A program made the position numbers and the translations under genes. From positions 1 to 38,346 of the IMG/VR virus record IMGVR_UViG_3300050821_023987: a DNA stretch of 38,346 nucleotides, one strand, 5' to 3'. Shown here one piece after another: positions 1 through 38,346 of the stretch. Position 1 is the first letter of the stretch; each line of letters opens with the position of its first letter. The notes below the pieces were generated by a model. It worked only from the letters and a program-made list of their open reading frames with translations, was not told the DNA's origin and did not search any database. This DNA comes from a virus.

Positions 1-348
1 AGGGAATCTGGGCTCGCTCCCGTGGTTTTGGGCCGAAGCAATTTCCGCGACATGTACTGGACCATGGCGCAGATGCTGACGCATCATGCGAGCAATGGCT
101 GTAATCTACGCGCCGGCGATCTGCTGGCAAGCGGAACCGTGTCGGGTGCGGACAAAACCGCTCGCGGATGCCTGTTGGAGCTAACCTCGCGTGGCAAGGA
201 TCCGGTTAGTTTGCCGACGGGAGAGAAGAGGAAATTTCTGGAAGATGGAGACGAAATCATCCTCCGCGGATTCTGCGAACGAGACGGGTTCCGTCGCATC
301 GGACTGGGCAGTTGCCGGGGGACGATTGTGCCGGCGTCCACGACCTGA
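1..348 (+). CDS. fahA: Fumarylacetoacetase, C-terminal part (cut by window edge)
   Basis: Fumarylacetoacetase hydrolyses fumarylacetoacetate to fumarate and acetoacetate in the last step of tyrosine breakdown in the cytoplasm. The reading frame is open from base 1, so the gene starts outside the window and only about 115 C-terminal residues are present. They match the end of the family: a segment around YWTMAQMLTHHASNGCNLR, then GDLLASGTVSG, RGCLLELT, FLEDGDEIILRG and a final GSCRGTIVPA. These are the conserved catalytic-domain strands of the FAH fold. It lies outside the prophage, left of the tRNA-Asn scar, and so belongs to the host chromosome. It converges with the next gene. Identification is by family memory of these motifs; no search was run. 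Confidence 0.9.
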   Translation, partial: RESGLAPVVLGRSNFRDMYWTMAQMLTHHASNGCNLRAGDLLASGTVSGADKTARGCLLELTSRGKDPVSLPTGEKRKFLEDGDEIILRGFCERDGFRRIGLGSCRGTIVPASTT

Positions 349-470
349 CAACTCTGCCCTTGCACCGTTGCCGATCAGACGTTTTGACCACTCGTTTTCT
401 GCCCCTCCGGGTGCGAAATAATGAAATGGGCGTACTCGGTCACCCACCATGGCCGACCCTCAGCTAGCTG

Positions 471-827
471 TCAATCAACTCTTCCAACAGCATGCTGCCC
501 CAAAGACAACTCAATTGCCGCTCTCAACCTGCATCGATCGCTCTCATCGAGTGCCACGAAACGGAAGGGTTGTCGAGACCAACAGTCAGGATTCAGCATT
601 TCTGCCTCGCCCAGCACCACTCCTGTCTGAGTCAGGAACATCAACTTGACGCGGCAACCCCAATCCAGCGGTCTCTGCAACGAGAGCAGACCCCCGGTCA
701 AAGAAACGATCTTCAACTCGCCGCGACCGTGGCGACCGTCCGCAAATCGAAGAGCAACCGGAGTAGTGCCGGATAGCCGTGCGCGTGGGCTCCGGTGATA
801 GTAAGCCGCTTGAGAGGGGGTGGGCAT
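471..827 (-). CDS. Small PilZ-domain-like protein
   Basis: A 118-residue soluble protein. It opens with a basic RSPRAR stretch near residue 13, which resembles the RxxxR loop of PilZ domains, followed by a beta-rich region with VSLTGGLL, which resembles the (D/N)xSxxG motif with its first residue changed. PilZ domains bind cyclic-di-GMP and change motility, exopolysaccharide or signalling targets, but with the altered second motif binding is uncertain. I start it at the ATG at 827, which has AGGA a few bases upstream; an in-frame TTG at 839 would add four residues. It is host DNA just outside the attachment scar, transcribed away from it and towards the fumarylacetoacetase gene. Confidence 0.6.
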   Translation of the reverse strand: MPTPSQAAYYHRSPRARLSGTTPVALRFADGRHGRGELKIVSLTGGLLSLQRPLDWGCRVKLMFLTQTGVVLGEAEMLNPDCWSRQPFRFVALDESDRCRLRAAIELSLGQHAVGRVD

Positions 828-1003
828 GTTCCTAGACAAGTATGGCGCGTGGCGGCAAAGAGTAGCAGATTACGGAAGGATTTACGGAGTACAGTACCAG
901 TCGTACGCCCGTTGTCCATATCACGCTGACAGAACAATCTCAATGAATTACTCAACGGGAGGCGAGACTGCAGGTAAGAGGTTCGCAACCCCAAGAAAAG
1001 AAA

Positions 1004-1052
<49 letters not shown>

Positions 1053-1122
1053 AAAGGGTAAAAATCTAAGTGCCGTATCGTCCGTCGCTTACAGAGGAGT
1101 TCATCCGAAATCCCGCCCTCAG

Positions 1123-1180
1123 TTGGGCTATGACTTGGGCTATACGTATTATGCCAAAGTGGCAAAATCTGAAAGTGGCA
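1123..1180 (+). repeat. Two pairs of 9-bp direct repeats beside the att scar
   Basis: TTGGGCTAT occurs at 1123-1131 and 1135-1143, and AAAGTGGCA at 1156-1164 and 1172-1180. Both pairs are perfect and lie 70-130 bp inside the element from the tRNA remnant, in a non-coding stretch (1053-1197). Short phased repeats here are where phage integrases usually have arm-type binding sites. A related pair is seen at the other end (38292-38308). Binding by the integrase is inferred. Confidence 0.5.
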
Positions 1181-1197
1181 CTCCTTCCGCTGGCACG

Positions 1198-1794
1198 TTA
1201 CGCTTTGGCGGCCATCGCTACTGCGGCCCTTCCGCGCTCTATGCCATGTTTGATGACAGCCTTCAGCCCTTCGCGCTTCATTCGAGCGATTATTTCCTTT
1301 GAAGGAAGACCATAGTCAGGAAGAAACACCGCACCCTCGATCCAGAGGTCGGTGTCTATTCCACCCACATGTTTTAATCCGACGAAGATTATTACCGGAG
1401 CATCTATCTCGCGTCCACGAGCAGTCGCGGCCACTTCGTCCGTATGGAAAATGATTTCCTTTACCTTCCTCTTCCTATCGAACAGAACGGCAACGAACAC
1501 CATGTCCGGTTCACGAATGTCCCTTGCTTCTTTTCTATTGTGGATCTCGTGTCGCTCCACCTCTCGCCCGATTGCTTCCTCGCCTCCGGGGAACGCCTGC
1601 GCGAACTGGAGGGCGAGTTCCGGCTTGGTGAACTTCGCCTGTAAGGTCCACTTTGTCGGTCCCTTTATGACTTCGGCCTTCACTTCGTCGCCGCCACGCG
1701 CTGCGAACTCCAGAAATGAGCGTTCGACCATCTCCTGCTCCTCTGCCGAAGGAGTTTGCATGGTCAACTTGAAAACCAATTCCTTTTCTGACAT
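1198..1794 (-). CDS. Hypothetical protein (198 aa)
   Basis: Not recognised. A soluble, highly charged protein with a lysine/glutamate-rich N-terminal half and a more beta-like middle (hydrophobic strands MVFVAVLF and APVIIFVGLKHVGG), ending in a basic helix. No signal peptide or membrane segment. I start it at the ATG at 1794, which shares one base with the stop codon of the upstream gene (TGATG); the GTG just before would add one residue. This coupling makes the two genes one operon, likely co-translated. It is the last gene before the left end of the prophage, a usual location for cargo genes. No function can be given. Confidence 0.6.
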   Translation of the reverse strand: MSEKELVFKLTMQTPSAEEQEMVERSFLEFAARGGDEVKAEVIKGPTKWTLQAKFTKPELALQFAQAFPGGEEAIGREVERHEIHNRKEARDIREPDMVFVAVLFDRKRKVKEIIFHTDEVAATARGREIDAPVIIFVGLKHVGGIDTDLWIEGAVFLPDYGLPSKEIIARMKREGLKAVIKHGIERGRAAVAMAAKA

Positions 1795-2165
1795 CACCGT
1801 CCTGCTTTCGCGGACTTCACCAGTTCCCGGTGAACACCAGATCGAGCGATGCTGTTGTTGAGAGCGATGTCTTTATCACGGTGCACCAGAGCCTGCGTGA
1901 TAACGCGTTGGAGTTCACGGCGCACACTATCGGGCGCGAGGATGTGTTTCATCTCCGCCACAGATGTTCCCCACGCGTCTCCGAAGTCGCTCTCGGCTGG
2001 GTTACACCATACCGACTTCTCGAACTGGAGCGCCTTGATGGTGACCGGCGTCCCGAGGAAATCGAGCGTTCCGGACAACTCGATTAACTGCTGACACTCA
2101 GACGTGTCAGGATTGGGAGATTGCATCAGGGTGAGTGGGCCGAATATCGTGCGTAGAGTCTCCAT
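1794..2165 (-). CDS. Hypothetical protein (123 aa)
   Basis: Not recognised. Small soluble protein; the N-terminal half is probably beta-rich (METLRTIFGPLTL, then FLGTPVTIKALQFEK), the C-terminal half helical and charged. GGAGGG lies about 11 bases before the ATG. Its stop overlaps the start of the next gene by one base, so both are in one operon read towards the tRNA remnant. It is divergent from the small gene at 2262. The pair looks like prophage cargo, but neither member matches a family I know. Confidence 0.6.
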   Translation of the reverse strand: METLRTIFGPLTLMQSPNPDTSECQQLIELSGTLDFLGTPVTIKALQFEKSVWCNPAESDFGDAWGTSVAEMKHILAPDSVRRELQRVITQALVHRDKDIALNNSIARSGVHRELVKSAKAGR

Positions 2166-2261
2166 TAAAATTGGTTCCCTCCGCCATCAGTTCTACGCGA
2201 ACGAACGCGGGCCTGAAAGTTACCGTGGTTGCCCATCATCCGGGGCGGTAGAATTGAGCGC

Positions 2262-2450
2262 ATGGACTACACAGCGATGCTCGACGGGGCGGGGAACGAG
2301 GTTACAACGGAAGTGGCCGCAGAGGCCGTAAAGTGGTTTGCTGAACTGTGGGCAAGTGGCAGGTTCGATTGTGGCCCGCAGGATTATGAGTTCATGGTTC
2401 GGCGATGCGTCGAAGCGCGTGCCGCTAGGAACGAAGGCGCGGAGTTGTGA
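2262..2450 (+). CDS. Small hypothetical protein (62 aa)
   Basis: Not recognised. A short acidic, mostly helical protein starting MDYTAMLDGAG, with two tryptophans in a central helix and a C-terminal arginine-rich helix. The ATG at 2262 was preferred over an upstream non-ATG start that would add 11 residues of unlikely composition. Only a weak ribosome-binding site is visible. It stands alone on the plus strand between two minus-strand operons, converging with the ITQTCDL gene. It may be a real single gene or a chance ORF. Confidence 0.4.
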   Translation: MDYTAMLDGAGNEVTTEVAAEAVKWFAELWASGRFDCGPQDYEFMVRRCVEARAARNEGAEL

Positions 2451-2498
2451 TTACCCCTCCCGGCGAGGCTTCCCGAGCGCGATGCGGCGTGTCCGAGC

Positions 2499-3233
2499 TC
2501 AACTGAATTTGACCCACAGGGCACTGGGGCCACATCTATCGCATCCGCCAAATGAAGCGTCAGCAGTCAAACTCTTCCTCTCCACGACAGCGGCGGTCAG
2601 AAAGCAGCGAAGACATAGATAGTCCCCGCTTTGAGACACTTTATCTTCAGCGGAAAAGCCAAATGGGCGACCATGAAATTGCGCCAGATGCATCTGAAGG
2701 CGAGCGCGACCCTCGTTTGAGAGTCGCTTGGCCAACTTCGCCTCCCTCATGTAGGAATTGTGCACGGGAGTGGTCTGGCTCAAGTCCGCGAAACTTTTCT
2801 CACGCACTCCCGGTTCTCCTACTGGAAGATAAAATAGATAATTAACCTCATTCTTTTCGAGAGAACCCCGCTTGCTCTCGCTGAGAGTCCGGGCTGTGTA
2901 CACCGGAGCAACGTGAACGAAATTGCGTCTTTCGAGATCACAAGTTTGTGTAATCACCATGATCGTCCGCTTGGTGGCTTTTGCAAGCACGAGCTCGTCA
3001 GGTGTACTCCATTCCTCTGGCGCGGTACCGGCAACGAAAGGACGGAACGATTTCGGTGTGTTACCAGCAAGTGCCTGTGCGAGCGTTACCGGAAAGCTTG
3101 GTCGGAGCAGGACCCATTTGCCGCTCCCAGCGGGCGGCATGAAGACGACCGGAACATTGTCCAAGATATCGCCTTGGAAGAAGCCGGTTGGATCAGGATT
3201 AAGATCGTACCAATCAGCCGCATCAATAATCAT
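2499..3233 (-). CDS. Unknown protein with ITQTCDL motif (244 aa)
   Basis: Soluble protein of unknown function. Key visible features are an N-terminal GFFQGDILDNVPVVFMPP stretch (residues 18-35), a strongly hydrophobic strand leading into ITQTCDLE in the first half, and a C-terminal half rich in basic helices (YMREAKLAKRLSNEGR) with several cysteines near the end (CLRC, CDRC). Proteins with a 'GDI...VP...(I/V)(S/T)Q(T/S)CDL' layout recur in accessory regions of many bacteria, as far as I recall, without an assigned role. It follows the 119-residue gene by 14 bases and the SDH_sah-type protease gene before that, so the three form one operon. The conserved Cys-Asp could be catalytic or metal-binding; this is a guess. 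Confidence 0.6.
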   Translation of the reverse strand: MIIDAADWYDLNPDPTGFFQGDILDNVPVVFMPPAGSGKWVLLRPSFPVTLAQALAGNTPKSFRPFVAGTAPEEWSTPDELVLAKATKRTIMVITQTCDLERRNFVHVAPVYTARTLSESKRGSLEKNEVNYLFYLPVGEPGVREKSFADLSQTTPVHNSYMREAKLAKRLSNEGRARLQMHLAQFHGRPFGFSAEDKVSQSGDYLCLRCFLTAAVVERKSLTADASFGGCDRCGPSALWVKFS

Positions 3234-3247
3234 GCTGCCGCGCAGCC

Positions 3248-3607
3248 CTAACGGGGGAATCCATATCCGAGCTCAGGCCCCACATCGTGCTCACTTGGCT
3301 CATCTGGTTCCGGAGAATATGCAATGAGATTCAGTACCGCGATTTGCAGCGGGTCGTCTTGATTTCCCGAAAAGAGCGGCAATTGCTCCTTTGCTGATGG
3401 CTCGTACAGCAAAGGCTCTTGGAACTTTAGCCATTCAATTCCGAATACGACCGGAAACGGGTCCAGCGGCACCGTACCAACATTCGGTGTGGGCACGAAG
3501 GCAGCAACGTTAGAGCTGGAAAAAATCCAAGGCGTCGCCTCGCCTGACGTTCGAGTCCACGCTTTCTGCTGCTTAACAATCTCTTCGGCATTCGTTGAAG
3601 TCGTCAT
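3248..3607 (-). CDS. Hypothetical protein in protease operon (119 aa)
   Basis: Not recognised. The middle is aromatic and proline-rich (WIFSSSNVAAFVPTPNVGTVPLDPFPVVFGIEWLKF) and the C-terminus is acidic (PDEPSEHDVGPELGYG). I start it at the ATG at 3607, which overlaps the stop of the protease gene as ATGA and has GGAG 7 bases upstream; an ATG at 3619 would add four residues. The tight overlap implies translational coupling with the protease gene, so the product may be its partner or substrate. No membrane segment. Confidence 0.55.
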   Translation of the reverse strand: MTTSTNAEEIVKQQKAWTRTSGEATPWIFSSSNVAAFVPTPNVGTVPLDPFPVVFGIEWLKFQEPLLYEPSAKEQLPLFSGNQDDPLQIAVLNLIAYSPEPDEPSEHDVGPELGYGFPR

Positions 3608-4623
3608 GATTTGCTCCATCCCATATCCAGAATCTGCTCTTGGAAGCCTGTGGCTTGCGGCATTCCCGGAATTTGACCGGGGGCGAACCTTCGAACGATT
3701 TTCTTGGTTCTATATGTGAACCCAACATCCGCGCTCTCGATGAAGGCTCCTTCTATTTCGATTGTCTTTACGGACTCGACGCCCAAAGCGATGTCAGGGT
3801 TGTAGGGTGTGTCGAGTTGAAGTGCGTCTGCATATCCTCTGAAGCACTTCCACAATTGCTTCTCCAACTCGTCAGTTGCCTCTGTCACTTCCAACGCTAT
3901 GACCTTCTTCGCCTCACGGCGACCAATTATGTAATCGTGTGAATACAGCTCCTTTGTCAGCACCTTAACGATGGCTTCAATTTCCTTCTTTTTTGAAACC
4001 GGGTCCATATGAAAAGCCAGCAACTTGGACGCCAGAAGTTTTATCTGCTCTTTGGCTCTGTACACTTGTCCAAGAGCCATCGGCTGCACCGTATCGGAAA
4101 GCTTCCTAAAAACCTCGATCATCCCCGGACCAGCCTTGATGTTTGCCTCTTCTCGCGCCAAGTTGAGGTAGGAGGCAACATCCTCAACGCTGACTGGCAA
4201 ATACTGAAGCTGGCCGGGCTGCGCTGGGTTCTGAGCCATCGGATTGAATGGACTTGTGATTGTGGGATCGACCGGACTCAATTGCGCCATTGGACCCATG
4301 ACAATCTCATCCGCCCCAAGTGCCAGAAGTGTCGCGGTGCTGTGTGCTTTGAACGGAATTAGCACCGAGAAGCGACTGCAATATTCCCGAATGAGGTTGG
4401 TCAGCCCCCAAGCAGCCATCGTTAGTCCACCTATGCTGTATAGCACCAGATCAATCTGCTGCACCTTTCCAATGCGGCTTAGGGCCTCATAAAAATACGG
4501 GAACACGTCCATCCCAATCCGGGTCTCTGCACCCCCTCGGTCGCCGGTCAAATAAGCGATGACGCGGGTGCCGCGAAGGTGTTCGAGTTGCTTCAGTTCT
4601 TCTCGCCGTTCGTCAACGGTCAT
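3604..4623 (-). CDS. SDH_sah-type serine protease (ClpP/SppA fold)
   Basis: A 339-residue protein of the serine-dehydrogenase-proteinase family (ClpP/crotonase fold, related to SppA). A helical N-terminus leads to the hallmark LVLYSIGGLTMAA (residues 59-71), where the two glycines (65, 66) form the oxyanion region. This is followed by FKAHSTATLLALGADEIVMG, with Ser95 as likely nucleophile, and AQLSPVDP. The C-terminal third is charged and helical. It lacks a signal peptide or membrane span, so it should act in the cytoplasm. It is the first gene of a three-gene operon (next gene overlaps by 4 bases). Family members are peptidases with poorly known substrates. Its presence in prophage cargo next to the unknown ITQTCDL protein suggests a role in host takeover or defence; that is inference. 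Confidence 0.8.
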   Translation of the reverse strand: MTVDERREELKQLEHLRGTRVIAYLTGDRGGAETRIGMDVFPYFYEALSRIGKVQQIDLVLYSIGGLTMAAWGLTNLIREYCSRFSVLIPFKAHSTATLLALGADEIVMGPMAQLSPVDPTITSPFNPMAQNPAQPGQLQYLPVSVEDVASYLNLAREEANIKAGPGMIEVFRKLSDTVQPMALGQVYRAKEQIKLLASKLLAFHMDPVSKKKEIEAIVKVLTKELYSHDYIIGRREAKKVIALEVTEATDELEKQLWKCFRGYADALQLDTPYNPDIALGVESVKTIEIEGAFIESADVGFTYRTKKIVRRFAPGQIPGMPQATGFQEQILDMGWSKS

Positions 4624-5164
4624 TCAGTAGAGGTCGTCCTCTTGACTTCTGAAATCCTTGGACCTTATCGGGGGGCTGCCGGGCTTGCAAAATCTTGGTG
4701 CTCAGGGCATTGCCGAGAATTGTACTACCAGTTGTCAAACCAACCCCAGAACCATTTAGTATACCGCCCTATACCCATTCCCATCGGCACAGCGCTCCAG
4801 AACATTAGACTACGGATTGGCTCCTGATCTATGGTGACCGAGGTCGCGTTACCGTTGCAGAAACAGGGCATGTCCTGCCCCAAAAAAGCCCCTCCATTAC
4901 TCACGAAAGGTGTGATGGCTCTTGTGTATCTCCCACATCGACAGGCACTCGCGTCTGGAAGCCCGCTTCGAATTAGCCACTGGCCCTTCCGGCGCTCCGT
5001 GGCATAAAGGGGAGCCCCTTCTTGCGCTGCCCGGCGCAAATGTCAATCTGACAAAAATCCGGCTGGACTTCCTGCGCCGTCAGAGCGAACGTACCCCAAG
5101 TGCGGGAGCAGTTCGGACGCGTGGCCCTGCTGCCGGAACCCCACTCGCATCGGACAAGTTCAAA
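4624..5164. other. Intergenic region between divergent cargo operons
   Basis: No convincing gene. It must hold the promoters for the minus-strand protease operon and the plus-strand GNAT operon. Open frames exist on both strands (4725-5039 minus; the plus frame of the next gene open back to 4922), but their composition is irregular, and they overlap each other. I see no tRNA, strong hairpin or clear -35/-10 pair that I would defend. Confidence 0.4.
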
Positions 5165-5461
5165 ATGACGCTACAATATTCGCTGATGGATTACGAACAC
5201 TGGCTCGATGAAGTCAAGGCGGCACTCGACTCGGTCAACATGCCGATGATCGACTGGCAGGGCGTGTGGCCATTCGACTTTCAAGCTGAATATGACTCGG
5301 GAACCAAACCCCACGATGCGGCAATGAGGGCGAACCGATACTGGTGGCGCGAGCAGAATAAGTCTCTGAAGCAAGACTGTCGGGAGAGCAAAGACTGCTG
5401 GTTGCCCCGTGGGCATCGAGGAGTTTGTCAGCCTGTAGCGGAGAATATCGCCCGCCGATGA
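5165..5461 (+). CDS. Hypothetical protein (98 aa)
   Basis: Not recognised. An acidic, tryptophan-rich soluble protein (MDYEHWLDEVKAALDSV, then DWQGVWPFDFQ and RYWWREQ) ending in a Cys-containing tail (DCRESKDCWLPRGHRGVCQ) that could bind metal. The frame is open back to 4922, but I start at 5165 because the upstream translation looks random; 5186 is another possibility. Its stop overlaps the next start as ATGA, so it is the first gene of a three-gene operon with the GNAT-DUF2314 fusion. Confidence 0.55.
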   Translation: MTLQYSLMDYEHWLDEVKAALDSVNMPMIDWQGVWPFDFQAEYDSGTKPHDAAMRANRYWWREQNKSLKQDCRESKDCWLPRGHRGVCQPVAENIARR

Positions 5462-6078
5462 CGCATCGTGACCAATCCGTTTCGAAGAACCTCACCGAAT
5501 TCATGCGCGCTGTGTGGGCCGAGACTGAGCCTAATCCGCTTAATAACCGTGAGCGCATCTATCAAAATCAAGTCGCAATCGAAGTATCGCCGTTCGGAGA
5601 TGCCATTCGCTTACAACACCTCCGGGTGCTCACGAATGTTCGAGCAGGACACGGCAGTCGGACAATGCAATGGCTCTGTGGCCTTGCCGACAAACATGGA
5701 GTGATATTGAGGGCGACGGCAAAATCCACGGACAAGAAGAGGATGAGCAGCCAGCAACTGAAGGCTTGGTACAAGAGACTGGGCTTCAGCCTTACAGGCA
5801 ATGATGTGGAACGCCTGCCCGTGTCCTCGCCAACTTACCAGCGAGGCGACTATGTGAAAGTCGAGTTCCCGGACGAAACGACGGGGATTGGCGAATGGAT
5901 GTGGATTCGTGTCCATCGCTGCGACGAAGAGAAGAAGCTCGTCTTTGGTACGCTCGACAATGAGCCAGTGAACGACTACGGCGGCAATGTTGAACTCGGT
6001 TCGGAACTCGCCGTCGCCTACTCCCAGATTCGAGAGCACAAGAAGCCGACCGAGTTCACGAAGCAAAGACCGTGCTGA
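5458..6078 (+). CDS. GNAT-like acetyltransferase fused to DUF2314-like domain
   Basis: A 206-residue protein with two regions. Residues about 38-112 read as a GNAT acetyltransferase: a core strand (IRLQHLRVLTNV), the acetyl-CoA loop RAGHGSRTM, a helix, and the closing LKAWYKRLGF that is typical of GNAT motif B. Residues about 130-195 (YVKVEFPDE, GEWMWIRVHR, FGTLDNEP, GSELAVAYSQI) resemble DUF2314, a small beta domain of unknown role. The ATG overlaps the previous stop (ATGA) and the next gene overlaps its end by 7 bases, so translation is coupled across all three. The substrate of the acetyltransferase is unknown; a role in modifying a host or toxin protein is only a suggestion. Confidence 0.65.
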   Translation: MTHRDQSVSKNLTEFMRAVWAETEPNPLNNRERIYQNQVAIEVSPFGDAIRLQHLRVLTNVRAGHGSRTMQWLCGLADKHGVILRATAKSTDKKRMSSQQLKAWYKRLGFSLTGNDVERLPVSSPTYQRGDYVKVEFPDETTGIGEWMWIRVHRCDEEKKLVFGTLDNEPVNDYGGNVELGSELAVAYSQIREHKKPTEFTKQRPC

Positions 6079-6386
6079 AGCTCACCAATGTCGTGGTTCG
6101 GAATGTGCGTGATCGTGACGGCAACAAACTTGGCTGCGTAATTGAACCGCACGATGGCACCGAAGTTGGAGTGATTGTGGCGGCACGAGTCGCTACGGAT
6201 CGGATGTATGCCGAATACTCTGAGGCGTCAAACATCGAAAGCCGAATCTGCGCAACTGATGTCAGCGGAAAACCGAAGTGGGCCGTGTCACCAAACTTCC
6301 TTCATCTGGCCGAGATAGGCACGGAAGAAGCGTCATACATCTGGGGCGACCTTCACGCTCACAAGAGTCGGGGATTGACTCGATGA
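6072..6386 (+). CDS. Hypothetical protein (104 aa)
   Basis: Not recognised. Small, probably beta-rich protein (LTNVVVRNVRDRDGNKLGCVIEPHDGTEVGVIVAARVATDRM). I start it at the GTG at 6072, which overlaps the end of the GNAT-DUF2314 gene by 7 bases; no better start exists nearby. Last gene of the operon. Its 3' end overlaps that of the minus-strand restriction operon by 28 bases, so the two operons collide tail to tail with no room for a terminator. Confidence 0.5.
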   Translation: MLKLTNVVVRNVRDRDGNKLGCVIEPHDGTEVGVIVAARVATDRMYAEYSEASNIESRICATDVSGKPKWAVSPNFLHLAEIGTEEASYIWGDLHAHKSRGLTR

Positions 6387-7078
6387 TTCGCTCCCATGAT
6401 GTGCTGAATGTCCGCCACCAGAGCAGCGAGGTCACGCATCAGCGGATTGCCATTGATGTTGGTGAACGCCATGACGTTCGCTGGAAGCGCCTGAATGAGT
6501 GCGGCTGGTGCGTAGATAGCATTGAAGCCCCGGTAGGCGTATGACACCAGTCGGTCGTAGCTGAACTCATCGGGTTGGTTAAATAACCCCCAGCCAACGG
6601 TCGGAGAGAGAAGATTTCCTGAACCACTGGCCAAAAGCCGCTCTCGTGCGGCGAAGCTTTTTACGCTGACGATGATATTGAATGGATCTCCCAGCAAGTA
6701 GAAGTCACCAACCCACTTCCAATAGTCAGGCATCCTGTCGAACGTACCGCCGTTCGGCCCAGCGACACCCGCCTCAAGTCCAAATCGGCAAAGCCTCTCA
6801 GAGATATTTCCCGTAGTGGCAGCGGGGATTGGGTTTTGAGCATTAGCATTGACTTGCTGAAGGTGAGCAACTATCGGATCAATCTGGGCATAAATCGCAG
6901 CCGAAGGCTGACCCACCAGTCCCAGTGCTGCGAGTGCGGCATTGACGTGTCCCGCTGCGGCCATAAGGGAAGTATGCAGTTCTGGCCGCTGGTTGCATAG
7001 GTCTGGTACTCGAAAAGTTACTTGGGAAAGTGAGAGCGCAGGCCTTGCATCAGAATATCTGGTTCCTTGGTCTGGCAT
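6359..7078 (-). CDS. Fourth protein of restriction operon, possible nuclease (239 aa)
   Basis: Not firmly recognised. The N-terminal half is helical (VPDLCNQRPELHTSLMAAAGHVNAALAALG). The second half has a well-ordered core: WVGDFYLLGDPFNIIVSVKSF, followed by an arginine-containing helix, SPTVGWGLFNQPDEF and RGFNAIYAP. The spacing of the Asp in GD and the Lys in VSVKSF is reminiscent of a PD-(D/E)xK nuclease centre with a Ser at the middle position, but this is weak. It begins inside the end of vsr (about 60-base overlap; ATG 7078, weak ribosome site), so it is the last gene of the methyltransferase-nuclease-vsr operon. It could be a second restriction enzyme or an accessory subunit. Confidence 0.55.
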   Translation of the reverse strand: MPDQGTRYSDARPALSLSQVTFRVPDLCNQRPELHTSLMAAAGHVNAALAALGLVGQPSAAIYAQIDPIVAHLQQVNANAQNPIPAATTGNISERLCRFGLEAGVAGPNGGTFDRMPDYWKWVGDFYLLGDPFNIIVSVKSFAARERLLASGSGNLLSPTVGWGLFNQPDEFSYDRLVSYAYRGFNAIYAPAALIQALPANVMAFTNINGNPLMRDLAALVADIQHIMGANHRVNPRLL

Positions 7079-7425
7079 TCCCAAAAGGTGAGCACTTTCC
7101 AGCCGAGCCTCCGCAACTGTTTCGCATTTCTCTTGTCACGAGCGGCATTCCCTGATCTCTTCATGTGCCAGAACTCGGCGTTCGTGGCTGGCACGACCCG
7201 ACCGTACCGGCATTTGTGCATGTGGAAGAAGCAGCCGTGTACGAAAATCGCAACCTTGCGCCCCGGCATGACAATATCCGGCTTGCCCGGCAAATCAGTG
7301 CGGTGCAGTCGGTAGCGTAGACCCATCTCGCAAAGCAGCCTTCGCACCACGATTTCGGGCTGGGTGTTCTTAGACCGGATCGCAGCCATGTTGCGGCTGC
7401 GCTGTTCTGGAGTGTGAACGTCCAT
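7018..7425 (-). CDS. vsr: Very short patch repair endonuclease
   Basis: Vsr nicks DNA next to T:G mismatches that arise when 5-methylcytosine deaminates, starting repair at Dcm-type sites. The 135-residue protein has the full family layout: TPEQRSRNMAAIRSKNT at the N-terminus, PGKPDIVMP (active-site Asp), VAIFVHGCFFHMHKC with zinc-ligand His/Cys residues, and FWHMKRSGNAARDKRN. Length is normal for Vsr (about 130-155). Its ATG overlaps the stop of the EcoRII-like nuclease gene (ATGA). Its presence fits a C5 methyltransferase in the same operon and tells that methylated inner cytosines are protected from mutation. No missing key residue is apparent. Confidence 0.93.
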   Translation of the reverse strand: MDVHTPEQRSRNMAAIRSKNTQPEIVVRRLLCEMGLRYRLHRTDLPGKPDIVMPGRKVAIFVHGCFFHMHKCRYGRVVPATNAEFWHMKRSGNAARDKRNAKQLRRLGWKVLTFWECQTKEPDILMQGLRSHFPK

Positions 7426-8585
7426 CAGGCAAGCCGTTGTTTAACTTCCTGCACAAATCCCTTCACATCGAGAATCGTCATCGGACTCTTAGGATACTGC
7501 TTATGGAGTCTCGATGGAACGATGAGGGTTACGTGGGAGTCGTGCATCTGCGTCAACTGCTTGCTGCTGATGCCCTGCTGAATTGTGAGTATGTGTTTCT
7601 CAGTAACCCGCTTGGCCTCGTGTACCACCTGTCGCCAGCGATCTTTGCATGTGGTCTTCACACCCACGACAATGAGCTTGTTAGTCGGGTAATTGTGGTC
7701 GTTGTAGGCTTCGGCGCTCGGGATCACGATGTCCGGCTCTCCGTCGAGTTTCGGCCTTATCACGTGCGGGATACCACTCTTCTTTAAAATAAATTCCATG
7801 TGGTTTTCAAGGGATCGTCCGGCTCTCGATTTTCGGCGATTCATTATGCTGCTGGCCGTCCGCAGGAAATCGTCTACATCCTTGAACACCCGCACAATTT
7901 CCGCTTGGCAAAGCTGGCGCTCAGCGAGGCGGAACAAACGATACTCGGCATCCATGCACTGCATCAGCAGTTCATCCAAAGGCAACACATCAAACTTCTT
8001 TATGCATTCGGTCAGAGCATCTCGTGCTTCCTTGCTGAAGATCGCACCAGTGGGGAAGGCATTCAGCACCTCCACGAACTTGCGGAACTTTTTCTCAACG
8101 CACTGGTCTTCGTCCTCGACTTGAGGTTCGCCGTGGCGATACACGGCCCAGTTCTTTGTGATCTGAACGCCGAGCGCCGCTTCCATGTCCTCGATGTCGG
8201 TGTCACGGTCAAGAACAAAGGCGCTGAACTTTTGATGCGTCTCGGGAATCAGGATAAGGAGATCGCCGACGTTGTCAAAGGTCAGGAATGGAAAATCCTT
8301 GCCAAACCGTGTCAGCCTGTATTCGCTGCGGGTACCTTTGCCGTACCACTTCACACGAGAGTCTGTTACTCGGCCATCCTGCCACGTAACCGTGACGGAA
8401 GTCTCGTGGTTCTTACCCTTCTCAGGTTTATGCGGAGTGAACATCTGCCAGACAGCTTTCGGTAGGTAGTAGCCGCATTGATGTCCGCCCGTCAGACCAA
8501 CATCGTTGGGGGAGATGAACTTGACGATGGCATTGCCCACACGGACTGACTCGGCGATAGCTCTTTCGCAATATGGTGATGCCAT
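7425..8585 (-). CDS. EcoRII-like type II restriction endonuclease
   Basis: About 386 residues. The N-terminal part carries the EcoRII-N type DNA-binding/effector domain (VKFISPNDVGLTGGHQCGYYLPK, GKGTRSEYRLTRFG). The C-terminal domain shows the PD-(D/E)xK centre of EcoRII: GEPDIVIPSAEAY, then LIVVGVKTTCKDRWRQV and a final ILTIQQGIS. EcoRII recognises CCWGG and cuts before the first C; this enzyme probably recognises the same or a similar site, which the sequence cannot prove. I start at ATG 8585, five bases after the methyltransferase stop; the longer frame to 8672 starts with TTG and would overlap the methyltransferase gene by 82 bases. The stop overlaps vsr. Confidence 0.88.
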   Translation of the reverse strand: MASPYCERAIAESVRVGNAIVKFISPNDVGLTGGHQCGYYLPKAVWQMFTPHKPEKGKNHETSVTVTWQDGRVTDSRVKWYGKGTRSEYRLTRFGKDFPFLTFDNVGDLLILIPETHQKFSAFVLDRDTDIEDMEAALGVQITKNWAVYRHGEPQVEDEDQCVEKKFRKFVEVLNAFPTGAIFSKEARDALTECIKKFDVLPLDELLMQCMDAEYRLFRLAERQLCQAEIVRVFKDVDDFLRTASSIMNRRKSRAGRSLENHMEFILKKSGIPHVIRPKLDGEPDIVIPSAEAYNDHNYPTNKLIVVGVKTTCKDRWRQVVHEAKRVTEKHILTIQQGISSKQLTQMHDSHVTLIVPSRLHKQYPKSPMTILDVKGFVQEVKQRLA

Positions 8586-8590
8586 CTGGT

Positions 8591-9805
8591 TCAACTCGCT
8601 ACGGCGTGTTGCTTGTGTCCATTCGAGGAGTTTTTCAGAAGACAGCCGTTCTGAGAACGTGTAAGCTGCCAACGCATGGTCGCGATGATTTGCTCACCCA
8701 CTGCCTTTGCGACCTTCGGGACCACTGCATTCCCGAACTGCCTGTATGCCTGCGTATCCGACACCACGATCTTCTTGTCATCCGGGAAACCCATGAGCCG
8801 AGCGCATTCTCTCGGTGTGAGCCGACGTGGGGTCTTCCCGCCTTGCTTAATAAGAATTTCTGATCCGTCCTTGTAGTATCGGGCGCTCAGCGTTCGAGCA
8901 ACTCCCTCTGGGTCTGCGATACCGAAGCCGAACCCATTCCCCTTCAGCCGATGGCGCTCGGCATAGGCCTGCAAATACGTCCACAGATGATCGGTGAGTG
9001 TGTACTTCGTGTCCGGCGTGCGCTCCAATATATCCTTGAACTTTGGGCGTTGGGGCGGCGGACTAGGGAACCGGAATGGCGGATTCTCCCCAAACACCTT
9101 CTTGTCGAAGCAGACAATGTAGATACGCTCTCGATGCTGCGGCACCCAGCCTGCGGCGTCTATGATTTTGAAGTTGACCGCATATCCGAGATCGACCAAA
9201 GCGTCGTAGATCGTGCTCCACGTCCGGCCTTGGTCATGGGACTGGAGGTTCTTTACATTCTCAAGGAACAGGACCGGAGGCCGCTTTACCTCAACGATGG
9301 ACACAATGTTGAAGAAAAGCGTGCCCTGAATCTCACACTTGAATCCATGCGCCTTACCGAGGCTCTTCTTCTTGCTCACTCCAGCGATAGAAAATGGCTG
9401 GCATGGAAAACCAGCAGCCAAAATGTCGTGATCCGGGATGTCCTTGGGTTTGACCTGACGGATGTCACCCTGTGGAGTTTCCCCGAACCATGCCGTGTAG
9501 GTCTTCTGCGAATATCTATCCCATTCACACGAATAGGCGCACTTGCCACCCAGTTCTTTCAGTGCGAATCTGAAACCGCCGATTCCTGCAAACAAATCTA
9601 CGAAGGTGAACGGTAGAGTGTCAGGGACGGGAACTTCTATGGTGGACGGCTCGAACGGCAAGAACGGGCCTTGCTGTGCAGCACTGGCTTGATGAAGCAA
9701 CGACAACAGGAATTCCTGCTGGCTCATTTGCTGTTGTTGGCGCTGTTGTTTTATCCACTGGTGGACTTCAACGGGAACATTGCGCACCAACAGGCGGTCG
9801 CTCAT
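8591..9805 (-). CDS. dcm: DNA cytosine-5 methyltransferase with N-terminal RHH-like domain
   Basis: Protects the host from the EcoRII-like nuclease by methylating cytosine. Family motifs appear in order: motif I FVDLFAGIGGF (68-78), motif IV GFPCQPFS with catalytic Cys135, motif VI LENV (181-184), motif VIII QHRERIY (223-229), and motif X RQFGNAVVP near the end. The target-recognition region lies between VIII and IX. Residues 1-40 are unusual: LLVRNVPVEVHQWIKQ followed by SQQEFLLSLLHQA reads like a ribbon-helix-helix DNA-binding domain, then a short linker. Such a domain could repress its own promoter, as the HTH-bearing SsoII/EcoRII-type methyltransferases do. First gene of a four-gene operon; AGAGG lies 11 bases before the ATG. 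Confidence 0.93.
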   Translation of the reverse strand: MSDRLLVRNVPVEVHQWIKQQRQQQQMSQQEFLLSLLHQASAAQQGPFLPFEPSTIEVPVPDTLPFTFVDLFAGIGGFRFALKELGGKCAYSCEWDRYSQKTYTAWFGETPQGDIRQVKPKDIPDHDILAAGFPCQPFSIAGVSKKKSLGKAHGFKCEIQGTLFFNIVSIVEVKRPPVLFLENVKNLQSHDQGRTWSTIYDALVDLGYAVNFKIIDAAGWVPQHRERIYIVCFDKKVFGENPPFRFPSPPPQRPKFKDILERTPDTKYTLTDHLWTYLQAYAERHRLKGNGFGFGIADPEGVARTLSARYYKDGSEILIKQGGKTPRRLTPRECARLMGFPDDKKIVVSDTQAYRQFGNAVVPKVAKAVGEQIIATMRWQLTRSQNGCLLKNSSNGHKQHAVAS

Positions 9806-9841
9806 TTTCGATCAAGCCTCTAGGAATTTTTGATATCACGG

Positions 9842-9869
9842 ATGATAGCAGTTTTTCCCAGCGACTCAA
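9842..9869 (-). promoter_or_regulatory. Candidate promoter of restriction-modification operon
   Basis: On the minus strand TTGAGT (9869-9864) is followed after 16 bases by TATCAT (9847-9842), a fair sigma70-type pair about 37 bases before the methyltransferase start. Just downstream lies the 8-bp palindrome TGATATCA (9831-9838), a possible operator for the RHH-like N-terminus of the methyltransferase. The assignment rests on sequence inspection only. Confidence 0.5.
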
Positions 9870-9921
9870 TGGTTTTGTTTTCCACAGGTGACTGCCTCAT
9901 AAACGGTGTCACAAAACGTCA

Positions 9922-9946
9922 CCAAATTTAGGTAGTGGGCCAGTTT
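9922..9946 (+). repeat. Left 25-bp inverted repeat
   Basis: Matches the reverse complement of 10547-10571 at 23 of 25 positions, with a perfect 16-base core GGTAGTGGGCCAGTTT. The pair brackets the VRR-NUC and zinc-ribbon genes. It also sits about 120 bases upstream of the methyltransferase start. Confidence 0.8.
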
Positions 9947-9967
9947 GAATTTCCACAGCCTCGCTCG

Positions 9968-10222
9968 CTAACTGCTAGAACTACCATTCTTCTTCACTTT
10001 CACTACTTCGACTTTTATACCGGCGGAAAGCAGGGCCGCACGCATCGCCAACTGAGGACCGCTGCACGAATCATTGCCGTGTTTAATCTCTAACCCCATA
10101 AATTCCAGTTTGCCGTCGCTATTTGTCCTAAGCAGCAGATAGTCTGGCCAGCCGTTTCTTAACACGCTCCATCCATCAATCTTGAACTTCTCAAGTGCGG
10201 CTTCCTCGTTTTTTCGCGTCAT
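9968..10222 (-). CDS. VRR-NUC-like small nuclease (84 aa)
   Basis: A stand-alone VRR-NUC domain, a compact PD-(D/E)xK nuclease fold found in phages and in FAN1-type repair proteins. The active-site pattern is visible: an N-terminal helix with Glu (KNEEAALEKF), GWPDYLLLR (Asp), FMGLEIKHG (Glu-x-Lys), then SGPQLAMRAALLSAGIKVEVVKV with the conserved Gln of the family. Its ATG overlaps the stop of the zinc-ribbon gene (ATGA), so they are co-translated. In phages such enzymes are thought to act as junction resolvases or single-stranded-DNA-related nucleases. The serine-rich tail (GSSSS) is probably disordered. Lies between the inverted repeats at 9922 and 10547. Confidence 0.75.
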   Translation of the reverse strand: MTRKNEEAALEKFKIDGWSVLRNGWPDYLLLRTNSDGKLEFMGLEIKHGNDSCSGPQLAMRAALLSAGIKVEVVKVKKNGSSSS

Positions 10223-10479
10223 AGGCCGTTGCTATCATCCTTCCGATCTTTACCGTAAATCAACTCAATCGTTTTTCTTGTGCGGCGCAACTTGCGCTCC
10301 GCGTCAGCGACCAATTCATTTGCGGTTTTCCGCCGCCGCTGCTTTGGCTTCCGCTCGATAACTTCGATCTCCGCCTGAGGGCAAGCACACTGCGGGCACA
10401 CGTTCACGAGGCCCGGCTTGTTGGGCAGCAAGGTAAAGACTTTCCCGCAATCAACGCAGGTTTTTTCGGGCATAGGCAT
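10219..10479 (-). CDS. Zinc-ribbon protein (86 aa)
   Basis: The N-terminal half is a zinc ribbon (CVDCGKVF then CPQCACPQ); the C-terminal half is a very basic helix (RKPKQRRRKTANELVADAERKLRRTRKTIELIYG), which suggests nucleic-acid binding. Starts at ATG 10479; an in-frame ATG at 10473 is equally possible, and no strong ribosome site is present. The stop overlaps the start of the VRR-NUC gene, so the two probably work together, perhaps as DNA-binding subunit and nuclease. Confidence 0.6.
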   Translation of the reverse strand: MPMPEKTCVDCGKVFTLLPNKPGLVNVCPQCACPQAEIEVIERKPKQRRRKTANELVADAERKLRRTRKTIELIYGKDRKDDSNGL

Positions 10480-10546
10480 CAGCTAGAGATTATATTTCAG
10501 GGCGTATATGGCGGAGAAAATCACTCCAAGACTAAACGCCCTAACG

Positions 10547-10571
10547 AAACTGGCCCACTACCCAAATTTAG
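10547..10571 (-). repeat. Right 25-bp inverted repeat
   Basis: Inverted partner of 9922-9946 (23/25 identical). It lies about 70 bases upstream of the zinc-ribbon gene start. Together the pair encloses 600 bp holding two overlapping genes. The flanking 3-5 bases also partly match in inverted form, which extends the similarity slightly; no clear target-site duplication is visible. Confidence 0.8.
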
Positions 10572-10639
10572 TGCCTCTTGACCATCACCTGCGGAGCAGT
10601 GTCAAGAAGTGGTGTTGACCCTTCCGTCGAGTCGAGTTT

Positions 10640-10819
10640 TCATTTCTTCACGGGCCAGCGTTCGTCGATGGCGAGCAGAATCTCCTCCGCCCATCGGACC
10701 GCATTGTGGATTGCCATGATGGTCGCGGGGACTCTGGCTCCGCCTTCGTATTGTGAGAGCTTCCGGGCCGCAAGTATGGTCGCGGCGATCAGCAAGAAGC
10801 CTTTGCGGTTCTCGTCCAC
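10640..10819 (-). CDS. Small conserved-looking protein (59 aa)
   Basis: A 59-residue frame with convincing protein character: a hydrophobic first helix (GFLLIAATILAARKLSQY), then GGARVPATIMAIHNAVRWAEEILLAID and a final RWPVKK. I recall similar short proteins with 'NRKxFLL...ILAARK...RVPAT...AI..A..WAEEI...ID..WP' in environmental bacteria, of unknown role. The start is uncertain: GTG at 10819 gives the shown length, but no ribosome site is obvious and the frame stays open upstream. It is upstream of, and in the same direction as, the zinc-ribbon/VRR-NUC pair. Confidence 0.6.
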   Translation of the reverse strand: MDENRKGFLLIAATILAARKLSQYEGGARVPATIMAIHNAVRWAEEILLAIDERWPVKK

Positions 10820-10905
10820 GGCAGGCAGTCTATCATATTTCGCCTTTCGTTCGCCTAGTGGACTTTGCCGCCGACCAGAGTTATGTAGTGTGTCGGGAGG
10901 AAGTC

Positions 10906-11136
10906 ATGCCAAAGCAGAGCGAATATCAGCAACGTAAAGCAGCGGAAAAATGTGTGCGGTCAGGTTGTGATCGGAAACCGAAGTTGGGCAAAGACGGAAA
11001 ACGACGTTCGTATTGCGAAGTCCATAACGCGGAAAATAGGAAGAACTCCGACGCGTGGATCAAGCGGCAGAAGCCGTCCAAGCCAAAGGCAGCCCGCCGC
11101 AAGGCCGCGCCGGTCATCGCCGATCAGGCGGCCTGA
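10906..11136 (+). CDS. Small basic protein with Cys/His motif (76 aa)
   Basis: Starts at ATG 10906 with GGGAGG 5 bases upstream. Lysine-rich; CVRSGCDRKPKLGKDGKRRSYCEVH forms a C-x4-C...C-x2-H set suggesting a small zinc-binding fold like those in the N-termini of phage HNH proteins. The C-terminal tail (KAARRKAAPV) is basic. Probably binds nucleic acid. Followed by a strong hairpin terminator, so it is a single-gene unit on the plus strand. Confidence 0.65.
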   Translation: MPKQSEYQQRKAAEKCVRSGCDRKPKLGKDGKRRSYCEVHNAENRKNSDAWIKRQKPSKPKAARRKAAPVIADQAA

Positions 11137-11158
11137 CGCCCCAACGGCCTGTTAACCC

Positions 11159-11188
11159 GGCCCGGTCCCCAGCCGGGCCGTTTGTTTG
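11159..11188 (+). terminator. Rho-independent terminator
   Basis: GGCCCGG (11159-11165), seven-base loop, CCGGGCC (11173-11179), then GTTTGTTTG. It lies 23 bases after the stop of the 76-residue gene. Confidence 0.75.
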
Positions 11189-11327
11189 CCCGAACGCCGC
11201 CCACACGGTGACTTCAGTGGGCACTTTAGGGGCATAGGCGGCCCGGATCACGCCCCCGCCGCCGTGGCTCCAAGGTAAGTGTCCTACGGCACTTGCTTGG
11301 GTTTTCCACCAGAGCGAATGTCGGTGT

Positions 11328-11669
11328 ATGAAAAACACAAAGAAGCAGAAGGCGGGCCGGATTGGCGGGCAAGCGGTAACGCCCCGCAAGTCTGAATCCG
11401 CACGTCAAAACGGAGTTCTTGGCGGGCGACCGACAGCGAACGATACGTACCAAAAGCGGGCCGCCGAAGTCACCGCCCTGATGGAAGAAGTCAGGGTTCA
11501 CCTGAAGGCGCACGCGGCCCGGCAAGCCGCCGATTCCAAAAACTGGGGTTTCGCCGGTGACATGGAAGCGTACGCGGAAAAACTCAACGCCATCCTCGGG
11601 CGCGAGCCGAGTTCCTATCACATTGTTGACAGCAAGGGGAACCGGGTGCGCGTCACGATACCTAAATAA
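11328..11669 (+). CDS. Hypothetical basic protein (113 aa)
   Basis: Not recognised. Basic glycine-containing N-terminus (KAGRIGGQAV, GVLGGRPTA), which resembles DNA-associated proteins with GGxA repeats, then a central helix (AAEVTALMEEVRVHLKAHAARQ), the segment KNWGFAGDMEAYAEKLNAILG, and a beta-like tail. Similar 'NWGxxGD...L...L' segments occur in small proteins of environmental bacteria. The ribosome site is weak. Co-directional with the secreted protein that follows after 61 bases. Confidence 0.55.
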   Translation: MKNTKKQKAGRIGGQAVTPRKSESARQNGVLGGRPTANDTYQKRAAEVTALMEEVRVHLKAHAARQAADSKNWGFAGDMEAYAEKLNAILGREPSSYHIVDSKGNRVRVTIPK

Positions 11670-11730
11670 GCGGCCCTGCCCGGCGAACAAACGCCGAGCA
11701 TGACCTACAAACCGAATCCACGGAGGCTTT

Positions 11731-12102
11731 ATGAAAAAAGCATTTGCAGTCGTAGCACTCACACTGGCGCTGGTGGGTTCGGCGCTCGCCCAAGAAGTCA
11801 AGCCGATGGATGATTACTGCATCAAAGTATCCGACATCATGGACCGCGCAGACCGGGGCGTCTTGGATATTACGGCCCTCGTGTCCGTGTTCTCACAGGC
11901 CCAGCAAATGGAAATGGGTCGCTACGTGTCGCAAATCGTCATGGTCCATAAACAGACGCGTCACGATGCTTGCTTTTCCGCCAACATCACGGCTGCGAAG
12001 GCTGCCGTAGGGATTGACAACGCCAAGGCACAACAACTAACCAAGGCTGCGCTGGCATACGCCACGCATGCTTTAGCCGAAGCCCGACGGGCACAGCAAT
12101 GA
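11731..12102 (+). CDS. Secreted hypothetical protein (123 aa)
   Basis: Has a clear Sec signal peptide: KK, a hydrophobic core (AFAVVALTLALVGSA) and a likely cleavage after ALA near residue 20. The mature part is a helical protein with two cysteines (residues about 30 and 77) that could form a disulfide in the periplasm. A good ribosome site (CGGAGG) precedes ATG 11731, and a strong terminator follows. A periplasmic protein made by a resident prophage may be a lysogenic-conversion factor, for instance acting on the cell surface or against a second phage, but no family is recognised. Confidence 0.6.
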   Translation: MKKAFAVVALTLALVGSALAQEVKPMDDYCIKVSDIMDRADRGVLDITALVSVFSQAQQMEMGRYVSQIVMVHKQTRHDACFSANITAAKAAVGIDNAKAQQLTKAALAYATHALAEARRAQQ

Positions 12103-12118
12103 GCGCGCCCGTAACCCG

Positions 12119-12145
12119 CCCCTCGGAACATCGAGGGGCTTTTTC
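12119..12145 (+). terminator. Rho-independent terminator
   Basis: CCCCTCG, six-base loop, CGAGGGG (12132-12138) followed by CTTTTT. It ends the plus-strand unit and separates it from the converging minus-strand late operon. Confidence 0.85.
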
Positions 12146-12182
12146 TGTGCCCACGAGGTCGTGTGACCTGTTTAGACGGTCA

Positions 12183-13289
12183 TTAATTGCTCTGCCTTCT
12201 AGCCACATTGGCACTGTCGAGACAGGCGCGGCATTTTTTGTATTCCGTATCCCTCTGACCGCCGCACCGTTTGCACAACCCGGCTTGCTCACGGCGTAAC
12301 TTTCTTCTAGCCGTGCGGCTCTTGGCCCTATCAAGGCAGGCGCGGCAGTGTTTCCTTCCGGGCTCCCCCTGACCGCCGCAATGGCCGCACAACCCAGCGC
12401 ACTCTCGGCGATCCGCTCTGGCAGCATCTTTGTCGCGACAGGCACGGCATCTTTTGTATCCCGTGTCTTTCTGGCGACCGCACCGTTTGCACAACCCGGC
12501 ACGCTCTCGGCGTAACTCAATGTGCACGAGCGGGACTCGCGGACATTTCGCTGGTTGCTTGGCCTTGGCTGGTTGCTTGCGCCGTGCAGCGCGTGCGATG
12601 CAATTCGCTTCGCGCTCGGCTACCTCCACTCGCGCACGTTCTGAACACTCAACCACATGGCCCAGCGACAGAGCAAGCATGTTCATTCGCTGAAGCAACT
12701 GTCTAACGCCGCTGGGCGACATGCCATTTCGTTCGGCGACGCCAACCGAGTTGAGTCGAAGCCTGTAGTAATCCACGACTACCGAGTAAAAGACATCGGG
12801 ACGGGAACAGAGTTGAATGGCGCGGTCGTAACCTGAAATTGCGGTCTGAAGAACTTTTCGGCGGGCAGAGTCTTGGCACGCCACATACTCAGCACAAAGC
12901 CGGTCATTTACCACCGTAAGTGCAGTGGCGCGGTTCTTCAGCGCCGCCATAACATTGATGATGTGCTCGCGTCTGTCGTCTTTTAAAGCGACACGCGATT
13001 GATCGCCGAATGCGCGGCGCTCCATGTACGCCAAAACGACGCGTCGCGTCCAGTCATCGTTCATCGCCCAGAGTGGCGCGTTGCGCCGACGCCCACCTGA
13101 GTTCCTAGTCTGCGTGTGCATCGACGCATAATTTTCGTACGAGATGCCGTTCGATTCCCAGCCGTTGATTCCGGACGAGCCGCCGACATAGCGTGCACCA
13201 ACAGCTCGGTTCTTCCTCACATCAAACTGATTGGAATCAAAACCAACAGCGGCGGAAGTATCTGGCGGACACATCTTCACGGTGGGCAT
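12183..13289 (-). CDS. HTH protein with three zinc-ribbon modules (paralogue 1)
   Basis: A 368-residue protein. After a variable N-terminus starting MPTVKMCPPD there is a helical segment (APLWAMNDDWTRRVVLAYMERRAF) and a HTH of sigma-region-4 style (NSVGVAERNGMSPSGVRQLLQRMN, about 180-203). The C-terminus carries three near-identical modules, GLC-x2-CG-x10-C-x2-C, starting near residues 265, 300 and 337. Each should bind one zinc ion; the DNA also repeats. It aligns along its whole N-terminal two thirds with the protein at 20247-21413. It is the last gene of the tail operon. Role unknown: possibly a transcription regulator or DNA-binding element that has inserted into the late operon. Starts at ATG 13289; no good ribosome site. 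Confidence 0.7.
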   Translation of the reverse strand: MPTVKMCPPDTSAAVGFDSNQFDVRKNRAVGARYVGGSSGINGWESNGISYENYASMHTQTRNSGGRRRNAPLWAMNDDWTRRVVLAYMERRAFGDQSRVALKDDRREHIINVMAALKNRATALTVVNDRLCAEYVACQDSARRKVLQTAISGYDRAIQLCSRPDVFYSVVVDYYRLRLNSVGVAERNGMSPSGVRQLLQRMNMLALSLGHVVECSERARVEVAEREANCIARAARRKQPAKAKQPAKCPRVPLVHIELRRERAGLCKRCGRQKDTGYKRCRACRDKDAARADRRECAGLCGHCGGQGEPGRKHCRACLDRAKSRTARRKLRREQAGLCKRCGGQRDTEYKKCRACLDSANVARRQSN

Positions 13290-13344
13290 CAAGGTGTCGA
13301 AGCGCTGTGAAGGCCGTTATGTCAGGCAGTTAGGATGCGGACGC

Positions 13345-14973
13345 TTAGCTATTCGGAACCTGCGTTCGCGACACCGCGCCGATTACGTTCAGACCCGGTA
13401 TGTCAGCTTCGCCAGCGTGATTGATTATGTTGTTGAACTTGCCGAAGCACGTTGTTTTTCTCTTGTCACAGCCGGGCTCTATCTGGAACGTATCTCCGGG
13501 TCCGGGCGCGTATGGCATAGGGCTCCCTCCGAAAAGAGAAAGCGTCGTGCCGTCCCAAGTTGAAACCTCGAACTTGAAGCCGTTGAGGACTCCGGACGTA
13601 AAGATGATGACGCCGTCGTCGAACCAACCGGCGGGCGCAAGCGCCGTGGGGGTTGGGGAGCCGATCATCAGGAGTTGTTCGGCGATTGATACGCTGTTAA
13701 CGGGAACAATCGTCAACGAGTCCGGGGATGACGCCACAAAACCATTCTGTACCCAGTCAGCGCGATTCAGTCGGCACTTCCAATGGTTCGTCGGGTCAAT
13801 ACCCTCGGCTCCGCCTCCGAATAACTGAGCGCGGCACAGCGGCCCGTAGAGCGAGCCCACGATCGTTGTCAGTTTCTGTGTCCACCCGCGAAGCTCCGCC
13901 GTGAACAGTCCGTTCTTCATTTCGTAATCTCCGATGGTTCCGGAGAGCATCTTCATGTCGCCCATCGTCAGGTCGGCCCAATTCACAGCACGCAACTCGA
14001 ACGTCGCACCGTCGTAGAGCCGGGCACGAACGTCAGCATCGAATATTCCCGCGACGTCGAGGAAGCCGGTAACCTGCATGTTATTCGGAGAGCCATCACT
14101 CTTGAGCTCCAGCGCTGAGAAGGTAACACCGTCAGCAGATTTGTACGTGCCGCCCGAAGTGCTCGGGACGTAAACGGCAACGGACTCCACGCGGTAGTAC
14201 ACATCGCCGCTGCTGCTGGTGGACGTGTAGAGAACCGACATTGGCATCGGTGTAGTCGGTATGCCAACCGTCGCATTTCCAACGAATCTGTCGTTGACGT
14301 ACCAATTGACGTTTGTGCCGTCAGCGTTGACAACGAAACTTAGCTTCACCCTCGGAGCGTTCCACGACGACAGTATGGCGTTAAAAATAGGAACGCCTGT
14401 GTCGATGTTCGTGCTACTTACACCGTCGCTCAAGCGTAAATGCCAGTTCCCCCAAGCGTTCCCTGCTGTCTTTGCGCCCTCAAAACCTATGTACTTATCA
14501 GCACCAGCCCATGCTGTTCCCGTAGACACGCCTGTTACTAAGCCACCAGTGGAAGCGAGGTTGTTGGCCTGCAAACCAACGTATGTTTCAAATGTGAAAT
14601 TTTTTGTGAAGGCAGTAGTTCCGAGGAAATGGGCGTTACCCACACCCGTGTCCCCGGCAAAAATCTGTGATTGTAAAAAGCCTGTGTCCCCAGTGGGAAC
14701 TGAAAAAATGTGAGACTGTGCTGTGTCTCCAGCAAAAGACTGGTACTGAAACGAGTCGTGCGTTGTTATCCACCACGGAGCGACCTCAGCAACATCCGGT
14801 CCCCAAAGCGCCGCTAAATCACGGACGATGCTTGTGTCGTTGTAAAACAGATCGGCGTCGAAGTCCGTAAAGCGAAGTGTCGTGCCGTCCAAGCGGTCGA
14901 TTCGTAGAAGGCGCGTCAGCGTCGTAGTTTCTTGTGCCAAGTGCGCCGCGAGGCGCGGGTCAACGGTCTTCAT
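13345..14973 (-). CDS. DUF2163/BR0599-type tail protein with inserted LamG-like domain
   Basis: Tail-tip protein of the type next to DUF2460 in gene transfer agents and related siphophages. The N-terminus (LAQETTTLTRLLRIDRLDGTTLRFTD) and the C-terminus (FQIEPGCDKRKTTCFGKFNN followed by HAGEADIPG) are those of the DUF2163 family, but the protein is 542 residues, about twice the usual length. The extra part, roughly residues 80-280, is a concanavalin/LamG-like beta domain (NFTFETYVGL, GFEGAKTA, WHLRLSDGV, RVKLSFVVNADGTNVNWYVN, YYRVESVAVYV) that could bind sugars on the host surface. Its start shares one base with the DUF2460 stop (TAATG). Confidence 0.8.
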   Translation of the reverse strand: MKTVDPRLAAHLAQETTTLTRLLRIDRLDGTTLRFTDFDADLFYNDTSIVRDLAALWGPDVAEVAPWWITTHDSFQYQSFAGDTAQSHIFSVPTGDTGFLQSQIFAGDTGVGNAHFLGTTAFTKNFTFETYVGLQANNLASTGGLVTGVSTGTAWAGADKYIGFEGAKTAGNAWGNWHLRLSDGVSSTNIDTGVPIFNAILSSWNAPRVKLSFVVNADGTNVNWYVNDRFVGNATVGIPTTPMPMSVLYTSTSSSGDVYYRVESVAVYVPSTSGGTYKSADGVTFSALELKSDGSPNNMQVTGFLDVAGIFDADVRARLYDGATFELRAVNWADLTMGDMKMLSGTIGDYEMKNGLFTAELRGWTQKLTTIVGSLYGPLCRAQLFGGGAEGIDPTNHWKCRLNRADWVQNGFVASSPDSLTIVPVNSVSIAEQLLMIGSPTPTALAPAGWFDDGVIIFTSGVLNGFKFEVSTWDGTTLSLFGGSPMPYAPGPGDTFQIEPGCDKRKTTCFGKFNNIINHAGEADIPGLNVIGAVSRTQVPNS

Positions 14974-15656
14974 TACACATCCACCTTTACTTCCCTGATT
15001 TCAAAATTCGGCCATGTTATGAGTGCCTGACCACCGCTCACGTTCGACGGCTCAATCTGCGCCTTCAACTCGTCACTTACGAAGCGCGCCGGGTAATGAA
15101 ACTCGAAATCGGCTGTGATGGCGTGCCCGGCAATTGGAGCGACGAAGAATGTTACGATGCCGGTCGTCGCGTCAATGGTGTAATCGCCTGTTGCTGGTGA
15201 CAGAGCGCCGAGCGTTTTAAGAGCGCCGTTGTCGTAAATCTTCACCGTATCCGCGAGCGAGTTGCCCTGAAAGTCCGTAACCGACGACATGATCGGTTTG
15301 TGGATGGTGCGAACAAATGTGCGGACGCCGCTTACATAATTTCTGACCAACTGAAAGGCCACGGTAACGCCGTCCCCGGCACCAATGAGCTGGCCGGTCG
15401 CCTTGAAGTCTTTTTGATCTTTGAATCTGAAAGCATCCGCCTGTCCACCAACGACCAAGAAGAACGCTTGCACTGCGTCGAAGAAGGCTTGCGTCTTAAA
15501 CTGAAGGTCGATTGTCCAAACACCACGAGTAAGCGACCAGTTTCTATTGCGCTGCTCTCCGCCGGAGAACCCCTCATTGACGGTGGTGGAGAACGACGGG
15601 CCGCCTGATGCCAAGAACGCTATTTGTGTTGGGAACTCACACTCGAAGAAGCTCAT
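14973..15656 (-). CDS. DUF2460 tail protein
   Basis: A 227-residue phage distal-tail protein of the DUF2460 family, homologous to a gene transfer agent tail gene. Marker segments: FECEFPTQIAFLASGGPSF at the N-terminus, SLTRGVWTIDLQFK, the central FFLVVGGQADAFRFKDQKDF, FQLVRNY and the C-terminal AITADFEFHYPARFVSD. Length is typical. It sits between the tape measure gene (overlap of 4 bases) and the DUF2163 gene (overlap of 1 base), the standard order at the tail tip. Confidence 0.88.
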   Translation of the reverse strand: MSFFECEFPTQIAFLASGGPSFSTTVNEGFSGGEQRNRNWSLTRGVWTIDLQFKTQAFFDAVQAFFLVVGGQADAFRFKDQKDFKATGQLIGAGDGVTVAFQLVRNYVSGVRTFVRTIHKPIMSSVTDFQGNSLADTVKIYDNGALKTLGALSPATGDYTIDATTGIVTFFVAPIAGHAITADFEFHYPARFVSDELKAQIEPSNVSGGQALITWPNFEIREVKVDV

Positions 15657-17587
15657 CGTTGACCACCGTTCCTTTTCGCCAGCTTGGAAGCGCTCAAGTG
15701 CGCCTTTGCTTGGATCTGCCCCTGCGAATGCTTAAAGCTGTTCGCGTCCGGGGTAGCAATCTTGAAGTTATTGGTAACGCTCGTGCCACGCCGACCGCCG
15801 TCCGAGCCGCTCTTTACTTGGTCGCTGAGAGCCTTAGTGACAACCGTCTCGCCGCCGTGTGCGATGATCGGCACCGGCCCAGAGCCGGGAATTTCGCCGC
15901 CTGTCTCGAATGCCATTACACCGGCGAAGGCGGCTGCTGCTGCCACTGGCGCAACGACCGCATTCACTGGGAACGGAAGGCCCTGTATGGCCCACTTGAA
16001 GGCGGATGCAGCAGCGTGTCCCGCGTCCTTAACTTGCTGAACATCTTCTGCGGCATTCTGCTTGAGCATGTTTTCGATTACGGTCTGAAGCATCTGTGCG
16101 CCAACCTGCTCAAACGCCTGAAGCATGTTTTTACCTTGAATAATGCTCTGCGCGGCGGTCTTCGCAAACTCATCACGCATTCTCTGTTCAGAGTTGTGGA
16201 CATCCTCCGCCTCTTTGTTTTGTATCGCCTTTACCTGTTGAGCCCCCAGTTGTTCGATACGCTGTTTCTCGTTTTCAAACGCCTTGAGTTTCACGAGGTA
16301 CTCATTGTCAGACTTGTTGAGCGCCGCAATCCTTGCGTTGAGGGCGTCCACATCTATCTTGGTGCCGTCCTGCGCGGCCTTTACCTCCGCGTCGTACGCC
16401 TGCTTGCGGGAAGACTGGCCCATTGCGAACCTGTGCTTGGCCGCCTCGTCATCTGCTTTCAACTTCAGCTTCGCCAGTATCTCGGTCTGCTTTAGCGTCT
16501 CGTTGGCAAGGCCCTGTTGCACCTTCATTTCCCACGCCGCTACAGCCTCCGTGGCCTTGGCCTCCTCTTCGGCTATACGTTCGTCTTCCTTCGCCGCCGT
16601 CTCACGCAATTTGAGACGTTCCTTGGCGTAACGCTCTTCCGCCTTGCGGCGCTTTTCCAAGCCCGTTTGCTGCGCGTTGTATATCGCTTCTTGACGGCCC
16701 GCCTCAGCTTGGGCCTCGCCGGTCTTGGCGTTGGTCTTCTCCCCGGCATTAATGTCCGAAACCTCTTTGGTAACTGCAAGCTGATCCTCAAGGATGCTCA
16801 CCAGCAGCCGTTGTGAGTCCACCAGCTTTTGGCTTGGGGCGTACATGGTGCCCTCTTGAGCAACCATCTTTTTCAACTCTTCGTTAGCCGAGCCCAACGT
16901 ACCTACCAGCTTGTCAAATGCGCCTTTCTTATCGCCCTTCGCTAACAGCAAGTCATACTCGCCCGTAAAGCGGGTGAGTGCGTTCTCCGCGCCCTGTGAT
17001 CCCATGCGGATTTCATACCAACTGGACTTCATCTCAACCATGAGAGTGTGTCCGGCTTTTTCCAGCTTGCCAAATTCCGCTGCTAACTCGCGCAACGAAG
17101 CGTGGTCTATAAGTTCGAGTTCTTTTCGGAGCGCCGCGAGGTGACGGCCCGCGAGCTCATCCGCCGTCTTGCCCACCTTGAGCATTTTGTCGTCGAGGTC
17201 ACCGAATACGGTTTCGGCTTCCACGCCGAACTTGTCCCAACCTTGAGAGAGTTTTTCCTTGGCCTCTTCGTTCTTAGCAATGAGTTTTTCAATAATAGCG
17301 ATGGCCGCGATTACCCCGATTAATGGGAGCAGTTCAGCGAAGGCCGCGCCGACTGCTGGGATTCCGGCGATGAGTGTTTGCAAGTGCCGAGGGATGTGAA
17401 TGCCGAGCTCTTCACCCATGAGCATCATCGAGCCCTTGGCCTCACGCATGGAGTAGTCCATCTTGTTGCCCGCAGCCTCGGCTGACTTGCCGAAGCCGTC
17501 AAGACTGTTCCCAGCCTTGCCCAAATCTGCGGTGAACGTGGCAGTGTTGGCAACTAGATCAACCGTTAGTGTTCCGACAACCGGCAT
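15653..17587 (-). CDS. Tail tape measure protein
   Basis: Sets tail length and is held inside the tail tube until DNA ejection. 644 residues: a beta-like N-terminus (VGTLTVDLVANTATFTADL) usual for this class, a hydrophobic stretch at about 67-101 (TLIAGIPAVGAAFAELLPLIGVIAAIAII) that may enter the host membrane, then a long charged coiled-coil region rich in Lys, Glu and Ala (about 120-490), and a glycine/alanine-rich C-terminus with EIPGSGPVPIIAHGGE typical of tape-measure ends. Placed directly downstream of the tail assembly chaperone, as expected. At 644 residues it predicts a short-to-medium tail of roughly 90-100 nm by the usual ratio. Confidence 0.9.
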   Translation of the reverse strand: MPVVGTLTVDLVANTATFTADLGKAGNSLDGFGKSAEAAGNKMDYSMREAKGSMMLMGEELGIHIPRHLQTLIAGIPAVGAAFAELLPLIGVIAAIAIIEKLIAKNEEAKEKLSQGWDKFGVEAETVFGDLDDKMLKVGKTADELAGRHLAALRKELELIDHASLRELAAEFGKLEKAGHTLMVEMKSSWYEIRMGSQGAENALTRFTGEYDLLLAKGDKKGAFDKLVGTLGSANEELKKMVAQEGTMYAPSQKLVDSQRLLVSILEDQLAVTKEVSDINAGEKTNAKTGEAQAEAGRQEAIYNAQQTGLEKRRKAEERYAKERLKLRETAAKEDERIAEEEAKATEAVAAWEMKVQQGLANETLKQTEILAKLKLKADDEAAKHRFAMGQSSRKQAYDAEVKAAQDGTKIDVDALNARIAALNKSDNEYLVKLKAFENEKQRIEQLGAQQVKAIQNKEAEDVHNSEQRMRDEFAKTAAQSIIQGKNMLQAFEQVGAQMLQTVIENMLKQNAAEDVQQVKDAGHAAASAFKWAIQGLPFPVNAVVAPVAAAAAFAGVMAFETGGEIPGSGPVPIIAHGGETVVTKALSDQVKSGSDGGRRGTSVTNNFKIATPDANSFKHSQGQIQAKAHLSASKLAKRNGGQR

Positions 17588-17592
17588 GACAA

Positions 17593-18108
17593 TTACTCCT
17601 TCGGCCTGAGCGACGGCCAGCAGCTATCAAACAACTGCTCGGCATCTTGTCGCCCTTGCGCTTTCAATGACGCGATGGTTTTGCGTCTGACTTCGTGCAA
17701 CTTTTCCTTCGGGGTATCGTGAGGAAGGAGCCCAACCACTTGCTGTATGACGGCCTTGATTTTCTGCGTCTCGGCCTTCGCTTCTGAGTCCTTCTCGTCC
17801 CTGATGAAATCAAACGCCGAGATAACTGGAGCATCAGCGCTTGCTCGGTTCACGTTGTAAACGGCTGCCGCCGTCAGTGCGTTCGCAAACCTGTCGTGCT
17901 TAAAATGGATGTTCCTACGCGCACACAATGCGTTGAACATCGAGGGCGTCAGGTCAGCAAACTCATCCCATGACAAGTTGAGGTCATACCGCGCAATTGC
18001 CCATAGGTCTTGCCACGTTTCAACCGGCGGCTCTATGCGGTCGCCGTCAGTGCGTTTGGGGTGGCAGTTGCACCTGTTGCTTTGGATTCTTCCTGACTCT
18101 TTGTCCAC
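17593..18108 (-). CDS. Tail assembly chaperone, T part (made by -1 frameshift)
   Basis: This frame overlaps the end of the G frame and has no good start of its own: the apparent start at 18108 is a GTG inside G without a ribosome site. The translated protein after the shift begins at about 18054 and reads RTDGDRIEPPVETWQDLWAIARYDLNLSWDEFADLT, giving about 153 residues of T sequence: helical, tryptophan-rich, as in lambda T and GTA chaperones. The fusion GT would be about 293 residues. In lambda, GT binds the tape measure and recruits the tail tube subunits. Directly upstream of the tape measure gene. Confidence 0.8.
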   Translation of the reverse strand: MDKESGRIQSNRCNCHPKRTDGDRIEPPVETWQDLWAIARYDLNLSWDEFADLTPSMFNALCARRNIHFKHDRFANALTAAAVYNVNRASADAPVISAFDFIRDEKDSEAKAETQKIKAVIQQVVGLLPHDTPKEKLHEVRRKTIASLKAQGRQDAEQLFDSCWPSLRPKE

Positions 18109-18473
18109 GCTTCTACGACGCCGGGGAAAGTAATCTCGAACAGGGCGTCGCTCAGCGCTCGCTGTGCCTGCGGATTCAGGTTCTCAAGCACCTGATCGAG
18201 CGTAACGTCGGGGTTGTATCGGCCAAGGCAACACCAGATAATCTGCGGGAATTCCACACCGCTGCTGATGTCCTTCCAAGCCGAGATGTTCTTCAGGTCG
18301 CGCTTGGTGGTTGCTTCAATCTTTGCGAGAGCGCGGTAGTCAAGGCAGAGCTTCCATGTTTTCTGGGTCAGGTTGCCTGCGGCGTCTTCGCCGTGAATGT
18401 TTATGCTGATGGTTGGGGTTACGACGGATTGCACAACTGTTTCTTTGCTCACCTGTGTCTCCTCTGTGGTCAC
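18033..18473 (-). CDS. Tail assembly chaperone, G part
   Basis: A 146-residue protein in the position of lambda gpG between the tail tube and tape measure genes. It has an N-terminal beta segment (TISINIHGEDAAG), a helix-rich middle (CLDYRALAKIEATTKRD), and a central WCCLGRYNPDVTLDQVLENL segment of the family. The end is a low-complexity Ala/Thr tail, as is usual where a -1 frameshift occurs. The slippery heptamer CCCAAAC is at codons 139-140, eight codons before the stop. Most ribosomes should make G; a minority makes GT. Confidence 0.85.
   Translation of the reverse strand: MTTEETQVSKETVVQSVVTPTISINIHGEDAAGNLTQKTWKLCLDYRALAKIEATTKRDLKNISAWKDISSGVEFPQIIWCCLGRYNPDVTLDQVLENLNPQAQRALSDALFEITFPGVVEAWTKSQEESKATGATATPNALTATA
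18054..18060 (-). promoter_or_regulatory. Programmed -1 frameshift site CCCAAAC
   Basis: On the minus strand the G frame reads ..C CCA AAC.., which fits the X XXY YYZ rule (CCC AAA C). Slipping back one base puts the ribosome into the T frame (CCC AAA CGC ACT GAC), which stays open to 17593. Position, direction (-1) and genes match the lambda G/T arrangement. I see no obvious downstream stimulating hairpin. Confidence 0.85.
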
Positions 18474-18568
18474 TTACTGAACTCGTCTTGCCGGTCTTAG
18501 TCTTGCGAGTGGAGCAACACACTGGAGCGTGCTGCCCCCACTCTGGAGTTGTGCTTATCGGGAAGGGC

Positions 18569-18988
18569 TTAGGTCGTTACGACCGCGCCGCTTACTTTCA
18601 CCTTGTAGTCAATGGTGACTACCTTGTCCAAGGGGAAAGACCGCGTGGCGGACTCGACGATGCCGCTGAATGCGACGTTGCCAAGGGACAGCGGAAAGAC
18701 AACCTTGAAATTCACCGCGAGGCCAGCGACGCGAATGGCTTCGAGGGCGATCTGCGACGCGTCGCCCGGCTCATAAGTGGCCTTGAAATCGAACGAGCCC
18801 GGCTCTTGAGTTCCGGAAATATAAGTGTCCACTCCGCCCGGAGTTAACATGTTCGTGGTTTTCTCGGTGCTGACCTTATCGCCGCTGTGCGCGGCAGACT
18901 GGACGCCGGTGAGAGTGGTGAAAACTGTGGGAGCGAGGACCGAGGCAAACTCAACGGTGCTGCCTAGTCCAACAAAGGGTGCTGGCAT
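18569..18988 (-). CDS. Major tail (tube) protein
   Basis: 139-residue protein in the slot for the tail tube subunit: directly upstream of the tail chaperones and downstream of the head-tail connector block. Composition is beta-rich with segments FVGLGSTVEFAS, KTTNMLTPGGVDTYISGTQEPGSFDFKATYEPGD, and DKVVTIDYKVKVSGAV, which match the single-domain tail tube folds. The PGD...ALEA segment is seen in many TP901/HK97-type tube proteins. A possible weak hairpin lies in the 95-base gap before the chaperone gene. Confidence 0.85.
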   Translation of the reverse strand: MPAPFVGLGSTVEFASVLAPTVFTTLTGVQSAAHSGDKVSTEKTTNMLTPGGVDTYISGTQEPGSFDFKATYEPGDASQIALEAIRVAGLAVNFKVVFPLSLGNVAFSGIVESATRSFPLDKVVTIDYKVKVSGAVVTT

Positions 18989-19161
18989 GGTGATTACTCT
19001 TTTCTGCCCTCAAGGGGCGGTGTCGCAAATTTGTCTTGCTGGTCTTCGCCTTGGAAAGGCAGAAATCGGGCGTTGGCCCGCCAATGTTCCCGGTTGCTGT
19101 TACGGGATTGACGGGTAGTTATTGCCCAAAACTCGGCGCACAGGCCGCCTCAGCGCGGCAC

Positions 19162-19839
19162 TTATGGCTTGGCTGGAGCAACGGCCCGCCAAAAGGCATC
19201 GGGCAGTGCTGTGGGCACAACGGCGGGGAACTGCGAGCACCCAAACTGGGGCGGGCAGGTGCTGTCCCTGTGTGCGCGGGCTACCGCGAACTGCGCCCCG
19301 TCAGTCGAGTCGAGCTGATCCGCTTGCGCGGCTTCGAGCTGAAAGTAGTAATCCATTCCCTTGGGGACGGATTGGAACGGATGCGTCTCCCACCATGCGC
19401 GGGTGTAGCAAAAACTCGTGCCGACCGCGTAGGGCGGCTTCGCTGCGTAGTTATAGCGGTAGCAACCACCGTCAGCAGTGTTGTAGAAAAGGAGGTTGTG
19501 CCAGCCGGTGACCGACTTGCCGGAAACCTGAAGCCGATCAACCTGAGCCGCAATGCGATCCTTCGAATACCAGTCATCCTCGTCCGCGTTGACAATGACT
19601 TCACCGCTCGCCAGCGCATTGGCTTTATTCCTCAGCGCCCCGATGCGGTCGCGCTCGCAGTGGAAGTACCTGATGCGCTCGTCCGTCGGCAGGAGGTGCT
19701 CTATTGGATCTGTATTGTTATCGAGGATGATGACTTCAAGCGGCCCGTCGTAGGTCTGAGTCAAGAAGCAACCCAGAGCCACGCGGAAATACTTTTCGCC
19801 GTACCCGCACGGAAGAACCACGCTCACTGGAACGCTCAT
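19162..19839 (-). CDS. Family 2 glycosyltransferase
   Basis: GT-A fold enzyme of 225 residues. N-terminal VSVVLPCGYGEKYFRVALGCFLTQTYDGPLEVIILDNNT is the nucleotide-sugar binding half of GT2; NADEDDWY (about 104-111) is the acidic metal/donor site, and ERDRIGALRNKANALA precedes it. No membrane segment. Transfers a sugar from a nucleotide donor to an unknown acceptor. It lies between the gp10-like connector and the tail tube gene, in the same direction and with small gaps, so it is expressed with virion genes; it may glycosylate a tail or head protein. Unusual in this position. Confidence 0.85.
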   Translation of the reverse strand: MSVPVSVVLPCGYGEKYFRVALGCFLTQTYDGPLEVIILDNNTDPIEHLLPTDERIRYFHCERDRIGALRNKANALASGEVIVNADEDDWYSKDRIAAQVDRLQVSGKSVTGWHNLLFYNTADGGCYRYNYAAKPPYAVGTSFCYTRAWWETHPFQSVPKGMDYYFQLEAAQADQLDSTDGAQFAVARAHRDSTCPPQFGCSQFPAVVPTALPDAFWRAVAPAKP

Positions 19840-19864
19840 CAGAATGAGCGAAGCGTGTTACGAG

Positions 19865-20263
19865 TTACTTCTTCTTCTCTTCCATGTCAGCAAGCCGGGC
19901 GAGCAGTTCTGTTCCGAAAACGGACAGGCATTTGTCTTGGCAGGATTCCCACGCCCGCGCCAGCCAATGCTGCCCTTGCTGAAATCGCGTTCCAAACTCT
20001 TGCAACGAGCCCCATTTCATTCCAGCCGCCGGGCCGATGCGAACGGTTAGTGTCGTGCCTGCACCACCACCGGAGAACTTTGTCTGGTAATCAAGGTTGC
20101 CCTTCAACCTACCCGTGTCAACCGGCACCGTCTGGTCAGCGGCCTCGATGACAACCTCGGCAGCGGGCTTGGCGCAGTTCACCAAGTAGCGCTTCGCGGT
20201 GCGAGCACTCTCGTGTGTGAGCATCTCCGACAATTCAGCGAGACCATCAATTTTGATCGGCAC
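19865..20263 (-). CDS. HK97 gp10-like head-tail/tail completion protein
   Basis: 132 residues. I chose the GTG at 20263 (AGGAG five bases before) instead of the longer frame, because family members start PIKIDGLAELSEML. Later segments VEVADQT-like VIEAADQTVPVDTGRLKGNLDY, MKWGSLQEFGTRFQQGQHWLARAWE are hallmarks of HK97-gp10/tail-component proteins, which finish the head-tail interface. The start overlaps the end of paralogue 2 by 17 bases. Usually this gene stands next to DUF3168; here three genes separate them. Confidence 0.85.
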   Translation of the reverse strand: MPIKIDGLAELSEMLTHESARTAKRYLVNCAKPAAEVVIEAADQTVPVDTGRLKGNLDYQTKFSGGGAGTTLTVRIGPAAGMKWGSLQEFGTRFQQGQHWLARAWESCQDKCLSVFGTELLARLADMEEKKK

Positions 20264-21413
20264 GTCGGCTCCTATTCTTACGGATGATCCTGCGCCTGCC
20301 AGCAAAGGATGCCACGCCAGCACGCAGCGCTTGTAGGTTTAGTGAACCTGCCGCCCCTACTAACGAGCCGTCATTCAAAGCGAAGGAGCCATCTGAATAC
20401 ACGGACAGCCGAGCCGCCTTCCATTCCCTGCACAGACTTCCCCTGTATTCTTGGCGGCGCTTACGGCAAGCACTGCACGTCAGTTTTTCAGAGTCACGCG
20501 CTTCACCGCAGCTCGGGCAAAGCCCTTTCAGACGACGATTGCTCGCAGTTTTGGTCACCGCCGGTATCCCAGCGCCAACGTTGCGCTCCTGAAGATTGGC
20601 TTCTCTCTCTCGAATGTGCTTGAGACAGGTACTGCACGTCAGTTTTTCAGAGTCCCGCTCGAAGCCACAATGCACACACAGCCCTTCCAAACGATAGCGG
20701 GACTTTGTTGATGCTTGATGCGGGGCCGATTCGTGCGATTTCGACTCTTCGACCGACCTGCCCAACGCAGAGATGCTCGGCTCGACAGCGTAACCCAGCG
20801 ATTGCGCGACTTTGTTCATTCTGCTCAACAACTCATGAACAAACTTAGGTGTAACTTCATATCTATCCGCTATTTCAATGGAATCAAGATGAGCACCGTG
20901 GTAGTCGAGAATGATTTGCAGAACTACATCTGGGCGCGTGGAGAGTTGAAGCTGCCTATCCACACCATCAATGGCTTTCTCGATGTCCTTGCGGCGCTTA
21001 TGGGAAGAGCAGAACGAAAGTCTCGCAGCAAGCGTGTCACGCCGCTTACTAAGAGGCGTGCCGCGTCTCTTAAGTTCAGACATAGCGGTGACTAAGCGCT
21101 GTCTGACGTCTCCCTGCAATGTTGCTCGCTTTTTTCCACTGAAGAGGCGTCTCTCAAAGTATTCGAGTAGTACAATGCGGATTGTTTCTGTTGACTGTGT
21201 CCATAAAGGCGTCTGATAGCACCGCGCTCGATTTTCGGCGACGTGGTATCGCACCTGACACCTACTATAGTCATCAAAGCTCAACCCATCGGCAAAGTTG
21301 CCGTCCTCATCACGGTCGGGTGTGCGAACAGCCCTCTTTCGTTTAACGGTAGGCGATGAAAATATCGCGCCGCTGGCAATAGCGGGTGGGCAGATGGTTA
21401 CGGTAACAGCCAT
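20247..21413 (-). CDS. HTH protein with two zinc-ribbon modules (paralogue 2)
   Basis: 388 residues. The N-terminus (AVTVTICPPA), the segment TPLWTQSTETIRIVLLEYFERRLF (68-91) and the RPDVVLQIILDY...HLDSIEIADRYEVTPKFVHELLSRMNKVAQSLGYAVE block (160-211) align with the protein at 12183-13289. The second contains a HTH like sigma region 4. Two zinc ribbons (GLCVHCG...CSTC near 244; GLCPSCG...CSAC near 297) follow. The C-terminus after about 330 (basic, glycine-rich) has no match in paralogue 1. It sits inside the connector block between the fibre-like gene (1 base apart) and the gp10-like gene (overlap), so it is a late gene or a passenger. Confidence 0.75.
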   Translation of the reverse strand: MAVTVTICPPAIASGAIFSSPTVKRKRAVRTPDRDEDGNFADGLSFDDYSRCQVRYHVAENRARCYQTPLWTQSTETIRIVLLEYFERRLFSGKKRATLQGDVRQRLVTAMSELKRRGTPLSKRRDTLAARLSFCSSHKRRKDIEKAIDGVDRQLQLSTRPDVVLQIILDYHGAHLDSIEIADRYEVTPKFVHELLSRMNKVAQSLGYAVEPSISALGRSVEESKSHESAPHQASTKSRYRLEGLCVHCGFERDSEKLTCSTCLKHIREREANLQERNVGAGIPAVTKTASNRRLKGLCPSCGEARDSEKLTCSACRKRRQEYRGSLCREWKAARLSVYSDGSFALNDGSLVGAAGSLNLQALRAGVASFAGRRRIIRKNRSRRADQN

Positions 21414-21414
21414 C

Positions 21415-22377
21415 TCAGTCTCCCTCCGTGTACGTGTACATCATTGCTGGGGCGTCGTACATAGACCCGATGCCGTTGTTGTCACCGACGGGCGCTTGCG
21501 TGCCGGGGAAGGCTCCTGCTGCGCCAGTCATCGCACAGATGTTAGGACAAACACCAGAAGGAGTGTTGACAGACACGGGAAATTGGGGCTGTAAGTAGAA
21601 CTGACCTAAGATGTCTGGCCATTCATCACCGCTGATGTTTTCATCAATCGCGATGGAGTACCGAACACCGGGCGTTAGAGTCACCGGGCTGATGGAAGCC
21701 CACTTGATCCCAAAAGCATCGGACGCAGACGCGGCTAGTACTGTTCCCGAAGCGAGCGGTGTCCCTGTGTTGGTATTCGCCCAAAGTTTGACGTTGTGGT
21801 TCTGCGTGTTGCCCGCAATGTATTGCCTTCCGAGTTGTGAGACGGTTATGGGCTCCGATACTTGAAAAGAAAACCCAAAGCACCCACTCCCAGAGCTCAC
21901 GTTAGCATTGGTTGGGACGTTGGTTGCAGTGCCCGCGTGAGTCTCCGCCACAGCGGAGGCGTTTGCCAGTAGAAGTAAAGTGGAAGATGCCCCGTAGCAA
22001 GTAAACGTGCCGTTGTTGGCCGGGTTTGTGAAGCCCGAAATGATGAACGCGCATCCCACGAGAGAGCTGTACGTGCTGATACCCGTGATACTCCCTGTGT
22101 AATAGACAGTTCCGCCCGACGCCTGACCCACAGCAGACAGCGTGAAGGGTCCAATAGTGGCGGGAACCGAATACGGTGCAGAAGACGGTTGTGTTGAGAA
22201 GGAACTTACAGGGCCAACTGTTTGCGGTCCTGAAACAAAGTCCAGCGGATTGCTAAGCCCGGCTCCACAGTAGAGCTCCTTTGTGTCAGTGGTGAAAATC
22301 AGTTCACCGAGAGCTGCAGACGCTGGTAGGTTAGCCTTGAGGCCACGCTTGACTCGAATTGTGAACGTCTGCGACAT
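21415..22377 (-). CDS. Fibre-like protein with DUF4082-like domain
   Basis: 320 residues from ATG 22377; a longer frame to 22398 exists, but family members start near IRVKRG. The N-terminus TIRVKRGLKANLPASAALGELIFTTDTKELYCGAG is the attachment segment shared by many phage tail-fibre and capsid-decoration proteins. The middle (55-180) is Ser/Thr/Gly-rich. The C-terminal part (FGFSFQVSEPITVSQLGRQYIAG, NHNVKLWANTNTGTPLASG, TPGVRYSIAIDENISGDEWPD) reads as a DUF4082-like beta sandwich, a fold common in secreted binding proteins. GGAGG lies 11 bases upstream. Likely a virion surface protein. Confidence 0.65.
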   Translation of the reverse strand: MSQTFTIRVKRGLKANLPASAALGELIFTTDTKELYCGAGLSNPLDFVSGPQTVGPVSSFSTQPSSAPYSVPATIGPFTLSAVGQASGGTVYYTGSITGISTYSSLVGCAFIISGFTNPANNGTFTCYGASSTLLLLANASAVAETHAGTATNVPTNANVSSGSGCFGFSFQVSEPITVSQLGRQYIAGNTQNHNVKLWANTNTGTPLASGTVLAASASDAFGIKWASISPVTLTPGVRYSIAIDENISGDEWPDILGQFYLQPQFPVSVNTPSGVCPNICAMTGAAGAFPGTQAPVGDNNGIGSMYDAPAMMYTYTEGD

Positions 22378-22403
22378 TGTTGGTGACACCTCCACCATGT
22401 TGG

Positions 22404-22898
22404 TTAGTTCGAGTTGTAATCTGAATCCGTTATGTTGATTGAGCCGCCATCTATGTCTGCCTCTGTATTTGAGGGCGTGTTAACTGGCAGGAACGTGTCG
22501 CTGTAGAACATTCTCACTTCGAGCAGGGCACGATAGACAAAACCCTTTTGACCTTCTTCGTAGGGCATGTCCCAATCTTTTTCAACGACGCAACCAAGCA
22601 CTGATGTGGCGTCGGCGTCTGGCAGGTTGCCAGCGTAATTTTCCAGCAGGAGCCTGACTGCGCGGGATGTAGCACGGGCGTCGTAATAGTTAGAGGCGTA
22701 TGCGTCCACCTGTATCAACGCGGCCCGCAGCCCGCTCGCGCCTTTGAACGAGTAAGTGTCGCCGGTCGCGATGATGCTGAGCACAATGCTCGGAACACTC
22801 GTGCCCTTCGGCTGGAGAATGAAATAGATGCGGTTACTTACTAGCGCTGATACTCCAGCGTTCTGTGTTATGAGTTCATAGAGCCCTTTTTCGAACAT
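22404..22898 (-). CDS. DUF3168 family tail completion protein
   Basis: 164 residues. N-terminal FEKGLYELITQNAGVSALVSNRIYF and VPSIVLSIIATGDTYSFKGASGLRAALIQVDAYASNYYDARATSRAVRLLLENYAG are typical of the DUF3168 family, related to the SPP1 gp17-type tail terminator. It is located just after the head closure gene, as expected. Acidic C-terminal tail (EADIDGGSINITDSDYNSN) is longer than usual. Length is slightly above the common 120-150 residues. Confidence 0.8.
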   Translation of the reverse strand: MFEKGLYELITQNAGVSALVSNRIYFILQPKGTSVPSIVLSIIATGDTYSFKGASGLRAALIQVDAYASNYYDARATSRAVRLLLENYAGNLPDADATSVLGCVVEKDWDMPYEEGQKGFVYRALLEVRMFYSDTFLPVNTPSNTEADIDGGSINITDSDYNSN

Positions 22899-22901
22899 CG
22901 C

Positions 22902-23273
22902 TTATGCACCCACTCCATCGTTCTCGATCCACGCCCAGATTTCCAACTGTACTTGCTGGCCGTCGATGTCACTTACCGACTCAATGTTGTAAACCTGCCC
23001 GTGATACACAATGGTCATGTCAGATGTCGGCTTGAAACGCTTGCTATACCGAATGACGATCTTGAAGCTCGACTCAGCGTTGCGTTGCTGCGCTTTATCG
23101 GATTCCTTACCGCGCCACATCGCAATGTTCGCGTGAGTCGTCCACACTGCCACGGGCGTGTGAGGCGTTCCGTCGCTCTCAGCGCCCGACGCTTGCTGAA
23201 AAGTAATCAAGCAATTGAGTTCGGAAGCGGACTTGTAGCGGACGCCGGTCGCGAGTCTTTTTGGAATTGCCAT
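22902..23273 (-). CDS. Head-tail adaptor / head closure protein
   Basis: 123 residues from ATG 23273; a longer frame (to 23324) runs into the connector gene and is less likely. Segments ELNCLITFQQASGAESDGTPHTPVAVWTTHANIAMW and RYSKRFKPTSDMTIVYHGQVYNIESVSDIDGQQVQLEIWAW are the signatures of the phage head-tail joining family (SPP1 gp16-like), which closes the portal channel. Order with the gp6-like connector before it and DUF3168 after it is standard. Confidence 0.85.
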   Translation of the reverse strand: MAIPKRLATGVRYKSASELNCLITFQQASGAESDGTPHTPVAVWTTHANIAMWRGKESDKAQQRNAESSFKIVIRYSKRFKPTSDMTIVYHGQVYNIESVSDIDGQQVQLEIWAWIENDGVGA

Positions 23274-23278
23274 ATTGT

Positions 23279-23986
23279 TTACCGGGGTATCCTGAACGAT
23301 CTGTAACTTGACAACAGCGAACACAGAGTCATGTGAACTTCGCTGGTCGGCTCGACCGTCACCACGCTGCGGTTCTCATAGAAGTGTCCAGCTAGGAACA
23401 TCACTGCCAGCTTTAACTTGGACGGAACCTTATCTGCTGTAGCGCCGTAGCCAGCCGTGTAGTTGATCTGAATGCAATCCTGTCGGCGGTCGGTGAGTGG
23501 CCACGCGCTGCCAACCTTCAGTGTGATTTTGTTGCAGGTCACTGTGTAGTTCGACGGATCAAACGTCTGCAAGACGCCGTTCGCGTCGTTGTACGTTACG
23601 ACTGGAACAACCAGCGGGCTCACGCTCGACTGCACAGGGCGTCTCACCAACTCGATTGAATCTTTCGTCGGAAATCCATACCACCACCAAGGAGCCTGAT
23701 CGTAGGCGTAACCGAGTTGGTAGTTGTACATCTGTCGCGGGTCGGCTTGTCCGGGGAAGAAGTCGAATGTGAGTAGGACGCCCTCCGTAATCATTGCGGT
23801 CGCGGCAAGTTGCTCGACCTGATCGGATGCGGCTTCGATAAAGGTCTGAAGGAGCGTGTAATCCGGGTTGAGCACGAGCGGCGAGGTGCTGGTGTACTGC
23901 TCGGGCAAGTCAAACCGAGCGAACGAAGCAAGGTCGGCGGGCGTGATAACCGGGTTGAGGCGCTGCGTTGTGATTTGCTCGAACAC
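23279..23986 (-). CDS. Head-tail connector protein (gp6/phiE125 gp8-like)
   Basis: 235 residues. Helical N-terminus (FIEAASDQVEQLAATAMITEGVLLTFD) and beta part (FPTKDSIELVRRPVQSSVSPLVVPVVTYNDANGVLQTFDPSNYTVTC..., INYTAGYGATADKVPSKLKLAVMFLAGHFYENRS) match the gp6-like connector family that binds the portal. It is two to five bases from its neighbours, downstream of the prohead protease. The usual family length is about 190-200, so there is a modest insertion. Confidence 0.85.
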   Translation of the reverse strand: MFEQITTQRLNPVITPADLASFARFDLPEQYTSTSPLVLNPDYTLLQTFIEAASDQVEQLAATAMITEGVLLTFDFFPGQADPRQMYNYQLGYAYDQAPWWWYGFPTKDSIELVRRPVQSSVSPLVVPVVTYNDANGVLQTFDPSNYTVTCNKITLKVGSAWPLTDRRQDCIQINYTAGYGATADKVPSKLKLAVMFLAGHFYENRSVVTVEPTSEVHMTLCSLLSSYRSFRIPR

Positions 23987-24712
23987 TTAGTTGCTCCTCT
24001 TGAGAATCTCCAAACGCTTTTTCAATATGGGAAGCAGAACGTCTTCGGTGTAATCCGCCGATGGCGGCTCAACTTCCGCCACAACCTTCAGTGCCTCGGG
24101 TGTGTTTTTGAACAACGACAGATTGAAGGAGTTAGAAACCGCCTTCGCTTGATCGGACACGCTGGTCGCAAATCCCTGAGCAACCGCCTCTTCAGGATTC
24201 ATCCACGTCTCGGCTTCCATCAGCGCGAGCACGGCGTCTTTCGACATGCCCGTCTTGGCGACGTAAATGTCGGCGGCGCTGGCGGAAACGGAGTCGAGTG
24301 TCTCGGCCATTTTCCGCATGTCATCCGAAAACCCCGCCGCCATTGCCATTGCGCGGTGGATCATAAGCTGGGTTCCGAGTTGCATGGTGATCGTGTCGCC
24401 CGCCATTGCGATAAGCGAGGCCGCTGAGGCCGCCATGCCGACCACGTTGACGTTTACGGGCACGCCACAAGCCTTGAGGACGTTGTAAATCGCTACGCCG
24501 TCAAAAAGCGAACCGCCGGGCGAGTTGATGTTCACCGCAACGCTGGAGAATTTCCCAGCAGCCTTGATTGCATCGGACACGGAGGACGCCGTGATGCCGT
24601 CGCCGAAGAAGTCAGCGCCGATTGCGTCATAAATATCAAGCTCAAGCGCGCCAGCGTTCGCCTTCGCGGTGAATGCCGTGGTGCCTTGCTTGCCGTTTCG
24701 TAAAGTGAACAT
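23987..24712 (-). CDS. ClpP-like prohead maturation protease
   Basis: 241 residues of S14 fold that cleaves head proteins during capsid maturation. NINSPGGSLFDGVAIYNVLKA (61-81) carries the oxyanion glycines, GMAASAASLIAMAGD has the nucleophile Ser96, and MIHRAMA has His119. A C-terminal helix (WMNPEEAVAQGFATSV) is a known feature of ClpP-related phage proteases. It directly follows the portal gene and precedes the connector. The HK97-family order portal-protease is retained, but the capsid gene is missing from here and lies upstream of the terminase. Confidence 0.92.
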   Translation of the reverse strand: MFTLRNGKQGTTAFTAKANAGALELDIYDAIGADFFGDGITASSVSDAIKAAGKFSSVAVNINSPGGSLFDGVAIYNVLKACGVPVNVNVVGMAASAASLIAMAGDTITMQLGTQLMIHRAMAMAAGFSDDMRKMAETLDSVSASAADIYVAKTGMSKDAVLALMEAETWMNPEEAVAQGFATSVSDQAKAVSNSFNLSLFKNTPEALKVVAEVEPPSADYTEDVLLPILKKRLEILKRSN

Positions 24713-24714
24713 TG

Positions 24715-26280
24715 TTAGTCTCCCTGTACCAGTGCGATAAGCGCAGCGCGAGCGGCGTCATCTGTGATGGTGCCGTCCTTGCGCTTCGTGCAAAACTCTT
24801 CGGCCCGCTCCAGCGTGATGCTCAGAACGTCGGCCACAAACTTTGCGTCGATACCGCCCTTTGCTTCTTTTCTCGTCACGCGCTCCGCAAGGTTGTTGGC
24901 GACGGCCAGCAATCTGTTCTTAACCTTGGTGTCGGTCGGCTTGGCTACCGGCTTCTCCGTCGTGTCATCGGCGGGAGCGTCTGCGGGCGGTTTCTGTCCG
25001 GGAATGAACATCTCGCCGGACTCTGGGTCAAACACACCGGAGTTAGCTGGGAAGAACATCTTGTCCCATCCATCAACCGTGTCAATGTCCTCGTTGACTC
25101 TTGCTTCATTGCCGGACAACTGGCCGCTGCGAATCTGGATCTCGTAAGTTTCGGCGCGCTCGCGCAGTGAACCGCGCAGAATGATGCTGGCGTCGTGCTT
25201 TGCGTAGAGCGTTGCACGATCTTTCGGCGCGATTAAGTCGCGCATGATGGTCTGTTCGAGCGAAACGCAAAACGGAAGTAGCGAAGTGTTGTAATATTCG
25301 TCGAGGAAGGCAGAGCTGGATGCGTAAGTCGAGTTCTGTGCGCCCATTCCCAGCTTCACAAGCAACGGCGCGCCGCCGAGTAGGCGAATGACTTCTTCAG
25401 CGTTCCACTTTCTGGATTCGAGCAACTGCGACTCTTGCGCGTTGAACGTCATCTTCTCCCACTTCAAACCACCGGGTAGGAACGTGAACTTGCCCGCGTT
25501 CTGCGAGCCAGAGAAGTCTTTCTTGAGACGGTCAACGACGTTCTGCGCCTGATCCTCTTGAATCTGCAACTCTGGCGGTGTCGTGATGAACCCGCCCATG
25601 CCGAGCCCGTTCGCAAACTGTCGGCCTGCTGTTTCTTCTGCGGCCATCAAGACGCTGAGCGCCTCTTTTGCGAGCGCGGTGATGGCGCTGCCTTCGATGC
25701 CGCTGCCTTCAATGTTGGTGCTTGTGGTGTGCCAAAGTTCATTCTGCTCAAAGCGCCGCAGGTTTCCTTGGCCGTCGCTGTAGACCCAATACAACACCGG
25801 CTTGCCGGGCGTTGACGTGTCCCATTTCTGAGTCATGTGCCACGCATTCAGGGGATTCAGCGCAAGTACGGTGCCCGCTTGGTTGCGGATGATCTGGCAG
25901 AAACAGTTCGACGCCATGATGAGCTGCGACGCGAGAAACCATCGCATCTGGTAAGAGGTCTGCCACGCATTGGGGCAATCCTTCAGCAAAGTGTAGAGCG
26001 GGTTGGTGACCGCGCTCTGCGTTCGAACGCGACCAGCAACATCGGTTCGTGAGCGCAAGACCAACGGCATTTTCGCAATATCGTTTGACAGCATCTTCAC
26101 GCCCGAAAGGAAAGACGCGACGCGGACCGCCGTAGCGCGAGTAACTACCTTTCCACTTGCGGTTGGAAACCCTATAAGGCTCTGGATAAAGTCCGCGCTG
26201 GGATTCGCAAGGGTGGAAACACCACCGTCGTTCGTAATCGCGGCCCATGCCGCTTTTAGATTTGCAAGTTTGAATGACAT
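24715..26280 (-). CDS. Portal protein, HK97 family
   Basis: 521 residues. Family segments are visible in order: VRVASFLSGVKMLSNDIAKMPLVLRSR, NPLYTLLKDCPNAWQTSYQMRWFLASQLIMASNCFCQIIRN, LNPLNAWHM, FEQNELWHTTST, KEALSVLMAAEETAGRQFANG, and ESRKWNAEEVIRLLGGAP with the ENDAR-like tail of the core. It forms the dodecameric DNA gate at one capsid vertex. The C-terminal 80 residues (KPPADAPADDTTEKPVAKPTDTKVK) are acidic and disordered, then helical. Length is normal to slightly long. Confidence 0.92.
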   Translation of the reverse strand: MSFKLANLKAAWAAITNDGGVSTLANPSADFIQSLIGFPTASGKVVTRATAVRVASFLSGVKMLSNDIAKMPLVLRSRTDVAGRVRTQSAVTNPLYTLLKDCPNAWQTSYQMRWFLASQLIMASNCFCQIIRNQAGTVLALNPLNAWHMTQKWDTSTPGKPVLYWVYSDGQGNLRRFEQNELWHTTSTNIEGSGIEGSAITALAKEALSVLMAAEETAGRQFANGLGMGGFITTPPELQIQEDQAQNVVDRLKKDFSGSQNAGKFTFLPGGLKWEKMTFNAQESQLLESRKWNAEEVIRLLGGAPLLVKLGMGAQNSTYASSSAFLDEYYNTSLLPFCVSLEQTIMRDLIAPKDRATLYAKHDASIILRGSLRERAETYEIQIRSGQLSGNEARVNEDIDTVDGWDKMFFPANSGVFDPESGEMFIPGQKPPADAPADDTTEKPVAKPTDTKVKNRLLAVANNLAERVTRKEAKGGIDAKFVADVLSITLERAEEFCTKRKDGTITDDAARAALIALVQGD

Positions 26281-26323
26281 TCAAGTCCCTTCCTACTATC
26301 AGTAGGGTGTTACGCGGATAGAG

Positions 26324-26419
26324 TTACCGACCAACAATCAAGATAACAACCGCACCGATGATGACAACGGCACCAAATACTTTGTAGCCCCAACCCAACT
26401 CAGTCCAAAAGCCCTTCAT
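26324..26419 (-). CDS. 31-residue single-helix membrane protein
   Basis: Between portal and large terminase genes, too short for standard gene calling. A strong ribosome site AGGAG sits 7 bases before ATG 26419. The product starts MKGFWTELGWGYKVFGA and continues with a hydrophobic span VVIIGAVVILIVG ending in Arg, stop at 26324. One transmembrane helix, N-terminus probably outside by the charges at the end, which I cannot fix. Possible roles: small holin-like or superinfection protein, or co-translated membrane anchor. Similar tiny hydrophobic ORFs are frequent in phage genomes but rarely annotated. Confidence 0.6.
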   Translation of the reverse strand: MKGFWTELGWGYKVFGAVVIIGAVVILIVGR

Positions 26420-26510
26420 TGTTCTCTCCTTGACGCCGCTCGACGTTGTAGCCGAGTTTGCTCAAAATGCTGTTCTCAGACCCTCACCATCACACTGCCG
26501 TGTTACGACC

Positions 26511-28238
26511 TTACTTGCTCTGGACCATGAAGAAATTCAACTTCTTTTTCTGATTTTCCGGGTCCGTCGCCCGAGCCAGCGCCATAATCATTGACGCGGG
26601 TCCGTCTATCTTTTCTCGCTTTGAATCACGGTCGGGCTTGATGAATTTCGTGCCAGACTGCGTGTTCCATCGAAGATTGCTAACCTGCCAACGCATTACA
26701 GGGTCGGCGTCGTGTGTGAACTCGCACCTAAGAATCTTTCTTGTCCACTCTTGGCACGGGCCGTTCATGCGAATATGACTCTGCGGGAACGACACAAACT
26801 TTTGCATCGGAAATCCTGCTTCGCCGAGCATCCTTATAAGTTCCGACGACCACGCGTCGTCATAAGCGAGCTCGACAAGATCAAAGGTCTTGTTGATCTC
26901 GATGATGGCGTCCGAAATGAAACGGACGTCTGTCAGATTTCCTTCGGTCAAGGTGATGAAGCCCTTTTCCGACCAAACGTCGTAGGGAACACGATCTTTC
27001 TTCACACGAGCTTCGACGTTGTCCTTCGGGCACCAAAAATAAGGAATCACTCGCCACTTTTCACTCGACTTAGCTGGCGGAAACAGCAGTACAAGCGATG
27101 ATGTGTCCAACTTAGGAGCCAAATCGACGCCCGCGAAGCACCGGCGTCCCTTCAATTCCGCGAGTGATTCACGTCGCAAACGCACCGGGTCCGGATGTTG
27201 TTCAACCGGTTCGCGGCTGCAAGCGTCCCATTTGCCCAACTCTATGGCGGGATTCTCCGCCTCACTCGACCAAAGGTTGAGGCAGAAGCGCTTGAACTCG
27301 CCTATTGCTGTGGGTTTTCCTTCGGCTTCGTGGAATTCTTTTTGGATGGTGTCAAGATCGAAGAGACAACCGAGCGACGGGTTTGCTTTTATCCAGTTGT
27401 TTTCATCCTTCCAGTCGTCATTGTCATCCATCGAAAAAATGAAGGGACAAAACTCGTCGTCAATGACGTGGCCGTCTAAAACTTTCGTTCCGTACTCTCG
27501 CTCGGCATAACAGAGCGACGTTCCGCCCGCCGATGACCCGGCGGTTGTGATTTCGAACATCAGCGGCTGCTTGCGTGTGCGACCGCCGTACCGAAGGACG
27601 GAATAAATACCTGCGCCAACCTTCCAGCGGTGAAGCTCGTCCAAACACGCGAACGATACGACCGCGCCGTCTTCAGAATCGCCGTCACGCGACATCGCGC
27701 TAAGGCGTGATCCCGTTTCGGGAAGGTACAGCGCCAAGATTGGCTCGTTACCGGACTGCTTGATGGCCGACTTCAGTTCAGGATGGCGATTCCGCATCGC
27801 CACGGCTTCCTTGAAACAGATCCCAGCCTGCTTGCGAGTCGTTGCGGCAACGAAACACCGGGCCGATTGCTCGCCGTCAGCGATGAGATGGTAGAGACAA
27901 AGTGCCGCGACGAACGCGGTTTTTCCGTTTTTCTTGGCGACTTCTAAGTACGCCCGGCGGAACCTGCGCGAACCGTCAGCGCGCTTCCAGCCATAAAGGA
28001 TGAACAGGACTGCGTGCTGCCAGCCCATCAAAACCATCGGCTCCTCTTGGTTAGGAGGAGTGCAGAAGGTCTCGATGAACTCTGCGACACGCTCACCGGC
28101 GTCCGGATCAAAATAAAGACCACGTTCCGCCCCTGTTTTGAGGTCAGATACGTGGCGCTGTATTGCCTTCTTGATCCACGAGCCCGCAGTTTGCTTGCCG
28201 GATAGAACGTCATTTATGTACTGCTGAGCTTTTGACAA
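26511..28238 (-). CDS. terL: Terminase large subunit
   Basis: 575 residues; packages DNA into the capsid using ATP and cuts the concatemer. Walker A-like KKNGKT (102-107), Walker B FACLDELHRW with Asp200-Glu201, the C-terminal nuclease starting at FAGVDLAPKLD (Asp372), and DDAWSS near residue 460. It starts with TTG at 28238: the sequence AGGGAGGGGATAAG immediately precedes it, a very strong ribosome site with good spacing. Length agrees with HK97-type terminases. Placed after the capsid gene, which is not the usual order. Confidence 0.93.
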   Translation of the reverse strand: MSKAQQYINDVLSGKQTAGSWIKKAIQRHVSDLKTGAERGLYFDPDAGERVAEFIETFCTPPNQEEPMVLMGWQHAVLFILYGWKRADGSRRFRRAYLEVAKKNGKTAFVAALCLYHLIADGEQSARCFVAATTRKQAGICFKEAVAMRNRHPELKSAIKQSGNEPILALYLPETGSRLSAMSRDGDSEDGAVVSFACLDELHRWKVGAGIYSVLRYGGRTRKQPLMFEITTAGSSAGGTSLCYAEREYGTKVLDGHVIDDEFCPFIFSMDDNDDWKDENNWIKANPSLGCLFDLDTIQKEFHEAEGKPTAIGEFKRFCLNLWSSEAENPAIELGKWDACSREPVEQHPDPVRLRRESLAELKGRRCFAGVDLAPKLDTSSLVLLFPPAKSSEKWRVIPYFWCPKDNVEARVKKDRVPYDVWSEKGFITLTEGNLTDVRFISDAIIEINKTFDLVELAYDDAWSSELIRMLGEAGFPMQKFVSFPQSHIRMNGPCQEWTRKILRCEFTHDADPVMRWQVSNLRWNTQSGTKFIKPDRDSKREKIDGPASMIMALARATDPENQKKKLNFFMVQSK

Positions 28239-28243
28239 CTTAT

Positions 28244-28294
28244 CCCCTCCCTAAAAGGGTTGAGGGAGGAGCGTTTAGGGCACTCCTCCCTCAA
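28244..28294 (-). promoter_or_regulatory. Hairpin/pseudoknot candidate between capsid and terL
   Basis: Minus strand: a perfect 12-bp stem (28294-28283 with 28271-28260) and an 11-base loop (28282-28272). The loop base run CCCTAAA (28280-28274) is complementary over 7 bases to TTTAGGG (28255-28249), which includes the start of the ribosome site for terL. A further alternative pairing of CCTCCC in the 3' arm with GGGAGG of the ribosome site is possible. It could act as partial terminator, mRNA stabiliser or translational switch. No long T tract follows. Confidence 0.65.
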
Positions 28295-28327
28295 TACTGT
28301 TGAGCAAACAACTAAGGCCGGTTAGCC

Positions 28328-29506
28328 TTAGCCGTTCACGTTCCAAATCTGAACCGCTTCAGCAACGCGAACGCGCTGGTCAGTTCTGCGGAAACCAAGC
28401 ACCTGAATCACGCCGTCCAGAGCGCTGACTTGGTCGAGCACCTTGATGCTGACAGCGTTTCCACCACGGTCGCCGATTGTGGCGCACGTTTTGAAATCAC
28501 CGAAAGCAATAGCGCCGGTTACCGAGGGGCTCGCGGCATACACAGGCATCTGCGAGCTGTACTGGACCGGATACCCGTGCAGGTAATCCTGTTGTCCAAC
28601 CGTGGTCCAGTACACTTGGAACTGGCTGGCAGCAATCTGAGCTTTGCGGAATGCAATGCCCGTCTTGCGATGCATCAGGAACGATGCGTTGTCGTAATAA
28701 GCCGCAGGCAGGTCGCCGATGAAATCCAGCGACGCGCTGGCAGACAGAGCAGCGGTCAAAGCAGACGTCGCGCCGTTGAGAATTCCCATCGGTTCGCCGG
28801 AGCCAGAGCCGTTGATGAACTTCGTTTCTTCGTAGTTCTGAATGCCGCGAAGAATGTCAGCGTTCAGGAAAGCCTGAAGCGCGGGCACGTCTTGCGCCAA
28901 CTCGAACGACACGGGAACAACCGCGCCCGCCATGTAAGCGGACAGGGTTACCTGTGTGAAGGTCGGGGCCGTTCCACCGAAAGCGTTTTGGATGGTGGTG
29001 GACTCGGACTTCGCAACAGCAGCCGTCTTGCTGAGCTGAGCGGGCAGCTTGATGTCGTTCGTGGTCGGGATGACCAGAGCGAGCTTACGCATCGCGCTTT
29101 CGTAGGCAGCCAACGGCACGATTTCGCCATCGACCGTCACGGGAACCAGATAACCGCCGTTTGCGCTCGAACCCTCGTTCAGGTTCGCGGTGTTCTGGAA
29201 GTCGCGCTTGCCGAACATGCTCCAGAACGCGTCCAAATACTCGGCGCTGAACTGTTTCTTGCCGGACTTGGTTACTTTCGGAACAAATGCTTCGCTGGTC
29301 GGAAGAGCAACAGCCTTCTTACCGGCTTCGATGGCGCTCATGCGAGCAAGCGTCACGTCGATTTCGTTGATGCGGTTGGTAGCGTTGGCGAAAGAAGTTT
29401 CCTGATCCGCCGTCAGCTTGGTTTTGCTTTCCTGACAGGAGTTCAAAATCGCTTCCTGCGCGGTCAGCAATGTGGACTTCTCAGAATTCAATACTTGCGT
29501 GTTCAT
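28328..29506 (-). CDS. Major capsid protein, HK97 family
   Basis: 392 residues from ATG 29506 with AAGGAT upstream; an in-frame GTG at 29533 would add nine. The first about 100 residues form a charged coiled-coil scaffolding (delta) domain (LTAQEAILNS, TKLTADQETSFANATNRINEIDVTLARM). Then the HK97 core: NEGSSANGGYLVPVTVDGEIV, PTTNDIKLPAQLSKTAAV, GSGSGEPMGILN, IQNYEETKFING, and KTGIAFRKAQ near the end. The prohead protease probably removes the N-terminal domain. It lies between the small and large terminase genes, with hairpins on both sides. Confidence 0.93.
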   Translation of the reverse strand: MNTQVLNSEKSTLLTAQEAILNSCQESKTKLTADQETSFANATNRINEIDVTLARMSAIEAGKKAVALPTSEAFVPKVTKSGKKQFSAEYLDAFWSMFGKRDFQNTANLNEGSSANGGYLVPVTVDGEIVPLAAYESAMRKLALVIPTTNDIKLPAQLSKTAAVAKSESTTIQNAFGGTAPTFTQVTLSAYMAGAVVPVSFELAQDVPALQAFLNADILRGIQNYEETKFINGSGSGEPMGILNGATSALTAALSASASLDFIGDLPAAYYDNASFLMHRKTGIAFRKAQIAASQFQVYWTTVGQQDYLHGYPVQYSSQMPVYAASPSVTGAIAFGDFKTCATIGDRGGNAVSIKVLDQVSALDGVIQVLGFRRTDQRVRVAEAVQIWNVNG

Positions 29507-29653
29507 GGTGATCCTTGGGTGTTGCGATGTCACCGGAGTACGTTCGAAGGAACGCGGAAAGGTGCAGGTGCCCCAGACGCAGAACTCGATGGAGTCGGCG
29601 GCGCAAGGCTTCGCAATGTCCCAGATCGGTGTGACGACCTTGAGGAAACACTT

Positions 29654-29691
29654 ACGCCGCTGCTTTTACGCACATACTCATGCAGCGGCGT
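29654..29691 (-). promoter_or_regulatory. 10-bp perfect hairpin upstream of capsid gene
   Basis: ACGCCGCTGC (29654-29663) pairs with GCAGCGGCGT (29682-29691), with an 18-base loop. It lies directly after the small terminase stop (29695-29697) and 148 bases before the capsid start. It has no T tract on the minus strand and may protect the capsid mRNA or act as a pause. A 9-codon ORF (MSMCVKAAA) begins in the loop; probably chance. Confidence 0.6.
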
Positions 29692-29694
29692 GAC

Positions 29695-30135
29695 TTAGTT
29701 AACAGTTAGCGGATCAACGGGCGCGGGTTGTTGATCGGAAGGATGTGCGGTTCTGCCTTTGTTTAAGAAATCCGTCAGGGAATTCTTGGGCTTTGCATCA
29801 ACAAAAACCTTGCTGCGGTCGCTCGGAGTCATAGCGAAGCGGCCATACAGCGCGATAAGCTGGCCACGCTCTGCCGGAAGTATCAACCCCGAGCGCTCGC
29901 GTGCTTTCAGGAGAACAAGCGACTCGAAAGAATCGCGGTCCGAGCGCTTGGCAACACCCGGCAGAAGTCTGCGTCGGATCTCGTTCCACAATTCCTGCTC
30001 GGTTTCCGACAAATGTTCTGGCGGCTTTCCGAGCGGTCTATCGGTGGTAGGTTCGTTCGGTCTTTTGCGCTCGGGATTTCGTATGAAGGCTCCCTTAGCG
30101 TCCAAGAGGGCTGTTGGTGTTCGCGGTTTAGGCAT
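29695..30135 (-). CDS. terS: Terminase small subunit, P27 family
   Basis: 146 residues, the DNA-recognition subunit of the packaging motor. P27-family signs: N-terminal PKPRTPTALLDAKGAFIRNPERK, then EHLSETEQELWNEIRRRLLPGVAKRSDRDSFESLVLL, a helical oligomerisation region and the short C-terminal low-complexity tail after residue 120. I prefer ATG 30135, with GGAGTG at good spacing, over the upstream TTG at 30168. It precedes the capsid gene instead of terL. Confidence 0.85.
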   Translation of the reverse strand: MPKPRTPTALLDAKGAFIRNPERKRPNEPTTDRPLGKPPEHLSETEQELWNEIRRRLLPGVAKRSDRDSFESLVLLKARERSGLILPAERGQLIALYGRFAMTPSDRSKVFVDAKPKNSLTDFLNKGRTAHPSDQQPAPVDPLTVN

Positions 30136-30555
30136 TAACTCACTCCAAAATAGGCTGTCACACTTCAAAAGACTGGTTTAACGAATCGCAGATACGTGCA
30201 AAAACCGGGCGCGGCGGCCCTTTGCAAGAGCCTCGGTTAAGATCAGAGGCCCCGCCGGGTCGCCTTACCCACGCGCCGAACCCCCCGCGCCGGGCTGCCA
30301 CGCTCTGGATCAGAAAGCTGCTTGCTTATCCGTCTTGCTTATTGCTCGCCCAATCGGCCAAGTAAAGGTTGCTCAGGTCGGCTTCAGGCGTTACCGAACA
30401 GGCACGCAGGTTGATACGTTGTCGAGACTTAGCGATAACTTGGGCCATCAAGTGCCGCATGCTTATTCGCCCACGTTATCGTTACCGTTGTTCCCGTGAG
30501 CGGTTGATGCTTTTGAAGGGCTTTGCTCTGACGTTTTGGTTACGCTCTGGCGTTG
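30136..30555. other. Gap upstream of small terminase; one weak small ORF
   Basis: About 420 bases with GC-rich inverted pieces near 30185-30290 and an AT/GC-mixed right part. A cos or pac site would be expected next to terS, but none can be read. On the minus strand 30460-30326 is an open frame for 44 residues (start MRHLMAQVIAKSRQ), with no good ribosome site; it may be chance. No tRNA is seen. Confidence 0.35.
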
Positions 30556-30945
30556 TCAGTTTACGAACGTTCTCACGACCTGAAGTCGTTGATCGGGTGA
30601 AGCGTGTGCGGCGTCACGCGTTGGCCTAGGTTGGACGATGCATCCTTCGCTGGCTTTGCCCGGCGGTGTTGTGTCGCCGTGAAGGAAGAATCCTCCGCGT
30701 CCTTTCATATCGTTAGCGGCATCTGGTATGAGCGGAATGGCGAAGGCTCCGAGTTGCGAGTGCTCCACGGGCACGCCGAAGGTATAGAGTCCTTCAGGCA
30801 AAGGACCAACGTTCCTGACGCCTTCCATGTCAGGGTTATCAATACCCTCGGGATTCTTGCCGCAGTTCCCGCCAGCGTATCCCTTCGATACGAACCTGCC
30901 ATTTGGATCGTAGAAGCTGCCAGTTGTTATTGCGAATGTCCACAT
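30556..30945 (-). CDS. Tlde1/L,D-transpeptidase-like protein, possible lysis enzyme
   Basis: 129 residues. The motif FFLHGDTTPPGKASEGCIV (87-104) with His89, Ser99 and Cys102 is the catalytic pattern of L,D-transpeptidase and Tlde1/DUF2778 proteins, which act on the peptidoglycan peptide. The N-terminus (TGSFYDPNGRFVSKGYAGG, PLPEGLYTFG) also fits this family: 'GPLPxGxYxI' motif. No signal peptide is seen, so it would need a holin or other export. It lies between the HNH gene and terS, where a lysis enzyme would be unusual but possible. It is the only candidate for cell-wall attack in the window. Confidence 0.6.
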   Translation of the reverse strand: MWTFAITTGSFYDPNGRFVSKGYAGGNCGKNPEGIDNPDMEGVRNVGPLPEGLYTFGVPVEHSQLGAFAIPLIPDAANDMKGRGGFFLHGDTTPPGKASEGCIVQPRPTRDAAHASPDQRLQVVRTFVN

Positions 30946-30949
30946 AGGT

Positions 30950-31348
30950 TTACTCTGCCTTCTTTCTCTTGGCGAATCCCGTCGTTATTGAGGTCTTTTG
31001 CGAGTGACAATCGTGGCAAAGTCCCTGACAACGATTCGGATCATAAAAAGCGTCAGTTCCGAATTGCTCCACGATCTGGCGAGCCTCCAAGGGATCATGG
31101 TCGCAGTCCGTTGATGCCCTGTGCCCGCACTCGCAACAAAGTTGATCTCTTCGGAGCACGATCAATCTTGTGCCCTTAGTCCAGCGCGTCGAGCGATACA
31201 AACTTCTGACGAAATCATCAGCACGATACCTGTCGAATAAACGACGATGTTCTTCAGCGTTGTTCTTCTCCTGATGAGTGGCACAATAACCGTTGGCGAC
31301 GGCGCGGCTGCTGCAATCGCGGCACAAACTTACAGGCGACGATGGCAT
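30950..31348 (-). CDS. HNH endonuclease
   Basis: 132 residues. An N-terminal Cys/His knot (LCRDCSSRAVANGYCATHQ) precedes a HNH domain: LCCECG (71-75), CDHDP with Asp83-His84, NRCQGLCHDCH with Asn105, Cys111, Cys114 and His115. Typical of the phage HNH nucleases coded near the terminase (HK97 gp74-like), which are needed for efficient DNA packaging in several phages. Its ATG overlaps the stop of the 51-residue gene upstream (TAATG). Confidence 0.9.
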   Translation of the reverse strand: MPSSPVSLCRDCSSRAVANGYCATHQEKNNAEEHRRLFDRYRADDFVRSLYRSTRWTKGTRLIVLRRDQLCCECGHRASTDCDHDPLEARQIVEQFGTDAFYDPNRCQGLCHDCHSQKTSITTGFAKRKKAE

Positions 31349-31503
31349 TATTTGCGCCTCTTGGTGGGCTTCGGCACCGGCGGGACATGCGGCGCAAAGG
31401 TCGGCGCTGGTATCCCAGCGGCCACGCGCTCACGTTCTTGGCGCTCCATGCGTGCTTTTAGGCGGTCATCCGCGTCGCCTTCGGTTTGGATTAGTTGTGG
31501 CAT
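31348..31503 (-). CDS. Small hypothetical protein (51 aa)
   Basis: Read directly: ATG 31503, stop 31350-31348. The product begins MPQLIQTEGDADDRLKARME and continues to a proline-rich end (PHVPPVPKPTKRRK). Acidic N-terminal helix, basic tail. Its stop shares bases with the HNH start (TAATG) and its start overlaps the upstream small gene by 13 bases; these overlaps support it as part of the operon. Not recognised. Confidence 0.55.
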   Translation of the reverse strand: MPQLIQTEGDADDRLKARMERQERERVAAGIPAPTFAPHVPPVPKPTKRRK

Positions 31504-31634
31504 TCCTCTGCCTTCAGCTTTTGCTCGACGACGACGCGGATGAATGCCTCGGTAGGAACAAGGGTCCGCAGTTTTCGCTCTGCCAGCTTGACAGCTTGCT
31601 CGTCCGTAAAACGGACGGTGATAGTTTTAGCCAT
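31491..31634 (-). CDS. Small ribbon-helix-helix-like protein (47 aa)
   Basis: Read directly: ATG 31634, stop at 31491. The product starts MAKTITVRFTDEQAVKLAER and continues PTEAFIRVVVEQKLKAEECHN: a short beta strand (TITVRFT) followed by two helices, the arrangement of CopG/Arc-type DNA-binding proteins. Such proteins work as dimers and repress promoters. GAGCAATCAACC precedes the ATG (weak ribosome site). Overlaps the following 51-residue gene. It may control early or late gene expression. Confidence 0.6.
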   Translation of the reverse strand: MAKTITVRFTDEQAVKLAERKLRTLVPTEAFIRVVVEQKLKAEECHN

Positions 31635-31778
31635 TGGTTGATTGCTCTTGCTGTCATGTCACGGCGGTGTGACGACTTCCAAACTGACACGCTTGCGATC
31701 AGGCGGGGCTTGATCCCGCCGTAGCTGACTCTTGGGCAACGAGCACGGCTGCTCGCGCCCCTGACGGCTTTGTGGGTG

Positions 31779-32141
31779 TCACCTCAGTCTCCAGACTCGA
31801 TTCGCTCTTGCGTGGTTCACTGCGCGCTTGGACTTTTGCACACGTCCAGTGTCTTCCCAATCCCCACCGCGAAAAAGTGATCCTGCGGCGTTGCCGAGAG
31901 CATCGGCAGACAATCCCCATGCGATGAGTGCTCTGCTGGAGTCGTCCGCCGTTGAGGTTCTGTCAGCGCGACCGAGCGCCGCCACACGGCAGGCTTCGCG
32001 GCAACGTTGGAGCAAGCCCCAGTTCATCGAGGCGGCCTGATCCATGCCGCGTTGTTTTCTTTCCTCACCAACCGCCGAGCTAAAGTCACTCGGCGGAGGC
32101 GGTGTGATTACTTCGCTGAAGTCCATCTCTGGCTGTGTCAC
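31779..32141 (-). CDS. Hypothetical phage protein (120 aa)
   Basis: Starts at GTG 32141, with GGAGG seven bases upstream and the stop of the preceding gene overlapping (GTGA); the longer frame to 32165 is not preferred. Conserved-looking C-terminus: ALGNAAGSLFRGGDWEDTGRVQKSKRAVNHARANRVWRLR, which I associate with short phage proteins of replication regions, function unknown. Acidic N-terminus with a proline run (ITPPPPSDF). It is followed by 144 bases without a gene, holding the GGCGGG/CCCGCC hairpin at 31702-31720. Confidence 0.6.
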   Translation of the reverse strand: MTQPEMDFSEVITPPPPSDFSSAVGEERKQRGMDQAASMNWGLLQRCREACRVAALGRADRTSTADDSSRALIAWGLSADALGNAAGSLFRGGDWEDTGRVQKSKRAVNHARANRVWRLR

Positions 32142-32425
32142 TGTGCACCTCCAACTTTGCTCCAACCTTCGTCGAGCCAGCGGTCGATGAATTCCTTCGC
32201 ATGTTCGATTGAGAGAAACCCGTCAGAAACGACGTGGAGAAATTCGTCCATAACGACAATCCCCGCGTAGTGCTCGTCCTCCGCAGTTGCTGGAGCGGCA
32301 ATTCCCTCTGGAACGATTGTGTGGTTGCGATACACGGTGGCTTCAGGCACCCGCACCGCACGAAAGGTAGGGTCTGCAATAAGTCTCTGTATTTCTGCGA
32401 AACTTTGTTCAGTAGGTCGGTTCAT
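32138..32425 (-). CDS. Hypothetical protein (95 aa)
   Basis: Not recognised. Soluble and mixed alpha/beta (FRAVRVPEATVYRNHTIVPEG, then VVMDEFLHVVSDGFLSIEHAKEFIDRWLDEGW). ATG 32425 has GGAG about 7 bases upstream. Overlaps the next gene by 4 bases and follows the replication-like gene after 41 bases. Part of the early operon read towards the structural genes. Confidence 0.6.
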   Translation of the reverse strand: MNRPTEQSFAEIQRLIADPTFRAVRVPEATVYRNHTIVPEGIAAPATAEDEHYAGIVVMDEFLHVVSDGFLSIEHAKEFIDRWLDEGWSKVGGAQ

Positions 32426-32466
32426 TTCATTGCTCCATTTCTGTTCGCTCTGCGAACGGTTAATTG

Positions 32467-33570
32467 TTATGGTTTACGCCAGATTTCATCCGTGCCTTTG
32501 AGTGTGTAGCCAGTCGCTTCCCTGTCTAACGGAGGACGCCATACCCTGTCCTCACACAGTTCATAATCGTGCTCTTTGTGCCACGGAGTTTGCACTGTGA
32601 TGAACGCCGGGACCGGGAACGGTTCAGACGCCTTCGGAAGAGTTGCTTTGTCGCGTAGAAGTTGCATCATAGGAACCCACGGTTTTGGAACATCCTTTCC
32701 GTAGACTTCTCGAAGCAGCTTCATGGTGTCGCCCATGAGCTCCGCGTTCGTCTTGAGTCCGCGATACGGACGGCTCGCTTTTGCAGCCACCGCTTCCTGC
32801 ATGCACGTTTCAAGATTGTCGCGGTCGTCATTTATCAACCAGCGTGCGGCGAACTCTTTCTCATCAAGTTCGCCGTCCGTTAGTGATGAGATTGTGAGGT
32901 CGGCCATGAAGTACTCACCGATGGTTTTCATGGCCGCAGGTTTTGGGGCGGGTGTTGCCTTTAGGTCAAGGTCAGGTCCTGAAACAAAAGAAGCCTCGCT
33001 CTTGCTGTTGGTTTTGACTTGCTCTGGTTTTTGCGGTTGCTTTGGTTCGTTTCCTGAACCCTTGGCCGCATCAACATCCGACCCAACACCTAAACCCTCT
33101 CCTATACCTATTCCCAGACCTGACCCTGACCTACCCCCACCCGTAGCAGCTACGTAGCAGCTACGCAGCAACGCGGGCGCTGCTACGTCGCTGTCCTGTT
33201 GCTGCGTTGTAGCCGCCGCAAACAAGTCGCCCCGACCGCGTTTCAACCTGAGCTTCTTGGCGCGTTCAGGGGTTGGCAGATGCTTATCAGCACCCACCCA
33301 TCTTCCCCACACCTTACCGCTCTCATCGGCTTGTCGTGTGAGCAGGCCGACACGCTCTAACTCATCGAGCAGCTTTGCGACCTTAGCTGGGTTCCAGTCG
33401 GGCCGACTGAAAGCATAAGCAGCGCCCCACACAAGTTTTGGAGCAGCCTCGAAGGTGCCATCCGCTAAGGCAATCGGATACAACCATGCATATTCCGGTC
33501 GCCATTCTTGCGGTTGGAGACTGTCTATCTTTTCTGACATCCATACGGCTTCGCTGAAGAGACGGCTCAT
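32467..33570 (-). CDS. Replication-initiator-like protein (winged helix)
   Basis: 367 residues. The N-terminal 110 residues look like a winged-helix DNA-binding domain: SRLFSEAVWMSEKIDSLQ, YAWLYPIALADGTFEAAPKLVWGAAYAF, KVAKLLDELERVGLLTRQADE. A Gly/Ser-rich then Pro/Lys-rich linker follows (about 115-210). The C-terminal part (TIGEYFMADLTISSLTDGELDEKEFAARWLINDDRDNLE and on) is helical, like helicase-loader-recruiting domains. The layout resembles lambda O and DnaD-type replisome organisers. Direct repeats coding for the linker could be the origin, as in lambda. No match to a named family is certain. Confidence 0.65.
   Translation of the reverse strand: MSRLFSEAVWMSEKIDSLQPQEWRPEYAWLYPIALADGTFEAAPKLVWGAAYAFSRPDWNPAKVAKLLDELERVGLLTRQADESGKVWGRWVGADKHLPTPERAKKLRLKRGRGDLFAAATTQQQDSDVAAPALLRSCYVAATGGGRSGSGLGIGIGEGLGVGSDVDAAKGSGNEPKQPQKPEQVKTNSKSEASFVSGPDLDLKATPAPKPAAMKTIGEYFMADLTISSLTDGELDEKEFAARWLINDDRDNLETCMQEAVAAKASRPYRGLKTNAELMGDTMKLLREVYGKDVPKPWVPMMQLLRDKATLPKASEPFPVPAFITVQTPWHKEHDYELCEDRVWRPPLDREATGYTLKGTDEIWRKP
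33143..33164 (+). repeat. Tandem 11-bp near-palindromic repeats in replication gene
   Basis: GTAGCAGCTAC occurs twice without spacer (33143-33153, 33154-33164). Each copy is a palindrome around the central A (GTAGC-A-GCTAC). Related degenerate pieces follow up to about 33212 (GCAGCAACG, GCTGCTACG, GTTGCTGCG). Next to it (33085-33140) the minus strand is G-rich with several GGG runs. Position in the linker of an initiator gene is where lambda-type origins sit. Confidence 0.6.
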
Positions 33571-33860
33571 GATTGCACCGCCTCTTTTTCGGCTTCATCT
33601 TCAACCGTGCCATAACCGGGATAGTATTCGCCGCGCTCTTGGGTGGCAGCGATTTCATCTCCGACCTGCATACATATTTCGAGTTCTTGTCTCGGAGTGA
33701 AATCCATATCGTCGCGCTCGCGATTCATTTCGAGTTCAAGAAGAAGACGGAAACGCGCTTCGAGTTCTTCGCCTTCGAGTTCATAAATTTCGTCGCTGCA
33801 AAAGCCGCGAAGAAATCCGCCGAGCCAACGTGCTTCGTTTTCTGAGATTGTGATAGTCAC
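33567..33860 (-). CDS. Hypothetical acidic protein (97 aa)
   Basis: Not recognised. Very acidic: NEARWLGGFLRGFCSDEIYELEGEELEARFRLLLELEMNRERDDMD, mostly helical. Its ATG overlaps the previous stop and its stop overlaps the start of the replication gene (ATGA), so the three are translationally coupled. Acidic small proteins of this sort can mimic DNA or bind nucleases, but there is no evidence for that here. Confidence 0.6.
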   Translation of the reverse strand: MTITISENEARWLGGFLRGFCSDEIYELEGEELEARFRLLLELEMNRERDDMDFTPRQELEICMQVGDEIAATQERGEYYPGYGTVEDEAEKEAVQS

Positions 33861-34153
33861 AGTTCCACCCCCAGAAGAGCGTCGGCTTTGTCGTAGGCTT
33901 TGGCGAGGTGACGGAGCACCCCGGTTGTGTAGCGGTAAACTTCCGACTCGGGAATGGTCGCGTCTTTTCCATAAGGAGACCGGTTCATCCAGCCTCGCGT
34001 TATCCCGATTGCTTTCTTTATGGAGTCGTGGGTGTAGGTTTCGGCCCAGAGCATAAGCTGCGCTCTGTCCAGCTTTTCACCGAATAAACTTTGCCAAAGA
34101 AGAAGCTCTTCCTTAAGCGACGGAACATCTGCATTAGTTAATTTGCGTCTCAC
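33857..34153 (-). CDS. Hypothetical early protein (98 aa)
   Basis: Not recognised. Helical, basic and tryptophan-containing (VPSLKEELLLWQSLFGEKLDRAQLMLWAETYTHDSIKKAIGITRGWMNRS). The LWAETYTHDSIKKAI segment resembles phage proteins of replication operons. It starts with GTG at 34153 with only a weak ribosome site; no ATG is nearby. Stop overlaps the next gene. Second gene of the early minus-strand operon. Confidence 0.55.
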   Translation of the reverse strand: MRRKLTNADVPSLKEELLLWQSLFGEKLDRAQLMLWAETYTHDSIKKAIGITRGWMNRSPYGKDATIPESEVYRYTTGVLRHLAKAYDKADALLGVEL

Positions 34154-34230
34154 TTGTAGTTCTCATTTCTGGCGGACTTGCTCCGCCGTGGTTATCGGTC
34201 CGTTGATCCGGCCCGTGTGTTGGTCGTCTA

Positions 34231-34497
34231 CTAGTTTGCTAATGCGAAGATGCGGGCTTCCTCCCCCGCCAGCCTTTTCCGGGTGAGCTCCGGTAGCTCG
34301 ACGAAGAGCGTTGAGCCGTCCGCGAATTTGAAGGTGCCGTCAAGCGTGTCGGGAACCCATTCAGCGCCCGCCCAATAGCCGAAGCCAGTCTCTTCAGCTT
34401 TTCCCGCGAAGACGCGGGCGGCTTGCAATACCGCGTCAAACTGGACGTCACCCTGCGCGTGGTTCAAGAGGTTCTTGAATGCTTCCGTTATGTTCAT
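34231..34497 (-). CDS. Hypothetical first gene of early operon (88 aa)
   Basis: Not recognised. ATG 34497 has an excellent ribosome site (AAGGAG) 8 bases upstream; a longer frame to 34521 is less likely. N-terminal helices (MNITEAFKNLLNHAQGDVQFDAVLQAARVFAGKAEETGFG), then a beta region (WVPDTLDGTFKFADGSTLFVELPEL). As the first gene after the control region it is probably expressed early after induction. 77 bases separate it from the next gene. Confidence 0.6.
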   Translation of the reverse strand: MNITEAFKNLLNHAQGDVQFDAVLQAARVFAGKAEETGFGYWAGAEWVPDTLDGTFKFADGSTLFVELPELTRKRLAGEEARIFALAN

Positions 34498-35190
34498 TTT
34501 GTTAACTCCTTGGCCGTCCATATTCCCGGTAGGTTCGTTAAGCGTGGTGGTTCATTCGCCCGCCTTGATCGGCTGGCGCGTGGTTTTGTATGGGTCTAAC
34601 GACGGGGTGCTGCGGGGTGAGCCGCAGCGCGTATCAAAAAACTGCCGGTATAACTTGAGGCGCGTAAGGCAGGGGCAATAACAATGGTGATCCCGACCAG
34701 CGCGGGGCGGACCGCTTAACCGCCACCAGAACTCGTGAATGCCGCTTGCTCCCGTTCATGCTTCCAGAGCGCTGTTACAAGATCCCGTCACAACTATTTG
34801 TCTATAAGGGTCGACGAATCATTCGGTTACGCAGAAACAGCGCAGAATGTGACATTTTACGACTGTTAACTGGTGTGTTAACTGCGTGCCAATTGGCGCG
34901 GAGTTACGCGAAAAATAAATATTGACCCGTTGACTACGTGGTAATAGCGATCAGGGGTGGGGCTGGGGAAAACTACGGGAGGGGTGTGCTCGCGGCGAGC
35001 AACTCGCGCCGGGCGGCGCGGGTGTAACCAACTGTTAGCAAGCGTAGCGGCAAGCGGCTTTCCCGCCGGGCGGCGAGAGCAACCAGCCAGAGTGCGATCA
35101 ACACCTGCATGACTCCATTGTAACTCGTGTCGCTCCGACCTTCAACAGAGAAATACCGTCACAGCCCGCTGAGAGACCGGGGAAACAAGC
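34498..35190. promoter_or_regulatory. Control region between divergent early operons
   Basis: No gene is supported over about 690 bases. It separates the minus-strand early operon (start 34497) from the plus-strand pair starting at 35191, so promoters in both directions must lie here. The section 34840-34935 is AT-rich and contains two GTTAAC palindromes, at 34865-34870 and 34877-34882, spaced 12 bases centre to centre, like two half turns of an operator. TTGACC (34929) is nearby. GC-rich inverted pieces (GCTCGCGGCGAGC at 34990-35002) follow. Repressor identity is unknown. Confidence 0.5.
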
Positions 35191-35472
35191 ATGCGGCGTT
35201 GCGACCACGGGGTCTACATAGGCGTGAATGACGAGCGTGCTCTTTATTGTTCGTTCTGCACGCCGGACGGTCCGTTGAACACTCGCGAGGTCAACCTTCC
35301 CCACTCCGGGGTTGGCGCGGGGCCGGGCCGGATATGGGCCAACGGAAAACGGTCGGGCGATGGCTGTCCAGAATGTGGATCGACAATCTGGTGTGAAACC
35401 AACAAGGCAGGCAGAGCAGAGTGCGCCGAGTGTGGCGCAACTTATCGAAGGAGAAACAAAGATGTTAGTTAA
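35191..35472 (+). CDS. Zinc-ribbon protein (93 aa)
   Basis: Two Cys clusters: an N-terminal RRCDHGVYIGVNDERALYCSFC (Cys-x-His and Cys-x2-Cys) and a C-terminal ribbon CPECGSTIWCETNKAGRAECAECGATYRRR. It starts at ATG 35191 with a weak site and overlaps the next gene by 11 bases, so it is co-expressed with the HTH protein. In the two large paralogues the zinc ribbons and the HTH are in one protein; here they are in two adjacent genes. Confidence 0.65.
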   Translation: MRRCDHGVYIGVNDERALYCSFCTPDGPLNTREVNLPHSGVGAGPGRIWANGKRSGDGCPECGSTIWCETNKAGRAECAECGATYRRRNKDVS

Positions 35473-36073
35473 TAACTGGAAAAGGCTGTCGCGGATGGGA
35501 CTTGTTACGACGAAACAACATGGCTCGGCTTTCACCGATAACATCCGCCGCAACGATCACTACCAAGCCTCTCTCAACACTTCATACATTCCGCCGTTTT
35601 GTTTCAACGACGAGCAGTTGCGGGACGTACTCTGCCTTCGGGCATGGCGCTATGTTTACAAAAAGCGGCCCGCTCCGGCGTCATGGAATTATGAGTCGGT
35701 GAATCTGGAAGCGACAAAGATGGCGCTACGCGGCCACGAGATCACGGCGGACGCTGGTGAGATCCAGCACGAGATTATTAACCGGCACATCGATGCCATC
35801 AAGCGTTCGGGCGGGTATCTGCAACTTCAGGCCGCGATAGCGTGGCGGTCGTGGCGGGAGGGCGCACCGTCCACGGAGGTTGCGGTGTCGCTGGGAGTTT
35901 CGCCTTGGATGGTCAGGCAGAGCCTGCGGAGACTTCGCGCTATCGCGGCAACTCTCGGCTACGAAGTCGGAAAGCGTCACCACAGCTTTGGAGATGACTT
36001 GTATAACAGGACGACGACGGCTCCCGCTCTTGTGCTTAGGGGAACGGCACCCGGGCTTTTAGTCGGGAGCTGA
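35462..36073 (+). CDS. HTH protein without zinc modules (paralogue 3)
   Basis: 203 residues from ATG 35462 (GGAG eight bases upstream); a longer open frame back to 35312 runs through the zinc-ribbon gene. IPPFCFNDEQLRDVLCLRAWRYVYKKRP (43-70) resembles the APLW...RRAF region of paralogue 1, and IDAIKRSGGYLQLQAAIAWRSWREGAPSTEVAVSLGVSPWMVRQSLRRLRAIAATLGYEVG matches the HTH block of both large paralogues in order and length. The HTH should bind DNA. Located next to the control region and divergent from the early operon, it is a candidate regulator of the lytic switch, although not of the CI/Cro type. Confidence 0.65.
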   Translation: MLVNNWKRLSRMGLVTTKQHGSAFTDNIRRNDHYQASLNTSYIPPFCFNDEQLRDVLCLRAWRYVYKKRPAPASWNYESVNLEATKMALRGHEITADAGEIQHEIINRHIDAIKRSGGYLQLQAAIAWRSWREGAPSTEVAVSLGVSPWMVRQSLRRLRAIAATLGYEVGKRHHSFGDDLYNRTTTAPALVLRGTAPGLLVGS

Positions 36074-36880
36074 GAGTGTAAATCGACACGCCGGTAGCTC
36101 TTTCATTTTGACCTCTTCAAATGGGCCACCGTAAGAAAACGATTGACCGTTCTTGAATTTCATACGAAAACTCAGCATCTTTCGTACACCAGAGTCCTGA
36201 GCAAACTCCACTGCCACGACTGTCACGCCCTTAATATCAAGAATGCTTCTCAATCTGCCATTGCTGCCGAAGTCCTCCACCCTTTGGTGAGCGGACAAAA
36301 ACACCTCCCCATCGAATGTCTCGGACGACAGCGAGTCATCAAAACTGGTGGGCTTGAGCAAGAATGACAAATCTCCTTCTTCGAGCTTGCCTTTCAGATA
36401 TAGATCAGCATCCTTACGGTTAACGAAGAAATTTATCTTGAGAAATAATGAGGCTTTACCATCGAGCTGGTTGGGCCAATATTTCCAATTTGCCCTTCGG
36501 TCGATCAGCGATGAATTCGGTAGCGACTTCATTTTCTCGCAATACATTTCATACATCAAATTCGTGCAGTCAAGGGACAAAGAAATATCAAATGTGGGTG
36601 CGTCGAGTGGGGCAAGTCCTCGTTGAATATCCTGCACAATCCCGAGTGTCTGCTTCGCCGTGTCCTTCTCGGTGCGCGCCGCTTTAGAGGATTCAATTAG
36701 CTGGGCGACAACCCCAAACCCTGTCGATAGCAATATTCCCGCCAGCGAAATGCGCCCCCACTTGGTTATCTTCCCCGTCTTGTCTTTGAAATCCTTAACG
36801 AGGCCCAAGACACCGAAAGCCCCCGTCAGCACGATGGACGTGGCCTTCCAAGCGGTGAGGAAGAAATCTACGGTTAGCAC
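36059..36880 (-). CDS. Two-helix membrane protein (273 aa)
   Basis: Two transmembrane helices near the N-terminus: FFLTAWKATSIVLTGAFGVLGLV (6-28) and ISLAGILLSTGFGVVAQLIE (44-63), separated by a basic loop (KDFKDKTGKITKWGR). Then a long soluble region of about 200 residues with FLKINFFVNRKDADLYLKGK and a beta-rich end. I recall accessory proteins with the 'LTGAFGVLGLVKDFKDK.TGKITKWGR.SL.GI' start in plasmids and islands, role unknown. It converges with paralogue 3 and is upstream of the integrase; a lysogenic-conversion or superinfection-exclusion role is possible. Confidence 0.65.
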   Translation of the reverse strand: MLTVDFFLTAWKATSIVLTGAFGVLGLVKDFKDKTGKITKWGRISLAGILLSTGFGVVAQLIESSKAARTEKDTAKQTLGIVQDIQRGLAPLDAPTFDISLSLDCTNLMYEMYCEKMKSLPNSSLIDRRANWKYWPNQLDGKASLFLKINFFVNRKDADLYLKGKLEEGDLSFLLKPTSFDDSLSSETFDGEVFLSAHQRVEDFGSNGRLRSILDIKGVTVVAVEFAQDSGVRKMLSFRMKFKNGQSFSYGGPFEEVKMKELPACRFTLSAPD

Positions 36881-37080
36881 GGGGCGTCTCTCTTCCAGCG
36901 CAAGTATAACGCGGGGTCGTCACAGCCCTGTGTCCTGTTGAGGCCGAAAGGCTTCCGACCGCAGTTTCCTGATCCACAAAAAGATTTTAGTAAAAGTTCC
37001 TCCCAAGGAAACGCGGGGCGCGTGCGCCGTCCACCGGAACGCAGCGCTCCTCGGTCGAACCCCGTTTTTCGGAGTGTTCG

Positions 37081-38346
37081 ATGTCAACGGCACCAGCCAC
37101 GCCCAAGTTGCTACCTTTCCCCACCAACGGTACCCTTGTTCCCGCACGGACGATACGGCGGAGAGGACCAAGTATGTCTCGCCGTACAGGACAAACAGGA
37201 AGCGTGTTTCAACAGAACCAAATCTCGTGGAACCCAGCAGCCCCGGCTTACGGGCGCTTCTGGCTTGACGCGCCGGAGGGCCGTAAGCGCCGCGTGCTTT
37301 CTCTTGGGAACTGTGCCACGCGCACCGTCGCCCGGCGAAAGCTCCGCGAGTACATCGAAGCCGAAGGCATCAATAATAAGGATACCTTCATCGCATCAAC
37401 CACGCCGGGGATGACGTTTCGTGAGCAGGCGAAGGTCTGGATGTCTTCGCTGGCTACGCGCCGACGTCGCCCCGTCAAACCCGCCACACTTTTCGGCTGG
37501 CAGCATGCGCTCGACAAATGGGTTCTTCCGACCCTCGGTGATATACCGCTGGCGGAGGTGTCCAATGCGGCGCTCAAGAAGCTGGTCGAGGCAATGGCGG
37601 CTGGAGGGCTTGCCGCTAAGACAATCGTGAACTATTCGCAGGTTCCGAAGATGGTCGTCGCATCGGTCGTCAGCGATGAGGGCGAACAGGTCTACCCGCG
37701 AACATGGAATCACGACTTTGTGGGAATGCCAATCATCGACAAAAACAAGCAGCATCGCCCCACCGTTACCGAGTCGGAGGTCGGTGAGATCACTTCGCAT
37801 CGCTCCTTCCGCCTCGGCGTCCTGTTTACTTTGCTTGCCGGGACAGGATTACGCATCGGCGAAGCTCTCGCTGTGAAGGCGAGCGACTTCACCGATGACT
37901 TCCGGGTGCTGCACGTGACGAGGAGCATCTGGCACGGGCGGGAACAATCTCCCAAGACTCCCTCTGCTGTTCGGGAAGTGGATCTTGCGGAGCCGCTTGC
38001 CGCTGTGGTTCGGGTGTTCGCTGAAGGCAAGGACGGGTATTTGTTCGCCACTCGTTCGGGCCGTCCACTCGGGCACCGTTACGTAAATCGGGCCGCTGGT
38101 GTCGGCGTCCACGCGTTTCGACGCTTTCGCATCGAGACGCTTCGGCGCGCCAGAGTGCCGGAGGACCTAATCGGACTCTGGCTCGGTCACGCTCCGCGCA
38201 CGGTCACCGACCTCTACGCGGAAGGACTGAAGCGCGATACGGTCTGGAGGCGCGAGTGGTGCGACAAGGCCGGACTTGGATTTTCGTGGTCTGGGCTATA
38301 TGGGGCTAGAAACGCGGCGACGGAGAATTTGAAACTAGCCGCGTAA
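37081..38346 (+). CDS. int: Tyrosine recombinase / phage integrase
   Basis: 421 residues catalysing site-specific integration into tRNA-Asn and, with an excisionase, excision. The catalytic set is complete: Arg258 (GTGLRIGEAL), Lys292 (SPKTPSAVREVDL), His344-x-x-Arg347 (HAFRRFR), His370 (GLWLGHAP) and Tyr379 (TDLYAEG). The N-terminal SAM-like domain is at about 110-200. I start it at 37081 (GGAG six bases before); ATG 37174, also with a good site, would shorten it by 31 residues. It ends at the window edge with TAA. No excisionase is recognised. Its orientation points at the att site expected just outside. Confidence 0.93.
   Translation: MSTAPATPKLLPFPTNGTLVPARTIRRRGPSMSRRTGQTGSVFQQNQISWNPAAPAYGRFWLDAPEGRKRRVLSLGNCATRTVARRKLREYIEAEGINNKDTFIASTTPGMTFREQAKVWMSSLATRRRRPVKPATLFGWQHALDKWVLPTLGDIPLAEVSNAALKKLVEAMAAGGLAAKTIVNYSQVPKMVVASVVSDEGEQVYPRTWNHDFVGMPIIDKNKQHRPTVTESEVGEITSHRSFRLGVLFTLLAGTGLRIGEALAVKASDFTDDFRVLHVTRSIWHGREQSPKTPSAVREVDLAEPLAAVVRVFAEGKDGYLFATRSGRPLGHRYVNRAAGVGVHAFRRFRIETLRRARVPEDLIGLWLGHAPRTVTDLYAEGLKRDTVWRREWCDKAGLGFSWSGLYGARNAATENLKLAA
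38292..38308 (+). repeat. GGGCTA repeats at right end of prophage
   Basis: TGGGCTA (38292-38298) and GGGGCTA (38302-38308) lie 10 bases apart inside the last codons of the integrase gene. They resemble the TTGGGCTAT pair near the left end (1123-1143), which has 12-base phasing. Arm-type integrase sites shared by both ends are a possible reading. Confidence 0.4.

Follow-up and report, generated by a model that had tools for sequence, protein, structure and literature searches.

The window analysed here, the whole 38,346-nucleotide stretch of the virus record IMGVR_UViG_3300050821_023987, a prophage, carries at positions 2499-4623 of the minus strand three tightly coupled genes encoding, in that order, an SDH-type serine protease, a small linker protein and a third protein referred to as ITQTCDL. 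Taken together with their relatives, these genes are best read as a probable toxin-antitoxin operon with the ClpP-fold protease as a dedicated third component, where ITQTCDL would be the toxin, probably a divergent PemK/MazF-like one, and the linker protein the antitoxin. The assignment as a putative toxin-antitoxin module is well supported by sequence comparison. A first-pass annotation of the same DNA had suggested a role in defence or host takeover; this was a guess from the location of the genes, and the comparison points instead to a toxin-antitoxin module with its own protease.

Operon layout and the SDH protease

The arrangement of the operon is as the first-pass annotation had given it, with all three open reading frames on the minus strand. 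The protease gene (3604..4623, ATG start, 339 residues) is overlapped by 4 bases by the linker gene (3248..3607, ATG start, 119 residues), which is followed after a gap of 14 bases by the ITQTCDL gene (2499..3233, 244 residues). A longer alternative linker start at 3619 would yield 123 residues; the start at 3607 is favoured because a GGAG sequence is located 6 bases upstream of it. The codon-position GC of the three genes resembles that of the other genes of the phage, and a promoter scan found no sigma-70-like promoter. Neither the linker nor the ITQTCDL protein matched a family in Pfam, NCBIfam, PHROGs or PADLOC, in line with their earlier description as unrecognised, and PADLOC 2.0.0, which covers known anti-phage systems, returned 0 families for all three proteins.

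The neighbouring restriction genes noted earlier were also found, at 7018-9805, where an EcoRII-type restriction-modification set and vsr are encoded on the minus strand: a C5 methyltransferase (8591-9805), an EcoRII-like nuclease (7425-8672) and a Vsr endonuclease (7018-7425), after which comes an unrecognised 241-residue ORF (6359-7084). Two further unrecognised minus-strand ORFs (199 and 123 residues, 4-base overlap) lie downstream of the operon at 1198-2165, and a plus-strand ORF at 5425-6078 has a weak DUF2314 match just over the cut-off. An integrase ORF (37081-38346) extends up to the right-hand end of the record, and the element may therefore be cut there.

The protease matches PF01972 with 62 bits against a cut-off of 31.3 as well as phrog_11747 of PHROGs, and scores 69.3 bits, far below the cut-off of 250, against the NCBIfam equivalog NF047768 (Clp_like_SDH). 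An AlphaFold2 model calculated from 35 aligned sequences displays a ClpP-like fold with a mean pLDDT of 94.7; when this model was compared with known folds, ClpP chains and 1510-N, a protease of archaea, matched at Z 12-13. The earlier description as a ClpP/SppA-fold protease is borne out by both the PF01972 score and the confident model, which adds a C-terminal beta region to the ClpP/SppA/1510-N fold. The best viral matches in the fold search were giant-virus 'serine dehydrogenase proteinases', for example that of Marseillevirus LCMAC101.

Ser95 and Asp119 are present in all 111 non-redundant homologues and His229 in 110 of 110, while Gly65-Gly66, Glu147 and Arg189 are invariant or nearly so. 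Because of its complete conservation, Ser95, already singled out in the first-pass annotation, is a credible nucleophile. Sequence, fold and conserved active site agree, and it is well supported that the component standing beside toxin and antitoxin is a protease. The window protein has its fold and predicted catalytic serine in common with the SDH, SppA, ClpP and 1510-N serine proteases, but differs from other members in the length of its family (~330-340 residues), in the C-terminal beta region and in having a dedicated small partner. Two other assignments were considered and rejected: a head-maturation protease, for which the matches were weak and the gene lies outside the head module, and a housekeeping protease, as the relatives sit in prophages and beside toxins.

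Small partner genes and exchangeable third genes

Scans of viral and genome contigs with single proteins gave no relatives, but alignment-based scans with the protease did, retrieving 138 loci, of which 58 are full-length copies in viral contigs (L005-L062) and 80 are located in genomes spread over many bacterial and archaeal groups. The nearest relative of the window protease, at 53-54%, was found in a Nitrospirota genome (L083). At most loci the protease gene is directly joined to a small ORF, which either abuts its end or overlaps it (overlap in 38 of 71 cases, median gap -4). In a set of Patescibacteria-type loci (L098, L122, L137, L139, L149 and L152) the genes behind the protease differ, encoding other small conserved proteins as well as a coiled-coil or membrane protein; several of these loci adjoin DNA methyltransferases, and the set as a whole may follow a different logic.

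Most prophage relatives lack a toxin gene and encode the protease with just a short tail protein, and consequently the protease-peptide pair must be able to work without a toxin. The short prophage partners are 55-77 residues in length and S/T-rich, and the small partner ORFs are under purifying selection (dN/dS 0.06-0.54 for pairs with estimable dS). In E. coli prophages a 59-residue S/T-rich ORF overlaps the end of the SDH protease gene (L002:5983-6162, L007:6983-7162). RefSeq leaves this ORF unannotated but lists its protease as 'SDH family Clp fold serine proteinase', and the pair is present in 47 of the 5,426 complete E. coli genomes; in annotated examples it is located between the Q antiterminator and the lysis genes on the opposite strand, a prophage accessory position. 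Such conserved toxin-less pairs would suit an arrangement in which the protease itself acts as effector and is inhibited by the small protein, the inhibitor having in some lineages gained toxin-antitoxin cargo by fusion, as an additional addiction device or second effector. This arrangement is nevertheless unlikely, as it leaves unexplained both the repeated fusion of antitoxin-type sequences to the tail and the many unrelated toxin types encoded by the gene that follows.

These third genes were surveyed in the 71 non-redundant loci whose second gene is tail-like, a tail-bearing class that was in part assigned by eye. Where the linker is short (<78 residues, median 62; 47 loci) a Pfam toxin-type gene comes next in 0 of 47, whereas with long linkers (79-164 residues; 24 loci) this is the case in 14 of 24; when the by-eye tail filter is left out, the Pfam toxin-type third genes amount to 14 in ~110 loci. 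The families represented are Fic/Doc (L088, L090, L091), PemK/MazF (L037, L092, L148, L161), PIN (L020, L022, L094) and retropepsin-like aspartyl protease (L109, L113, L135, L144). Inspection by eye added PIN-like (L154), HicA-like (L159) and RelE-like (L146) third genes, and an unnamed family of 103 residues occupies the third position in L083, L086 and L087. Among the 135 other ORFs of these loci none of the same toxin-type families had more than one match, and Fisher's exact test comparing 14 of 22 third genes with at most 4 of 135 other ORFs gave 2e-11, the 22 having been chosen for possessing a third gene. On the protease tree the presence or absence of a toxin requires 8 changes and the toxin type changes at least 13 times, and the third gene is therefore exchangeable cargo.

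The linkers of the relatives reveal how this cargo is attached. Those of L113, L135 and L144 contain a DUF5678 domain starting near residue 77-84, and DUF5678 genes that occur without an SDH protease, examined in one phylum, are mostly 64-108 residues long and often directly beside a retropepsin-like gene. Likewise, the linker of L161 ends in 'VWDTPEEDAAWAHL' and the free-standing MazF antitoxin of L192 ends almost alike, in 'DWSRPEEDAAWAHL'. In combination, these two comparisons show that in these cases a ready-made antitoxin has gained an additional segment at its N terminus. Within one archaeal and bacterial protease clade the segment [AGS]GL[TS]xxxQ[LI][ITV]D is common to linkers that consist of the tail only (L085, L089) and to those bearing a MazF (L092) or Doc (L088) cargo. 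In a search for a universal tail motif the best 14-mer scored 320 against at most 230 in shuffles, a value to which related rows contribute; the motif is strong within clades and loose across the family, and no single universal tail motif is claimed for these reasons.

The window linker itself has no recognisable antitoxin domain among the families of the four collections searched, a tblastn search with it in plasmids found nothing, and its similarity to the linker of L005, confined to short stretches, falls short of significance (BLASTP E 0.10). It does have the position and the coupling of the linkers of its relatives, and on these grounds it is a predicted antitoxin with an N-terminal protease-recognition tail. 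The lack of significant pairwise similarity between this linker and its counterparts is what would be seen if the operon held three unrelated accessory genes that merely occupy a common transcript. That explanation is very improbable: the same gene order is retained in L005 and L103 despite divergent sequences, the coupling of the linker extends across the family, and the third place shows a strong excess of toxin genes. Indeed, because this order recurs in those two loci, the three-gene layout is not attributed to chance. The view of the three genes as one system, put forward in the first-pass annotation, accordingly stands, since the partners do co-occur with the protease, a linker and an ITQTCDL relative being found together in L005 and L103 and, with an additional TIGR04255 protein, in L127. 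The linker and ITQTCDL genes are moreover adjacent and closely coupled, 14 bases apart and in the same order in relatives, as are the genes of type II toxin-antitoxin pairs.

The ITQTCDL protein

The third protein of the window belongs to a family for which an alignment of 14 rows could be assembled. A Q-G-D motif and a cysteine are retained in all 14 rows and a late arginine in 13 of 13, together with a C-[DE] pattern. A profile lacking the window row retrieved the window protein with an E value of 1e-24 among 260 window frames, the source alignment having been built with the window present. An alignment of 8 rows was too divergent for use, a viral scan with a 3-row alignment (A10) gave no relatives, and tblastn searches with the protein in plasmids and phages found nothing. 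The window protein also contains a C-terminal CxxC...CxxC stretch (2499-2600), possibly a zinc ribbon, that is absent in its relatives.

In every locus examined the ITQTCDL gene is the third gene. It follows a protease and a linker in the window, L005 and L103, and a TIGR04255 protein and a linker in L165, L167, L168, L198, L199, L210 and L211; L164 encodes an ITQTCDL relative with an unnamed protein. The two operon classes are joined in L127:1710-3399, where an SDH protease, a TIGR04255 protein, a linker and an ITQTCDL relative occur together. By eye, TIGR04255 operons with other third genes could be recognised, HEPN-like in L195 and zeta-like in L203, and the operons headed by TIGR04255 genes, those with ITQTCDL included, are possibly a parallel tripartite toxin-antitoxin class.

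While the third gene of 14 relatives can be placed in a known toxin family, the window ITQTCDL protein has no Pfam family at E 0.1, and thus no PF02452 call, its link to such a family being a suggestive profile match to MazF. An hhalign comparison of the ITQTCDL profile with PemK/MazF gave a probability of 38% (P 3.3e-4), end to end and collinear over 103 columns. The score of 28.8 exceeds the maximum of 14.5 obtained with 150 column shuffles and the 12.0 obtained with a reversed profile, and is also above the scores for four other third-gene families. A profile search of the PDB returned three weak matches (E 0.02 to 0.59) of no use, and an AlphaFold model calculated from 4 rows reached a pLDDT of 36, for which reason no claim on the fold is drawn from it. 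Judged from the profile comparison, a MazF-like fold of the ITQTCDL protein is likely but unproven.

Proposed mechanism and relation to known systems

The tail found clade-wide, the fusions of tail and antitoxin, and the swaps of toxin type are as would be expected of a protease that recognises the tail and of a toxin-antitoxin part that serves as interchangeable cargo, and it is this reading that we favour. The C-terminal part of the linker would neutralise the ITQTCDL toxin, while its N-terminal tail would serve as the handle by which the protease recognises the antitoxin. In a healthy cell the tail-held antitoxin would keep the toxin silent; a trigger, for which phage infection and loss of the element are plausible candidates, would activate the protease, which would then cut the tail or the antitoxin, so that toxin is freed and growth stops. 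The toxicity of ITQTCDL, its neutralisation and the cleavage of the linker are inferred, and the direction of control, the trigger, the benefit of the module and any defence against phages likewise belong to this proposal. The least certain step is that the cleavage would be activating rather than a protective processing.

By analogy, the nearest precedent for the window module would be the toxin-antitoxin-chaperone (TAC) modules, exemplified by Mtb HigBA-SecB-TA and CmdTAC, in which the antitoxin tail is known as ChAD. In these, the antitoxin has an addiction segment to which a SecB-like chaperone binds (PMC6377645). The likeness comprises a three-gene operon, a third component that is combined with several toxin types, and an antitoxin with an extra recognition segment, the latter seen here in relatives with DUF5678 and MazF cargo. 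In contrast to TAC, the third component is a ClpP-fold PF01972 protein with a conserved catalytic serine and not SecB, the segment is located at the N terminus of the linker, and the protease gene comes first.

The TAC precedent lends itself to a further explanation, in which the protease matures or protects the antitoxin, either by cutting off an inhibitory tail or by holding the antitoxin as SecB does, and in which loss or inhibition of the protease frees the toxin. Its gene logic would be that of TAC modules, whose antitoxins carry a chaperone-addiction extension (PMC6377645); the tail is added to otherwise complete antitoxins, and in other operons TIGR04255 stands instead of the protease beside a putative ITQTCDL toxin. 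However, a pure chaperone role does not explain the full conservation of Ser95, Gly65-Gly66 and Asp119, and the toxin-less pairs have nothing to be addicted to. Such protease addiction is consequently regarded as improbable, if less so than a protease acting as effector, and release of the toxin through cleavage by the protease remains the preferred reading.

Two other types of system resemble the module in part. RosmerTA employs an ImmA-type metalloprotease antitoxin with varied toxins, and like the operon described here combines a protease with exchangeable toxins in modules borne by phages and prophages (PMC10440598). The ImmA protein is however of another protease family and is itself the antitoxin, whereas the present operon has a distinct linker between protease and toxin; an ImmA-type metalloprotease domain is absent from the family matches of the three window proteins. 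The linker and third gene of relatives look like type II pairs (MazEF/PemIK, Phd-Doc, VapBC and DUF5678-retropepsin), to which a protease gene and an N-terminal tail of ~50-75 residues have been added. A search of open-licence papers, with preprints outside its scope, found no published description of the module and nothing pertinent on SDH proteases with toxins, on TIGR04255 or on a toxin-antitoxin-protease system.

More tentatively, and with somewhat less confidence than is placed in the reading of the window operon, the loci may represent a widespread toxin-antitoxin-protease class in which many unrelated antitoxins have acquired the N-terminal tail and the ClpP-fold protease recognises and cuts it to release the toxins. 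The tail-only pairs, including the 59-residue E. coli gene, would then be the minimal form, and ITQTCDL would be a new toxin family common to this class and the parallel one based on TIGR04255.

Antitoxins are classically removed by housekeeping proteases such as Lon and ClpXP. The present operon suggests that toxin release is controlled by a dedicated protease. If this is true, an operon-encoded protease combined with many toxins would constitute a self-contained switch with its own trigger, TAC-like but proteolytic. It would also provide a role for the SDH proteases of prophages, add small unannotated E. coli genes to the known complement, and make ITQTCDL a candidate new toxin family.
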